From: a virus
Virus record (IMG/VR): IMGVR_UViG_3300047564_003675
Location: 1 to 43,926 of that record
DNA: 43,926 bases
Direction: 5' to 3' (one strand)
Positions 1 through 43,926 of the stretch are shown here, piece after piece. The notes beneath the pieces are model-generated. The model had not been told where the DNA came from. It saw only the letters and a list, made by a program, of their open reading frames with translations, and searched no databases. The stretch's first letter is position 1. Each line of letters opens with the position of its first letter. The position numbers were made by a program, and so were the translations under genes.

Positions 1-2
1 CC

Positions 3-2030
3 AATTCACAGCTTTATTCTGACATCATCACCAAGCACTTTGATTGGCTTCAGAGGCAGGACGACGAGATGGACTTCAACATCCAGCTCTCGATCCACGA
101 CATGGTCTACTATGGGACTGGACCGCAGCTATTCCTCCGACCTCTGGATTGGCGTTCCACTGCTGTTCCTCATCGTTCTCTTTATGTCGCTGATGACGAG
201 CGTGCAAATGTGGCATCTTGGCAGTGGTGCATTTTCCAGTTCGACTACAACGTCAACGAACTCTGGGACTTCATCGCTGACGAAGAAGCAGCACGCATCA
301 GTGGATGGAATGTAGCCGAGGTAAAGCGTTCGATCATGAACGCCAAGCCCACCTCTTGGACTTCCCCTGAGTGGAATCAATGGGAAGCCTGGCAGCAGGC
401 CCTGCGGAACAATGACCTCTATCTGGGCTCCCAGTGCGCCAAGGTCCGCATCGCCAAGATCCTGTACAAGGAGTTCAGTGTGGACGGTGCTGAGCCTAAG
501 ATCTCCGAGGCTTGGGTGGACATCGATGCTTCTAGCGACGAGTTCCTCAACCGCTTCGAGAACCGCTACGACGACATGCGCCAGGCGGTGTGCGCCTTCT
601 ACTACGACAGGGGCGATGGCTTCCACCAATCGATCAAGGGGCTGGGCGTAAAGATGTATCAGCTGCTGACCTCTCGCATGAGGCTTCAGTTGGCTGCTGT
701 GGATGCTGCTTTTGCCACCTCCACTGTCTTCCTCACCTCGAACCAGCCCACTGGCAGGCAGGCTCTGAGCAACATTCAGTTTGGCGCCTTCACAGTGCTT
801 CCCAACGGCGTCTCGACGATCCAGCAGAGCAATCTCCAAGGAGTTCTTGAGCCAGCGATTGCAATGGGAGAGCAGTTAGGACGTGTTCTTGATAATAACC
901 TCTCCCAGTACCGGCAGAGGATGGAACTTCCTTCGGGTAATCCGCCCACGAAGTACCAAGTACAGGCTCAACTAGCTCAATCTGCCACCCTCGGAAAAAC
1001 ACAGCTCGCACGTTACTATCAGCAACTGGATGAACTGTACGCTGAGAAGTTCCGGCGCGCATCGAATCCTGACCTTCCGAAGGGTACGAAGAACAAGTGG
1101 TTGAGGCTGGCATTAGAGTTCCAGAAGAAATGTACGGACGATGGTGTCCCTCGCGAGATCTTCGAGAAATGCTATGTGAAGGCAACCCGCATCGCAGGCC
1201 AGGGCTCTCAGTTCATGCGGGAGCAGAGCCTCAACCAGATCTACGCCACCTTGTTCCCGGCACTTCCTGAGGACGGCAAGGAGCGCCTGATCCGCGACAT
1301 GATCTCGGCCACTGTCGGACCTTCCCTGACCAACCGTTACTGGACTCGTGGCGCGATCGATCCCCAGGCAGCTGACCAGAACTGGCAGGCTGAGGTTGAG
1401 CACGGCATCCTCTACGATGGCGGCGCTGTTCAGATCACTCCAAAGCAGAACGACATCATTCACCTCACCAAGCACTTCGAGTGGTTGGCTCAAGGTATAC
1501 AATCGGTTCAACAGGGAGGCGATCTCGCGGAGATCTTCAACAGCCTCGTTGCTGGACGCGCTCACGTCGCTCAGCACATGGCGCGTCTCCAGCAGGACGC
1601 CTCCAGGAAGCAGGAGTTCGCCCAGTTCATGGAGCTGTTCAAGTCGATCTCTCAATCCATTGATGAGATGCAGCAGATGCTGGAGCAGCAGGCGCAGCAG
1701 CAGGCCATGCAGCAGCAGCAGATGGCGCAGGCTCAAGTCTCTGTCGATGCGGAGACGATGAAGGCGCAGAACAAGATCGCTCTGGATCAGGCCAAGGCTC
1801 AGAACATGATGCAGATCAAGGCGGCCAAGGCGCAGCAGGACATGGCGCTCAAGGATGCCGAGACTGCTCAGCGTCTGAAGATCGCCCAAGCCACCACGAC
1901 TCAGGATCTAGCCAATCAGCAGGCTCAACAGACCCAGAAGGTCAACGAGGCTGCCATCAAGAATGCTGGACTGATCGCCAAGCAGCAGATCGCCAACCAG
2001 AAGCCAATGATCCCAGGACAAAGCATTTGA
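3..2030 (+). CDS. Portal protein (5' end outside window)
   Basis: Portal ring subunit through which DNA enters and leaves the head. The frame is open to the first base of the window, so the N-terminus is missing and the first ATG at 69 is internal. The visible part has about 675 residues. The last ~150 residues are a Gln/Ala-rich, charged coiled coil, as in portal proteins of podoviruses. Position supports the call: large terminase at the other window end, scaffold and capsid downstream. The family is assigned from context and general character, not from a diagnostic motif. Length, together with the absence of tail tube and tape measure genes, suggests a T7-like or other podoviral portal. Confidence 0.82.
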   Translation, partial: NSQLYSDIITKHFDWLQRQDDEMDFNIQLSIHDMVYYGTGPQLFLRPLDWRSTAVPHRSLYVADDERANVASWQWCIFQFDYNVNELWDFIADEEAARISGWNVAEVKRSIMNAKPTSWTSPEWNQWEAWQQALRNNDLYLGSQCAKVRIAKILYKEFSVDGAEPKISEAWVDIDASSDEFLNRFENRYDDMRQAVCAFYYDRGDGFHQSIKGLGVKMYQLLTSRMRLQLAAVDAAFATSTVFLTSNQPTGRQALSNIQFGAFTVLPNGVSTIQQSNLQGVLEPAIAMGEQLGRVLDNNLSQYRQRMELPSGNPPTKYQVQAQLAQSATLGKTQLARYYQQLDELYAEKFRRASNPDLPKGTKNKWLRLALEFQKKCTDDGVPREIFEKCYVKATRIAGQGSQFMREQSLNQIYATLFPALPEDGKERLIRDMISATVGPSLTNRYWTRGAIDPQAADQNWQAEVEHGILYDGGAVQITPKQNDIIHLTKHFEWLAQGIQSVQQGGDLAEIFNSLVAGRAHVAQHMARLQQDASRKQEFAQFMELFKSISQSIDEMQQMLEQQAQQQAMQQQQMAQAQVSVDAETMKAQNKIALDQAKAQNMMQIKAAKAQQDMALKDAETAQRLKIAQATTTQDLANQQAQQTQKVNEAAIKNAGLIAKQQIANQKPMIPGQSI

Positions 2031-2162
2031 CTGGGGGTTGACGCACAATAGGGTTGCCTCGCTAGGCCGAGGTATTGCGGCGCCGGGGTTTGTGAGCTTG
2101 CCGGTGGTCATTCATTTCGCCTGTTCCGTAACCGCGTAAAAGCGGAACCCTAGCATTTAAAA
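2031..2162 (+). promoter_or_regulatory. Intergenic segment with two hairpins between portal and methyltransferase
   Basis: No gene seen. It holds a short hairpin around 2058-2073 (CCTCG paired with CGAGG) and a second one around 2121-2148, where GTTCCG pairs with CGGAAC or, alternatively, CCGC pairs with GCGG. Neither is followed by a T run, so they are not obvious intrinsic terminators. A TTGACG at 2038-2043 resembles a -35 box but I see no good -10. The next gene has no SD before its ATG. Confidence 0.3.
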
Positions 2163-2774
2163 ATGAACAAAGCTGACGAAAAGAACCTATTGCGTATCCA
2201 GAACCCTCCCATGGAGGGGTGGTGTTCGCATGAAAAGGCGGTTGAACTCTTCAACCTCGTTGAATCAAGGAAACCTAAACTATGCGTTGAGATCGGCGTC
2301 TTTGGCGGACGTTCTCTTGTCGCCATAGCCATGGGCCTTCAGAAGCTGGGAGAAGGCATCATTTTTGGCATCGACCCGTGGAACATAGACGCCTGCCTTG
2401 AGGGAACGTCTACGGATGTAAACAAGGATTGGTGGGCCAACGTTCCATGGGAAGGAATCATCGGCTCCTACTTCGACAAGATTCAGGAGTTCGAGCTTCT
2501 ATCCTACACCTCACACATCGCCAAACACGACAAGGACTGCCTTGGGTATTTCGCTGACGGATCCATTGATTTGATCCACTTCGACAGCAACCACAGTGAA
2601 GAGGTGTCTTGTCGCACTGTTAAAGATTGGTGGCCCAAGCTTAAACAAGGCTCTGTCATCATCATGGATGACATTGATTGGGACGGACAAGACAAGGCGT
2701 TGATCCTGCTAAAGAGCCTTGGTGTCAATGTCATCAAGGAATATCCCAAATTTGGCATCTACTCCAAGCCATGA
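2163..2774 (+). CDS. Class I SAM-dependent methyltransferase (Methyltransf_24-like)
   Basis: 203 residues with a Rossmann methyltransferase layout. SAM-binding loop EIGVFGGRS is at 44-52, a second strand GIDPW at 69-73, DLIHFDSNHS at 136-145 (acidic strand 4), and IIMDDIDW at 166-173. This pattern matches the small methyltransferases often found beside glycan genes, with sugars or O-antigen precursors as usual substrates; the substrate here is unknown. The gene overlaps the next by 4 bases (ATGA), so the two are probably translated together. Being between portal and scaffold it looks like an inserted accessory gene (moron). There is no SD in front of the start. Confidence 0.85.
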   Translation: MNKADEKNLLRIQNPPMEGWCSHEKAVELFNLVESRKPKLCVEIGVFGGRSLVAIAMGLQKLGEGIIFGIDPWNIDACLEGTSTDVNKDWWANVPWEGIIGSYFDKIQEFELLSYTSHIAKHDKDCLGYFADGSIDLIHFDSNHSEEVSCRTVKDWWPKLKQGSVIIMDDIDWDGQDKALILLKSLGVNVIKEYPKFGIYSKP

Positions 2775-3700
2775 CCCCATCCATCAAGGATCAGACTCCT
2801 TGGAAGGTTGGGTTCTTTGATTTCGGTAAGGCTCAGACACCTGACACAAGGTTCTTCAATCCGTCGCTCATTCAGTCCAACGGATACGATTGGCTGATAG
2901 CCAGACGTGCAGCACCCATACCTTGGCATCACCTAGGTCAGAACAGCTTGGTGGCGTTTCGGCTCAACAAGGAGCACAAACCAGAGGCGTTTGTTGAGAT
3001 CAACCTCAAGAACCGCAACTACAAGGATCAACATTGGGAGGATCCCAGAATCACTTGGATCAATGGTCGCATGGTGTTGTCCTGCTGCACCTTCCAGATC
3101 TACAGAAATGCGACCTACAGCGGAGCGCATCAGCAGGTGGCGTTTCTCAATGAAGGGTTTCAGCCCATGGAAACGTGGGATCCGATCTACGGAGGGAATG
3201 GTGGATCCATACTGATGCAGTCAGGCAACGAGAAGAACTGGATCTTCTTCGAGCACGACGGTCAGATGATGATGATCTACAACACTGAGCCGCATCAGGT
3301 GGTTAGGTGGGAAAATCGAGAGGTAGCAGAAAAGTGGGAAACCCCTGGATTCGGATGGAAGTGGGGCCACATGAGAGGCGGAAGTCCTCCGATCAGAGTT
3401 GGTGACGAGTACGTCTGCTTCTTTCACAGCTCCACGCCGTGGACCGAGAAGAAGCGTCAGTACCACATGGGAGCCTACGCCTTCGAGGCCAAGCCACCAT
3501 TCAAGATGAAACGGATGACCCGAAAGCCGCTGTTGTCCGGAAGTCAGAAAGACCCATGGATCGAAGGACTGCCACTGGTTGTGTTCCCGTGCGGCTCAAT
3601 TCTCGACGGCAAAAAATATGTTGTCAGCATGGGTATCAACGACTACACATCCGCGTGGATTGAGATCCCCGTAAAGGACCTTGATTCCCTAATGAAATGA
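2771..3700 (+). CDS. GH130-like five-bladed beta-propeller glycosidase/phosphorylase
   Basis: 309 residues from the ATG that overlaps the methyltransferase stop; a longer open frame begins at 2678 but would lie inside the methyltransferase gene. Residues 28-33 (FFNPSL) and 90-93 (EDPR) match GH130 mannoside phosphorylases and related hydrolases, where the Asp of EDPR is the catalytic acid. Later it has a GGSPP...Y strand with an H-rich segment, a Y.MGAYAFE strand, and VVFPCGSI...Y.VSMGINDY, the last-blade signature of that family. Role is not known in phages: it might trim or bind host surface glycan, or modify a virion glycan with its methyltransferase partner. The catalytic Asp appears intact; activity is untested. 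Confidence 0.75.
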   Translation: MTPSIKDQTPWKVGFFDFGKAQTPDTRFFNPSLIQSNGYDWLIARRAAPIPWHHLGQNSLVAFRLNKEHKPEAFVEINLKNRNYKDQHWEDPRITWINGRMVLSCCTFQIYRNATYSGAHQQVAFLNEGFQPMETWDPIYGGNGGSILMQSGNEKNWIFFEHDGQMMMIYNTEPHQVVRWENREVAEKWETPGFGWKWGHMRGGSPPIRVGDEYVCFFHSSTPWTEKKRQYHMGAYAFEAKPPFKMKRMTRKPLLSGSQKDPWIEGLPLVVFPCGSILDGKKYVVSMGINDYTSAWIEIPVKDLDSLMK

Positions 3701-4017
3701 GACTCTTCAAGCGCAAACCTCACGTCATCAAGTTCTCTACAGATCCAGGAATCAGCCATGTGGAGTGGCGGAAGGAAGGGGAGTTGGTCACTGCCGCTCA
3801 AAGGCTTATGACAAACCCGGACTTCAAGGCTGCCTATGCCACCTTGATTGCCAGTCGTCCATCCAAGAGCAACCTGCCACTGGGGCTGACCCCGCATCAG
3901 CTGGCCTCGCAAGCCATGTTCTGTGCCGGCTATGAGTACGCTCTGGACCTATTGCTTTCGTTGGCCAAACCAATGGATCAAGAGACTGAAGAAACGCCCA
4001 CATTTGAAGATCAGTAA
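3697..4017 (+). CDS. Hypothetical protein before scaffold
   Basis: 106 residues, start overlapping the previous stop (ATGA). Basic N-terminus (MRLFKRKP), helical middle, acidic C-terminus rich in Glu/Thr. No domain recognised. Small proteins at this place, just before the scaffold, are common in podoviruses and are often of unknown function. Translational coupling puts it in one transcript with the methyltransferase/GH130-like pair and the scaffold. Confidence 0.7.
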   Translation: MRLFKRKPHVIKFSTDPGISHVEWRKEGELVTAAQRLMTNPDFKAAYATLIASRPSKSNLPLGLTPHQLASQAMFCAGYEYALDLLLSLAKPMDQETEETPTFEDQ

Positions 4018-4019
4018 CT

Positions 4020-5198
4020 ATGGAAGGTAAAACGATAGAAGCTCAAATTCCCACCCCCATGACTGAGGGCCGGGAGACCGCACATTCACAGCCTACCCAA
4101 TTCGGCACCCAAATCGGGGAGGCGTGGGCAAAGCTCCAAACTCAGGCCAAGGAGTTCGACAAGGCCAAGGCTGCTGAGCCCGTGGAAGCAGACCGCCGGT
4201 TCGAGAAGGACCGAGACCTCACCAAGGACCCGCTGCCCATGTCCCCCAAGGACAAGGCCCTTGGTCTTGATAGCAAATCCGAGAAGAAGGCTGAAAGGGT
4301 CGTCGCCAAGGAAACCATCGAAGCCACTCAAAATGATGAAGCTCCACCCGAAAGCGCCAAAAGTGACGAAGCAAAGTCCTCCTGGGCCAAGCTCAAGGCC
4401 GCAAGAGACGAGGCTGCTAAAAAGGCTGAAGCTCTTGAGGCGGAAGTTCTCGCCCTAAAGCAGCAGTTTGACCCCGACTTGTTCAAGAAGACCAAGGAGG
4501 AGAACGATCAGCTGACCCAGGCTCTGCGTCGTCTCAACGTCGAAATGCACCCGAAGTTCCGGGAAACCTTCGACGCCCCCATCGAGCAGGCTGTCTCTCG
4601 GGCCAAGAAATTTGTTCCCGATCAGTATCATGCCGAAGTGGACAAGGTGCTCAAGGCGCCCGACTCACCGGAGCGAGATCAGGCCATTCAAGCCATCACC
4701 GAAAACCTGCCAATCCACAAGCAGGCGGCGTTTATCCGTCATGTCGAGGATGCCTCCATGGCGATCGAAAAGAAGCAGAACGCCCTCAAGGATGAGCAGA
4801 AGTATGTTACCGAGTGGGAATCCCAGGAGAAGTCCAAGCAGGAGGCTGCCAGAGTACAGGCCGATGCCATGGCTCGAACCACGTTCCAGAACGTCTTCAA
4901 GACCAAGTTCTCCGACAACCCGATCTTCAAAGGTGATGACGCTGAGACTAATCTGAAGGCGGCTCAGGAGCTTCTGTTTGGCAACAACTCACCAGAGGTA
5001 TTGGCGGAGGCCGTTCTTTACGCCCAGTATGGAAAACAGATGGCGCCATTGCTTCAAAAGGCCCATGACGAGCTGAAGGCTGCTTATTCTCAAATAGATC
5101 GACTAACATCAAAGAGTGGAGGGAAGGCTGTCTCGTCTGGCAGCGACTCCGCACCAAAAGATATGTGGTCCGCCATCCGAGAGGCCATGGCCGCATAA
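4020..5198 (+). CDS. Capsid assembly scaffolding protein
   Basis: 392 residues, very rich in Lys, Glu, Ala and Gln. Predicted mostly alpha-helical, with a coiled coil around residues 110-160 and a long charged helix around 245-290. No membrane segment. It sits directly in front of the major capsid gene, where scaffolds are normally encoded, and has their usual composition: low sequence complexity, acidic N-terminal half, basic patches towards the C-terminus. It starts two bases after the previous stop without an SD. The call rests on position and composition. A protease fusion is unlikely because no protease motif is visible. Confidence 0.8.
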   Translation: MEGKTIEAQIPTPMTEGRETAHSQPTQFGTQIGEAWAKLQTQAKEFDKAKAAEPVEADRRFEKDRDLTKDPLPMSPKDKALGLDSKSEKKAERVVAKETIEATQNDEAPPESAKSDEAKSSWAKLKAARDEAAKKAEALEAEVLALKQQFDPDLFKKTKEENDQLTQALRRLNVEMHPKFRETFDAPIEQAVSRAKKFVPDQYHAEVDKVLKAPDSPERDQAIQAITENLPIHKQAAFIRHVEDASMAIEKKQNALKDEQKYVTEWESQEKSKQEAARVQADAMARTTFQNVFKTKFSDNPIFKGDDAETNLKAAQELLFGNNSPEVLAEAVLYAQYGKQMAPLLQKAHDELKAAYSQIDRLTSKSGGKAVSSGSDSAPKDMWSAIREAMAA

Positions 5199-5216
5199 AC
5201 CATCCAAACCCGCTAA

Positions 5217-5248
5217 GTGCCTCTGGGGAAACCTGGGGGCACTTTTTT
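5217..5248 (+). terminator. Rho-independent terminator after scaffold gene
   Basis: GTGCC(TC) pairs with (GG)GGCAC across a G-rich loop, followed by six T (5243-5248). It ends the head-module transcript 19 bases after the scaffold stop and separates it from the capsid gene. Confidence 0.75.
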
Positions 5249-5445
5249 ATTGACTATGTTACAACCTTACCACATCTAACGCACAGCCTAACGGTTGCTT
5301 GGCTAGCAACAATCGGTCTCAACCGCGCTGACCTGCGGAATTGCAGTTTGAAGATGTCGAGTGCGTGGGCGCGTGTCCCGCATTGATCGATGTCTCTAAA
5401 TTCAACCCCTTCAGGCTTATTAGCTGTTCAAATGTTTTTGACATC
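5249..5445 (+). promoter_or_regulatory. Leader region of the capsid gene
   Basis: 197 non-coding bases between the scaffold terminator and the capsid start. Because a terminator precedes it, a promoter for the capsid gene should lie here. TTGACT at 5250-5255 resembles a -35 box but the base run 17 later (CATCTA) is a poor -10. No SD precedes the capsid ATG. An in-frame extension from 5341 exists but has no start better than TTG and is cysteine-rich unlike the rest of the capsid protein, so I treat it as untranslated. Confidence 0.35.
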
Positions 5446-6630
5446 ATGCCGGTTGCGACGGAATACCTGTCCCCGGAAATCTACAAGCGTGCCACCTTCG
5501 ACAGCGTCTATGATACGCTCGTCCAACGCGGCATTTTCGAGCCCAACTCCGGGCTGACCCACACGACCTTCACGGTCCTCAACTCTGCTCCTACTGGCGT
5601 CACTGCTGCTTGGGATGCGGTTAGCCTCTCCAACGGAGAGAACGGCGGAAGCTGCGATACGACCTACAATCAGGTTGATGTCGGCTTCAAGTCCGAGACC
5701 TACAGCCCGTACAAGCGCGGCTGGAAGGGCCCGCTCCTCTGTAAGGACGACCTGTACTTCGATCACGCTCCTGAGGCGTTCCTCGAGGGCTACATCCAGA
5801 ACCTCGCCAACTACGTTCGCTTGGACTGGGAGTACCATCTCCAGCGCACCTACGCTCGCCGAGTTCCGATCTATGTTGCCGGCTCTGGCTTTGCCACGCC
5901 GACTGCTGCGAACTCGACGCTGACGGCTGCTGCTGCGACCTCTCAGGTCACCCTGGAGATGCTTGAGACCCTCGCGGCTCAGCTGATCCAGAATCGCGCC
6001 ACGCTGCCTGACAGCTACGGTTTCGTCTCCCTCACTGATGTCGGCCCGACCTTCTCGCTCGACATCGGCATGGAGATGAGCCAGCAGCTGGTTCGCAACG
6101 TGCCTGAGTACCGCCAGGACATCCGCTGGGCCGAGCCTAGCCTGTTCATGAAGCGGATTGGCGCCACCAAGGTGATCCAGAACTTCCGGCACATCGTCAA
6201 TGTGCTGCCGATGCGGTTCACCCACGACGGCACCAAGTACGTTGAGGTTCCTCGCTGGTCCAACACGACCACCACCAAGGGTACCGCCCAGGACATCAAT
6301 CCTGCCTGGATCAGCCCTGCCAGCGCCCCCTACGAGGCTGCCGTGGTCCTGTCGCCTGAGGTCTTCCAGGCCGACATCGTCCGCCCGCAGTCTGCTGTGG
6401 GCTCGCTCAACTGGTCGCCCTACGGCTATCAGGGTGAGTGGAAGTGGGTCACTGGTCCGTTCGCCATCGGCGCTGCTGACGGTGATGCGTGCTACGATCC
6501 CCTGCTCAAGAAGGGCCGGCACTTCGCTGAGATGATCTACGCTCCTCGTCCTCGGTCCAACCCGAAGGCCGGTGCGATCGTCATCTTCAAGCGTTGCGCT
6601 GCGAACTACACGCTCGCCACCTGCACCTAA
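5446..6630 (+). CDS. Major capsid protein
   Basis: 394 residues from ATG 5446 (MPVATEYLSPEIY). The N-terminal helix (EIYKRATFDSVYDTLVQRG), the long mixed alpha/beta body and the C-terminal strand with FKRCA fit an HK97-fold capsid protein. It follows the scaffold, is flanked by terminators on both sides, and has a marked bias to C-ending codons, as expected for a highly expressed gene. The fold is inferred from context and general pattern; I could not match it to a specific subfamily. No SD is visible before the start. Confidence 0.85.
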   Translation: MPVATEYLSPEIYKRATFDSVYDTLVQRGIFEPNSGLTHTTFTVLNSAPTGVTAAWDAVSLSNGENGGSCDTTYNQVDVGFKSETYSPYKRGWKGPLLCKDDLYFDHAPEAFLEGYIQNLANYVRLDWEYHLQRTYARRVPIYVAGSGFATPTAANSTLTAAAATSQVTLEMLETLAAQLIQNRATLPDSYGFVSLTDVGPTFSLDIGMEMSQQLVRNVPEYRQDIRWAEPSLFMKRIGATKVIQNFRHIVNVLPMRFTHDGTKYVEVPRWSNTTTTKGTAQDINPAWISPASAPYEAAVVLSPEVFQADIVRPQSAVGSLNWSPYGYQGEWKWVTGPFAIGAADGDACYDPLLKKGRHFAEMIYAPRPRSNPKAGAIVIFKRCAANYTLATCT

Positions 6631-6643
6631 GAATTAGAATGAC

Positions 6644-6681
6644 AAGGGGCGGGGTCAGACTAATCTGGCCTCGCCCTTTTT
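6644..6681 (+). terminator. Rho-independent terminator after capsid gene
   Basis: Stem GGGCGGGGTCAGA paired with TCTGGCCTCGCCC around a CTAA loop, followed by a run of five or more T. Located 14 bases after the capsid stop. It isolates capsid expression from the fibre genes, so the capsid gene is probably a single-gene transcript. Confidence 0.9.
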
Positions 6682-6684
6682 GTT

Positions 6685-7341
6685 ATGATCCCATCTAGCG
6701 CCACCTGCGGCTGCGGCTCAACGACGAGCACGACACCCGTTTCCACGGTAAATGGCACATTTGGGTGCAGCGGGGCTCCCGCCTGCATCACTGTTACCAA
6801 TGGGATCATCACTGCTGCATCAAACGCAGCATTGAGCGGCATTACAGGAAGCGCTGGATGCAGTGGGCTCTATGTTCCATGCATCACTGTCACCAATGGC
6901 GTGGTGACGGATCTGACCAATCGATTGATCTCGGTGGCGGGTGGTTCAAAGAATCAGAGCACCACCATCTTCGACGGAACCGACACCTATACTTGGACAT
7001 TCACTGAAAGCGCCTCGTTCACATCGGATTCCGAGTTCACATTCATCAGCGACTTCATTCCGACAAATGGGCGGATAACATTGTATCAAGCCGATGAAGG
7101 ATTCGATGATGTCTACTTCGACATCGCCTACTCGACCGACAATATCTCATTCACTCCGGTTGGGATCAATTTGGAGCTGGATGGTGGAGCTGGCACTGCG
7201 GATACGGTTAGGACAAAGACGGGCTCGTTCATCATCAGCTCTGGGCCGACGTTCCTTTATTGGCGGATTGGTTGGATCAATAGTTCTGGGTCCAGCAAAT
7301 CCATTCCGATGAAAATGCTGACAGTCAACCTCTGGAGCTAA
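6685..7341 (+). CDS. Virion-associated adhesin/fibre-like protein
   Basis: 218 residues, Ser/Thr/Gly rich, almost all beta. Residues ~28-40 and ~59-75 contain a duplicated unit (CSG...PACITVTNGIIT and CSG...PCITVTNGVVT); TVTNGVVT-type segments are frequent in phage fibres and neck/tail decorations. The C-terminal part, about residue 95 onwards, is a beta sandwich that resembles the end of the protein at 15455-16027 (both end in a VNLW/LSLWN-type strand). It starts three bases after the T run of the capsid terminator, so its promoter must overlap that terminator or come from read-through. Confidence 0.65.
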   Translation: MIPSSATCGCGSTTSTTPVSTVNGTFGCSGAPACITVTNGIITAASNAALSGITGSAGCSGLYVPCITVTNGVVTDLTNRLISVAGGSKNQSTTIFDGTDTYTWTFTESASFTSDSEFTFISDFIPTNGRITLYQADEGFDDVYFDIAYSTDNISFTPVGINLELDGGAGTADTVRTKTGSFIISSGPTFLYWRIGWINSSGSSKSIPMKMLTVNLWS

Positions 7342-8093
7342 TGTCTGGATGCGGCTGCAACGTTGATTCTCTTCCGACGTGCTATCAGGTACTTCCTGTT
7401 CCTGATCCCGTCATCAGCCCCTCTGTATCCTCATTCTTTGGGTCATTGACCCTATCCATCACCTGTAGTGTCGCTCCAGCGAAGATCTACTACACCCTTG
7501 ATGGATCGACTCCGACAGTTCTCTCAGCCCTCTACACCGGGCCATTTGTCATAACAGAGACGACCACTGTAAAGGCCATAGCCCTCCTTCAGAACTACGC
7601 TCCATCGAATGTCGTAAAGAAGGTCTACACTTCGATAGTCCCAACGAATCGGGCCTATTGGGGATGGTCTCCTGAGACGATGCTGACAGGGCCAGGAGTC
7701 AATGCCCTTCAGAACAGCGAGGTCAAGTCTGACACCTATGGGGTCTATCCATTTCAGGCCAACTCAACGGTAAACGACTACTTCTACTTCTGGTTTCCGG
7801 ATTACTTTGGTCCGCCACGTTCCACTGATGGATTTAGAGATACAGTCACCGTTCAGCCGATTGTGATGGCTGGGCTGATCCAAGGCTTTACCACGGGCCA
7901 GGTCAATGGATGGCTGTATAAGAGCGTCAACGTCAACGGAATCCCAGGTAAGCTCTTTAGGTCCTATTATCAACTCGGTGGTGGCGGTCTCTTTGACATC
8001 GAGGTTCTATCTCCTTCCGTCACCTACTATCGAGCGGACACCACTGCGCTGACCGCTGATACGACAACCTTCACAGCAGATTTCGCTTACTAG
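7341..8093 (+). CDS. Virion protein with chitobiase/hexosaminidase C-terminal type domain
   Basis: 250 residues; the start overlaps the previous stop by one base (TAATG). Residues ~30-88 match the beta domain found at the C-terminus of chitobiases and in many surface proteins (PF13290-like): KIYYTLDGSTPT...LYTGPFVITETTTVKAIA. The rest is beta-rich with aromatic residues and a long C-terminal Thr/Asp repeat (TALTADTTTFTAD). Likely a receptor- or glycan-facing tail decoration. No catalytic domain is present. The same type of domain recurs in the exported protein at 27978-28478. Confidence 0.7.
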   Translation: MSGCGCNVDSLPTCYQVLPVPDPVISPSVSSFFGSLTLSITCSVAPAKIYYTLDGSTPTVLSALYTGPFVITETTTVKAIALLQNYAPSNVVKKVYTSIVPTNRAYWGWSPETMLTGPGVNALQNSEVKSDTYGVYPFQANSTVNDYFYFWFPDYFGPPRSTDGFRDTVTVQPIVMAGLIQGFTTGQVNGWLYKSVNVNGIPGKLFRSYYQLGGGGLFDIEVLSPSVTYYRADTTALTADTTTFTADFAY

Positions 8094-8095
8094 CC

Positions 8096-9274
8096 ATGGC
8101 ACAACAGACGATCAACATCGGCAGTGCTCCAAATGATGGGGCCGGAGATCCACTGAGGACAGCGTTCCAGAAGTGCAATGACAACTTCACCGAGCTGTAC
8201 AGCGCACCTTCTGGAGGCACTGGAACCGTGACCAGCGTGGGTGTGGTCAATGCCAATGGTGTCAGTGCCACCATAACCAATCCGACCACGACCCCATCGA
8301 TGACGTTCTCTCTTGGGAACATCATCCCGGCGACGGTAAATGGCATCGTCCTTAGCGGATCCTCCAACCCGGCTCTGGCTGTAGCCGGAACATCCTCAAT
8401 CAGTGGAAGCCATAGCGGGACCTCCAGCGGCACCAACACTGGAGACATTGTGTTGGCTGGTGCTCCAGATTACATCACGATCTCTGGTCAAACGATCACC
8501 CGAGGTCTGGTCGATCTTTCCACCGACATCACCGGCAATCTCTCGTATAGCCGGCTGAACAACCTTCAGTCCAACCGCATCCTTGGACGTGTCAGCGGAG
8601 GCACCGGTGAGGTTGAGCCACTGACGATGACCAATGTGCTGGACATCGTGAATTCAGCGCAGGGAGTCGTTCTCTATCGTGGGGCTGTAACCTGGGCTGG
8701 ACTGCTTCCTGGAACCTCTGGCTACTTCCTCAAGACTCAAGGAGCTGGAGCCAATCCGACCTGGGCCAAGGTGGATGCATCTCCAAAGAATCTCTGGATT
8801 CCAGCTGGCACATTCAAGAGTCGGATCACAGGCGGATGCAGTGCTGGAACGTCTGAGTCATCGACCCACAAGGTAAACCTGTACGAACTCCTGTTTGATC
8901 AATCCACAGACCAGTTTGCCCAAGCGACTGTGGTGATGCCTTCAAACTGGGATGGAGGAACGATCACAGCCAAGTTCTACTGGACCGCGGCAAGTGGAAC
9001 GGGAGACGTGGTGTGGGTCATTCAAGGCAGGGCGTTTGCTGACGGGAATGCCATTGATCAGGCATTCGGAGCACAGCAAACCGTCACTGATACATTGACC
9101 GTAAACAATCAGGTTCAGATCTCCAGCGCCACATCCGCCATCACACTGGCAGGAACGCCATCGGCTGGAAATCTTGTGGTGTTTCAGATGTGGAGAAACG
9201 GAGATGATGCTGGCGATACCCTCAATGGATCCGCCTACCTCATCGGCGTAGACATCACCTACACGGCTTCATGA
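8096..9274 (+). CDS. Tail fibre-like structural protein
   Basis: 392 residues. The first ~36 residues (INIGSAPNDGAGDPLRTAF...NDNFTELY) are a module seen at the N-terminus of many phage fibre and baseplate proteins and probably attach the protein to the virion. Then come beta repeats with TGTVTSVGV and SGTSSGTNTGD motifs. The last ~160 residues form a beta sandwich (WIPAGTFKSR...TVVMPSNWDGG...KFYWTAASGTGDVVW...ITYTAS) that recurs widely at the C-terminus of virion proteins. It starts two bases after the previous stop, without an SD. Confidence 0.75.
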   Translation: MAQQTINIGSAPNDGAGDPLRTAFQKCNDNFTELYSAPSGGTGTVTSVGVVNANGVSATITNPTTTPSMTFSLGNIIPATVNGIVLSGSSNPALAVAGTSSISGSHSGTSSGTNTGDIVLAGAPDYITISGQTITRGLVDLSTDITGNLSYSRLNNLQSNRILGRVSGGTGEVEPLTMTNVLDIVNSAQGVVLYRGAVTWAGLLPGTSGYFLKTQGAGANPTWAKVDASPKNLWIPAGTFKSRITGGCSAGTSESSTHKVNLYELLFDQSTDQFAQATVVMPSNWDGGTITAKFYWTAASGTGDVVWVIQGRAFADGNAIDQAFGAQQTVTDTLTVNNQVQISSATSAITLAGTPSAGNLVVFQMWRNGDDAGDTLNGSAYLIGVDITYTAS

Positions 9275-9642
9275 TGGACGAGGCTTCCATAGAGGAGGCT
9301 CTTCCTCCAAAGCCACGCTTCGACCCTAACAAAGAAGTATGTGAATGGGTCGAGGACAAGTGGGTTGTGAGGTACAAGTTCCTGGTGCCTGAGAAGGTTG
9401 CCATGTGGGCCTTCAAGGAAGCCGTTGCAGCATCTGGTCACATCATCGCCTTCAACCAAGCCATCAAAGAGCTTCAGGAGCCCGACCGTGCCATAGCCAT
9501 CAACAGGTGGGTGGCTAGGAGAACCATGGAAAGAAGCTCCGATCTGACAAAGAGGCTGAAGAAGGCTGTGGGCCTGACCCAAAAACAGCTGAACGATATT
9601 TTTATGGACGCTTTGCTGCTTCAACAAAAGGATGAGGCATGA
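9271..9642 (+). CDS. Hypothetical helical protein in fibre module
   Basis: 123 residues; start overlaps the fibre stop by ATGA. N-terminal acidic/proline segment followed by helices rich in Lys, Glu and Trp. No domain recognised. It is unlike the beta-rich neighbours and may be a chaperone for fibre folding, but that is only suggested by position. Confidence 0.65.
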   Translation: MMDEASIEEALPPKPRFDPNKEVCEWVEDKWVVRYKFLVPEKVAMWAFKEAVAASGHIIAFNQAIKELQEPDRAIAINRWVARRTMERSSDLTKRLKKAVGLTQKQLNDIFMDALLLQQKDEA

Positions 9643-9800
9643 GCGCGCCGACGTTCCCAAACAACTGGGAGTACAATGATCCGAATTGTTGTACCAATGT
9701 CATCACTGAGTGCATTGATGCATACGGCAATCTTCTGGCCCAGGAGAACTTCGATCTGGTGCTTCAGGAGGATGAGGTCAGCGAAATCATACTGGGTTGA
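9639..9800 (+). CDS. Small hypothetical protein (53 aa)
   Basis: Reads MSAPTFPNNWEYNDPNCCTN at the N-terminus and ends in LQEDEVSEIILG. Start overlaps the previous stop by ATGA and the next gene begins three bases after its stop, so it fills exactly the space between two genes. Three cysteines (Cys-Cys and a later Cys) and an acidic C-terminus. Function unknown. Confidence 0.6.
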   Translation: MSAPTFPNNWEYNDPNCCTNVITECIDAYGNLLAQENFDLVLQEDEVSEIILG

Positions 9801-9803
9801 TCT

Positions 9804-10757
9804 ATGGCAGCTGTACCAATCACCTTCCTAAATCCGATAGCCACGGTGGATCCCGCAACGGATCCGATGGTGATTGTCGATGTCACTGACATTTCTCAGG
9901 CGCCCTCTGGAACGACCAAGAAGGTTCTTCCAAACCAGATCATCGCAGCCAATCACAATGCCTCATTCGGCAATCTGAATGTCATTGGCTATGAGACGGT
10001 GGCTGGGAATTTCACGGTCAATGTAGACAAGTTTTTCGTCAACTCGTCCACAGGCCAGGTTGGAATTGGAACCACCTCCCCTTCCCTGACCGGAGCCATC
10101 GGCCTGCACGCCAAGAACGCTGGTGGCACTTCTGAGATCAAGGCTGAGTCCAACAACGCCAACCTCTCACTGCAGGCTCTCAATGGGGTGGTGAATCTCT
10201 GGAGCAGCAGCAACTCCACCATTGTCGTAGGCAACAACGGCACGACCAAGCTGGCGGTCTACACTGATGGTCGCACTGCTTTCGCTGACTACCTAGAGAG
10301 TGCTGCGCTTCCGGTTATCACCAACCTGTTTGACCAGAATACTGGCATCTTCTTCCCGGATGATGATCAGATTGCCATCTCCACTGGCGGCGTTGAGCGA
10401 GTCAGTGTTGATGAGGTCGGAAACCTCAACACTTCTGAAGATGTGTTGGTGGGTGGTAACGCCAGGATCAATGATCTGACGGCCAGTCAGGTGGTGTTCA
10501 CTGACGGCACCAAGTATCTGGAGAGCAAGACTCCAGTTGATGCTAGAACCGCCCTACAGACCACCACCTACACCCACACTCAATCGATCAGCGCCAACCC
10601 GTGGATTGTGAATCACAATCTCAATGCATTTCCTACAGTCTGGGTCATTGATCCAGCTGGAAGGGCTGGTTGGACTGAAGTCGAATACGTCAATAGCAAC
10701 ACACTCAAAGTGCATTTTCCTGGACCACAAACAGGCACAGCTTACCTCAACTTCTAA
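9804..10757 (+). CDS. Tail fibre/adhesin protein
   Basis: 317 residues. The N-terminal ~45 residues (PMVIVDVTDISQAPSGTTKK) are a short module also found at the N-terminus of the small protein at 16560-16859. Then comes a VGIGTTSPS repeat and an NTGIFFPDDD...STGGVERVSVDEVGN repeat, both repeated several times in the next gene. The C-terminus (VNHNLNAFPTVWVID..., V.Y.NSNTLKVHF) is a small beta domain like the end of the 1563-residue fibre. This indicates shuffling of modules between neighbouring fibre genes. Confidence 0.75.
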   Translation: MAAVPITFLNPIATVDPATDPMVIVDVTDISQAPSGTTKKVLPNQIIAANHNASFGNLNVIGYETVAGNFTVNVDKFFVNSSTGQVGIGTTSPSLTGAIGLHAKNAGGTSEIKAESNNANLSLQALNGVVNLWSSSNSTIVVGNNGTTKLAVYTDGRTAFADYLESAALPVITNLFDQNTGIFFPDDDQIAISTGGVERVSVDEVGNLNTSEDVLVGGNARINDLTASQVVFTDGTKYLESKTPVDARTALQTTTYTHTQSISANPWIVNHNLNAFPTVWVIDPAGRAGWTEVEYVNSNTLKVHFPGPQTGTAYLNF

Positions 10758-10763
10758 GACTTT

Positions 10764-13700
10764 ATGGCAGTTCCATTCCTTAGTTCGATCAAACTCAACA
10801 AGAACCAGGTTGAGGACTTCTGCATCTACAACTTGGCGAATGATCCTTCGCCCACGGCAGGTGCGGACTTCGGATATTTCTGGCTCAATACGGGCGGAAG
10901 CAAGTCGTTGAGGTGGTGGGACGGAACCACCGTTAGAACGATCCTCGACAGCGCCTCGACGATCAGTGTCGCGGACAACCTGTCTGGTGGCGTTGCTGGT
11001 AGTCTTCCATATCAGACCGCTGTCAACGACACCGTATTCCTCGGAATCGGCACTGCGGATCAAGTTCTCAAGGTCAACTCTGGGGCAACCGCTCCTGAGT
11101 GGGTCAATCAATCCAGTCTCAGTGTTGGATCGGCCACCAACAAGCCTGGAGGTGCTCTTGGTGATCTTCTTGTCCAATCTGGAAGCGGAACTACGACGTT
11201 CCTCAATGTTGGCACTGCTGGCCAAGTACTTACCAGCAACGGTGCGAGCCCGGCCTACGTCAATCAGTCCACGCTGAGTGTTGGGTCGGCCACGACGGCG
11301 ACGACCGCTGACAAGGTGGCCAATGCGCTGACCGCTGGCACCTATCTCACCTCTGGTGGCACGTTTGATGGTTCCACGGCTCGCACCTTCGCTGTAGACG
11401 CTACCTCCGCCAACACCGCCTCCAAGGTGGTTGCGCGCGATGGATCTGGTAACTTCTCGGCCGGAACTATTACCGCCAGCCTCACTGGAAACGCCTCTAC
11501 GGCCACCAACGTCGCTGGAGGTGCTGCTGGAGAGCTTCTCTATCAGAGCGGTCTGGCTACGACTGCAAAGCTGGGCGTTGGGACTGACGGCTACATCCTC
11601 ACCTACGACGGCACCAACACGAAGCCTCAATGGTCTGCTTCGATTCCCGCTGGCTCTGTTTCTGGTCTAGCCGCGTCCGCGACAACCGACACGACCAACG
11701 CTGCAAACATCACAAGCGGTCTGCTTCCGTTGGCTCGGCTGGCGTTGGCTACGGGCCAGTTCTATGTCGGTGATGCTTCCAACAACCCTGCAGCCACTGC
11801 CAAGTCGTCGATCTCGCTGACTGGTTTTGGCGCTCTGACTGCGGATCTGGACATCGCCGGGGTCAACATCATCAACAGCGGCAACGTCACCTCTGGATCG
11901 TCCGGCTCCACGCTGGCCACCAAGGGCTACGTTGACTCGGTTGCTCAGGGATTGGACATCAAGGCGAGTTGCTTGGTGGCGTCCACGGCGGACATCAACC
12001 TGAGCGCACCCGGATCCGGGCTGATCGACGGAATTGATCCGGCAACCTTCACCAGCGGAACCACCCGCATCTTGGTGAAGGATCAGAGCCTGTCTCAGCA
12101 GAACGGTATCTACATCTGGAACGGCACTGCTTCAGCGATGACTCGATCGCTGGATGCTAACATTTGGGATGAGCTGGTTGGCGCGTTCACGTTCATCGAG
12201 ACTGGAACTGCTAATGCGGACTCTGGCTGGGTCTGTACGGCCAATGCGGGTGGCACGCTTGGGACGACTCCGGTTCCATTCGTTAAGTTCTCACAAGCCG
12301 GTTCCTACACCGCCGGAAACGGCATGGTGCTGTCGGGTGGGGTATTCCACTTCGCGCAGTCGAGCAATTACACGGCAGGTCAGATCCCATACGCCTCTTC
12401 AACGACGGCCATCGGATTCAAGGCTGTCACCGGCACCGGCGATGTGGTGCTGGCCACTAGCCCGACGCTCGTCACGCCAACTCTTGGTGCTGCCACGGCT
12501 ACAAGCATCAACAAGTTGACCATCACGGCTCCTGCTACAGGGTCCACGCTGACGATTGCTGATGGAAAGACGCTTACGGTCAGCAACACGCTCACGTTTA
12601 CTGGAACTGACAGTTCGTCCGTAGCATTCGGCGCTGGAGGCACCGTTGCCTACACAGGCGGCACTCTTGCTCAGTTCGCTGCCACGACTTCCTCACAGCT
12701 TGCGGGAGTAATCTCGGATGAGACTGGAACTGGCGCTTTGGTGTTCGCCAACACCCCGACGCTTGTCACTCCGATTCTTGGAACGCCGACTAGCGGTACA
12801 CTGACGAATTGCACTGGACTGCCTCTAACTACTGGCGTCACCGGAACACTGCCTGTGGCCAACGGCGGCACCGGAGCCACGACGTTCACCGCTGGGCAGG
12901 TGCTGTTCGGTAACGGCACGTCGGCGATCAACAGCTCGTCGAACCTGTTCTGGGACAACTCGAACAGCCGCCTTGGCATCGGGACGGGGACGCCCGTAGC
13001 GGCGATCGACATCAACAGTGGATCCATCCGTGTAGATAGTGCCGGAAACTGGATTCAGATGGGTGGGAACGTCATTAATTGCGCCAACAATGACGGCGCT
13101 TTTGTTCGTGGGATATTTTCAACCCAGAGTAACCCAACGTACGCTTGGACCGGAGACACCAACACCGGAATCTTTACACCCGGAGCAGATACATGGGCGG
13201 TAACAACTGGTGGAACTGAGCGCCTCCGCATTGACTCCTCCGGCAACCTTGGGTTGGGGGTGACGCCTAGTGCGTGGAGCGGTGCATATCGAGCGATTCA
13301 GCTAGGACGCGCTGCAACTTGGTTCGCGAATACTGGATCCAATGACAGCGCGTTTACAAACAACGCGTATTGGAACGGATCAAATTACATCTTCATCCAA
13401 AACGGATGGGCGACTAGAGTTGTTAGCGATACAGCCGGAAAAACGCAGTGGGGTGTCTCCAATGTATCTGGGACTGCCGGACAAACGGTGTCGTGGATAA
13501 ATCCGATGACCCTCGACGCCTCGGGCCGCCTTGGCATCGGAACGTCTGCACCAACATCAACGCTTCACGTTGTTGGCACCGCCAACATCACCGGCAACTT
13601 ATATGCTCCTAACGGTGACGTGGCTTCCTCCATCCGAGCTGCTGCGAGCGACTACGCTGGGGTGGCGTTCGATGGGGCGACGAGCGGCACGAGGGTGACA

Positions 13701-15455
13701 TCGACACTAACGGGCCAAAACATTGGAACTGGTGATTTTTCAATGTGGGCGCGTTTTAAGGTTCCAACCTCTGTTTCAACATCGAGCACGATTGTAGCTA
13801 TATCAAACTCAAGTGTATCTGCTTTTAGCACTGATGGAGCATTTCTTGTTACTATTGAACAATCGAATGCCATTGCCGTATCTGGATATGTTTCATCAAC
13901 ATTTACAACACCGATTTTAGTTTCTGGATTTGTTCCAAACTACGGAGGTCAAATTGTAGACGTCGTGCTTACTAGAACAACGTCTGGTGGAACATCAACG
14001 CTCACGCTTTACTTAAACGGAATAGTCATTGGGACATCTACGGCTGCTGTTGCAGCAACATCTGTAACATCTACCTATTTCCACTCTGGAATCGGTGCAG
14101 GAGGGCAGCCTTCACACATCATCTACCGCTCCGTACTGTTCAACCGCGCACTCTCCGCAGCGGACGTTTCGGATCTCATCGAGACTGGCGTCAACCCTGC
14201 GGATCAGTGGGGCACGCAGACGCAGCTAGTCAACGCGAGCACGCTGAACGGCGGGTTAGAGACATGGACATCTGACGGTGTTGCTGGAAGCACCAATGGG
14301 GCAGCAACAAATTGGAGTATTGCCACAAATTCCGGTCACACAATTACAAAAAACAGCTCAAGCCCGATTTCTGGATCTTTTGACGCACTATTTACGCTTA
14401 GTGCAACAGCAGGTGGGTTCGCTTATATTTTGCCAAACCCATTAACTTATACTGCAGGAAAAAGATACAGAGCGTCAATTTCGGTAAAACGCCTTACTGG
14501 ATCTGGAAATATTATTTTTCAGAACGCAATAACCAACACGACGATCAAAACAATAAATCCAATCACCGGATCTATTGTTACAGATGTGTCTGAATACATT
14601 TCTGATTCTGTTAGGCCGTATTGGGTAACCTTTTCGTCAAGCACAACGATGCAGGTTGATAACGCAATTATCGAACGCATCGGTGCCATCGTCGACTTGG
14701 ATTTCACCAAGGGGATTGGTTCAGTCGCCTACGACCTTTCGACCAACAATTTGGACGGAACGCTGGTTGGAGGTGTCAGCTGGACCTATCCGAAGACGCA
14801 GCCTGTAGTGCTGGAGCCTGGAAGCACGTCGGCACCATCACTGACCATCTCTGGCGACACCAATACCGGCCTCTACTCTCCAGCAGCAGACACCCTCGCG
14901 CTGGCGGTGGGCGGGAGCGATGCCATCTACATCGACGCTGGTCGGAGAGTCATCATCGGCGGCAATGCGGTCCCCGATAACGGCTTGTCTTTGTACGTCG
15001 TGAAAAGCGGAGTCGGTCTTGGTCATTACCTTTCGGCGACCGTTGGATACATCGGGACATGGACCAACAACGATTTTGGCCTCGCGTCTAACGGCACCGA
15101 ACGCCTCCGCATCAAATCCACCGGCCAGCTCAACTTCTCCGGCCTAGCCTCCGCTCCCACAGGTGCGGTGGGTGACCTGTACTACAACAGCACCAGCAAC
15201 ACCCTCCAGTACCACAACAACAGCGCGTTCCAGCAGTTGAGCCGGAAGTACAGTACGGCCTTGGCAGGAACCAACACCTCGTTCACGGTCACGCACAACT
15301 TTGGGACACGCGATGTCACCGTGCAGGTTCGCAAGTCTGGTAGCACCTATGATCTGGTCTACACCGACGTTCAGATGACCACCACCGACACCGTCACTGT
15401 GATCTTCGCGTCGTCTGTCACTGGTTCAGACTACACCGTCACCGTCATCGGCTAA
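10764..15455 (+). CDS. Large modular tail fibre protein
   Basis: 1563 residues, the largest gene. In order: N-terminal attachment part with LNTGGSKSLRWWDG (~35-55); LSVGSAT repeats, each after a VNQS (~110-180); a conserved fibre domain (ATKGYVDSVAQGLDIKA, ~388 on, with LVKDQSLSQQNGIY); PTLVTP-type and NGGTGATTF repeats; LGIGT..P repeats; NTGIF/NTGLYSPAADT...GG.E repeats. A LamG/concanavalin-like domain (~950-1160) is followed by a carbohydrate-binding beta sandwich (~1165-1310). The last ~80 residues are FTVTHNFGTRDVTVQVRK...DYTVTVIG. Likely the host-recognition fibre. DNA of the two lectin-like inserts is much richer in A+T than the flanks, suggesting recent exchange. There is no S74-type chaperone domain. 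Confidence 0.85.
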   Translation: MAVPFLSSIKLNKNQVEDFCIYNLANDPSPTAGADFGYFWLNTGGSKSLRWWDGTTVRTILDSASTISVADNLSGGVAGSLPYQTAVNDTVFLGIGTADQVLKVNSGATAPEWVNQSSLSVGSATNKPGGALGDLLVQSGSGTTTFLNVGTAGQVLTSNGASPAYVNQSTLSVGSATTATTADKVANALTAGTYLTSGGTFDGSTARTFAVDATSANTASKVVARDGSGNFSAGTITASLTGNASTATNVAGGAAGELLYQSGLATTAKLGVGTDGYILTYDGTNTKPQWSASIPAGSVSGLAASATTDTTNAANITSGLLPLARLALATGQFYVGDASNNPAATAKSSISLTGFGALTADLDIAGVNIINSGNVTSGSSGSTLATKGYVDSVAQGLDIKASCLVASTADINLSAPGSGLIDGIDPATFTSGTTRILVKDQSLSQQNGIYIWNGTASAMTRSLDANIWDELVGAFTFIETGTANADSGWVCTANAGGTLGTTPVPFVKFSQAGSYTAGNGMVLSGGVFHFAQSSNYTAGQIPYASSTTAIGFKAVTGTGDVVLATSPTLVTPTLGAATATSINKLTITAPATGSTLTIADGKTLTVSNTLTFTGTDSSSVAFGAGGTVAYTGGTLAQFAATTSSQLAGVISDETGTGALVFANTPTLVTPILGTPTSGTLTNCTGLPLTTGVTGTLPVANGGTGATTFTAGQVLFGNGTSAINSSSNLFWDNSNSRLGIGTGTPVAAIDINSGSIRVDSAGNWIQMGGNVINCANNDGAFVRGIFSTQSNPTYAWTGDTNTGIFTPGADTWAVTTGGTERLRIDSSGNLGLGVTPSAWSGAYRAIQLGRAATWFANTGSNDSAFTNNAYWNGSNYIFIQNGWATRVVSDTAGKTQWGVSNVSGTAGQTVSWINPMTLDASGRLGIGTSAPTSTLHVVGTANITGNLYAPNGDVASSIRAAASDYAGVAFDGATSGTRVTSTLTGQNIGTGDFSMWARFKVPTSVSTSSTIVAISNSSVSAFSTDGAFLVTIEQSNAIAVSGYVSSTFTTPILVSGFVPNYGGQIVDVVLTRTTSGGTSTLTLYLNGIVIGTSTAAVAATSVTSTYFHSGIGAGGQPSHIIYRSVLFNRALSAADVSDLIETGVNPADQWGTQTQLVNASTLNGGLETWTSDGVAGSTNGAATNWSIATNSGHTITKNSSSPISGSFDALFTLSATAGGFAYILPNPLTYTAGKRYRASISVKRLTGSGNIIFQNAITNTTIKTINPITGSIVTDVSEYISDSVRPYWVTFSSSTTMQVDNAIIERIGAIVDLDFTKGIGSVAYDLSTNNLDGTLVGGVSWTYPKTQPVVLEPGSTSAPSLTISGDTNTGLYSPAADTLALAVGGSDAIYIDAGRRVIIGGNAVPDNGLSLYVVKSGVGLGHYLSATVGYIGTWTNNDFGLASNGTERLRIKSTGQLNFSGLASAPTGAVGDLYYNSTSNTLQYHNNSAFQQLSRKYSTALAGTNTSFTVTHNFGTRDVTVQVRKSGSTYDLVYTDVQMTTTDTVTVIFASSVTGSDYTVTVIG

Positions 15456-16027
15456 TGGACTTTCTCACCAATCCAAACCTCAAGAACGTCGCTGAACTCT
15501 CCACGACCTCGTCCAAGGTCTTGGTGGTTGATGGCGCAAGCAACACCATCAAGTGGCGTTCACCTAGTGGGATCGTCACCGATGGGGGTGGTGGAGGGTC
15601 TTCCAGTCAAAGAGCAGATCTGGCATTTTCAGCTCCATCTCTTGCTCAATCTCCATCAATTCCAGCTTACAACAGCGGAACAAATCCATATCCATTCCTT
15701 GGTGCCAACCAATACGCGACACGATATAAACTAAACTTTGTTCCAACTAATTATCAGATTTCTATCATTATCTACACTGAGATTGATTCAGCAGTTGTAA
15801 CAAGTGCCGTTGGTCTAGCTTTAGAGAAAAGCACAGATGGAAGCAGTTGGAGCAACGTGTATAACTGGGATCTTCGAGACATTGATGGTTGGACTTCAAC
15901 ATCTGGATCGGTCTCGTTCACGGGAACACCTTCAAATACGTTTTTCCGTTTCAACTACTACAACGCTGGATACAACGATGCCGTCAGCTTTCAGCACTTT
16001 AACTTGGTGCTTTCCCTCTGGAACTAA
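15455..16027 (+). CDS. Fibre-associated beta-sandwich protein
   Basis: 190 residues; start overlaps the fibre stop by one base. N-terminal ~45 residues (ELSTTSSKVLVVDGASNTIKW) resemble the short fibre attachment modules nearby; a Gly-rich linker (GGGGGSS) at ~48-54 precedes a C-terminal beta sandwich (~60-190) ending in LVLSLWN. Base composition of the C-terminal part is clearly more A+T rich than the start, so attachment part and head part probably have different origins. Likely a second receptor-binding or tip protein. Confidence 0.65.
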   Translation: MDFLTNPNLKNVAELSTTSSKVLVVDGASNTIKWRSPSGIVTDGGGGGSSSQRADLAFSAPSLAQSPSIPAYNSGTNPYPFLGANQYATRYKLNFVPTNYQISIIIYTEIDSAVVTSAVGLALEKSTDGSSWSNVYNWDLRDIDGWTSTSGSVSFTGTPSNTFFRFNYYNAGYNDAVSFQHFNLVLSLWN

Positions 16028-16066
16028 CCTTGCCCCCGCTCACTCTCTAGCTACCATCGCGCTCCT

Positions 16067-16234
16067 ATGACGATCGAAATCACCAAAGAACAGGCTCAAG
16101 TCCTCATCAACCTCATCGACGTGGCCGTCAAAGCTGGCGGCATCCAAGCTGCCCGCGCTGGCGTCTTCTTCACCGATCTCGTCTCTGCGGCAGCCGCCAA
16201 AGAGGAGTCACTCAACAAGGAACCTAAGGAATAG
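16067..16234 (+). CDS. Small hypothetical protein (55 aa)
   Basis: Begins MTIEITKEQAQVLINLIDVA and ends in a charged KEESLNKEPKE tail. Two short helices. Proteins of this sort occur in many phages next to the lysis/tail border, without known role. It lies 39 bases after the fibre-tip gene and its stop is followed two bases later by the next start, for which AAGGA inside this gene serves as SD. Confidence 0.65.
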   Translation: MTIEITKEQAQVLINLIDVAVKAGGIQAARAGVFFTDLVSAAAAKEESLNKEPKE

Positions 16235-16236
16235 TC

Positions 16237-16557
16237 ATGAATTGGATCATCGAACAGATGTGGGTGAAGCCCGCTGAAGGGCCGCTCACCAACGTCGTTG
16301 TCACGGCTGCCTGGCGCTGTAATGGCGAACAGACCAGCGGTGGCAAGACCTACACCGGCACCTGCTACGGAACCGCCTCATTCGAGGCTCCGGATCCGAG
16401 CGCCTTCGTGCCGTACCCGAATCTGACCGAGGCAGAGGTTGTCAACTGGGTGTGGGCCGCTGGCATCGACAAGACCGCCACTGAGGCGTCTGTGCAGAGC
16501 CAGATCAACAACCAGATCAACCCTCCGGTTATCGTTCCTCCTCTTCCCTGGAGTTGA
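16237..16557 (+). CDS. Conserved small phage structural-region protein (Trp-rich)
   Basis: 106 residues. W-rich beta strand at the N-terminus (MNWIIEQMWVKP...TNVVVTAAWRCNG), a Tyr/Gly middle, then FVPYPNLTEAEVVNWVWAAG followed by a helix and a Pro-rich tail. I recognise this arrangement (beta hairpin, F-pY-LtE-VW motif) from small proteins common in tail regions of environmental phages; their function is unknown. AAGGA lies 12 bases upstream. Confidence 0.7.
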   Translation: MNWIIEQMWVKPAEGPLTNVVVTAAWRCNGEQTSGGKTYTGTCYGTASFEAPDPSAFVPYPNLTEAEVVNWVWAAGIDKTATEASVQSQINNQINPPVIVPPLPWS

Positions 16558-16559
16558 TC

Positions 16560-16859
16560 ATGGCCAACAAGCGCATCACCGATCTGCCGTCGATCTCCAC
16601 GATCGACACCGCCAATGACAAGTTGGTGATCGTGGATGTCAGCGACACCACTTCAGCTGCGAGTGGAACCACCAAGAAGATGACTCCAGCCCAGTTGGTT
16701 GGCGGAATCAACGGTGTGTACCCATTCATCTCCAGCGGAACCACCGTCAATCCCAACGGTGTGGTGACTGCGCCCACTGGCTCCATCTACTTCAACATCA
16801 CCAACCCCAGTGTTCCGGTTCAGTGGGTGAAGACCGGAGCATCTTGGGTCATTCTCTGA
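16560..16859 (+). CDS. Small fibre-module protein
   Basis: 99 residues from ATG 16560; an in-frame TTG at 16554 is less likely. Residues ~20-45 (DKLVIVDVSDTTSAASGTTKKMTPAQL) closely match the N-terminal module of the fibre at 9804-10757. The rest is a short beta unit (VNPNGVVTAPTGSIYFNITN). It looks like an attachment module with a minimal tip, either a reduced duplicate of a fibre gene or a small adaptor for another fibre. Confidence 0.65.
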   Translation: MANKRITDLPSISTIDTANDKLVIVDVSDTTSAASGTTKKMTPAQLVGGINGVYPFISSGTTVNPNGVVTAPTGSIYFNITNPSVPVQWVKTGASWVIL

Positions 16860-16861
16860 TT

Positions 16862-17008
16862 ATGCCGATCAAGCACAGCGGTTCTCAGAAAGCATTTGAG
16901 TCCAACCTCAGGCGGGAGCTTGAGCGTGGCAAACCGATGAAGCAGGCTTTGGCCATCGCCTATTCGGTTCAACGCGAAGCCATCAACAAGAAACGTAAGA
17001 AGTCATGA
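16862..17008 (+). CDS. Small conserved phage protein (48 aa)
   Basis: Begins MPIKHSGSQKAFESNLRREL, then GKPMKQALAIAYSV, and ends in a Lys-rich tail. The pattern 'S.kaf..Nl..El..GKp.kQAlAIA' recurs in short proteins of many phages; function unknown. It starts two bases after the previous stop and its own stop overlaps the next start (ATGA). Confidence 0.65.
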   Translation: MPIKHSGSQKAFESNLRRELERGKPMKQALAIAYSVQREAINKKRKKS

Positions 17009-17190
17009 ACAAGCAAACCATCGAAGTCATCATCCGGGCCATTCTCCAGGCTGGCGCAGGCGCTCTGGCTGCCCGTGGCATCGCCATCGAGAACTCCCAG
17101 GCTGAAGCTGTCATCGGCGGCATCATCGCTCTGGCCACCATCGTGTGGAGCATCAAGAGCAAGAAGGCTGCTGCTCCCAAGGCTGAATGA
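17005..17190 (+). CDS. Putative holin-like small membrane protein
   Basis: 61 residues with two hydrophobic helices (about 5-24 and 33-48, the second being VIGGIIALATIVWSI) and a Lys-rich C-terminus (KSKKAAAPKAE). This size, topology and charged tail are typical of small holins that form inner-membrane lesions at lysis. It opens a group of four short overlapping genes that look like a lysis cassette. The call is based on topology only; a structural or regulatory membrane peptide is possible. Confidence 0.55.
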   Translation: MNKQTIEVIIRAILQAGAGALAARGIAIENSQAEAVIGGIIALATIVWSIKSKKAAAPKAE

Positions 17191-17342
17191 TCGAACAGAT
17201 CGTCACCGCCATCCTCAAATTCGTTGAGTCACTTCTACGGAAAGACCAGACGAGTGAAGATGTCACTAAACAGCCGGCTCTTCGTCAGCGTCTGCTTGAT
17301 CGCATCAAGCGGGTGCGCGACAAGGGTAATCCTGGTTCCTGA
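17187..17342 (+). CDS. Small amphipathic protein overlapping a lipoprotein gene (51 aa)
   Basis: Begins MIEQIVTAILKFVESLLRK and continues as a basic helix (LRQRLLDRIKRVRDKG). Start overlaps the previous stop (ATGA). Its second half shares DNA with the lipoprotein starting at 17260 in another frame. The N-terminal helix is amphipathic rather than clearly transmembrane. Unknown function; position suggests a part in lysis or its timing. Confidence 0.5.
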   Translation: MIEQIVTAILKFVESLLRKDQTSEDVTKQPALRQRLLDRIKRVRDKGNPGS

Positions 17343-17475
17343 CGGGGAGCCGGTTCGTTTGGCAGAGCCTGTCAAGGCGAGGGTTTGGGTGATGGATTCC
17401 AAGGGTCAGTCCGTCAAAAGCGTGAACAAAGTCACAATCCCAACAGGTTGGTACGCACTCCCTGATGCGAAATGA
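17260..17475 (+). CDS. Small lipoprotein, possible outer-membrane spanin
   Basis: 71 residues from ATG 17260. N-terminal signal (SRLFVSVCLIASSGC) with lipobox ASSGC, lipidated Cys at 19, then about 50 periplasmic residues with beta character. It begins inside the preceding gene in another frame, an arrangement reminiscent of Rz/Rz1, although the outer gene here does not look like an inner-membrane spanin. With the membrane/coiled-coil protein downstream it could form a two-part spanin. A superinfection-exclusion lipoprotein is an alternative. Confidence 0.6.
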   Translation: MSLNSRLFVSVCLIASSGCATRVILVPDGEPVRLAEPVKARVWVMDSKGQSVKSVNKVTIPTGWYALPDAK

Positions 17476-17717
17476 AGACCTACGAAGAGGTATCTAAGTG
17501 GATTGATCTAGGATTCAAGATGGTGGTCATCCTTGGGCCAGCCATCTGGTGGTTCCTCTTCAACTACCTCAAGACCTGGTTCGCGCTGAAGTCCGACTTC
17601 GATCTGTTGGTTCCTAGGTTAGACTCCATCGAACGCACCATTCTCCTGATGGCCAACCAGCGTAAAGAGCTGGATGACCACGAACAACGTCTCCGAGTAT
17701 TGGAAAAGAAACTATGA
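17472..17717 (+). CDS. Membrane-anchored coiled-coil protein, possible inner-membrane spanin
   Basis: 81 residues: a transmembrane segment at ~13-32 (LGFKMVVILGPAIWWFLFNY), then a charged coiled coil to the end (SIERTILLMANQRKELDDHE). Start overlaps the lipoprotein stop (ATGA). One membrane anchor plus coiled coil is the plan of inner-membrane spanins, and the partner lipoprotein lies immediately upstream, the reverse of the usual order. Sequence alone does not settle it. Confidence 0.55.
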   Translation: MKTYEEVSKWIDLGFKMVVILGPAIWWFLFNYLKTWFALKSDFDLLVPRLDSIERTILLMANQRKELDDHEQRLRVLEKKL

Positions 17718-18517
17718 TCCGCCTGCTTCTACTGCTGCTTCCGCTCACGCTTCTGGCCCAGATCCCAGGCACGTTTCGTGTCACTGGCCCAGTTGCACCA
17801 ACGGCCACCAACTCCAACTACGGAGCGGCTGTTCCGGTCTTCAACTATGGCGGACTCCTGACGGGCCTTTCGTCCTACAGTGATCTGACCAACCTCAATG
17901 TCTATCCCTTGGCGCGGCGTCACGCTGGTCAGTTGGCGGTGCTGACCAATGGAGTCATCTACCAGCTGGATTCATCGCTGACCAACTGGACCATCTACTC
18001 CAAGGCCAACACCACCAACGCGGTGATCAATGGACTGACGGTGAGTGGGGCGTACAATGGTACGACCTCTGTCATCACCAACGCCTACATCAATGCGGCC
18101 TCGATCAGCAACCTTACGGCTACCACTCAGAATGTTGAGACTCTGACGGCAACCAACGCCTACATCTCAAGCGCCTACATCACGAACCTGGCTACGATCG
18201 GCGCGCTGACGACGACCAATCTGACGGCCTATGGGGACATCACGATTGCCACTGCCGGCAAGGGCCTGGTGATCAAGGACAACTCCAACGGACGTGTTGG
18301 TATCGCCACCCTGAATGGAGCCAACCCGGCTAATGCGGTGATCGCCAACACCACTGTCACGACCAACACGCTGATCTTCCTGACCCGATACGGATCCCAG
18401 ACCACTCACCCAATCTGCGTCAGCGCCATCACCAACGGTGTGAGCTTTAGGATCCAGTCTCCCCTGAATGGTGACACTGACCAAGTCTTCTACATGCTGG
18501 TTGAGAAGATTCCATGA
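17714..18517 (+). CDS. Exported or virion beta-repeat protein with signal peptide
   Basis: 267 residues. The N-terminus MIRLLLLLLPLTLLAQ is a plausible Sec signal peptide (cleavage near residue 15). Residues ~105-175 are a repeat of short strands (NAYINAASISNLTATT, TNAYISSAYITNLATI), suggestive of a beta helix. The C-terminal ~80 residues (VIKDNSNGRVGIATLNG...FLTRYGSQ...FRIQSPLNGDTDQVFYMLVEK) match a domain common at fibre ends. A signal peptide on a fibre-like protein is odd: it may be displayed on the infected cell. Start overlaps the previous stop (ATGA). Confidence 0.65.
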   Translation: MIRLLLLLLPLTLLAQIPGTFRVTGPVAPTATNSNYGAAVPVFNYGGLLTGLSSYSDLTNLNVYPLARRHAGQLAVLTNGVIYQLDSSLTNWTIYSKANTTNAVINGLTVSGAYNGTTSVITNAYINAASISNLTATTQNVETLTATNAYISSAYITNLATIGALTTTNLTAYGDITIATAGKGLVIKDNSNGRVGIATLNGANPANAVIANTTVTTNTLIFLTRYGSQTTHPICVSAITNGVSFRIQSPLNGDTDQVFYMLVEKIP

Positions 18518-20310
18518 TCACAGAGACCGCCATACCAGAGGGCAAGCAGGACGGCTTCCTCTCATGTGAAGGGGGCGTGGACTCTGGGCGCGACCCAAGT
18601 CTGCTGCCTGCAAACATGGTAGCAGAGGCGGTCAATGCGACATTCAGGGGTGGCATGCCAAAGCCTCGCCCAGGGGTGAATCGCATCAATCTCGCCTACG
18701 AGAACAGCGCCGTGGAGGCTCTCTTTTCTGGCGGTCGTTTCCAAGGTGCTGGTGGGTACGTTGCTCTCGATGGTTCCCTGTACATTACCCTGTCCATAAG
18801 TGGTGAGATCATCTCCATACCGTTGGGATCCTCGACCATCACTGCGACAAAGCTGTCACTAGGTACAGGTGTAAACGACAACTCACCAGTGCTTCGTAAG
18901 GCTTGGTTCGTCCAGGCAGATCAGTATCAGATCATCCAAGATGGACAGAGCAGGCCAATCATCTGGGACGGAGCTGGAGTCCGTAGAGCCTACCGTAACG
19001 AGGTGCCAACAGGTGGCCCTATGGCTTATGGTCTTGGCCGGCTTTGGGTTGGCCGTGGTCGAGATTTCGTTGGCGGTGACATCATCTACGGAGATCCCGC
19101 TTTTGGTACGGCTAATGTTCTACGATTTACAGACAATGATGTGATCGCTGAGGGCGGTGCCTTCACGGTGCCCTGGCAGTCTGGAGAGGTCACTGGGCTA
19201 TCGTTCTCAGCAAAGACTGACACAGCTTCTGGTGAAGGATCGCTGATGGTATTCACCGCAAACGGTGTGTTTGAGTTCGATGCCCCTACGGACCGGACTC
19301 AGTGGCAGAACCTTCAGCAGCCCATCCAGAGGTTTGCCCTGCTTCGTAATGGCGCCGAGTCTCACGAATCGATTACACAGGTAAACGGAGATCTCTTCTT
19401 CAGGTCCACTGACGGCATCCGTTCGTTCTATTTCGCCCGGCGCGATTGGAACACTTGGGCCAACACTCCCGTCAGCCGCGAGGTGGAACCGATCATGAGC
19501 CATGACGATCGTGGCCTGCTCTATTGGTCCAGCTCCATCAACTTCGACAACCGCCTCATCACCACAACAAATCCTGTCGCTACAGAGCGAGGCGTGGTGT
19601 GGAGGAGTTGCGTGGCGCTGGACTTCGATCTGGTCTCGACGATCAAGCAGAAGGTTCCTCCTGCTTGGGATGGCAAGTGGGTGCTGACTGATAGAGTGCT
19701 CCAGCTGGTCACCGTCCAGAACATCGATGGCGTGAGGGCCTTTGTTATTGGCCTCGACGACAACGATTACATCGGCATCTGGGAGATCAGCCGTGATGAG
19801 TGGACCGACGACGGTGCTGACATCCAGTGGGAACTGGTGACTAAGAGCTATCAGTTCGATCTACCTTTGACTCTCAAGATGCTCAAGAGCGCTGAGATGT
19901 GGATGAGCGAACTCTCTGGCAATGTGGCCATAGATGCCTTCTACAAGAGCGACGTTAAGGGCTGCTGGAGTCCTTGGGCTAGGTGGTCTCAGAACTTTGA
20001 TGTCTGCAAGAGCGTTCCTAATCGCGCTACAGGCTGTCTGCCCACTCTCTTCAGCAAGCCTCCAGTAAAGACTCGGGTGGCGTTGCCTGAGCCAGAGGTG
20101 GATCCCACTACCGTATGTGGATCACTTCCCTATCCGTCCACCAACGGATATGAGTTTCAGGTCAGATTGAAGATGACAGGCCATCTCAAAATGCGAAAGT
20201 TGCGCGTCCTAGCCGATGAACGCTTTGAGAATGAGTTTGGTGAAATTGATCCTGACTGCGACACAACGAATCTAGTCCAGAACGAGTGCGAAGCCTGCTC
20301 CAATGCCTAA
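18514..20310 (+). CDS. Tail nozzle-like structural protein
   Basis: 598 residues, almost entirely beta. The N-terminal GGVDSGRDPSLLPANMVAEA...FRGGMPKPRPG has the character of podoviral tail tubular protein B (nozzle) proteins, which begin with a motif linking the protein to the adaptor and then 'R-P-G'. Several Trp-rich blades (WDGAGVRRAY, WQSGEVTGLSF, YWSSSINFDNRL) suggest a beta propeller. The C-terminus is Cys-rich (CDTTNLVQNECEAC). The equivalence to T7 gp12 is inferred from position, size and fold pattern, not from close identity. Confidence 0.65.
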   Translation: MITETAIPEGKQDGFLSCEGGVDSGRDPSLLPANMVAEAVNATFRGGMPKPRPGVNRINLAYENSAVEALFSGGRFQGAGGYVALDGSLYITLSISGEIISIPLGSSTITATKLSLGTGVNDNSPVLRKAWFVQADQYQIIQDGQSRPIIWDGAGVRRAYRNEVPTGGPMAYGLGRLWVGRGRDFVGGDIIYGDPAFGTANVLRFTDNDVIAEGGAFTVPWQSGEVTGLSFSAKTDTASGEGSLMVFTANGVFEFDAPTDRTQWQNLQQPIQRFALLRNGAESHESITQVNGDLFFRSTDGIRSFYFARRDWNTWANTPVSREVEPIMSHDDRGLLYWSSSINFDNRLITTTNPVATERGVVWRSCVALDFDLVSTIKQKVPPAWDGKWVLTDRVLQLVTVQNIDGVRAFVIGLDDNDYIGIWEISRDEWTDDGADIQWELVTKSYQFDLPLTLKMLKSAEMWMSELSGNVAIDAFYKSDVKGCWSPWARWSQNFDVCKSVPNRATGCLPTLFSKPPVKTRVALPEPEVDPTTVCGSLPYPSTNGYEFQVRLKMTGHLKMRKLRVLADERFENEFGEIDPDCDTTNLVQNECEACSNA

Positions 20311-21247
20311 CTCAATCCTAATCCCCACGGCACAGAACCTACCCGATGGGTTCTGTCCCACAAATTGGCAGGCCACCGTCAATGCATTCGCTGCGGCGAT
20401 GCGGGTCACTCTACCCACATCAGCCTCCCAGATCATTGTTCAGACCAACACACCAACACCGGCTGACAACGATAAGATTTGGTTTCAGGTAGATGGAAAC
20501 AACCATGTGTTGGCCATCCGGTCTTATGACTCCGCAACTGGTGCATGGGAGCGTGTAGATGAAGAGCAGTATTACTTCAACGACATTGGAACGACCAACG
20601 CGATTGAGATCAACAGCTCTATTGCTGGTGATAATGTCACTGTTCTGTCTGACATTGTTGGCAGGCTGTTGATTGTTAAAGTTGCCAACGCAAACAGTGC
20701 AACATCTGTAACGTTGGAGTTGGATGGTTTGACTCCAACTGTAGTAAAGAAGTACGGATCAGAAGCTCTGGCCATTGGAAACATTGAGGCCGGAATGATC
20801 TGTATCTTCATGTATGACGGTACGAACTTCCAGCTGCTCAATCCGAAATACGCTCCTCCGCAGGGATCAGCAACCTGCTACTATAGGGAATCGCCACAGC
20901 TGAGCCTTCCAAATGACAACAACACCACCGAGTGGATTCATGGGTTTTCTCCTAATAAGCCCACGTTGGTAAGCGCAGTTGCGATATGCACTGAAACTGA
21001 TGCCGGATACTCTGTTGGAGATGAAGTGGATGTGTTTAATCTTTTCGCGTATATCGATGGTACTGGGGCTGATCTGAATGCGCCCGCCTATTCTTTATCT
21101 TACGACTCCACCAAGGCATATCTTGTTGCTCCGAATCTTCAGTCCGATGCTCCTCAAATTTGGAACAAAACATCGGGCGCTTTGACTCTGATGGTTGAAG
21201 CCAAGTGGAGGATTGTCTTCAAAGCCTCCCGTATCGTTCCTGTATGA
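20303..21247 (+). CDS. Fibre-like tail protein
   Basis: 314 residues; overlaps the nozzle gene by 8 bases. N-terminal ~75 residues (NLPDGFCPTNWQATVNAF...ADNDKIWFQVDGNNHVLAIRSY) form an attachment-like part found in tail proteins of other environmental phages. The middle and end are beta-rich and the DNA there (about 20560-20830 and 20990-21190) is distinctly A+T rich relative to neighbours. Probably a second fibre or appendage bound between nozzle and adaptor. Confidence 0.65.
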   Translation: MPNSILIPTAQNLPDGFCPTNWQATVNAFAAAMRVTLPTSASQIIVQTNTPTPADNDKIWFQVDGNNHVLAIRSYDSATGAWERVDEEQYYFNDIGTTNAIEINSSIAGDNVTVLSDIVGRLLIVKVANANSATSVTLELDGLTPTVVKKYGSEALAIGNIEAGMICIFMYDGTNFQLLNPKYAPPQGSATCYYRESPQLSLPNDNNTTEWIHGFSPNKPTLVSAVAICTETDAGYSVGDEVDVFNLFAYIDGTGADLNAPAYSLSYDSTKAYLVAPNLQSDAPQIWNKTSGALTLMVEAKWRIVFKASRIVPV

Positions 21248-22230
21248 AAGCCACTCTAGGAGACGCCAAATCACAGATTGATGTATCCACTCTGGGCGTC
21301 CCGGCGTGCAGCCCGGCCTTTGTCCAGCTCCTCAATGAGGCCACCCAGAGGCTCCTCATGGGGCCCGATCGTTGGTGGGATGTGAACCACAAGCTGGCCA
21401 TCAACGTGACCAATGGTTGCGTCACCTGGCCTAGGGATGTGGCCAACATCGAGTCGATCGCTTTGTGCGGTAGTCCGATGACCATCCGCAACGAGTGGTT
21501 CGAGTTCCTGGAATCCGGCTACGGGATCCGGTGCTGCGATGCCCAGTGTGAGCATCAGATGTTTGACCGTGGAACTGGAGTGACCTTCAAGGATATCCGT
21601 CACGGATACACGATCAAGCTCATCACCCAGAAGGCTGAGGAAGAGGGGCTGGAGATGGGTTTCCTTGGGTACGATTGCCAAGGGAATTGGATCCGCACTC
21701 AGGACGCTTCTGGAACGTACCGAGACGGTGTGTGGGTGCCGATCCCGATCAGTCCTTCTGCCCCGTACACTGGACAGGTTCAGTTCGCTCTTGCCGGCAT
21801 CACAGAGATCATCAAGCCCAAGACCAACGGCTACATCAATCTCTACGACTACAACATCATCTCTGGTGATAGTCAGAAGATTGGTATGTACGAGTGGAAC
21901 GAGACTCGTCCTGTCTATCGGCGGTCTCTGATTGGTGGCATTCCTGACGACTGCACCAAGACGGTCACTGTCATGTACCGCCAGGAGTACAAGCCTGTTG
22001 AGAACGACAACGACTTCCTCCTCATCGCGAACATCCCTGCGCTCTCTTCAATGATGCAGGCCATCAAGCTCTACCGTCAGAATCAGATGCAGCTGGCGTC
22101 CGGCCATGAGGCCAAGGCTTACCAGATCTTGGACCGCGAAGTTTCCCACTACATTGGGAACGGCGTGGTAGAACCTTTGCGTATCGACTATCGTAACTTT
22201 GGCGCCGGATCCATTCCGGTCCTCTACTAA
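21244..22230 (+). CDS. Head-tail adaptor-like protein
   Basis: 328 residues from the ATG overlapping the previous stop (ATGA); a longer frame from 21205 lies inside that gene. N-terminal helices (LGDAKSQIDVSTLG..., FVQLLNEATQRLLMGPDRWWD) and the CVTWPRDVANIESIALCG strand resemble podoviral tail adaptor/connector proteins (tail tubular protein A role). The centre is beta; the C-terminal 70 residues are helical (ALSSMMQAIKLYRQNQMQLA). Assignment rests on context and the N-terminal pattern; identity to known adaptors is probably low. Confidence 0.6.
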   Translation: MKATLGDAKSQIDVSTLGVPACSPAFVQLLNEATQRLLMGPDRWWDVNHKLAINVTNGCVTWPRDVANIESIALCGSPMTIRNEWFEFLESGYGIRCCDAQCEHQMFDRGTGVTFKDIRHGYTIKLITQKAEEEGLEMGFLGYDCQGNWIRTQDASGTYRDGVWVPIPISPSAPYTGQVQFALAGITEIIKPKTNGYINLYDYNIISGDSQKIGMYEWNETRPVYRRSLIGGIPDDCTKTVTVMYRQEYKPVENDNDFLLIANIPALSSMMQAIKLYRQNQMQLASGHEAKAYQILDREVSHYIGNGVVEPLRIDYRNFGAGSIPVLY

Positions 22231-22231
22231 T

Positions 22232-22996
22232 ATGGGTTGGGCTGGACTAGCAACGGCTGGCATAGGTGCCGGGATTTCAACTCTCGGCAACCTAATGAAG
22301 AAGAAGGTCAACGCTCCGGGCTACAAGCCCATCGACACGGGCGAAGAGATCAAAACGGCTACAGCCGCCAATCTCAACGTTCTTGGTCAAGCGGAGGAGT
22401 TGGCTTCACGGGTCAATGAGGGTGCTCAAGAGCGACTGCTGAGGTCGCTTCAGGCTGCCGTCCCTGGCTTCGAGAACATCGTTGGACAGACATCTGAGAA
22501 CATCCAAGCCAACCTCGCTGGCCAAATCCCGGAGGATGTGCAACGTGCCATCCAACGGGCTGGTGCTTCCAGGGCTGTGGCCAGTGGTGTGTCGGGTAGT
22601 CAATTCGGACGCAACCTCACTGCACGCGATCTCGGCCTGACCTCGTTGCAGCTGATGAATCAGGGGGTGCAGCAGAGTAATCAGTTTCTGGCCAACGCTC
22701 GGCAGAACCTCACTGCGCCTCAGTTCGATGTATCGAACATGTTCGTCTCACCGGCGCAGCAGCTTCAGGTGACGGCTCAGAACAGGGCTAACCAGTACAA
22801 TGCGGAATGGCTGCAGCGGCAACTCTCTGCGGCGCAGTCTTGGCAGACCATTGTTGGAGGCGGCCTCAATCAGTTTGGACAGAGCCTTGGGTCCATGGGT
22901 AGCCTTGGGGGTACTCAGGCGCCGTCTCAGCCATCGACTGGGGCGATGGGAGGGGCCATCTCTGGAATGAACATTGGATTGAACTTTGGAGGCTAA
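22232..22996 (+). CDS. Internal virion protein, small (gp14-like position)
   Basis: 254 residues. N-terminus is hydrophobic and Gly-rich (GWAGLATAGIGAGISTLG), then helical, Gln/Asn/Ala-rich, with a Gly/Ser/Met-rich C-terminus. First of three consecutive helical proteins of growing size (254, 432, 944), the pattern of T7 ejection proteins gp14-gp15-gp16. Such proteins leave the head first and build the channel across the cell envelope. No SD; the start lies two bases after the adaptor stop. Confidence 0.65.
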   Translation: MGWAGLATAGIGAGISTLGNLMKKKVNAPGYKPIDTGEEIKTATAANLNVLGQAEELASRVNEGAQERLLRSLQAAVPGFENIVGQTSENIQANLAGQIPEDVQRAIQRAGASRAVASGVSGSQFGRNLTARDLGLTSLQLMNQGVQQSNQFLANARQNLTAPQFDVSNMFVSPAQQLQVTAQNRANQYNAEWLQRQLSAAQSWQTIVGGGLNQFGQSLGSMGSLGGTQAPSQPSTGAMGGAISGMNIGLNFGG

Positions 22997-23002
22997 TCAA
23001 TC

Positions 23003-24301
23003 ATGGGTCTCAACACACAATTCCCAAGCTGGATCACTGAGAGTCGCATTGCTGAGGCCCAGCTTGGCCAGCAGATGGGACGCAACATCCTCGAAGGGCT
23101 GAGGTTCCAGGAGCAGAAGCGGCAGTATGAGGAGATGAAGCCGATGCGCGATGCTCAGATGGAGCTGAATCGAGCTAACACAACTTCTCAACTCCTTCAG
23201 AATCAGCAGCAGCTCAGTGCGTTGAATCGCCAGAACGAGGTCAATGCGTCCATGGCGGAGGCGTTGAACTTGGAGTCTGGCATCAACCGTTCACAGGGAG
23301 GTTGGGTTGCCCCAGAAAACAAAGCTATCTATCTGGACTTTGTTAAGCGCAACCCATCTCTAGCTGGATCCCAGTGGGACCAGAACATGAGGAAGCAGTT
23401 TGAAACTGCTGATAAGATGGCTTTCGAGGAGAGGAAGTATAAGGACTTGATCGAAGGCAGGAAGCAGGTCGCTGAAACCAGAATGCTGTTCAACGACCGA
23501 AACACATCTCAAGCCACTTGGGACGAGGTCACCAACCTCATGGGCCAAGGGCTGAATGAGATTGAGGCGCTGAAGATGCTTCGTGACAACGCTCAGGGCG
23601 CCTATTCTGGAAAGGTGAAGATGAACGCTGATGCGCTCATTTCCCAGCTGTCTTCATTGAAGCGTGAAGGCATTCCGTACACGCAGACTGATGTGGAGGA
23701 GTTTTGGTCAAAGATCTCTACGGGTGGCGGCGCAATGACCGCTGACAGGACTCAGATCAACAATGTGAAGTCTGAGGACAAATCGTTTGTCCTTCTTGAT
23801 CAGGCTGCCAGCGAGATCGAGAAGTTTGATCGCAAGTACGGCAAAGGAGCATTCGATGACTATGTCGGACCATTCGATGCTAGACGCCTTAAGTTTCAGA
23901 ACATCACCATCAATCGACAAGATGTTCCTGAAGCCAGCAAGGAGGCGAACAGGATATTCCAAAAGGTCAGCCAGGTCATTCAGGGGTATAGGCGTGACCA
24001 GTTTGGAACCGCGCTGACGGCTAACGAAACGGCGGCCTTCAAAGACATCATCAGCGATCCGACATTCGCCAACTACGCTGATTCGCTTAGAGGATTCCGA
24101 GACAACCTCAGCGATTCTCTTGGATACTCTGTCAATCAGTACAAGCTGAGCCCCCTTCTTCCGATCGACATCAAGAAGCGTTGGGCCTCTGCCTATCAGG
24201 GCGTTGGCGGTGCAACTGGCCAAGGCGCCCAGATACCCACTGGCCAGTCTCAGCCAGCACCTTCCGGAATCAAAATCCTCGGAATCACTCCTCTACCATA
24301 A
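23003..24301 (+). CDS. Internal virion protein, middle (gp15-like position)
   Basis: 432 residues, strongly helical, Gln/Glu/Arg/Lys rich, with a coiled coil around residues 20-80. GGAGG lies about 10 bases before the ATG. The middle has a long charged helix set; the C-terminus is Gly/Pro/Gln-rich. Likely an ejected virion protein that works with its two neighbours. The last base is shared with the next start (TAATG). Confidence 0.65.
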   Translation: MGLNTQFPSWITESRIAEAQLGQQMGRNILEGLRFQEQKRQYEEMKPMRDAQMELNRANTTSQLLQNQQQLSALNRQNEVNASMAEALNLESGINRSQGGWVAPENKAIYLDFVKRNPSLAGSQWDQNMRKQFETADKMAFEERKYKDLIEGRKQVAETRMLFNDRNTSQATWDEVTNLMGQGLNEIEALKMLRDNAQGAYSGKVKMNADALISQLSSLKREGIPYTQTDVEEFWSKISTGGGAMTADRTQINNVKSEDKSFVLLDQAASEIEKFDRKYGKGAFDDYVGPFDARRLKFQNITINRQDVPEASKEANRIFQKVSQVIQGYRRDQFGTALTANETAAFKDIISDPTFANYADSLRGFRDNLSDSLGYSVNQYKLSPLLPIDIKKRWASAYQGVGGATGQGAQIPTGQSQPAPSGIKILGITPLP

Positions 24302-27135
24302 TGCCTAGATTTGCTGTCGATCTTGAGTTGGACGGAAAGCGCCAACGCATTGAATTGGAGTCTGATTCCCAGCCTACTCAGGATCAGATCCTTCAAGCTG
24401 TTCGCCAGTATCAACAGCCATCCAATTCTGAGGCCTCATTCGGCAATCTCCGCATGAGGGAGGATCAGATGCTGAAGCAGAGTCAGTCTGCCCAGCCTCA
24501 AGCGCCTGCCCAGCAGCCGTCGCTGACGCCGCGCACTGATGAGGCTACTAGATCGATTCTTTCCAGAAGCCTTGCTGGGCCCGGAGGCGGCGCTCTTCCA
24601 GTTGGTGTCGCCATGGGGGAACAAGCGCCTCCAGGAACTGAAGCGCAAATCCTTCGCTATGGTCCAGCTGCGGTCGCCGGTTTAGCAACTGCTCCAGCCA
24701 CTACTCTTGGCGGTGCGCTGATTGCGGCTGGAACCATGGGCGCCGCTTCCGGAGCAGGAGAACTTGCGGCTCAAGCAGCCGAAGTTGGTCTTGGAAAACG
24801 TGAGGAGATGAAACCTGGACAAGCGGTTTCTTCAGCCATCACCGGAGCCACTCCATTCAACGTCCTTCAAGGTCTCGGCGGCCCTCTCAAATCTGCGGCA
24901 GTCAATGCCATCAAGCAGGCTGCTGTCTCTCAAGCCACGTCTGCTCTGGCTGATGTGTTCGATACCGCTCTGAGCGAAGGCCGATTTCCGACCCAGAAGG
25001 AAATCACTGACTCCACGCTTCAACTGTCTACCTATCTCCCGGGGGCTGTAGGGGGTCTTGTTGGTGGTGCTGCTGGATTCGCTTCCAGACCAGTTAGAGC
25101 ACTCACTCAAGAAGAGCAGATTGGACGCGCTGCAAAGGAAGCTGGTCGCCGCATAGAGGGAGTCGTCGGCCAAGGCCAAGCGCCTCTCACTGCCGCTCAA
25201 CAGACCGGACGTAATCTTCCCGGAGAGTTCTCTGCTGGCAGTGGCGAGCTTGCCGCACAGCAGGCTATTCCGGGTCGTGTTAGAGAGGCCATTGGCCAAG
25301 CTCCGGCTGGTGCGTCAATGGCTGCCGAGCGTGAACTGGCAGCGGCATCTGAGGCGGCTTCTCAACGATTGGCTGGTCAAGTTGGCGCCACTCAACGAGG
25401 CGGTGAGGCTTTGGTTGAGGCACAGCTAAACACATCAATTCCGGGTGTGGCGCGCACTGGAACCACTGCTGAGAATGCCACAGCTGCACTGAACTCCATC
25501 CGCGCTGAGGCTGATCGTCTGAGCCAGAACGTGACGGCGGCCTATGCTCCATATCAGGCAGAAGTGGCTAGGCTTGGTGGGCAGACAGCATCCTACGTTC
25601 CGACAAATCTTCAGTCTGCTGTTGATGATGTTCTCTCGTCTTTGGCCACAGTTCAAAAGACCAAACAGATTCCGTCTCCAATCATTGGAGGTCAGCCAAC
25701 AACCATTACGACAGCCGAGCCCACCGCCTTGTTTGATGAGGCGACTCGGTTGGCTAGGAACCTCAAGGACGTTTCCAAGAGCCCGCAGACGGTTGATCAG
25801 ATCATTGGTCTTCGCCAGCAGATCGATGACGCCTTCAGTGGAATCACTGAGATTGCTCCAGGATTCGGAAAGGCTCAGCTGACCAAGTTGAGAAATGCGC
25901 TGAAACAGGATGAGCTTGCGGCTGCAAGGCAACTTGGTGGAAATGCTGAGTCACTACTCAAGAAAGCTCAGGCTGTGGCACAGCAGAGGTTTGAAACGCT
26001 TGAATCGAACCCGATTATCCTAAAGGCTCTTAGAAAGACTGGTGAGCGCAACTCCTATCAGAACTCTGAGCAGTTCTTCTCTGAGATGGCTGCTCAACCA
26101 GAGGCGCTTGATGCAGTCCGCAAGACGCTGACACCAGCTGAGTTCGACAACATCCGTCGTGGAATGTTCGACTCGCTCCGTGACATCAAGCCTCTGGACA
26201 TCAACGGTGTAAACTTCGAGAACTCACAGGTTTTGGCCAACAACTTCCGAAAGCTGCCAGACGCAACCCGTGAAGCTCTCGCAGGATCCAAGGCTCTAGC
26301 CGATGACCTTCAGAGTGTTTTGGATGATGCAGCCAAAGCCCAGTCTGTTGGACGTACTGTTCCGGTCTACGGTGGTGTCAAAGAGGATGCCATCAACAGG
26401 GCCTTCACTGAGGCCGGCGCTATCCGAGATCCGGCACTTAGGGGTGAAGTGATTAGGGATGTGAACGCGGCTGTGAATCGGGCTCGCCAATATGAGAACG
26501 AGATCACTGCTCAAGCCCGCGCTCGCACTCTCAATCCCAACATCAACGAGGATGAGTTCGTTCGGAACTTTGTTCTGAGCAGCAACAACCCAGCTATAGT
26601 GCGGGACGCTATGGCTCAGCTGACTCCAGCCACTAGGCAGGCTGTCAGCAAGAAGGCTGCTGAGGTGTTCGTTGATCACATCATCTCCTCTAGCAAGACT
26701 GCCAATAGCCTCGATGAACTGATTGGTGACAAGAACCGACTTCAGATCGTTCGCGAGATCATGAGCCCTAACGATCTTGAGCTGGCCCAGGATCTGATGA
26801 AGTGGCAACGCGGCGTGCTGATGACTGGGCCTCAAGGAAAGCTAGACTCCTCTGAGCTGGCCAAGTTCGTCTGGAAGGTCACTCAGGCTCGCGCTCTCAC
26901 TGATCTCATGGTTGGTAATGCCGCCATGCAGAATTTCATCTCAGTGCTGGCAAAGACGCCCAGGGCTGTCCTAAGCCTGAAGCCAACCATCAGCACAGCC
27001 ACAGCTCAGCGCGCAGCCACAGGTGTCGGCGCCCCGATGTTGACCGAAATCGAAAACGCGGCCGATGAAGCTCGCGCATCATTGCCAGAGCAGCTGATCA
27101 ACACATTCAACCAAGCCTTCGGATTCTCTAAATAA
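24301..27135 (+). CDS. Internal virion protein, large (gp16-like position)
   Basis: 944 residues from ATG 24301; an in-frame extension from 24181 lies within the preceding gene and is rejected. N-terminal ~40 residues form a beta-alpha unit (PRFAVDLELDGKRQRIEL). Residues ~115-165 are a Gly/Ala-rich hydrophobic stretch (AGLATAPATTLGGALIAAGT) suitable for membrane insertion. The remainder is helical, Ala/Gln/Arg rich. No lytic transglycosylase motif is seen, unlike T7 gp16. Role inferred: DNA-ejection conduit. Confidence 0.7.
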   Translation: MPRFAVDLELDGKRQRIELESDSQPTQDQILQAVRQYQQPSNSEASFGNLRMREDQMLKQSQSAQPQAPAQQPSLTPRTDEATRSILSRSLAGPGGGALPVGVAMGEQAPPGTEAQILRYGPAAVAGLATAPATTLGGALIAAGTMGAASGAGELAAQAAEVGLGKREEMKPGQAVSSAITGATPFNVLQGLGGPLKSAAVNAIKQAAVSQATSALADVFDTALSEGRFPTQKEITDSTLQLSTYLPGAVGGLVGGAAGFASRPVRALTQEEQIGRAAKEAGRRIEGVVGQGQAPLTAAQQTGRNLPGEFSAGSGELAAQQAIPGRVREAIGQAPAGASMAAERELAAASEAASQRLAGQVGATQRGGEALVEAQLNTSIPGVARTGTTAENATAALNSIRAEADRLSQNVTAAYAPYQAEVARLGGQTASYVPTNLQSAVDDVLSSLATVQKTKQIPSPIIGGQPTTITTAEPTALFDEATRLARNLKDVSKSPQTVDQIIGLRQQIDDAFSGITEIAPGFGKAQLTKLRNALKQDELAAARQLGGNAESLLKKAQAVAQQRFETLESNPIILKALRKTGERNSYQNSEQFFSEMAAQPEALDAVRKTLTPAEFDNIRRGMFDSLRDIKPLDINGVNFENSQVLANNFRKLPDATREALAGSKALADDLQSVLDDAAKAQSVGRTVPVYGGVKEDAINRAFTEAGAIRDPALRGEVIRDVNAAVNRARQYENEITAQARARTLNPNINEDEFVRNFVLSSNNPAIVRDAMAQLTPATRQAVSKKAAEVFVDHIISSSKTANSLDELIGDKNRLQIVREIMSPNDLELAQDLMKWQRGVLMTGPQGKLDSSELAKFVWKVTQARALTDLMVGNAAMQNFISVLAKTPRAVLSLKPTISTATAQRAATGVGAPMLTEIENAADEARASLPEQLINTFNQAFGFSK

Positions 27136-27138
27136 CAC

Positions 27139-27354
27139 ATGAAACTCAAAGAACTGGAACAGAAGTACGGCGACAAATACTGGGGTCAGTGCGTCCTGGA
27201 AGCCGCCAAGAAGAACATCTCCCGTGGCATCAAAGAGGAGATGGCCGTGCAGTACGCCATGGAAGATCACCTCGACTACATGGATAAGACCATGAAGTCC
27301 ATGGGCATGAAGGCCGAGGGCGAGTACGAGGAAGAGTCTGAATCGGAGTATTAG
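27139..27354 (+). CDS. Small hypothetical acidic protein
   Basis: 71 residues, helical with a Lys-rich N-terminus and a Glu-rich C-terminal tail (EGEYEEESESEY). Last gene of the left + strand block, three bases after the large virion protein. Its stop overlaps by 3 bases the end of the converging - strand gene, leaving no room for a terminator. Function unknown. Confidence 0.7.
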   Translation: MKLKELEQKYGDKYWGQCVLEAAKKNISRGIKEEMAVQYAMEDHLDYMDKTMKSMGMKAEGEYEEESESEY

Positions 27355-27569
27355 TCCGGGTTCACCCCGTACTCACGGTCGATCAGCCTCTGCAGGTAAT
27401 AGAGGGCCTTCTCTAGGTCCTCTTTACCATTTTTAGCCTTATGCCTGGTCACATACTTCACCACATTCCCCTCTAGGAAGTTGAGGTTGTTGGCGCAGAT
27501 GTAGTCCAAGGGCTGGATAGCGCAGTCTGTGTAATGGCTGGGCTCGATGGCGTTGGCTTTAGATTTCAT
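27351..27569 (-). CDS. DUF3310-family protein (SaV-like)
   Basis: 72 residues. The pattern H-Y...IQPLDYICANNLNFLEGNVVKYVTRH..K-G-EDLEKALYYLQRLI is that of the DUF3310 family, widespread in phages and once called nucleotide-kinase-like; its real function is not known. Last gene of the - strand operon; start overlaps the previous stop by ATGA. Confidence 0.85.
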   Translation of the reverse strand: MKSKANAIEPSHYTDCAIQPLDYICANNLNFLEGNVVKYVTRHKAKNGKEDLEKALYYLQRLIDREYGVNPD

Positions 27570-27742
27570 TTGTAAACGGTACGTTTTGGTCGGTGGTTCT
27601 TGGCCTTCTCCAAGAGCTGGTTCGTCTTGGGTTTGACCCCTAGCTCATCGAGCATGAGGAGGGCGCCTAGGAGGAGATCCTCCGTCAGCTCCATTTGTTC
27701 CTCAAGCCTCTGGATGGTCTTCTTGAGCTTCTCCTCACTCAT
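27566..27742 (-). CDS. Small coiled-coil protein (58 aa)
   Basis: Begins MSEEKLKKTIQRLEEQMELT and ends KNHRPKRTVYK. Heptad-like helix followed by a basic tail. Start and stop both overlap the neighbouring genes by ATGA, which strongly supports it as a real gene despite its size. Unknown function; a regulator or adaptor is possible. Confidence 0.65.
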   Translation of the reverse strand: MSEEKLKKTIQRLEEQMELTEDLLLGALLMLDELGVKPKTNQLLEKAKNHRPKRTVYK

Positions 27743-27981
27743 TTTCCAATCAGACCCTTGAGGCTCTTGTTTTGGGCTGCCTTGGACTCGTTGAGCAGGC
27801 TCTCAAGATACATGTGGGTATTGATGGTGGCAGTGTGATCCCACTTGTCTGCGTCTGGCGTCTTGTGCCAGTTCTTGGCCACTTCCACGTTGAGGATCTT
27901 CACCTTCTTCGTCTCCTTGTGGACGTAGATGAAGGCCATGCCGAAGTACTCGGCGTCAGTGAGTTCAATCTTTTCGTTCAT
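27739..27981 (-). CDS. Hypothetical protein (80 aa)
   Basis: Mixed alpha/beta small protein (GMAFIYVHKETKKVKILNVE, then a helix near the end). No domain recognised. Overlaps both neighbours by ATGA-type junctions, so it belongs to the same polycistronic message as the DUF3310 gene and the exported Ig-like gene. Confidence 0.6.
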   Translation of the reverse strand: MNEKIELTDAEYFGMAFIYVHKETKKVKILNVEVAKNWHKTPDADKWDHTATINTHMYLESLLNESKAAQNKSLKGLIGK

Positions 27982-28478
27982 TTGTAGCTGCGGTTGATCT
28001 TAACGGAATCTCCTTCAGGGATGATGATGGCGGTCCTTAGGACACAACCATCGGTCACCATGATCGGGGTCTTGTAGAGGTACGATTTGGAGGTGGGCTC
28101 TGAGCCGTCCAGTGTGAAGCGGATAGGAACTACTCCAAAGGAGGATACCAAGCGGATCTGAGAAGGTCCTTTGATGTCCACCCTATCGCCCTTCACCTCG
28201 ACGTTGTTGATGAAGATCCTGACAGCCCTCTGGAAGGTCACCTTGTACAGGGCAGCCTTACCATCTCCTTCCACACGATAGCCTCCGGCGTCTGCCTCCT
28301 GAGCCTGCTCGATGAGGTAGACCTTGTTGGTTGCACCTGGGATGGGTTGGCCTCGAAGCTCCCACTGATAGGACGATGCCTCGAAGGGCGCCTCCAGGCG
28401 CAGCTGCAGGTTCTCTATGGCGACCTGTGAAAAGGTTACGCCAGAGAGGGCTATGGAGAGGGATAGGGCTTTCACCAT
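27978..28478 (-). CDS. Exported protein with Ig-like and chitobiase-type beta domains
   Basis: 166 residues. Signal peptide-like N-terminus (MVKALSLSIALSGVTFSQ). Residues ~35-72 (YQWELRGQPIPGAT...EADAGGYRV) have the Ig-like pattern 'YQW..nG..I.GAT...aG.Y.V' that is abundant in secreted proteins of Verrucomicrobia. Residues ~115-160 (PIRFTLDGSEPTSKSYLY...TPIMV) match the beta domain also present in the virion protein at 7341-8093. No catalytic residues. Could act at the cell surface, for example in superinfection exclusion, or be packaged. It is also the best clue to the host lineage. Confidence 0.65.
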   Translation of the reverse strand: MVKALSLSIALSGVTFSQVAIENLQLRLEAPFEASSYQWELRGQPIPGATNKVYLIEQAQEADAGGYRVEGDGKAALYKVTFQRAVRIFINNVEVKGDRVDIKGPSQIRLVSSFGVVPIRFTLDGSEPTSKSYLYKTPIMVTDGCVLRTAIIIPEGDSVKINRSYK

Positions 28479-28759
28479 TTAATTTTATTAGACCAATAGG
28501 CCGCACTCATCTTGCCCTTGGCGATGTTTTCAGCATGACGCGCTTTGAACGATTCGCGCCTAGCCTTGTCTGCTCTGGATTCGCCTTCTCTCTTGGGGCT
28601 GCCAGAGACGCCTTGTTGGCCGAAGCGGATGGTCTTCACCTGATCACCCACCTTAGCCACCACCACATGGCTCTTGGTTGGGTGAGAGGGCGTGCGCTTG
28701 GGCTGGTTGAAGCCGCTGACGCCGGCATTCTTGAGGATGGATCGTTGACGGTCGTTCAT
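28472..28759 (-). CDS. Conserved small phage protein of unknown function
   Basis: 95 residues. The centre and end (VKTIRFGQQGVSGSPKREGE..., ARHAENIAKGKMSAAYW) are a highly conserved sequence I recognise from many unrelated phages, always as a short basic protein of unknown function. It is probably DNA- or RNA-interacting given its charge. It overlaps the exported protein gene by 7 bases. It is preceded by a 98-base gap, the only sizeable one in this operon until the mini gene. Confidence 0.8.
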   Translation of the reverse strand: MNDRQRSILKNAGVSGFNQPKRTPSHPTKSHVVVAKVGDQVKTIRFGQQGVSGSPKREGESRADKARRESFKARHAENIAKGKMSAAYWSNKIKW

Positions 28760-28857
28760 GGAGAGATTCGTACCTAGTTTTCTGACAGAATAAAAGGATT
28801 GCGGGGATGCTCGCTACACTTGGGAGGTGTATCGTTCACTGATTGTGTAATAAAGGC

Positions 28858-29073
28858 TTACCTATTTTTGTTACCAGACTCCTTAACGATCAATGCGTTC
28901 TCCAGCAACCTATCGCGCACGACCTCAAGGCTCTTGATGTCACGCAGCAGCTTGTTGAGTTCCTTCACGATGGTCACTGGATTCACGTCGAAGATCATCT
29001 TCTTGTCCGGCTTGACGATGTAGAAGCCATCTCTGGGGCCGCAATTAGGCAGCATCTGGAGCTTGTACTTCAT
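28858..29073 (-). CDS. Hypothetical protein (71 aa)
   Basis: N-terminal beta part (GFYIVKPDKKMIFDVNPVTI) then a Lys/Leu-rich helix (ELNKLLRDIKSLEVV). Begins at a repeated junction: GGAGG SD, previous stop and ATG overlap within about 17 bases. No domain recognised. Confidence 0.6.
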   Translation of the reverse strand: MKYKLQMLPNCGPRDGFYIVKPDKKMIFDVNPVTIVKELNKLLRDIKSLEVVRDRLLENALIVKESGNKNR

Positions 29074-29357
29074 GGCTTGGCCTCCTTTCCGATCTTCGCG
29101 TCATCCCATCCCTGCAACAGGTTGTCCATTCTGGTTGTTCTCATGCAGGGTGTTGGAGGATTGATAAACTCATACATTGAGTTTCCGGCTTCTATTAACG
29201 CGCACATGCGTTTTTCGTAGTAATTTGTATCCGAGTAGTACTTGTCCCATTGGGCTATTAGACGCTTCTCAAGCTGGGCGACGTATTCGTTTAACTTCTG
29301 GTTCTCGTCGTACAACTGGCCGACTAGATCCACTTGGCTTGGCGTCTCGTCACTCAT
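29070..29357 (-). CDS. Hypothetical coiled-coil protein ending in KEAKP
   Basis: 95 residues; N-terminal coiled coil (QLYDENQKLNEYVAQLEKRL), then a helical part. Ends GKEAKP, encoded by the repeated sequence that also supplies the SD of the next gene. Small 'Q-LE-R' coiled coils like this are typical of phage early operons. Function unknown. Confidence 0.6.
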   Translation of the reverse strand: MSDETPSQVDLVGQLYDENQKLNEYVAQLEKRLIAQWDKYYSDTNYYEKRMCALIEAGNSMYEFINPPTPCMRTTRMDNLLQGWDDAKIGKEAKP

Positions 29358-29587
29358 GGCTTGATCTCCTTGTTCGCCGCGATGTCAGTGCCTAGTGTGT
29401 AGTGATCGGATAACGGCTTTTGAAGGCGACCCCACTCATCACTGCGTTCAAACCTCGACAGTTTGTCATTTAGGTCTCTAACAGCTCCGCACAGTATGTT
29501 GTGCTTTTCAATTGTTAGGATGATGTAGAACGTAAGTACCGCGCTGTAGACCGTGAGCAGTACGATTCCAGCCATGCAGTAGATCAT
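29354..29587 (-). CDS. Small membrane protein
   Basis: 77 residues from ATG 29587, which overlaps the previous stop; a longer frame to 29614 lies inside that gene. One transmembrane helix at ~4-28 (CMAGIVLLTVYSAVLTFYII), followed by a charged cytoplasmic-type region ending NKEIKP, a variant of the repeated C-terminus. Function unknown. Confidence 0.55.
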   Translation of the reverse strand: MIYCMAGIVLLTVYSAVLTFYIILTIEKHNILCGAVRDLNDKLSRFERSDEWGRLQKPLSDHYTLGTDIAANKEIKP

Positions 29588-29877
29588 GGCTTGGCCTCCT
29601 TGGCTGCACGCCATCTTTCCAAAGCCTTTCGCTTTTCATCGAGCATGGTTACTCCATAACCAAGCAAATCTTCCATCGCATCCCCAGCCTCCTCCAACCG
29701 CTTGATGCGTTGCCTTAGCCCGAGGTTTTCCTCATCGAGCAACTGTTGCTGTCGGATGATGGAATTCGCTGCGTTGAGTTCGCGTTCGAGTTGGCGTGCA
29801 TGCTCAATGAGCACCTTTGGCTCAGGAGTCAGATCCCACGCAACCAGCACCGTGTCCGTCCTTGGCGTGTCTCTCAT
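29584..29877 (-). CDS. Hypothetical 'DTPRTD' phage protein
   Basis: 97 residues. N-terminal RDTPRTDTVL and ARQLERELNAAN are a pattern I recognise from small proteins in many phages, without known role. The rest is coiled coil (LGLRQRIKRLEEAGDAMEDL). Ends AAKEAKP at the repeated junction. The next gene's ATG is part of its own stop. Confidence 0.65.
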   Translation of the reverse strand: MRDTPRTDTVLVAWDLTPEPKVLIEHARQLERELNAANSIIRQQQLLDEENLGLRQRIKRLEEAGDAMEDLLGYGVTMLDEKRKALERWRAAKEAKP

Positions 29878-30227
29878 GGCTTGGCCTCCTTAAGCAGTCC
29901 CTCTGCGCGGCAACAGTCGCATTCTTTCTGGATAGCGTAATGACACTTGCATTCCCACCGTCTCGAAACCTCAGCAAGGAATGCCTCCAGCCGCTTGATG
30001 CGTTCGTTGGCTGCGTTCACGTCGGATTGCAGCTCGCGGATCTTGGTGGCCTGTACGTCGGCCATCCATTGAGTCTTAAACGCTTCGACAGCCTTACCTG
30101 CTGCTTCATCCGGCTTGAGCTTGTCGCTGACAGTCACTCGTCCATCAAGATGAATTGCCATCACGGGTTCTGTGTTGAACTTCTCAAGCGTGAGTGAAGT
30201 GGTGTTCGTTACTGTGTAATCGCTCAT
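29874..30227 (-). CDS. Hypothetical protein with C-terminal cysteine cluster
   Basis: 117 residues from ATG 30227. GGAGG lies 8 bases upstream; longer frames are inside the preceding gene. N-terminal beta part (LTLEKFNTEPVMAIHLDGRV), a coiled coil (IRELQSDVNAANERIKRLEA), then a cluster CKCHY...CDCC, a likely metal-binding site. Ends LLKEAKP at the repeated junction. Confidence 0.6.
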   Translation of the reverse strand: MSDYTVTNTTSLTLEKFNTEPVMAIHLDGRVTVSDKLKPDEAAGKAVEAFKTQWMADVQATKIRELQSDVNAANERIKRLEAFLAEVSRRWECKCHYAIQKECDCCRAEGLLKEAKP

Positions 30228-30412
30228 TTGCATTCCCTCCATTTGAACACTGCTTTTCCGCTTTGATCGGACACCCACTCAGCATGGCCATTGATAACTG
30301 CTTCTTGTTTCATTTTATCAACGCCTTCATTGAATACTGTTGTTATTAAAACCACACAGGCAAACACGGCCAGCAGCATGCAAGGTATTGCTAACCACCC
30401 CTTATCACTCAT
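30224..30412 (-). CDS. Small membrane protein (62 aa)
   Basis: Starts MSDKGWLAIPCMLLAVFACV at ATG 30412. One transmembrane helix (~5-26) followed by a charged tail ending VFKWRECK. The longer frame to 30475 lies inside the preceding gene. The ATG sits in the repeated SD/stop/start junction. Confidence 0.55.
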   Translation of the reverse strand: MSDKGWLAIPCMLLAVFACVVLITTVFNEGVDKMKQEAVINGHAEWVSDQSGKAVFKWRECK

Positions 30413-30819
30413 GGCTTGGCCTCCTTGGCATCTATCAATCTCTGAGCATCGCAAGCTCGGCACTGAGTGCTCCATTTATGCGCGTCATTGTCGCAGTCGA
30501 AGTTGTTAGCACATGATCTTACAAACTCCTCCAGCCGCTTGATGTGCGCCCTCAGATTCCGGACGTTAGCAATCAGCGCATCCTCGCCAAAGTAGGACAG
30601 ATCCAAGTCGCCCTTGAGCTTTTTGTTCTCAATCTCCAGACACGTCATCGAACGAGCCCACTGAGGCTTGAATGACTCGCAGTAGGACGACCCGCACCGA
30701 TAGCCTTGGATCCCGTTCTGGTTGCGATCCGCAGGCAGACCACAGTGAGGGCAGACCATTTTGGTGGGCTCAACAATATGGTCGATCATCCCGTTGGTCT
30801 CACCGATATGATCGCTCAT
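30409..30819 (-). CDS. Zinc-ribbon protein with coiled coil
   Basis: 136 residues. CPHCG near residue 23 and RCGSSYC near residue 41 make a classic Cys4 zinc ribbon. A coiled coil follows (RNLRAHIKRLEEFVRS), then a second Cys pair (STQCRACDAQ). Ends IDAKEAKP, so the repeated junction follows. It is the most upstream gene carrying the KEAKP end. Confidence 0.65.
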   Translation of the reverse strand: MSDHIGETNGMIDHIVEPTKMVCPHCGLPADRNQNGIQGYRCGSSYCESFKPQWARSMTCLEIENKKLKGDLDLSYFGEDALIANVRNLRAHIKRLEEFVRSCANNFDCDNDAHKWSTQCRACDAQRLIDAKEAKP

Positions 30820-31076
30820 CGCCCACCCCTTTCACCCATTTCAGCGACCGCTAAAACAGACGGTTTCAGTGAACCAATACCCCTGGCAGCCTCGATCAGC
30901 TTCCGTCTCCAGAAGTCCGCATCCTGTTGTTTCCTGGTGGATATGGCGCGGTAATCTTCAGACTCTATCTGAAGCAGTTCCAGGCGGTCAGCAGCCTCAA
31001 TTAAGAGCTTAGCCGGCGCCTCAGAGAGATCCTCAGCCAAGGCTCTAAGCTCTGTGCAGAGTGTGAGTGTGTTCAT
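30816..31076 (-). CDS. Hypothetical helical protein (86 aa)
   Basis: All helical: 'CTELRALAEDLSEAPAKLL' and 'AADRLELLQ' resemble the end of ubiquitous phage/prophage early proteins. Ends with a Gly/Arg tail. Stop overlaps the next start (ATGA). No functional motif. Confidence 0.55.
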   Translation of the reverse strand: MNTLTLCTELRALAEDLSEAPAKLLIEAADRLELLQIESEDYRAISTRKQQDADFWRRKLIEAARGIGSLKPSVLAVAEMGERGGR

Positions 31077-31261
31077 TTCTTGCCTGTACGGTTACGGCGT
31101 TGGGTGTTGTTCTTGTCCATTTGTTCCAGCTCAGCCCTGAACGAGGGGTCAGTGAGGCCACGGCGCTGCAGCCAAGCCCTGTATTTAGCGTTAAAATACT
31201 GCTGATTGATACGGGGATCCGGAGGTGGGAGATCTGTGGGAATGAGTGTGGGGTGATTCAT
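31073..31261 (-). CDS. Hypothetical protein (62 aa)
   Basis: Pro-rich N-terminus (PTDLPPPDPRINQQYF) then helices and a basic C-terminus (NNTQRRNRTGKK). No domain recognised. The 59 bases in front of its ATG contain two GCGC-rich elements but no clear SD. Confidence 0.55.
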   Translation of the reverse strand: MNHPTLIPTDLPPPDPRINQQYFNAKYRAWLQRRGLTDPSFRAELEQMDKNNTQRRNRTGKK

Positions 31262-31320
31262 TTTAGTAAGTGCGCGTTGTTCCTATGCGCGCCCCAGGAC
31301 CATGAAACTACAACGTTACC

Positions 31321-31356
31321 TTAGTACTTCTTCATACCTTTCTTCTTCTTCTTCAT
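31321..31356 (-). CDS. Mini-gene: 11-residue Lys-rich peptide
   Basis: Reads MKKKKKGMKKY then stop. Preceded by AAAGGAGGTGAT (31362-31373 on this strand), a full match to the anti-SD end of 16S rRNA, five bases before the ATG. The GGAGGTGA of that SD also holds the end and stop of the MazG-like gene. It could be an expressed basic peptide or only a ribosome-loading/spacer element. It is too short to prove. Confidence 0.4.
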   Translation of the reverse strand: MKKKKKGMKKY

Positions 31357-31362
31357 GCTCTA

Positions 31363-31794
31363 TCACCTCCTTTCGACGAATCGTTTAAGATCCGCCGGAG
31401 AGTAAGAGGGGGACTTGATCACTTTGCCATCCCGTTTGGCGATCCACTGATCGAACCGCGGGGTCCATTCCAGGTCGCCGTCCTTGTAGGCGTCCTTCTC
31501 GGCCTGCGTCCAGAGCTTGCTCATGTTAGAGCGGTGAACCTCGAGGAAGGCAGCCTCGACAAGGACAGCGTTCAGGCCGGCTGCATTGGCTGCGCCGTAC
31601 ACGACGTACAGCAGGTCACATATGGCATCGAGGTATTCCACCAAGGTCTCGGCGAAAAGAAGCTCATCGGCCTCCTCCTTGATCAGATCGTAGCGGAGGG
31701 TGATGACGCGGGGCTTGGGCATGGTGGGCTCCTTGGGATACTCCTGGCCAAAGGAGTCCATGAAGCGGGCCACCAGGTTCTGTTTAGCGGTCAT
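31363..31794 (-). CDS. MazG-like nucleotide pyrophosphohydrolase
   Basis: 143 residues. Helical with IKEEADELL at 38-46 and DAICDLLYVVYGAANAAGL at 56-74, the E-E-x-x-E and D-x-x-D metal-binding patterns of MazG/phosphoribosyl-ATP pyrophosphohydrolase-type all-alpha NTP hydrolases. Phage members are thought to hydrolyse nucleotides or ppGpp to favour replication. Longer than a minimal domain, with a basic C-terminal tail ending KRFVERR. Confidence 0.75.
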   Translation of the reverse strand: MTAKQNLVARFMDSFGQEYPKEPTMPKPRVITLRYDLIKEEADELLFAETLVEYLDAICDLLYVVYGAANAAGLNAVLVEAAFLEVHRSNMSKLWTQAEKDAYKDGDLEWTPRFDQWIAKRDGKVIKSPSYSPADLKRFVERR

Positions 31795-31982
31795 TGGAGT
31801 TCCTCCAGGGCGACATCCTGAATGCAGGCTGTGATGACGAGGTGGGAGGCGACCATCCGTATGGCCATGTCCAGACGCACTATGTCTTGGCCAGTGGAAG
31901 GGTCCTTCTTGGTCTCGTAAGGGTCAAAGCCGGACCTTTCACAGTAGAGAATGGCGGCCTTCTTGATCTGTTCTTCAGTCAT
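31791..31982 (-). CDS. Hypothetical protein (63 aa)
   Basis: Helical protein (TEEQIKKAAILYCERSGFDP; MAIRMVASHLVITA). ATGA overlaps at both ends place it between the HTH protein and the MazG-like gene. Unknown function. Confidence 0.6.
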   Translation of the reverse strand: MTEEQIKKAAILYCERSGFDPYETKKDPSTGQDIVRLDMAIRMVASHLVITACIQDVALEELQ

Positions 31983-32239
31983 TTGATTAGGGTTTGTTCG
32001 TCGATGATGCGGTTGACGGTGGCAGTGGTGATTCTCAGCTCACGGGCGATCTGCAATGAGGTCATGCCAGTGCACTTGAGCTTGAGGATGGAGCGCCTGA
32101 CAGCCGGCCCCGATTCAGGTGCTGCCGAGGAGACAACCTTCGGCGGTGTGGTACGGGGTGGAGTCTTAGGTGCGCGCCCAAAGTAGGCTATCACCTGGTC
32201 TCTTGTCAACCCTATGTTTGCAAGCGTTGGATCAGTCAT
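31979..32239 (-). CDS. HTH DNA-binding protein
   Basis: 86 residues. N-terminal helix with FGRAPKTPP, a Pro/Thr linker, then a C-terminal helix-turn-helix (LKCTGMTSLQIARELRITTA followed by TVNRII). First gene of the - strand operon that runs to 27351 and thus a good candidate to regulate it; the 517-base region upstream is its likely control region. It may bind DNA or act with RNA polymerase; unknown. Confidence 0.7.
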   Translation of the reverse strand: MTDPTLANIGLTRDQVIAYFGRAPKTPPRTTPPKVVSSAAPESGPAVRRSILKLKCTGMTSLQIARELRITTATVNRIIDEQTLIK

Positions 32240-32756
32240 TTTGTTTGTGGTTTGCTATGGGAAATCTCTTTGGTTTCTACCTTTGGCTTATCCTCTAGGA
32301 GTATCCTTGAGGTATATCCTTTTACCCTTCTTCTTACCTTCTTCCTTAACTCTCATTCAAAGGCCGGCCATATCCCCGGAGAAAGCCCCCCTTACCCCCC
32401 ATGGAAATGGAGGTGTAAGTAGGAGGCTTTTATCAACTCTCAAAGTCCGTTTGATCCCACGGTTTTGATCCGACAGCTTAACCGGTTTCCCGGTCCCTTC
32501 CACGGCCTGTCGGGACTCTCGTCAGCCCTGCCGTTGCTGGTCTTGGTGGCTACCAGCCGCATCTCCCCTCGCCAAGGGGGCGTTTAGTGATTAAAGGAGA
32601 ACGTCCGTCGTCACTGAAAATGGGTAGGGTGGCGCCCCGTTAAGGCCCGAGTGCACAGGCGTGCGGATCGGTTCGGACGACAGGCCACCTCTGCCGCCCG
32701 CATGGAGCAAAATCCTTGGATGAAGTTGGCAAGCCTTAATTGCCATGCGCGTAGGA
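32240..32756. ncRNA. 517-base structured non-coding segment; candidate regulatory RNA or origin
   Basis: No convincing gene. Near the HTH gene the - strand is purine-rich. Several inverted repeats: GCTGGT (32536-32541) with ACCAGC (32552-32557); CCCCT/AGGGG (32565-32579); a nested set GGTGGC (32628-32633) with GCCACC (32684-32689) enclosing GCAC/GTGC (32653-32664); and CGCATGG/CCATGCG near 32700-32749 competing with TGGCAA/TTGCCA. One rare GGCCGGCC lies at 32362-32369. Strand of any transcript unknown; a tRNA is not supported. Type given as ncRNA only as the nearest label. Confidence 0.35.
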
Positions 32757-33062
32757 TTAGGCGACTTCGAGCAGTTCGTCAATCCCTTTGACGTGCTTTT
32801 TCCTCAAAATCTCAACCAGCCTGGCCAGCTTTCTGTCGTAGGTGATTTGGTTGAGCACAGCAGTTCGCGCGTGGATTAGGGACGTGCGATCGCGACGGAA
32901 ATAGACTGCCACCTGTTGGATCGTGTTGAATGGCAGGGATTCTAGGACGATGACCATGGCCACCTGACGAGCAAGCGCCAGGGGTTGCCAACGCTGCCGG
33001 CCTAGAATCTGGGCCTCGGTGACACCGAAGACCTTGGCCACATCCTCAGTGATGGCTTTCAC
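32757..33062 (-). CDS. Stand-alone DnaA domain IV-like DNA-binding protein
   Basis: 101 residues from GTG 33062. This start overlaps the previous stop (GTGA) with GGAGG just upstream; a longer ATG frame to 33119 would overlap 61 bases. ARQVAM at 31-36 and FRRDRTSLIHA at 55-65 match the DnaA C-terminal domain signature (ARQ.AM..., F.RDHTSVIHA), which binds DnaA boxes. The AAA+ domain is absent. It could bind the phage or host origin, compete with DnaA, or regulate transcription. Second-strongest hint, after the clamp-binding peptide, that this phage uses host replication. Confidence 0.8.
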   Translation of the reverse strand: MKAITEDVAKVFGVTEAQILGRQRWQPLALARQVAMVIVLESLPFNTIQQVAVYFRRDRTSLIHARTAVLNQITYDRKLARLVEILRKKHVKGIDELLEVA

Positions 33063-33256
33063 TGGGCCTCCTGGAATCGCACGCGTAGGTTTGGGACCAT
33101 CTTCTGGTAGTACATCCACTCGTAGAACCAGACCGACTTGATGCGCGACAGGTTCTCGTCGTCGGCATACCTGGCAGCCTTCGCGAGGGCTTTGATGAAG
33201 GATCCACCCCTAGCCTCCATTTCGTCGAGGGTGGCGTTGTCTAATGCTGTTTTCAT
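33059..33256 (-). CDS. Hypothetical protein (65 aa)
   Basis: Helical and basic, starts MKTALDNATLDEMEARGGSF. GGAGG lies five bases before the ATG, and the ATG overlaps the previous stop (ATGA). Ends in the strand VPNLRVRFQEAQ. Unknown; cotranscribed with the DnaA-like gene. Confidence 0.6.
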   Translation of the reverse strand: MKTALDNATLDEMEARGGSFIKALAKAARYADDENLSRIKSVWFYEWMYYQKMVPNLRVRFQEAQ

Positions 33257-33474
33257 TGCATCCTCCAGAGTTGGACCTCGCCGTTCTCCTTGTGCAGCTT
33301 GTAACGACGGCCATTGATCGACGAGCGAAGGCAAGCCTGGCGCAGGGTGTTTTCCTTCCATTCGCCTGAGACGCGGATGTATTGGTTGACCTCTAGGGCG
33401 AGAAGCATGGGCTTCCATTTAGCGTATGGCTTAGGGAAAGCCGGGATGTGTGTGGGATTAGTGATGGTTTCCAT
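33253..33474 (-). CDS. Hypothetical protein (73 aa)
   Basis: Starts METITNPTHIPAFPKPYAKW at 33474; an in-frame ATG at 33498 is possible. Basic, beta-rich (QYIRVSGEWKE, RRYKLHKENGEVQLWRM). No domain recognised. It overlaps the next gene by ATGA. A 24-residue open frame upstream (33458-33532) could be a leader. Confidence 0.55.
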   Translation of the reverse strand: METITNPTHIPAFPKPYAKWKPMLLALEVNQYIRVSGEWKENTLRQACLRSSINGRRYKLHKENGEVQLWRMQ

Positions 33475-33551
33475 AGATGGACCGCAAAGGATCCCCATGA
33501 AACCCGGCGCTGCCAGATTTCAGGAGGGTCATTCGCGCAGAATTGGGCGCG

Positions 33552-33743
33552 TCAAATCAGGAGAAGCATGATGAAGGCGACGAAACATCCAGCGGTTCCG
33601 GGGACAACGAACCACAGGAGGAACCGGTCGCGAACGTCAGGCGCGAACTGGCAGGAAAGTAGGGGGATTGCCCCGACTGCCAGCCACACTGCCGACAGCT
33701 TGGCCATGAGGGTCCAGACAGGGAGCATCTCGGAGGGGGTCAT
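33552..33743 (-). CDS. Small two-helix membrane protein
   Basis: 63 residues from ATG 33743: MTPSEMLPVWTLMAKLSAVW and a second hydrophobic helix (FLLWFVVPGTAGCFVAFIML). Preceded 3 bases upstream by the GCGCCCAATTC element that recurs in front of neighbouring genes. Function unknown: holin-like size, but it lies in an early-type region, so a superinfection-related protein is also possible. Confidence 0.5.
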   Translation of the reverse strand: MTPSEMLPVWTLMAKLSAVWLAVGAIPLLSCQFAPDVRDRFLLWFVVPGTAGCFVAFIMLLLI

Positions 33744-33763
33744 GGGGAATTGGGCGCGGGGGA

Positions 33764-34018
33764 TTAGTCGACAAAGACATGAGCCCAGGATCCGTCCGGG
33801 AGCTCGCCGGAAACGAATGGTTTGTTCCAATAGAACCCATCGGGACGTTCAACGCGGAGCCTAGCCAAGAGAGTCTCAACGGCCTCCCGGTGGCAATTCC
33901 CTCCCGTTGAATCGTAAGGGTACGGAATCACGGCAGAGTCTTCGCCGAGGGTGGCTTTGATGCGTGCACCACGACAATTGGTGGCGGGAAGAAAACGAGT
34001 GTGGATAGAGTAATACAT
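33764..34018 (-). CDS. Conserved small phage protein (MYYSIHTRFLP family)
   Basis: 84 residues. The N-terminus MYYSIHTRFLPATNCRGARI is a motif I recognise from small proteins of many phages of Proteobacteria and others; function unknown. Middle helical (HREAVETLLARL), C-terminus beta (GSWAHVFVD). Preceded by the GCGCACAATTC element 13 bases before the start. Confidence 0.7.
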   Translation of the reverse strand: MYYSIHTRFLPATNCRGARIKATLGEDSAVIPYPYDSTGGNCHREAVETLLARLRVERPDGFYWNKPFVSGELPDGSWAHVFVD

Positions 34019-34050
34019 GGGATTGAGCGTAGAATTGTGCGCGGGGAATT

Positions 34051-34263
34051 TCAGGCGACGGATTCCAGGATCCTTTTCGCCGAAGGCAAAGTCCAAGCGT
34101 GGCCAACAAGGCGTGCGTGCTCGCCTATGCCCAGGAAAATACGCCAGGCGTTGAGCTCGCCGGGTTCGGATCCGGGATTGAATGTGAAGCCAATTTCTTT
34201 CCCTTCGATGGTCAAAAGATGAAGGTTCGGAAGGTTCGTTTTGACGGGTGTCCAGGTTTTCAT
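34051..34263 (-). CDS. Hypothetical protein (70 aa)
   Basis: Starts MKTWTPVKTNLPNLHLLTIE; mixed alpha/beta, ends in a helix (WTLPSAKRILESVA). No domain recognised. A perfect 14-base palindrome (AATCCCCGGGGATT, 34298-34311) lies 35 bases upstream. Confidence 0.5.
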   Translation of the reverse strand: MKTWTPVKTNLPNLHLLTIEGKEIGFTFNPGSEPGELNAWRIFLGIGEHARLVGHAWTLPSAKRILESVA

Positions 34264-34334
34264 TTTATGGTGTGGTGTGGGAGTGAATTACCCATTCAAT
34301 CCCCGGGGATTCCCCGGAGACTGTGGTGGGGGAT

Positions 34335-34559
34335 TCAGAACGTACAGCATCCGCAACATGGCGCGTCCTCGCACCTTCCCCTAGAATTGCGCGTTCCAGT
34401 CCACCCGGAGGACGTCCGGACGCAGACTAGACCGGAGACGTTGCCGGAGCATGAATCACAAATCACCGTCCACCGTCCACGGGATTTTTCCAACGTGCCG
34501 AGACCGGCAGGAGTTATTTCGTGACAGACTTTACAGGGGGAATCGTATCGGTTTTTCAT
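34335..34559 (-). CDS. Zinc-binding protein with two Cys pairs
   Basis: 74 residues. SPCKVCHEITPAGLGTLEKS...WTVICDSC gives CxxC...CxxC, a treble-clef/zinc-ribbon pattern that I know from short phage proteins with 'C..C...aG.G....C..C'. The C-terminal ~30 residues (WTGTRNSRGRCEDAPCCGCC) are Cys-rich and less typical; the frame may extend beyond the functional part. Function unknown. Confidence 0.6.
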   Translation of the reverse strand: MKNRYDSPCKVCHEITPAGLGTLEKSRGRWTVICDSCSGNVSGLVCVRTSSGWTGTRNSRGRCEDAPCCGCCTF

Positions 34560-34577
34560 GAGGGCGGGGAGTATGCA

Positions 34578-35261
34578 TTAGTCGACAACGAAACCAGAAA
34601 CATCGGCCTTTGCCTTTCCTTTTGCCACTAAGCCAACCACGACGCCTTTGGGATCGAGAAAACGGAGGTCGGTCTCGTCTCCGTTCACGACAGGATAGCC
34701 TTTCCATGTCTTTGGAAGGCTTTTCCGGAAAACGACCGAGACGTTTCCACCTTTAGACAGGAATTCTAGGCACTGCGCTTCGTTCGTCTCGGAACGGGAA
34801 AACGTCAGGCGATAGTTCTTGGGCAACTTCCCGGCGAGAAACTGGGCAAACCTAATGGGGTTTTTTGTGTAATCGTAGAAAGGGACGGTCGGGAACTGGT
34901 TCATAAGGCCGGAACGCTCCCAAGCAATATCCGAAGTTCCGTTGAGACGAACTGCCGGGCGCATTGATTCCTTGGCGCTCTTGGCAATGAGGGAAGCTAT
35001 GTTGTCGCCTAGGGTGGATAGGAACAAAGCCTTGTCGGCAAAGTAAGCTTTGGTCTTCTCAACGCGACTTCGTTGCACGTTGGAGAAAGCGCCGCGTCCG
35101 GCAGAATAAAGACACGCCGCATTGCAAGCCGGTGAAGCGAAAGCGCATACATTACGTCCGGAGACTGTCGACGGCGCTAGGTACAGGATGCCGGTAAGAT
35201 AGCCTCGAGACTCGCCCTTGCGGGTCTTGGCGTCGGCGGAGACGGAGAGAAGGGATTTCAT
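34578..35261 (-). CDS. GP88-family protein
   Basis: 227 residues from ATG 35261 (MKSLLSVSADAKTRKGE); an upstream ATG at 35315 extends into an unlikely Ser/Phe-rich lead. Signature: GYLTGILYLAP, SGRNVC...C...CLYSAGRG, RLNGTSDI-W, FYDYTKNP, TFSRSE-NE, VNGDETDLRF, GVVVGLVAKG, SGFVVD. This matches the gp88 family first named in mycobacteriophages and found in many phages; its function is not established. Three conserved Cys (39, 46, 50) may bind metal. Confidence 0.85.
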   Translation of the reverse strand: MKSLLSVSADAKTRKGESRGYLTGILYLAPSTVSGRNVCAFASPACNAACLYSAGRGAFSNVQRSRVEKTKAYFADKALFLSTLGDNIASLIAKSAKESMRPAVRLNGTSDIAWERSGLMNQFPTVPFYDYTKNPIRFAQFLAGKLPKNYRLTFSRSETNEAQCLEFLSKGGNVSVVFRKSLPKTWKGYPVVNGDETDLRFLDPKGVVVGLVAKGKAKADVSGFVVD

Positions 35262-35280
35262 GAGGGGGAAGGGAAGCGGT

Positions 35281-35364
35281 TCAAAACGGCAGAATGATGA
35301 CGACGAGGGTTGCAAGGATGATGGCCAAGGCTAGGCCAAGGAAGTCTAGGAGCGTGTCTTTCAT
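35281..35364 (-). CDS. Very small membrane peptide (27 aa)
   Basis: MKDTLLDFLGLALAIILATL followed by VVIILPF. A single hydrophobic helix with a short acidic/basic N-terminus. It precedes the GP88-family gene by 19 bases and is the first gene of the second - strand run. No SD. Peptides of this kind are common but hard to prove. Confidence 0.35.
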   Translation of the reverse strand: MKDTLLDFLGLALAIILATLVVIILPF

Positions 35365-35552
35365 GGTGAGCTAGTGAACCGGAAACCCTCCGGAGGGATC
35401 GATCGGATGTCCCGTCGACGAGATGACGATTGCATGAGGATACGAGAGACGTCAACGGGAATTTTGCAGGTGAGAGGGAAAGGCCAGTGTTTACAGGGGT
35501 TTGACAACGCTTTTTTTCTTGCGGTTACGGCTGTGAACGAGACCGTTGACGA
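35365..35552. promoter_or_regulatory. Divergent control region with palindrome and -35-like box
   Basis: Separates the - strand GP88 run from the + strand small terminase. It holds a perfect 12-base palindrome CCCTCCGGAGGG (35386-35397), a possible operator, followed by ATCGATCGGAT. On + it has TTGACA (35501-35506), a perfect -35 box, but the expected -10 position reads GTTACG or TTACGG, so a promoter is only possible. No gene seen. Confidence 0.4.
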
Positions 35553-36194
35553 ATGCAAACGGAGGACATGGAACAGAGTGTTGACACGGCAGCGACGGAG
35601 GCAGAACCACAGAGAGAGCCCAAACAGGAGAGGCCAAAACAGGAGGGGAGGAGGGCAAAGGGGAGCGTAGACTGGGGAGCGATAAAGAAGAGGTGGAACA
35701 ACGGAGAGAGTGTTGGCGAAATCAGCCAAGCGACCGGAGTCAAGGAAGCCACCATCTACTCCCATGCAATGCGCTACCGGTGGCCAAAGCGACAGATGCT
35801 AGGTGGCGGTAGGAAGACAACGATAGAAGCGCCAGCATTAGTGGAGAAAGCCGTTGAGAAAGCAGTCGAAACAGGCGTTGCCACCCAGATGCCAGCATTG
35901 AATGCCGCCATAAGGGAGAAGCTTTCGGCTTGGTTTGAGAAGGTGCTAAAGACAACGGATAGGTTGCAAAGCCAAATCGATAGCTATGCAGACGGCAGGC
36001 TAGAGGTTGAAGAGATTAAAACTTTGTCCAGTAGCTTGGAAACCGTGGACCGCATCGCCCGTCGCACATTCGGCCTAGACTCGCCCGCCGGCTCGCCCGT
36101 CAGCGTGTTCTCCGTGCAGTCGCCCGCCATCAGCTGTCCGGTAATCGATGTCGAAACAATACCGGAAGCAACTCCGGCGAGCTCGCCACAATAG
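35553..36194 (+). CDS. Putative terminase small subunit (HTH)
   Basis: 213 residues. Charged N-terminus with a Glu/Gln/Lys run, then DWGAIKKRWNNGESVGEISQ-ATGVKEATIYSHAMRYRWPK (~40-79), the 'D-W..I...w..G.s...Ia...gv...tI...A...W' arrangement of small terminase HTH domains. The helical middle (~115-165) suits an oligomerising part, and the C-terminus is Pro/Ser rich. A transcription regulator is the alternative, since it is far from the large subunit (6 kb, same strand). Start could also be ATG 35568. Confidence 0.6.
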   Translation: MQTEDMEQSVDTAATEAEPQREPKQERPKQEGRRAKGSVDWGAIKKRWNNGESVGEISQATGVKEATIYSHAMRYRWPKRQMLGGGRKTTIEAPALVEKAVEKAVETGVATQMPALNAAIREKLSAWFEKVLKTTDRLQSQIDSYADGRLEVEEIKTLSSSLETVDRIARRTFGLDSPAGSPVSVFSVQSPAISCPVIDVETIPEATPASSPQ

Positions 36195-36360
36195 CTGTTG
36201 TATTGAATTCGTGACATTGTGACAAATAAACTGGGGGAGTGGGACCATTAATTTCTGCGCGGGCCGGCCTAAGAATTATTTTTTTGGGCGAGGCTGAGAA
36301 AGGCCGGCCGGGGCCCCTTTTCGCGGGGGTGGCTGTGACGGGTACACCTCTCAAAAATTT
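36195..36360. other. Non-coding segment with two GGCCGGCC and one GGGGCCCC palindrome
   Basis: No gene. GGCCGGCC at 36262-36269 and again at 36302-36309, GGGGCCCC at 36310-36317, T-run at 36279-36285, and AAAATTTT-like A/T run near 36350. Together they make a G+C block embedded in A/T runs. Function not known; candidate packaging or replication signal because it follows the small terminase gene. Confidence 0.35.
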
Positions 36361-36647
36361 TCCCCCCTTCAAAAAGCTCTCCCCTTGCAGCTGCTCCCGT
36401 CACCTACCCTTTGCAGCCATTCCTCTCAGCCTGCTCTCGTCATCTCCTCTTTGCGCCTCTCCTCCCAGCCTTCGCTTCTAGCCTGCTCCTTTAGCCTTGC
36501 CTCTTAGCCTCCTCCTCTCAGCCTCCTCCTAGCCTCCTCCTCTCTCCCTTCTCTCCTAGGTGCCTTTGCCTCCGTCTAGCTCCTGTCAATACTCTGATGC
36601 ATTGGCCCTTGACGCCTCCTCATCCTCTCCCCTAGCCTCTCCCCGAA
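36361..36647 (+). repeat. Polypyrimidine tract with AGCCTCCTCCT repeats
   Basis: Nearly 290 bases in which the + strand is overwhelmingly C and T, broken only by AG/G islands such as CAGCC, TAGCC, TTTGC. AGCCTCCTCCT occurs exactly at 36506-36516, 36520-36530 and 36531-36541, with many degenerate units (CTCCTC, AGCCTGCTC). No open frame of note. It forms the leader of the gene at 36648. The - strand carries repeated GGAGG. Candidate triplex-prone DNA, origin, pac site or decoy RNA; none proven. Confidence 0.7.
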
Positions 36648-36896
36648 ATGAATGCATTGACACCGCTCCTAGATAACTTCCTCGACAGCGTCTACCCTGA
36701 CCTCACCGCCGAAGCCCGTCACGCAGTGGAGCGTGCGTTCTACGTTGGGGCAGCTGCCTTGATCCAGGCTCAGCGAGATTCCATTGACGAGACCTCAGAG
36801 TTGAAATCGAAGGAGGCTCTGAACGATCTGATCCGGGAGGTGCAGCGCGCCATCACCCGCCTGTCCACTGACCTGGGCGACCCCTCTCTCAACTGA
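36648..36896 (+). CDS. Hypothetical protein (82 aa)
   Basis: Starts MNALTPLLDNFLDSVYPDLT; helical throughout. No domain recognised. No SD before the ATG, which follows a C/T-rich leader. Its stop overlaps the start of the GNAT gene (TGATG), so the pair is one unit closed by the terminator at 37265. Confidence 0.6.
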   Translation: MNALTPLLDNFLDSVYPDLTAEARHAVERAFYVGAAALIQAQRDSIDETSELKSKEALNDLIREVQRAITRLSTDLGDPSLN

Positions 36897-37246
36897 TGAT
36901 CACCGCCCTCCACATCTTCGATAGCAAGATCCTCTTCAGCGTCACCCGCTACGACGGTGATGAGATCGTGGCTGGGCTGATCATGACGGAGACGGACGAC
37001 TGGATCCGCCTGACCTCCGTTTTCGTAGCGCCCACCTACCGTTCTCAGGGTCATGGCCGGGCCCTCGTCCAGGAGGCTCTCTCCTACAAGCCATCCAAGA
37101 AGGTCTTCATCGAGATCGACTCCTTCTCGGATCAGACCGAGCACGACGGCCTGAAAGACGCTCAATTGAAGATTTTTTACGGATCGCTGGGTTTCAAGCC
37201 TGTGGAACCCCATCCGTTTGCCTACATCCTAGAGGCAAGAGTTTAG
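36896..37246 (+). CDS. GNAT-family acetyltransferase
   Basis: 116 residues. Strand LTSVFVAPTYRSQGHGRALV (39-58) contains the acetyl-CoA-binding RxxGxG loop (RSQGHG, 49-54). The end KIFYGSLGFKPVE followed by ILEARV is the usual C-terminal GNAT strand pattern. Substrate unknown. In phages, such enzymes can modify host proteins or inhibitors. Start overlaps the previous stop. Confidence 0.8.
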   Translation: MITALHIFDSKILFSVTRYDGDEIVAGLIMTETDDWIRLTSVFVAPTYRSQGHGRALVQEALSYKPSKKVFIEIDSFSDQTEHDGLKDAQLKIFYGSLGFKPVEPHPFAYILEARV

Positions 37247-37264
37247 GCCACTGAGTGGTGGCCG

Positions 37265-37329
37265 AACCAGCTGACCCCTCCTAAATAGGTCCTTAACGGG
37301 CGCCTATCGGTCAGCTGGTTTTTTCTTTT
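37265..37329 (+). terminator. Strong Rho-independent terminator
   Basis: AACCAGCTGACC (37265-37276) pairs perfectly over 12 bases with GGTCAGCTGGTT (37309-37320), with an inner ATAGG/CCTAT stem in the loop, followed by TTTTCTTTT. Ends the small-gene/GNAT unit. Only the + direction has a T run. Confidence 0.9.
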
Positions 37330-37362
37330 AAGAGCGGGTGCGAGAGACGCGGCTTAGGGCGA

Positions 37363-37743
37363 CTACCCCACGGCTGCACTGTCTGACGCTTGGATTGGAG
37401 CTTCTTGAGGCGCGTGATCTCGGCCTCGATCTGATCGAGTTTCTCGTTCATTGCGGGCGCCCTTCTTAGCAGATGGCAGAGCCTTCCCATAGACTTTTCT
37501 GAGGATACTGATCCGTTGACGGCTCAGCCCGTGGATCTTCGCCAGTTCCACGTTCTTCATGGACCAATCCCAGGTAGAGCGGTCCTTCCTCTGAGTTCCC
37601 CGCTTGCCGTTGGATTCAAGGCCTAGGGTCTTGCGTACCCGCCACACCGTTGAAGCACTCACACCTAGCTGTTTACCCAACGCCGTCGTCGTCAGATGTG
37701 GGCTTGCTTCAATGACTTGCTGATGATTTTTCAACGTACTCAC
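37363..37743 (-). CDS. HTH transcriptional regulator
   Basis: 126 residues with two helix-turn-helix segments: LTTTALGKQLGVSASTVWRV (~17-36) and WSMKNVELAKIHGLSRQRIS (~60-79). C-terminus basic and charged. It is transcribed away from the + strand gene at 37821; the 77-base gap contains the promoter at 37764-37792. It may therefore repress or switch that promoter and its own. It is the only - strand gene to the right of 35364. Confidence 0.75.
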   Translation of the reverse strand: MSTLKNHQQVIEASPHLTTTALGKQLGVSASTVWRVRKTLGLESNGKRGTQRKDRSTWDWSMKNVELAKIHGLSRQRISILRKVYGKALPSAKKGARNERETRSDRGRDHAPQEAPIQASDSAAVG

Positions 37744-37763
37744 GCTGCTTTGAAAAATGAGTG

Positions 37764-37792
37764 TTGACAGCCTAGAGTCAAGTCAATAGCTT
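37764..37792 (+). promoter_or_regulatory. Sigma70-like promoter for the SSB-like operon
   Basis: TTGACA (37764-37769), 17-base spacer, TAGCTT (37787-37792). The spacer contains an imperfect repeat (AGTCAAGTCAA). The transcript would begin near 37799, giving a short leader with AAGGAG seven bases before the ATG at 37821. This is the only sigma70-type promoter I can support well. Confidence 0.6.
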
Positions 37793-37820
37793 CGTCGCAC
37801 CTCCAAACAAGGAGTCTACT

Positions 37821-38549
37821 ATGAGTCGATCAAATCCCACAGAAACAAAGAAGAATCCCTCGGTCCGTTGGTTCGAGTGGAGCGGCAAACTCGGTGAGTT
37901 CTCTCACTACGACAAGGAAGCCAAGAGCAAGGTTGCTGTCCCGCTTCCATTCCAGTTCGTCCTCCTCGACGAGCTGAGTACGATCAAGGGTTGGCATGAC
38001 GCCTCCGAGTCTGGCATCTCCTCCAACGAGGTCCGGAACATGCGCCTTGAGCCTCTTGTCGTCCGCTCGTTCAAGGGCGGTGAGTTGGCCAATGGCCTCT
38101 ATGCCACGATTAAGGACCGTGTTGCTGCTTCTGGTGGTCACTATGTGGCCAACCTCTACATCGGCGCCAAGATCGGATCCTCGCTCCAGATCGCCTCCAT
38201 CCAGCTGGGTGGCGCTGCACTGAGCGCTTGGTTCGAGTTCCGTAAGATGTCCGGTGACGACCTCTACAAGAAGGCCATCACAGTCGCATCCTCTAAGGAG
38301 GGCAAGAAGGGCAGCGTCGTCTTCAAGGTGCCGCAGTTCAAGCTGGTGGATCTGACGCCGGCCACCCACGAAGCGGCTGTCGAGTTGGACAAGAAGCTCC
38401 AGTCGTATCTCGATGACTACTTCCGGAGCAGCAAGGTTGACTCTCCGGCCCCTGTTGTGGTGGAGTCCGTCGAGCCCCAAGCTGGTGAATCCTTTGAGAC
38501 GGCGGCTCCCGTAAAACCGGAGGTAGCGGACGACGATGTCCCGTTTTGA
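37821..38549 (+). CDS. Single-stranded DNA-binding-like protein
   Basis: 242 residues. N-terminal beta part (RWFEWSGKLGEFSHYDKE), an OB-like middle, and an acidic tail ending exactly DDDVPF, which matches the conserved tip (DDDIPF) by which bacterial SSB recruits partner proteins. This tip, the operon context (exonuclease, RusA) and the strong SD (AAGGAG) support a phage SSB, of the kind that differs from bacterial SSB in its core. First gene of the right-hand + strand operon. Confidence 0.8.
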   Translation: MSRSNPTETKKNPSVRWFEWSGKLGEFSHYDKEAKSKVAVPLPFQFVLLDELSTIKGWHDASESGISSNEVRNMRLEPLVVRSFKGGELANGLYATIKDRVAASGGHYVANLYIGAKIGSSLQIASIQLGGAALSAWFEFRKMSGDDLYKKAITVASSKEGKKGSVVFKVPQFKLVDLTPATHEAAVELDKKLQSYLDDYFRSSKVDSPAPVVVESVEPQAGESFETAAPVKPEVADDDVPF

Positions 38550-38632
38550 TGATCTTTGGTTAGGTACTGTGTGAGTAGTGGATGAACCCTGCGAAAGCTC
38601 ACGGCCCCTGGGTAAAGGGGGCCAACCCTCAA

Positions 38633-39280
38633 ATGAACAAAGGTTTCCTGATTTTCGACATTGAAACTCGTCCTGTCGATTTGGACGACATCAAGAAGCG
38701 AGGGATCATGCCCTCCTTCAAAGCTCCATCCAACTACAAGGATCCTGACAAGATCGCTGCCAAGGAGGCTGAGCACGAGACTGAGGTGATGAGTAGAGCG
38801 GCTCTCGATGCCACCCTCTCCGAGGTCTGCGCCATCGGCTACATGGACAGCGAGGATGAGACAGTCGAGTGCGACACCAGAGATGAGGTCTCCATGCTGA
38901 CCAAGTTCTGGGACAAGTGCCGCTATCAGGTCAATTCCTACGGCAAGATCATCGGATTCAACATCGTTGGCTTCGACCTGCCCTATCTGATCCGTCGCTC
39001 TTGGATCAAGTCAGTGCCGATCTGTGAGGGCATCAAGAGGGGCCGCTACTTCAACGATTCCCACGTTATCGACCTCGCTGAGATCTGGAGGTTAGGTGAG
39101 AAGAACACCTTCATTTCGCTCGACCGTTTGAGCCGCGTTCTTGGTACGGGCGAAAAGAGCGGCAGCGGAAAGGACTTTGCTGCTCTCCTCTCGACTGATA
39201 GAGAAGCTGCACTGAAGTATCTGGCTAACGATCTGGAGCTTACAGCCAGGCTGGCCAAGAGACTTGGTGCCATCCAATGA
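38633..39280 (+). CDS. 3'-5' exonuclease, RNase H-like (DnaQ/PolB-exo type)
   Basis: 215 residues from ATG 38633 (MNKGFLIFDIETRP); another ATG at 38582 adds 17 residues. Exo I motif DIE with D9 and E11, Exo II NIVGFD with N110 and D115, Exo III YLAND with Y196 and D200: all four acidic residues of the DEDDy type are present. Without a polymerase domain, this is a stand-alone nuclease for repair or recombination, perhaps with SSB and RusA. Confidence 0.85.
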   Translation: MNKGFLIFDIETRPVDLDDIKKRGIMPSFKAPSNYKDPDKIAAKEAEHETEVMSRAALDATLSEVCAIGYMDSEDETVECDTRDEVSMLTKFWDKCRYQVNSYGKIIGFNIVGFDLPYLIRRSWIKSVPICEGIKRGRYFNDSHVIDLAEIWRLGEKNTFISLDRLSRVLGTGEKSGSGKDFAALLSTDREAALKYLANDLELTARLAKRLGAIQ

Positions 39281-40047
39281 CCATCCCGGAACCGAAGACT
39301 CCAGCCGACAGAACGCCCATCAAAATTGATGGGAACGAGAGTGTCCTAATATTACCCGACGCTCATATACCCTATCACGACAAGGCAGCTCTGGAACTAG
39401 CGGTCTCCTTTGGAAAGAAGCTCCAGCCTTCTGTCGTTCTGATCAACGGCGATTTCGCAGACAACTACTCGTTCTCGCCCCATGAGACTGACCCCTCCAA
39501 GAGGGACATGATCGGTGAGATCCAGACAGTGAAGCAGGGGCTGGCTTGGATTCAGAACGAGTTCAAGAAGGCCCGCATCATCTACAAGCAGGGCAACCAT
39601 GAGTTGTGGTGGGATCGCAAGCTCTGGAGCAAAGCACCGGAACTAGTCGGTCTTCCATCGACGACCTGGGAAGCTCAAGTCAAACCCGACAAGAGCAGGA
39701 TTGAGTTCGTCCATCACCTCAAGGCGATCAACATCGGGACCCTTCTTGTCCTTCACGGTCATGAGTACCGGTTTGCGATCTCGAACCCGGTCAATCCTGC
39801 TCGAGGATTGTTTCTCAGGACAAAGGTCACATCTCTCTGCTCACACTTCCATCAACGCTCTGAACACTCTGAACGAGACGGCAACGGCAAGCTCATCACA
39901 ACCTGGTCCACTGGCTGTCTCTGTCAGATTTCACCCGACTATGCCTCGCGCAACAACTGGTCTCACGGATTCGCCTTCGTCGAACTCCACGACAAAGACT
40001 TCGATGTCCAAAACCTCCGGATCATCAAAGGAAAAGTCTATTCGTGA
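39277..40047 (+). CDS. Calcineurin-like metallophosphoesterase
   Basis: 256 residues. DAH (28-30), GDFAD (58-62), GNHE (106-109), HGHE (160-163) and SHFH (189-192) are the five blocks of metal ligands of the calcineurin-like superfamily. Phage members may be phosphatases or nucleases (Mre11/SbcD-like fold). Start overlaps the exonuclease stop by ATGA. Probably acts on DNA ends or on nucleotides with its neighbour. Confidence 0.85.
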   Translation: MTIPEPKTPADRTPIKIDGNESVLILPDAHIPYHDKAALELAVSFGKKLQPSVVLINGDFADNYSFSPHETDPSKRDMIGEIQTVKQGLAWIQNEFKKARIIYKQGNHELWWDRKLWSKAPELVGLPSTTWEAQVKPDKSRIEFVHHLKAINIGTLLVLHGHEYRFAISNPVNPARGLFLRTKVTSLCSHFHQRSEHSERDGNGKLITTWSTGCLCQISPDYASRNNWSHGFAFVELHDKDFDVQNLRIIKGKVYS

Positions 40048-40270
40048 AACCATCACGGCACTGTCACTGAACACGACAAAGGCTCCTCCCGGATGGAGGA
40101 CAAAGATGGATTGGGCGCGGAGGGCCGGTGTTGCCATGAGGACCTTTGAGGGGCAGCTCTCTCGCTTGATGGAATTTGGTCATGCCAAGAAACAAAGATT
40201 CATCAATGAGCGCGGAGAAGCCAAATACTACTACTGGATCAACAAGCTATCCGATGAAGATCACGATTGA
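40004..40270 (+). CDS. Winged-helix-like small protein
   Basis: 88 residues from ATG 40004, overlapping the phosphoesterase by 44 bases; ATG 40106 is another start. Second half WARRAGVAMRTFEGQLSRLM-EFG-KKQRFINERGEAKYYYWIN has the helix-helix-beta wing pattern of a winged helix and many aromatic residues. DNA binding is inferred. No closer family recognised. Confidence 0.5.
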   Translation: MSKTSGSSKEKSIRETITALSLNTTKAPPGWRTKMDWARRAGVAMRTFEGQLSRLMEFGHAKKQRFINERGEAKYYYWINKLSDEDHD

Positions 40271-40469
40271 GTTCACGCTGCCGGAAAACGATCAGGAGTA
40301 CGACGACTTCAAGAACGGCCCCTATTACAGGGCCATCCTCACCGACTTCAAGAATCACCTCAGATCAATCAACAAATACGGCACCGACAAAGGTCCAGCC
40401 CCGCAGGAAGTTGATGATCTCTATCGTCACCTCTGCGACTGCATTGACTCCTACAGCCTAGAATTATGA
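40254..40469 (+). CDS. Conserved small phage protein
   Basis: 71 residues: MKITIEFTLPENDQEYDDFK...YYRAILTDFKNHLRSINKYG. This beta-strand then helix arrangement recurs in small proteins of many phages near replication genes; unknown function. Overlaps the previous gene by 17 bases and the next by ATGA. Confidence 0.65.
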   Translation: MKITIEFTLPENDQEYDDFKNGPYYRAILTDFKNHLRSINKYGTDKGPAPQEVDDLYRHLCDCIDSYSLEL

Positions 40470-40990
40470 CGCCACTTGATCTCATTGACCGCTGTCTTCA
40501 GGTCATCCACGAACAGTTCTATCACGATAAACCCGTGAGTGTGTTCTACCGTGATAAGCGAAACCTGACCAAAGCCATACTGCGTTACGGGTTTGTGTGC
40601 GATCAGATGGGTTGGCAGTTCGACTCATTCTTCATCACCAAGAATTTGATCCGCACGCTGACCCGGATCACCGCCAAGGACGTGGAATACCTCCCCGCCT
40701 TCCTGGAGGCTTGCATCGACAACTCAGTGAGGCAGCGTGCCGACGAACTCAATGAGGAAGACAAACTTCATCGTCTGGGAATTGCCAAGGCGCGGAAGTC
40801 TGCTGGGAAGTTTGTTGATCGACGAGACCAGTCTCTGGAGAAGGTGGTGGGCCGAATCAAGGATAGCGTACTTCCAGATACGGTGGTGGTTGTGGAAAAG
40901 TCGGACACTGAGGTCTTGGCGGCGATGTACAAGGAACTCTCGAAGAGGAAGCCGAAGAAGGTCCCGGTGAAGCAGATGAGCCTCTTCTGA
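40466..40990 (+). CDS. Protein with C-terminal sliding-clamp binding peptide
   Basis: 174 residues, helical (IDRCLQVIHEQFYHDK, TRITAKDVEYLPAFLEACID). The extreme C-terminus reads VKQMSLF: QMSLF fits the bacterial beta-clamp binding motif QL(S/D)LF. The body was not matched to a known replication family; a helicase loader, replisome recruiter or clamp-based regulator are candidates. The basic linker before the motif (KRKPKKVP) keeps it accessible. Start overlaps the previous stop (ATGA). Confidence 0.6.
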   Translation: MTPLDLIDRCLQVIHEQFYHDKPVSVFYRDKRNLTKAILRYGFVCDQMGWQFDSFFITKNLIRTLTRITAKDVEYLPAFLEACIDNSVRQRADELNEEDKLHRLGIAKARKSAGKFVDRRDQSLEKVVGRIKDSVLPDTVVVVEKSDTEVLAAMYKELSKRKPKKVPVKQMSLF

Positions 40991-41265
40991 TGGACGTTGA
41001 ACCCATAGAAGGGGAACCATTCAGGGTCTATGTCCAGTCTAGCAGCCGCCGTGGAATCAAGTTCCTCGTTGATCTGGACGAGTTTGATTTCAACGGGATG
41101 TGCAGCTGCGAGGACTTTTCACTGCGACGTGTCGTTGAGGTGCGCGAAGGTAAAAAGTCTGAGTGCAAACACATCAGAGTCGCCAAGGACTGGTGGTGTG
41201 AGATGATGATGCGAAGAATCAAATGCACACTGGAGGCCCAATGGAAATCGCAATCATCTTCCTGA
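40990..41265 (+). CDS. SWIM-type zinc-finger protein
   Basis: 91 residues. CSC at 38-40 and CKH at 59-61 give the CxC...CxH pattern of SWIM zinc fingers, which bind DNA or proteins. A beta part precedes (RVYVQSSSRRGIKFLVDL). Overlaps the clamp-motif gene's stop (TGATG). Probably helps recombination or repair together with nearby HNH and RusA genes. Confidence 0.7.
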   Translation: MDVEPIEGEPFRVYVQSSSRRGIKFLVDLDEFDFNGMCSCEDFSLRRVVEVREGKKSECKHIRVAKDWWCEMMMRRIKCTLEAQWKSQSSS

Positions 41266-41411
41266 TCGTATCAGCAGGACTACTGTTGATCGCGTTTGCG
41301 ACCAAACAAATTCTCGAAGGAATCAAAGCCTACAAGGAGGAAGTTATCTACGAGATAGAGGAGGAGGACGAAGACGATGATGACGATGATGCTGATTACT
41401 GGAAGAAATGA
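41241..41411 (+). CDS. Small membrane protein with acidic tail
   Basis: 56 residues from ATG 41241 (preceded by GGAGGCCCA); ATG 41223 is possible. A transmembrane helix (AIIFLIVSAGLLLIAFATKQ) is followed by a Glu/Asp-rich tail (EEEDEDDDDDDADYW). Overlaps the SWIM gene. Function unknown. Confidence 0.5.
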   Translation: MEIAIIFLIVSAGLLLIAFATKQILEGIKAYKEEVIYEIEEEDEDDDDDDADYWKK

Positions 41412-41689
41412 AGAAGGTTTCATCGAGGCAGAGGGAGCGTCTCAAATCCTATTACAAGGTCAGGGACACCTTCATGAAGGCCAACCCTGTCTGTCAATGG
41501 CCTGCCTGCAAAAAGCCTGCGACGGACTGCCATCACTCACGGGGACGTGCAGGCTCTTTGATCTCTGATGAGCGCCACTTCCGTGCTCTCTGTCGAGAGC
41601 ATCACAACCTCTGCTCAAGTGAACCCAATCTTGCTAGGTCCGTCTCAATGCTTTGTGAGCGGGGCCTCTGGAACAGTCCTGATGTATGA
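41408..41689 (+). CDS. HNH-like endonuclease domain protein
   Basis: 93 residues. C29-x4-C34, HH at 42-43 (CHHSRGRAG), then C62-x2-HH (LCREHHNLC) fit an HNH-like zinc finger nuclease; the 'A-DCHH..GRAG.L' form is common in small phage proteins near RusA and may act as a recombination factor. Whether it retains activity is not clear. Its stop is embedded in both RusA-type starts. Confidence 0.7.
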   Translation: MKKVSSRQRERLKSYYKVRDTFMKANPVCQWPACKKPATDCHHSRGRAGSLISDERHFRALCREHHNLCSSEPNLARSVSMLCERGLWNSPDV

Positions 41690-41984
41690 AACTCTTGATC
41701 CGTCATCCCGTGCCGAGCTTGAACAAGCTCTTCGCCATGAACCATTGGCAAAGGCGAAAGGAAAAGAAGACGACACAGGACGCTTTCGAGTCCGCGTTAC
41801 GAGCTTTAGGAGGCGACTCACCGACCAAGACAATCTCGCCCCGAAGTTCTTCATCGACTGTCTCCGCTATGCTGGAGTCATTCCGGACGACTCTCCACAA
41901 GCAATCGATTACACGATCACTCAGGTCAAAGTCCGCAAAAAAGAAGAAGAGCGAACGGAAATCGAAGTAGATGAAGCACCTTAA
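41682..41984 (+). CDS. RusA-like Holliday junction resolvase, catalytic part
   Basis: 100 residues from ATG 41682. VRVTSFRRRLTDQDNLAPKF and LRYAGVIPDDSP give RusA's D-DNL (D48, D50, N51) and DD (69-70) catalytic carboxylates, and the end QVKVRKKEEERTEIEV matches the family's last strand. RusA cuts Holliday junctions. Without the PS-N N-terminus in the other frame the fold would be shorter than classical RusA, so a -1 frameshift product or co-expressed halves are possible. Confidence 0.75.
   Translation: MYETLDPSSRAELEQALRHEPLAKAKGKEDDTGRFRVRVTSFRRRLTDQDNLAPKFFIDCLRYAGVIPDDSPQAIDYTITQVKVRKKEEERTEIEVDEAP
41686..41970 (+). CDS. RusA-like N-terminal segment in the upstream frame
   Basis: 94 residues, start overlapping the HNH stop by ATGA, the usual junction in this genome. 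The first ~40 residues (PVPSLNKLF-MNHWQRRKEK, AFESALRALG) look like the N-terminus of RusA-type resolvases (PPS-N...). After ~43 the sequence turns low-complexity (SPRSSSSTV...KKKKSERKSK), like a shadow of the other frame. The RusA active-site part lies in the frame of the feature at 41682-41984. Confidence 0.5.
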   Translation: MKLLIRHPVPSLNKLFAMNHWQRRKEKKTTQDAFESALRALGGDSPTKTISPRSSSSTVSAMLESFRTTLHKQSITRSLRSKSAKKKKSERKSK

Positions 41985-42195
41985 ATCCAAGGATGGATCC
42001 TACTGCAAGGTGATGCCTGACGGTGATAGGTGGAAGATCGTCACTTCATTCTTGGGCCACATTGTGGGGCCAAGGTTAGCATTGGGATGCAGCTGGCCCG
42101 ACGGCCCTGTTGACTCGATTGAAAGCAAGGAGGAGGCGGATTCTCTGTGCGCCAAGTGGGATGAGATGATGACCAAGTGCAGTAACAAAAAGTGA
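41971..42195 (+). CDS. Hypothetical protein before large terminase (74 aa)
   Basis: Starts MKHLKSKDGSYCKVMPDGDR directly after the TAG of the upstream-frame RusA reading and 14 bases inside the other. Beta N-terminus and helical C-terminus (EEADSLCAKWDEMM). Overlaps the terminase GTG start (GTGA). Unknown function. Confidence 0.6.
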   Translation: MKHLKSKDGSYCKVMPDGDRWKIVTSFLGHIVGPRLALGCSWPDGPVDSIESKEEADSLCAKWDEMMTKCSNKK

Positions 42196-43926
42196 GCAAA
42201 GTTTATTACATCAACACGCCCAAAGGTCAGGCCAAAATGGTCTGGGGCCTGCCTGTGGCTGTGGAAACTCCAGAGATCCAAGTCGCTCGCTGGGCGTTCG
42301 CCTATTATGAGGAGGCCCTGAACAAGGGCATCGAGGTCAGCAGGGCAGAACTCTTTTGGTGGATGGTCGAACAACTCTGGGGCACAGGCGCCAAGAAGAA
42401 GTTCATCCGTCATCCCTGGGCCGAGAAGATGACAGAGAAGGCGTGCGAGTATCAGTATTTGGGCATCTCCGGTGCAGGTTCCACTGGCAAGTCCGACTGG
42501 GGCGCGATGTGGGGCATCATCAACTGGTTCAGTGACCCAGAGAAGACCAAGGTGTTGGTCACATCGACCACCATGAAGGACGCCCAGAAGCGTATCTGGG
42601 GCTCGATCCGGGACTACTACTACGGCGCAAAGGAGAGGCTGCCGGGTAAGTACGTCCACAGCTTTGGCCAGATTCGGACATCCGAGAAGGCGTCCGACCC
42701 GACGGCCAGTGACAAGGCTGGCATTGAGTTGATTCCGTGTAGTCAAAGCAAGGAAGCCCAGGCCATTGGCCGACTGATCGGCATGAAGGCTCCTCGGTTG
42801 ATTATCATAGCCGATGAGTTGCCTGAGTTGACGGACTCCATCTTGGAAGCGGTCGAGACCAACCTCTCGATGAATCCCGTATTTCAGATGATTGGTCTAG
42901 GGAACCACGTCAGCTGGCTGGATCCATTCGGTAAGTTCATCCAACCCGAAGCCGGCATCAACTCTGTCACCGTAGAGGACGAGGAATGGAAGACGCAGCG
43001 TGGCTGGTGTCTCCACTTTGACGGCACCAAGAGCCCCAACTTCGACTATGAGAAGGATGTATTTCCGATTTACGGACGTAAACAGAAGCGAGAGCACGAC
43101 AAACTCCCGGCAACGTCGATTGGTTACTGGCGATTCTGCCGATCTTTCCCACCGCAGGATTCAGAGAGCGGTCAGATCTACAGTGAGATAGAGATCATCT
43201 CCAACGGAGGAGTCTCCATCCCTCACTGGAAAGGGCCCATCGTCAAGCTGGCGGCACTTGACCCAGCGTTTACCAATGGCGGTGACCGCTGCTACGGGAT
43301 TCAAGGTGTCTTGGGGGAGACTGTAGAGGGGAAGATGACCTTGGCGGTTACACTGACCAAGGAGTTCCACGAAGATGTGACGGACAAAACTGTCCCTCGT
43401 AACTTCCAGCTAGCCAGGCAGTTCGTACAGTGGTGCAAGGAAACAGGGGTTCAACCCGAAGATGTTGGCGTGGATTCGACAGGTGGCGGTATTCCATTCT
43501 CTGAGATCCTCATGCAGGAGTGGAGCCCTAGGATCAACCGCATCCAATTCGGCGGAGCAGCATCAGATCTACCTGCATCGGCGACAGATCCTACGCCAGG
43601 AAAGGATGCCTACAGCAACCGCGTATCAGAGCTTTGGTACCAGGGCGTCTACTACATTAGAGCAAGCCAGATAGCGCATCTCCCTAGGGAAATCGTCCGA
43701 GAGATGTGCGCCAGGCGCTATCAGCACGTCAAGGGAGCGACCACCAAGATCAAGGTGGAGGCGAAGGAGGAGATGAAGCGGCGCCTCAAGGTCAGCCCAG
43801 ACGCAGCCGACTCCTTCTTCATCCTCCTAGAGGTGGCTAGAATCCGCCATTCGTTCTTCCCGGAGGCGTTTGGGGACGCTCTGAAAGAAGAGATTGCCAA
43901 CGCGGATGCCGAAAGTGAACATGGAG
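42192..43926 (+). CDS. Terminase large subunit (3' end outside window)
   Basis: 578 residues visible from GTG 42192, running off the window. Walker A GAGSTGKS at 94-101 and Walker B LIIIADE at 203-209 mark the ATPase. The RNase H-like nuclease has acidic residues D357 (LAALDPAF), D428 (VGVDSTGGG) and D537/D540 (PDAADSF). It packages DNA through the portal. The start overlaps the previous stop (GTGA). Only the last part of the C-terminus should be missing. Confidence 0.92.
   Translation, partial: MSKVYYINTPKGQAKMVWGLPVAVETPEIQVARWAFAYYEEALNKGIEVSRAELFWWMVEQLWGTGAKKKFIRHPWAEKMTEKACEYQYLGISGAGSTGKSDWGAMWGIINWFSDPEKTKVLVTSTTMKDAQKRIWGSIRDYYYGAKERLPGKYVHSFGQIRTSEKASDPTASDKAGIELIPCSQSKEAQAIGRLIGMKAPRLIIIADELPELTDSILEAVETNLSMNPVFQMIGLGNHVSWLDPFGKFIQPEAGINSVTVEDEEWKTQRGWCLHFDGTKSPNFDYEKDVFPIYGRKQKREHDKLPATSIGYWRFCRSFPPQDSESGQIYSEIEIISNGGVSIPHWKGPIVKLAALDPAFTNGGDRCYGIQGVLGETVEGKMTLAVTLTKEFHEDVTDKTVPRNFQLARQFVQWCKETGVQPEDVGVDSTGGGIPFSEILMQEWSPRINRIQFGGAASDLPASATDPTPGKDAYSNRVSELWYQGVYYIRASQIAHLPREIVREMCARRYQHVKGATTKIKVEAKEEMKRRLKVSPDAADSFFILLEVARIRHSFFPEAFGDALKEEIANADAESEHG

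Follow-up and report, generated by a model that had tools for sequence, protein, structure and literature searches.

The pyrimidine-rich tract at 36361-36647 of the window (the whole stretch of 43,926 nt analysed here, IMG/VR record IMGVR_UViG_3300047564_003675) is, as judged by sequence comparison, modular, consisting of a box, a replaceable pyrimidine-rich array, a fixed segment and a promoter-like end. It is tentatively interpreted as a transcription insulator that would act after a putative small terminase gene by way of a Rho-dependent terminator, an interpretation held with somewhat less than even confidence. The tract would then be the non-coding spacer between the unit formed by the terminase gene and the box and the rightward gene block starting at 36648. 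The features are listed in Table 1.

Table 1. Features in and around the pyrimidine-rich tract
Feature	Position	Strand	Remarks
Putative small-terminase-like gene, 213 aa	35553..36194	+	Pfam Terminase_5, phrog_1206, predicted HTH
Terminase start region with inverted copy in the tract	35568..35610	+	Inverted repeat I1, 72% complementary
Box downstream of the terminase-like gene (T-run, C4/G4 dyad, core GGGTACMCCTCTCAAAAATTTTCCCCCC)	36262..36372	+	87-94% identity in relatives
Pyrimidine-rich 13-bp tandem array, AGCCTNCTCCTCT, ~12 units	36389..36545	+	Proposed rut (Rho-loading) element in a transcript coming from that gene
Segment antisense to the terminase start	36556..36606	+	Conservation and predicted duplex
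Promoter-like TTGACG-N18-TAGCCT	36609..36638	+	One of two such matches in the window
82-aa gene, first of the rightward block	36648..36896	+	ORF kept in all relatives

Genome context and relatives

The record is a podovirus-like phage genome. Portal-like and capsid-like genes, assigned by reading, are located at the left end. Going around the circle from 35.55 kb to 27.1 kb, all genes but a small HTH gene (37363-37743) are encoded on the plus strand, and a block of small minus-strand genes is found between 27.35 and 35.3 kb. The large terminase gene (42.2-43.9 kb, truncated by the end of the window; 597 aa in relative G001) was assigned from a Walker-A-like GSTGKS and its position, with three phage records annotated as terminase at 26-29% identity; it had no match in a Pfam search. 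Among 50,697 phage records no relatives were found for the DNA or for the small terminase protein, and only distant ones for the large terminase.

Comparisons were made with three relatives (G001, G002 and G003), IMG/VR contigs of 47.8-50.5 kb whose terminase protein is about 65% identical. Relative to one another, the four contigs are circularly permuted and their break points differ; G001 carries an exact end repeat of 127 bp. The ends of the window lie about 831 bp apart on the circle, and in the missing piece the large terminase gene ends and the portal-like gene starts. In G003 an insertion of about 0.8 kb (L004 about 7377-8191), located exactly between the 82-aa gene and an acetyltransferase gene, holds an apparent, putative DNA methyltransferase gene (by reading).

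The gene before the tract had been called a small terminase in the sequence-only reading, and that identity is retained as weakly supported: Terminase_5 scores 22.8 bits, just above the cut-off of 20.3, phrog_1206 gives a weak match (E=4e-4), and an AlphaFold model of low confidence (pLDDT 62) places an HTH at residues 41-74, followed by long helices. A fold search with this model yielded no match, the low confidence of the model making the search uninformative. The likelier start of the gene is an internal ATG at 35568, which has an SD-like GGAGG in front of it. With 70% purines, the 5' end of the gene (35545-35831) exceeds every other stretch of the plus strand and is a compositional mirror of the tract. 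The 82-aa gene on the other side, which had neither a Pfam nor a PHROG match, is near-leaderless, its start codon lying about 10 nt past the promoter-like -10.

Composition and repeat structure of the tract

The extreme pyrimidine asymmetry and the non-coding nature of the tract, both pointed out before from the sequence, were borne out. The content of C+T is 77% in 36361-36647 and 78% in the optimum segment (36358-36644); no other 287-nt window of the record is as extreme (runner-up 62.7%). When the window was shuffled 100 times with a first-order Markov model, the 287-nt maximum averaged 60% and never exceeded 64.5%. No gene accounts for the tract: stops occur in every plus frame, indels separate the relatives, and searches gave no tRNA and no match to a known RNA family in Rfam. 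The "repeated AGCCTCCTCCT units" described earlier are present as repeats, but that description was incomplete, the units belonging to a decayed 13-bp array that a tandem repeat search and autocorrelation (strongest lags 39, 26 and 13) place at about 36389-36545, with the consensus AGCCTNCTCCTCT. AGCC occurs at 36415, 36428, 36467, 36480, 36493, 36506, 36520 and 36531, i.e., at spacings of 13, 39, 13, 13, 13, 14 and 11.

A host origin of the repeat was considered and rejected: weak matches were found in 5 of 113 Verrucomicrobiota-side genomes, and those read lay mostly in coding-looking pyrimidine-rich stretches. A short, intergenic-looking match (L249) is within chance. A separate match in Flavobacteriaceae (L246) lies inside a bacterial gene and is attributed to chance.

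Conservation and the promoter-like end

The tract was found at the same place in all three relatives, where the earlier reading had proposed to look for it. The terminase gene is 47-56% identical at its four-fold degenerate sites; near 36260 identity rises abruptly, and the box reaches 87-94%. Within the tract, 36377-36500 is 97% identical in two relatives, whereas the genes immediately downstream show 61-82% at four-fold degenerate sites; the most conserved part is 36556-36606 (94%, 94% and 100% in the three relatives), and the promoter-like end shows 78-95%. In G003, 36385-36555 is swapped for a different pyrimidine-rich sequence and the 13-bp period is gone, while the flanking modules (box, 36556-36606 and promoter-like end) stay 94-100% identical. 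Because the array was exchanged for another pyrimidine-rich sequence between fixed flanks, composition rather than exact sequence seems, from these comparisons, to be retained in the tract. C/T swaps make up 29 of the 35 changes in the array of G001 and G002.

The last part of the tract (36609-36647) forms the promoter-like end of the next, near-leaderless gene. A strict sigma-70 scan did not report 36609-36638; the form TTGACG-N18-TAGCCT has only two matches in the window, counting both strands, the other being at 37764, before the 37821 gene of the same block. A similar TTGACT-N17-TAGTCT precedes near-leaderless genes in a box-carrying family of uncultured viral contigs, the L008 family. The leaders of this family begin with CTCAAAAATTTT; a stretch of about 100 nt follows that is 63-79% pyrimidine, and then TTGAC-N17/18-TAGTCT with an ATG that is almost leaderless.

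These leaders bear on a rather unlikely alternative, that the tract is a promoter-upstream region expanded by slippage, with little function beyond spacing and a bias stemming from an ancestral promoter leader. The pyrimidine-rich stretch before the promoter is shared with the L008-family leaders, and both the tandem array and its replacement in G003 fit repeat turnover; but in two relatives 124 bp are 97% identical, where four-fold sites of the downstream genes show 61-82%, which speaks for constraint unless the block was exchanged recently.

Rho-dependent termination

In the interpretation as a Rho-dependent terminator, RNA polymerase leaving the terminase gene would encounter no intrinsic terminator, and the RNA made from the tract would be C-rich, G-poor, unstructured and free of ribosomes, with a C-rich repeat every 13 nt. 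It is on these properties that loading and termination by Rho are proposed: Rho of the host, whose presence is assumed, would load on the tract RNA, end transcription and insulate the next block, which would start from its own promoter (36609-36638). The array itself may have arisen by tandem duplication of a shorter pyrimidine-rich region upstream of the promoter, of the kind seen in the L008 family.

Downstream of the terminase gene, no intrinsic terminator was found on the plus strand. A single stretch with C>G stands out on this strand, with 416 nt (36326-36741; the next longest has 167), and a matching stretch occurs in the relatives (G001, 409 nt; G002, 435 nt; G003, weaker, 236 nt). A published rut model describes 78 nt with C>G and a C every 11-13 nt (PMC6407284). 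The tract holds at least 78 nt with both properties, and its RNA is predicted to be unstructured: the best rut-like window of the plus strand (36478-36555) has C39/G7 and an MFE of -2.1, and the tract RNA folds less than shuffled sequences (z=+1.5; folding is equal or better in 189 of 200 shuffles). An equally C-rich window (C39/G7) is found on the minus strand at 35641, inside the purine-rich terminase 5' region, and the tract is therefore not distinguished by its composition alone.

In favor of termination by Rho, the array of G003 was replaced by a pyrimidine-rich stretch, as expected if composition matters, and pyrimidine-rich regions before a promoter recur in the L008 family. Against it, the pyrimidine stretch of the L008 family precedes a divergent promoter with no upstream transcript evident, which fits a role at the DNA level, and the 97% identity over 36377-36500 exceeds what composition alone would need. 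The likeness to rut sites thus consists in a C-rich, G-poor, unstructured RNA of more than 78 nt with a C spacing of 11-13 nt after a gene without an intrinsic terminator; the difference is that the element here is a 13-bp tandem DNA array within a pyrimidine-rich stretch of about 290 nt. Composition, repeat, conservation, inverted copy, promoter-like end and the distribution of the box are observed in the sequences; termination is inferred from them, as would be any terminase binding or antisense effect considered below.

Inverted copy of the terminase start

The sequence 36560-36602 is an inverted copy of 35568-35610. None of the other windows among 9,732 of the genome is predicted to form as stable a duplex with the terminase start (-62.9 kcal/mol; second-best place -49.5, mean -27.9, sd 5.7 kcal/mol), and the duplex is kept in all four genomes (-56.6 to -62.9). 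When scored by gapped local alignment against Markov shuffles, the similarity is clearer in G002 and G003 than in the window and G001, where it is only marginal. The block at 35540 is 88-95% identical among the relatives, compared with 42-65% for its neighbours.

A cis antisense switch could be built from these parts, in which the 3' segment (36556-36606), if made by read-through, would pair with the terminase start and block its translation, and Rho termination in the array would remove the segment. This is regarded as improbable. The complementarity is the strongest among the 9,732 windows and present in four genomes, and both partners exceed their surroundings in conservation, but at position 36590 two relatives have a C opposite an A in the gene, which breaks the pair. 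No compensatory changes between 36560-36602 and the terminase start were seen in the four genomes, so there is no sign that pairing is selected; an inverted duplication kept for another cause, e.g., a shared protein site, would look identical. An extended version would be a 3' element in which the Rho-loading 13-bp array would decide whether the transcript includes the antisense segment and so couple termination beside the packaging site to the synthesis of the small terminase; it is considered very doubtful.

Conserved box and packaging

The window and its three relatives each contain a single copy of the core of the box, CTCAAAAATTTTCC. The box is carried by 206 contigs with 128 distinct full contexts, which were found with patterns for parts of the box; a looser pattern matched at least 120 viral contigs, nearly all of which share GCGGGTGGGCTTCGTTTACGATACCCCCCTCAAAAATTTTCC, including the positions that the pattern had left free, the only unbiased ones. 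In the L008 family (e.g., L008 3289-3340, L032) a very strongly conserved box, GGCTTCGTTTACGATACCCCCCTCAAAAATTTTCC, is seen in more than 200 uncultured viral contigs. In L008 the box directly follows a small-terminase-like gene whose C-terminal part resembles that of the gene in the window; such a profile fits a packaging site. In part of the family the terminase-like gene is also preceded by another, divergent CTCAAAAATTTT element. One box contig is contained in an Akkermansiaceae MAG, a weak hint to the host phylum.

The sequence-only reading had considered an origin or packaging site at the tract plausible. What remains of this is a conserved candidate packaging element that adjoins the tract in the upstream box, whereas no terminus was seen and the origin is weak; the rare GGCCGGCC palindromes (36262 and 36302), which that reading had noted beside the tract and which were considered here as part of the site, are missing from all three relatives. 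From its sequence and conservation, 36262-36372 is the best candidate for a packaging (cos-like) site, better than the tract. The ends of 156 full-length contigs of the box-carrying family do not pile up next to the box, so the packaging site stays a candidate. In the L008 family, the 100-nt bin lying 800-900 nt past the box on its downstream side holds the ends of 14 of the 156 full contigs, more than the neighbouring bins do, and these ends fall at differing positions.

Compared with cos regions of the lambda and HK97 kind, the likeness lies in a conserved non-coding element with a dyad and an A-tract beside a small-terminase-like gene, and in an HNH-like gene near the large terminase gene; the differences are that the candidate element lies here after, not before, the small terminase gene, and that the pyrimidine array is not shared by all phages that have the box. 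In the fetched stretches of the cos phages DT1, Sfi19, A2 and phiSLT no box motif was found, and the ends of HK97 gave no clear match to it. In Streptococcus phage Javan207, TTACATCCCCCCCTCAAAAATTTTC in the long intergenic region before HNH-TerS-TerL resembles the core of the box, but this is a single short match (BLAST E about 2) without a pyrimidine array.

In lambda, the R sites of cosB lie beside cosN. By analogy, the tract might be part of the packaging site, the 13-bp units serving as a binding array for the small terminase beside cleavage in the box (36262-36372), which is rated as rather unlikely. The tract adjoins the terminase-like gene and a single-copy conserved box common to more than 200 contigs, 36377-36500 is 97% conserved in two relatives, and recognition of an A-tract by a small terminase has a precedent in HK97 (PMC11331095). 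Yet the array is not found wherever gene and box are: G003 keeps both, with the array replaced and the 13-bp period gone, and the L008 family has the box without an array on that side. In addition, 13 bp is out of phase with the helix, and no terminus was seen, either in the permuted contigs or in the count of 156 contig ends.

Origin and triplex formation

Origin unwinding regions have direct 13-mers and strand asymmetry, and both features of the tract recall them. A role as replication origin or triplex-forming element is nevertheless judged highly improbable. The gene at 32757-33119 (minus strand, 120 aa) encodes a DnaA domain-IV-like protein that matches only the DNA-binding domain IV of DnaA (Bac_DnaA_C, E=2.7e-12), and the strand composition switches locally from purine to pyrimidine around 36 kb; but DnaA boxes form no cluster anywhere in the window (one match, 1.9 expected), and the array is absent from G003. 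The earlier suggestion of triplex DNA was not upheld. The tract shares a strong purine/pyrimidine strand asymmetry with the homopyrimidine mirror repeats of H-DNA, but it is interrupted by a purine about every 13 bp and has no long mirror symmetry, the longest pure pyrimidine run, which is also that of the record, being 25 nt (at 36533) and the mirror arms at most 8 nt.

Implications

For a large group of uncultured phages, the very strongly conserved box behind a small-terminase-like gene offers a concrete candidate packaging site that would be easy to test. As to the tract, descriptions of factor-dependent termination signals in phages of uncultured bacteria are, to our knowledge, few, and few such signals have an obvious repeat design; if the reading as a Rho-dependent terminator is true, a rut element built as a tandem array would allow the spacing rule for Rho loading to be tested cleanly in a natural system.
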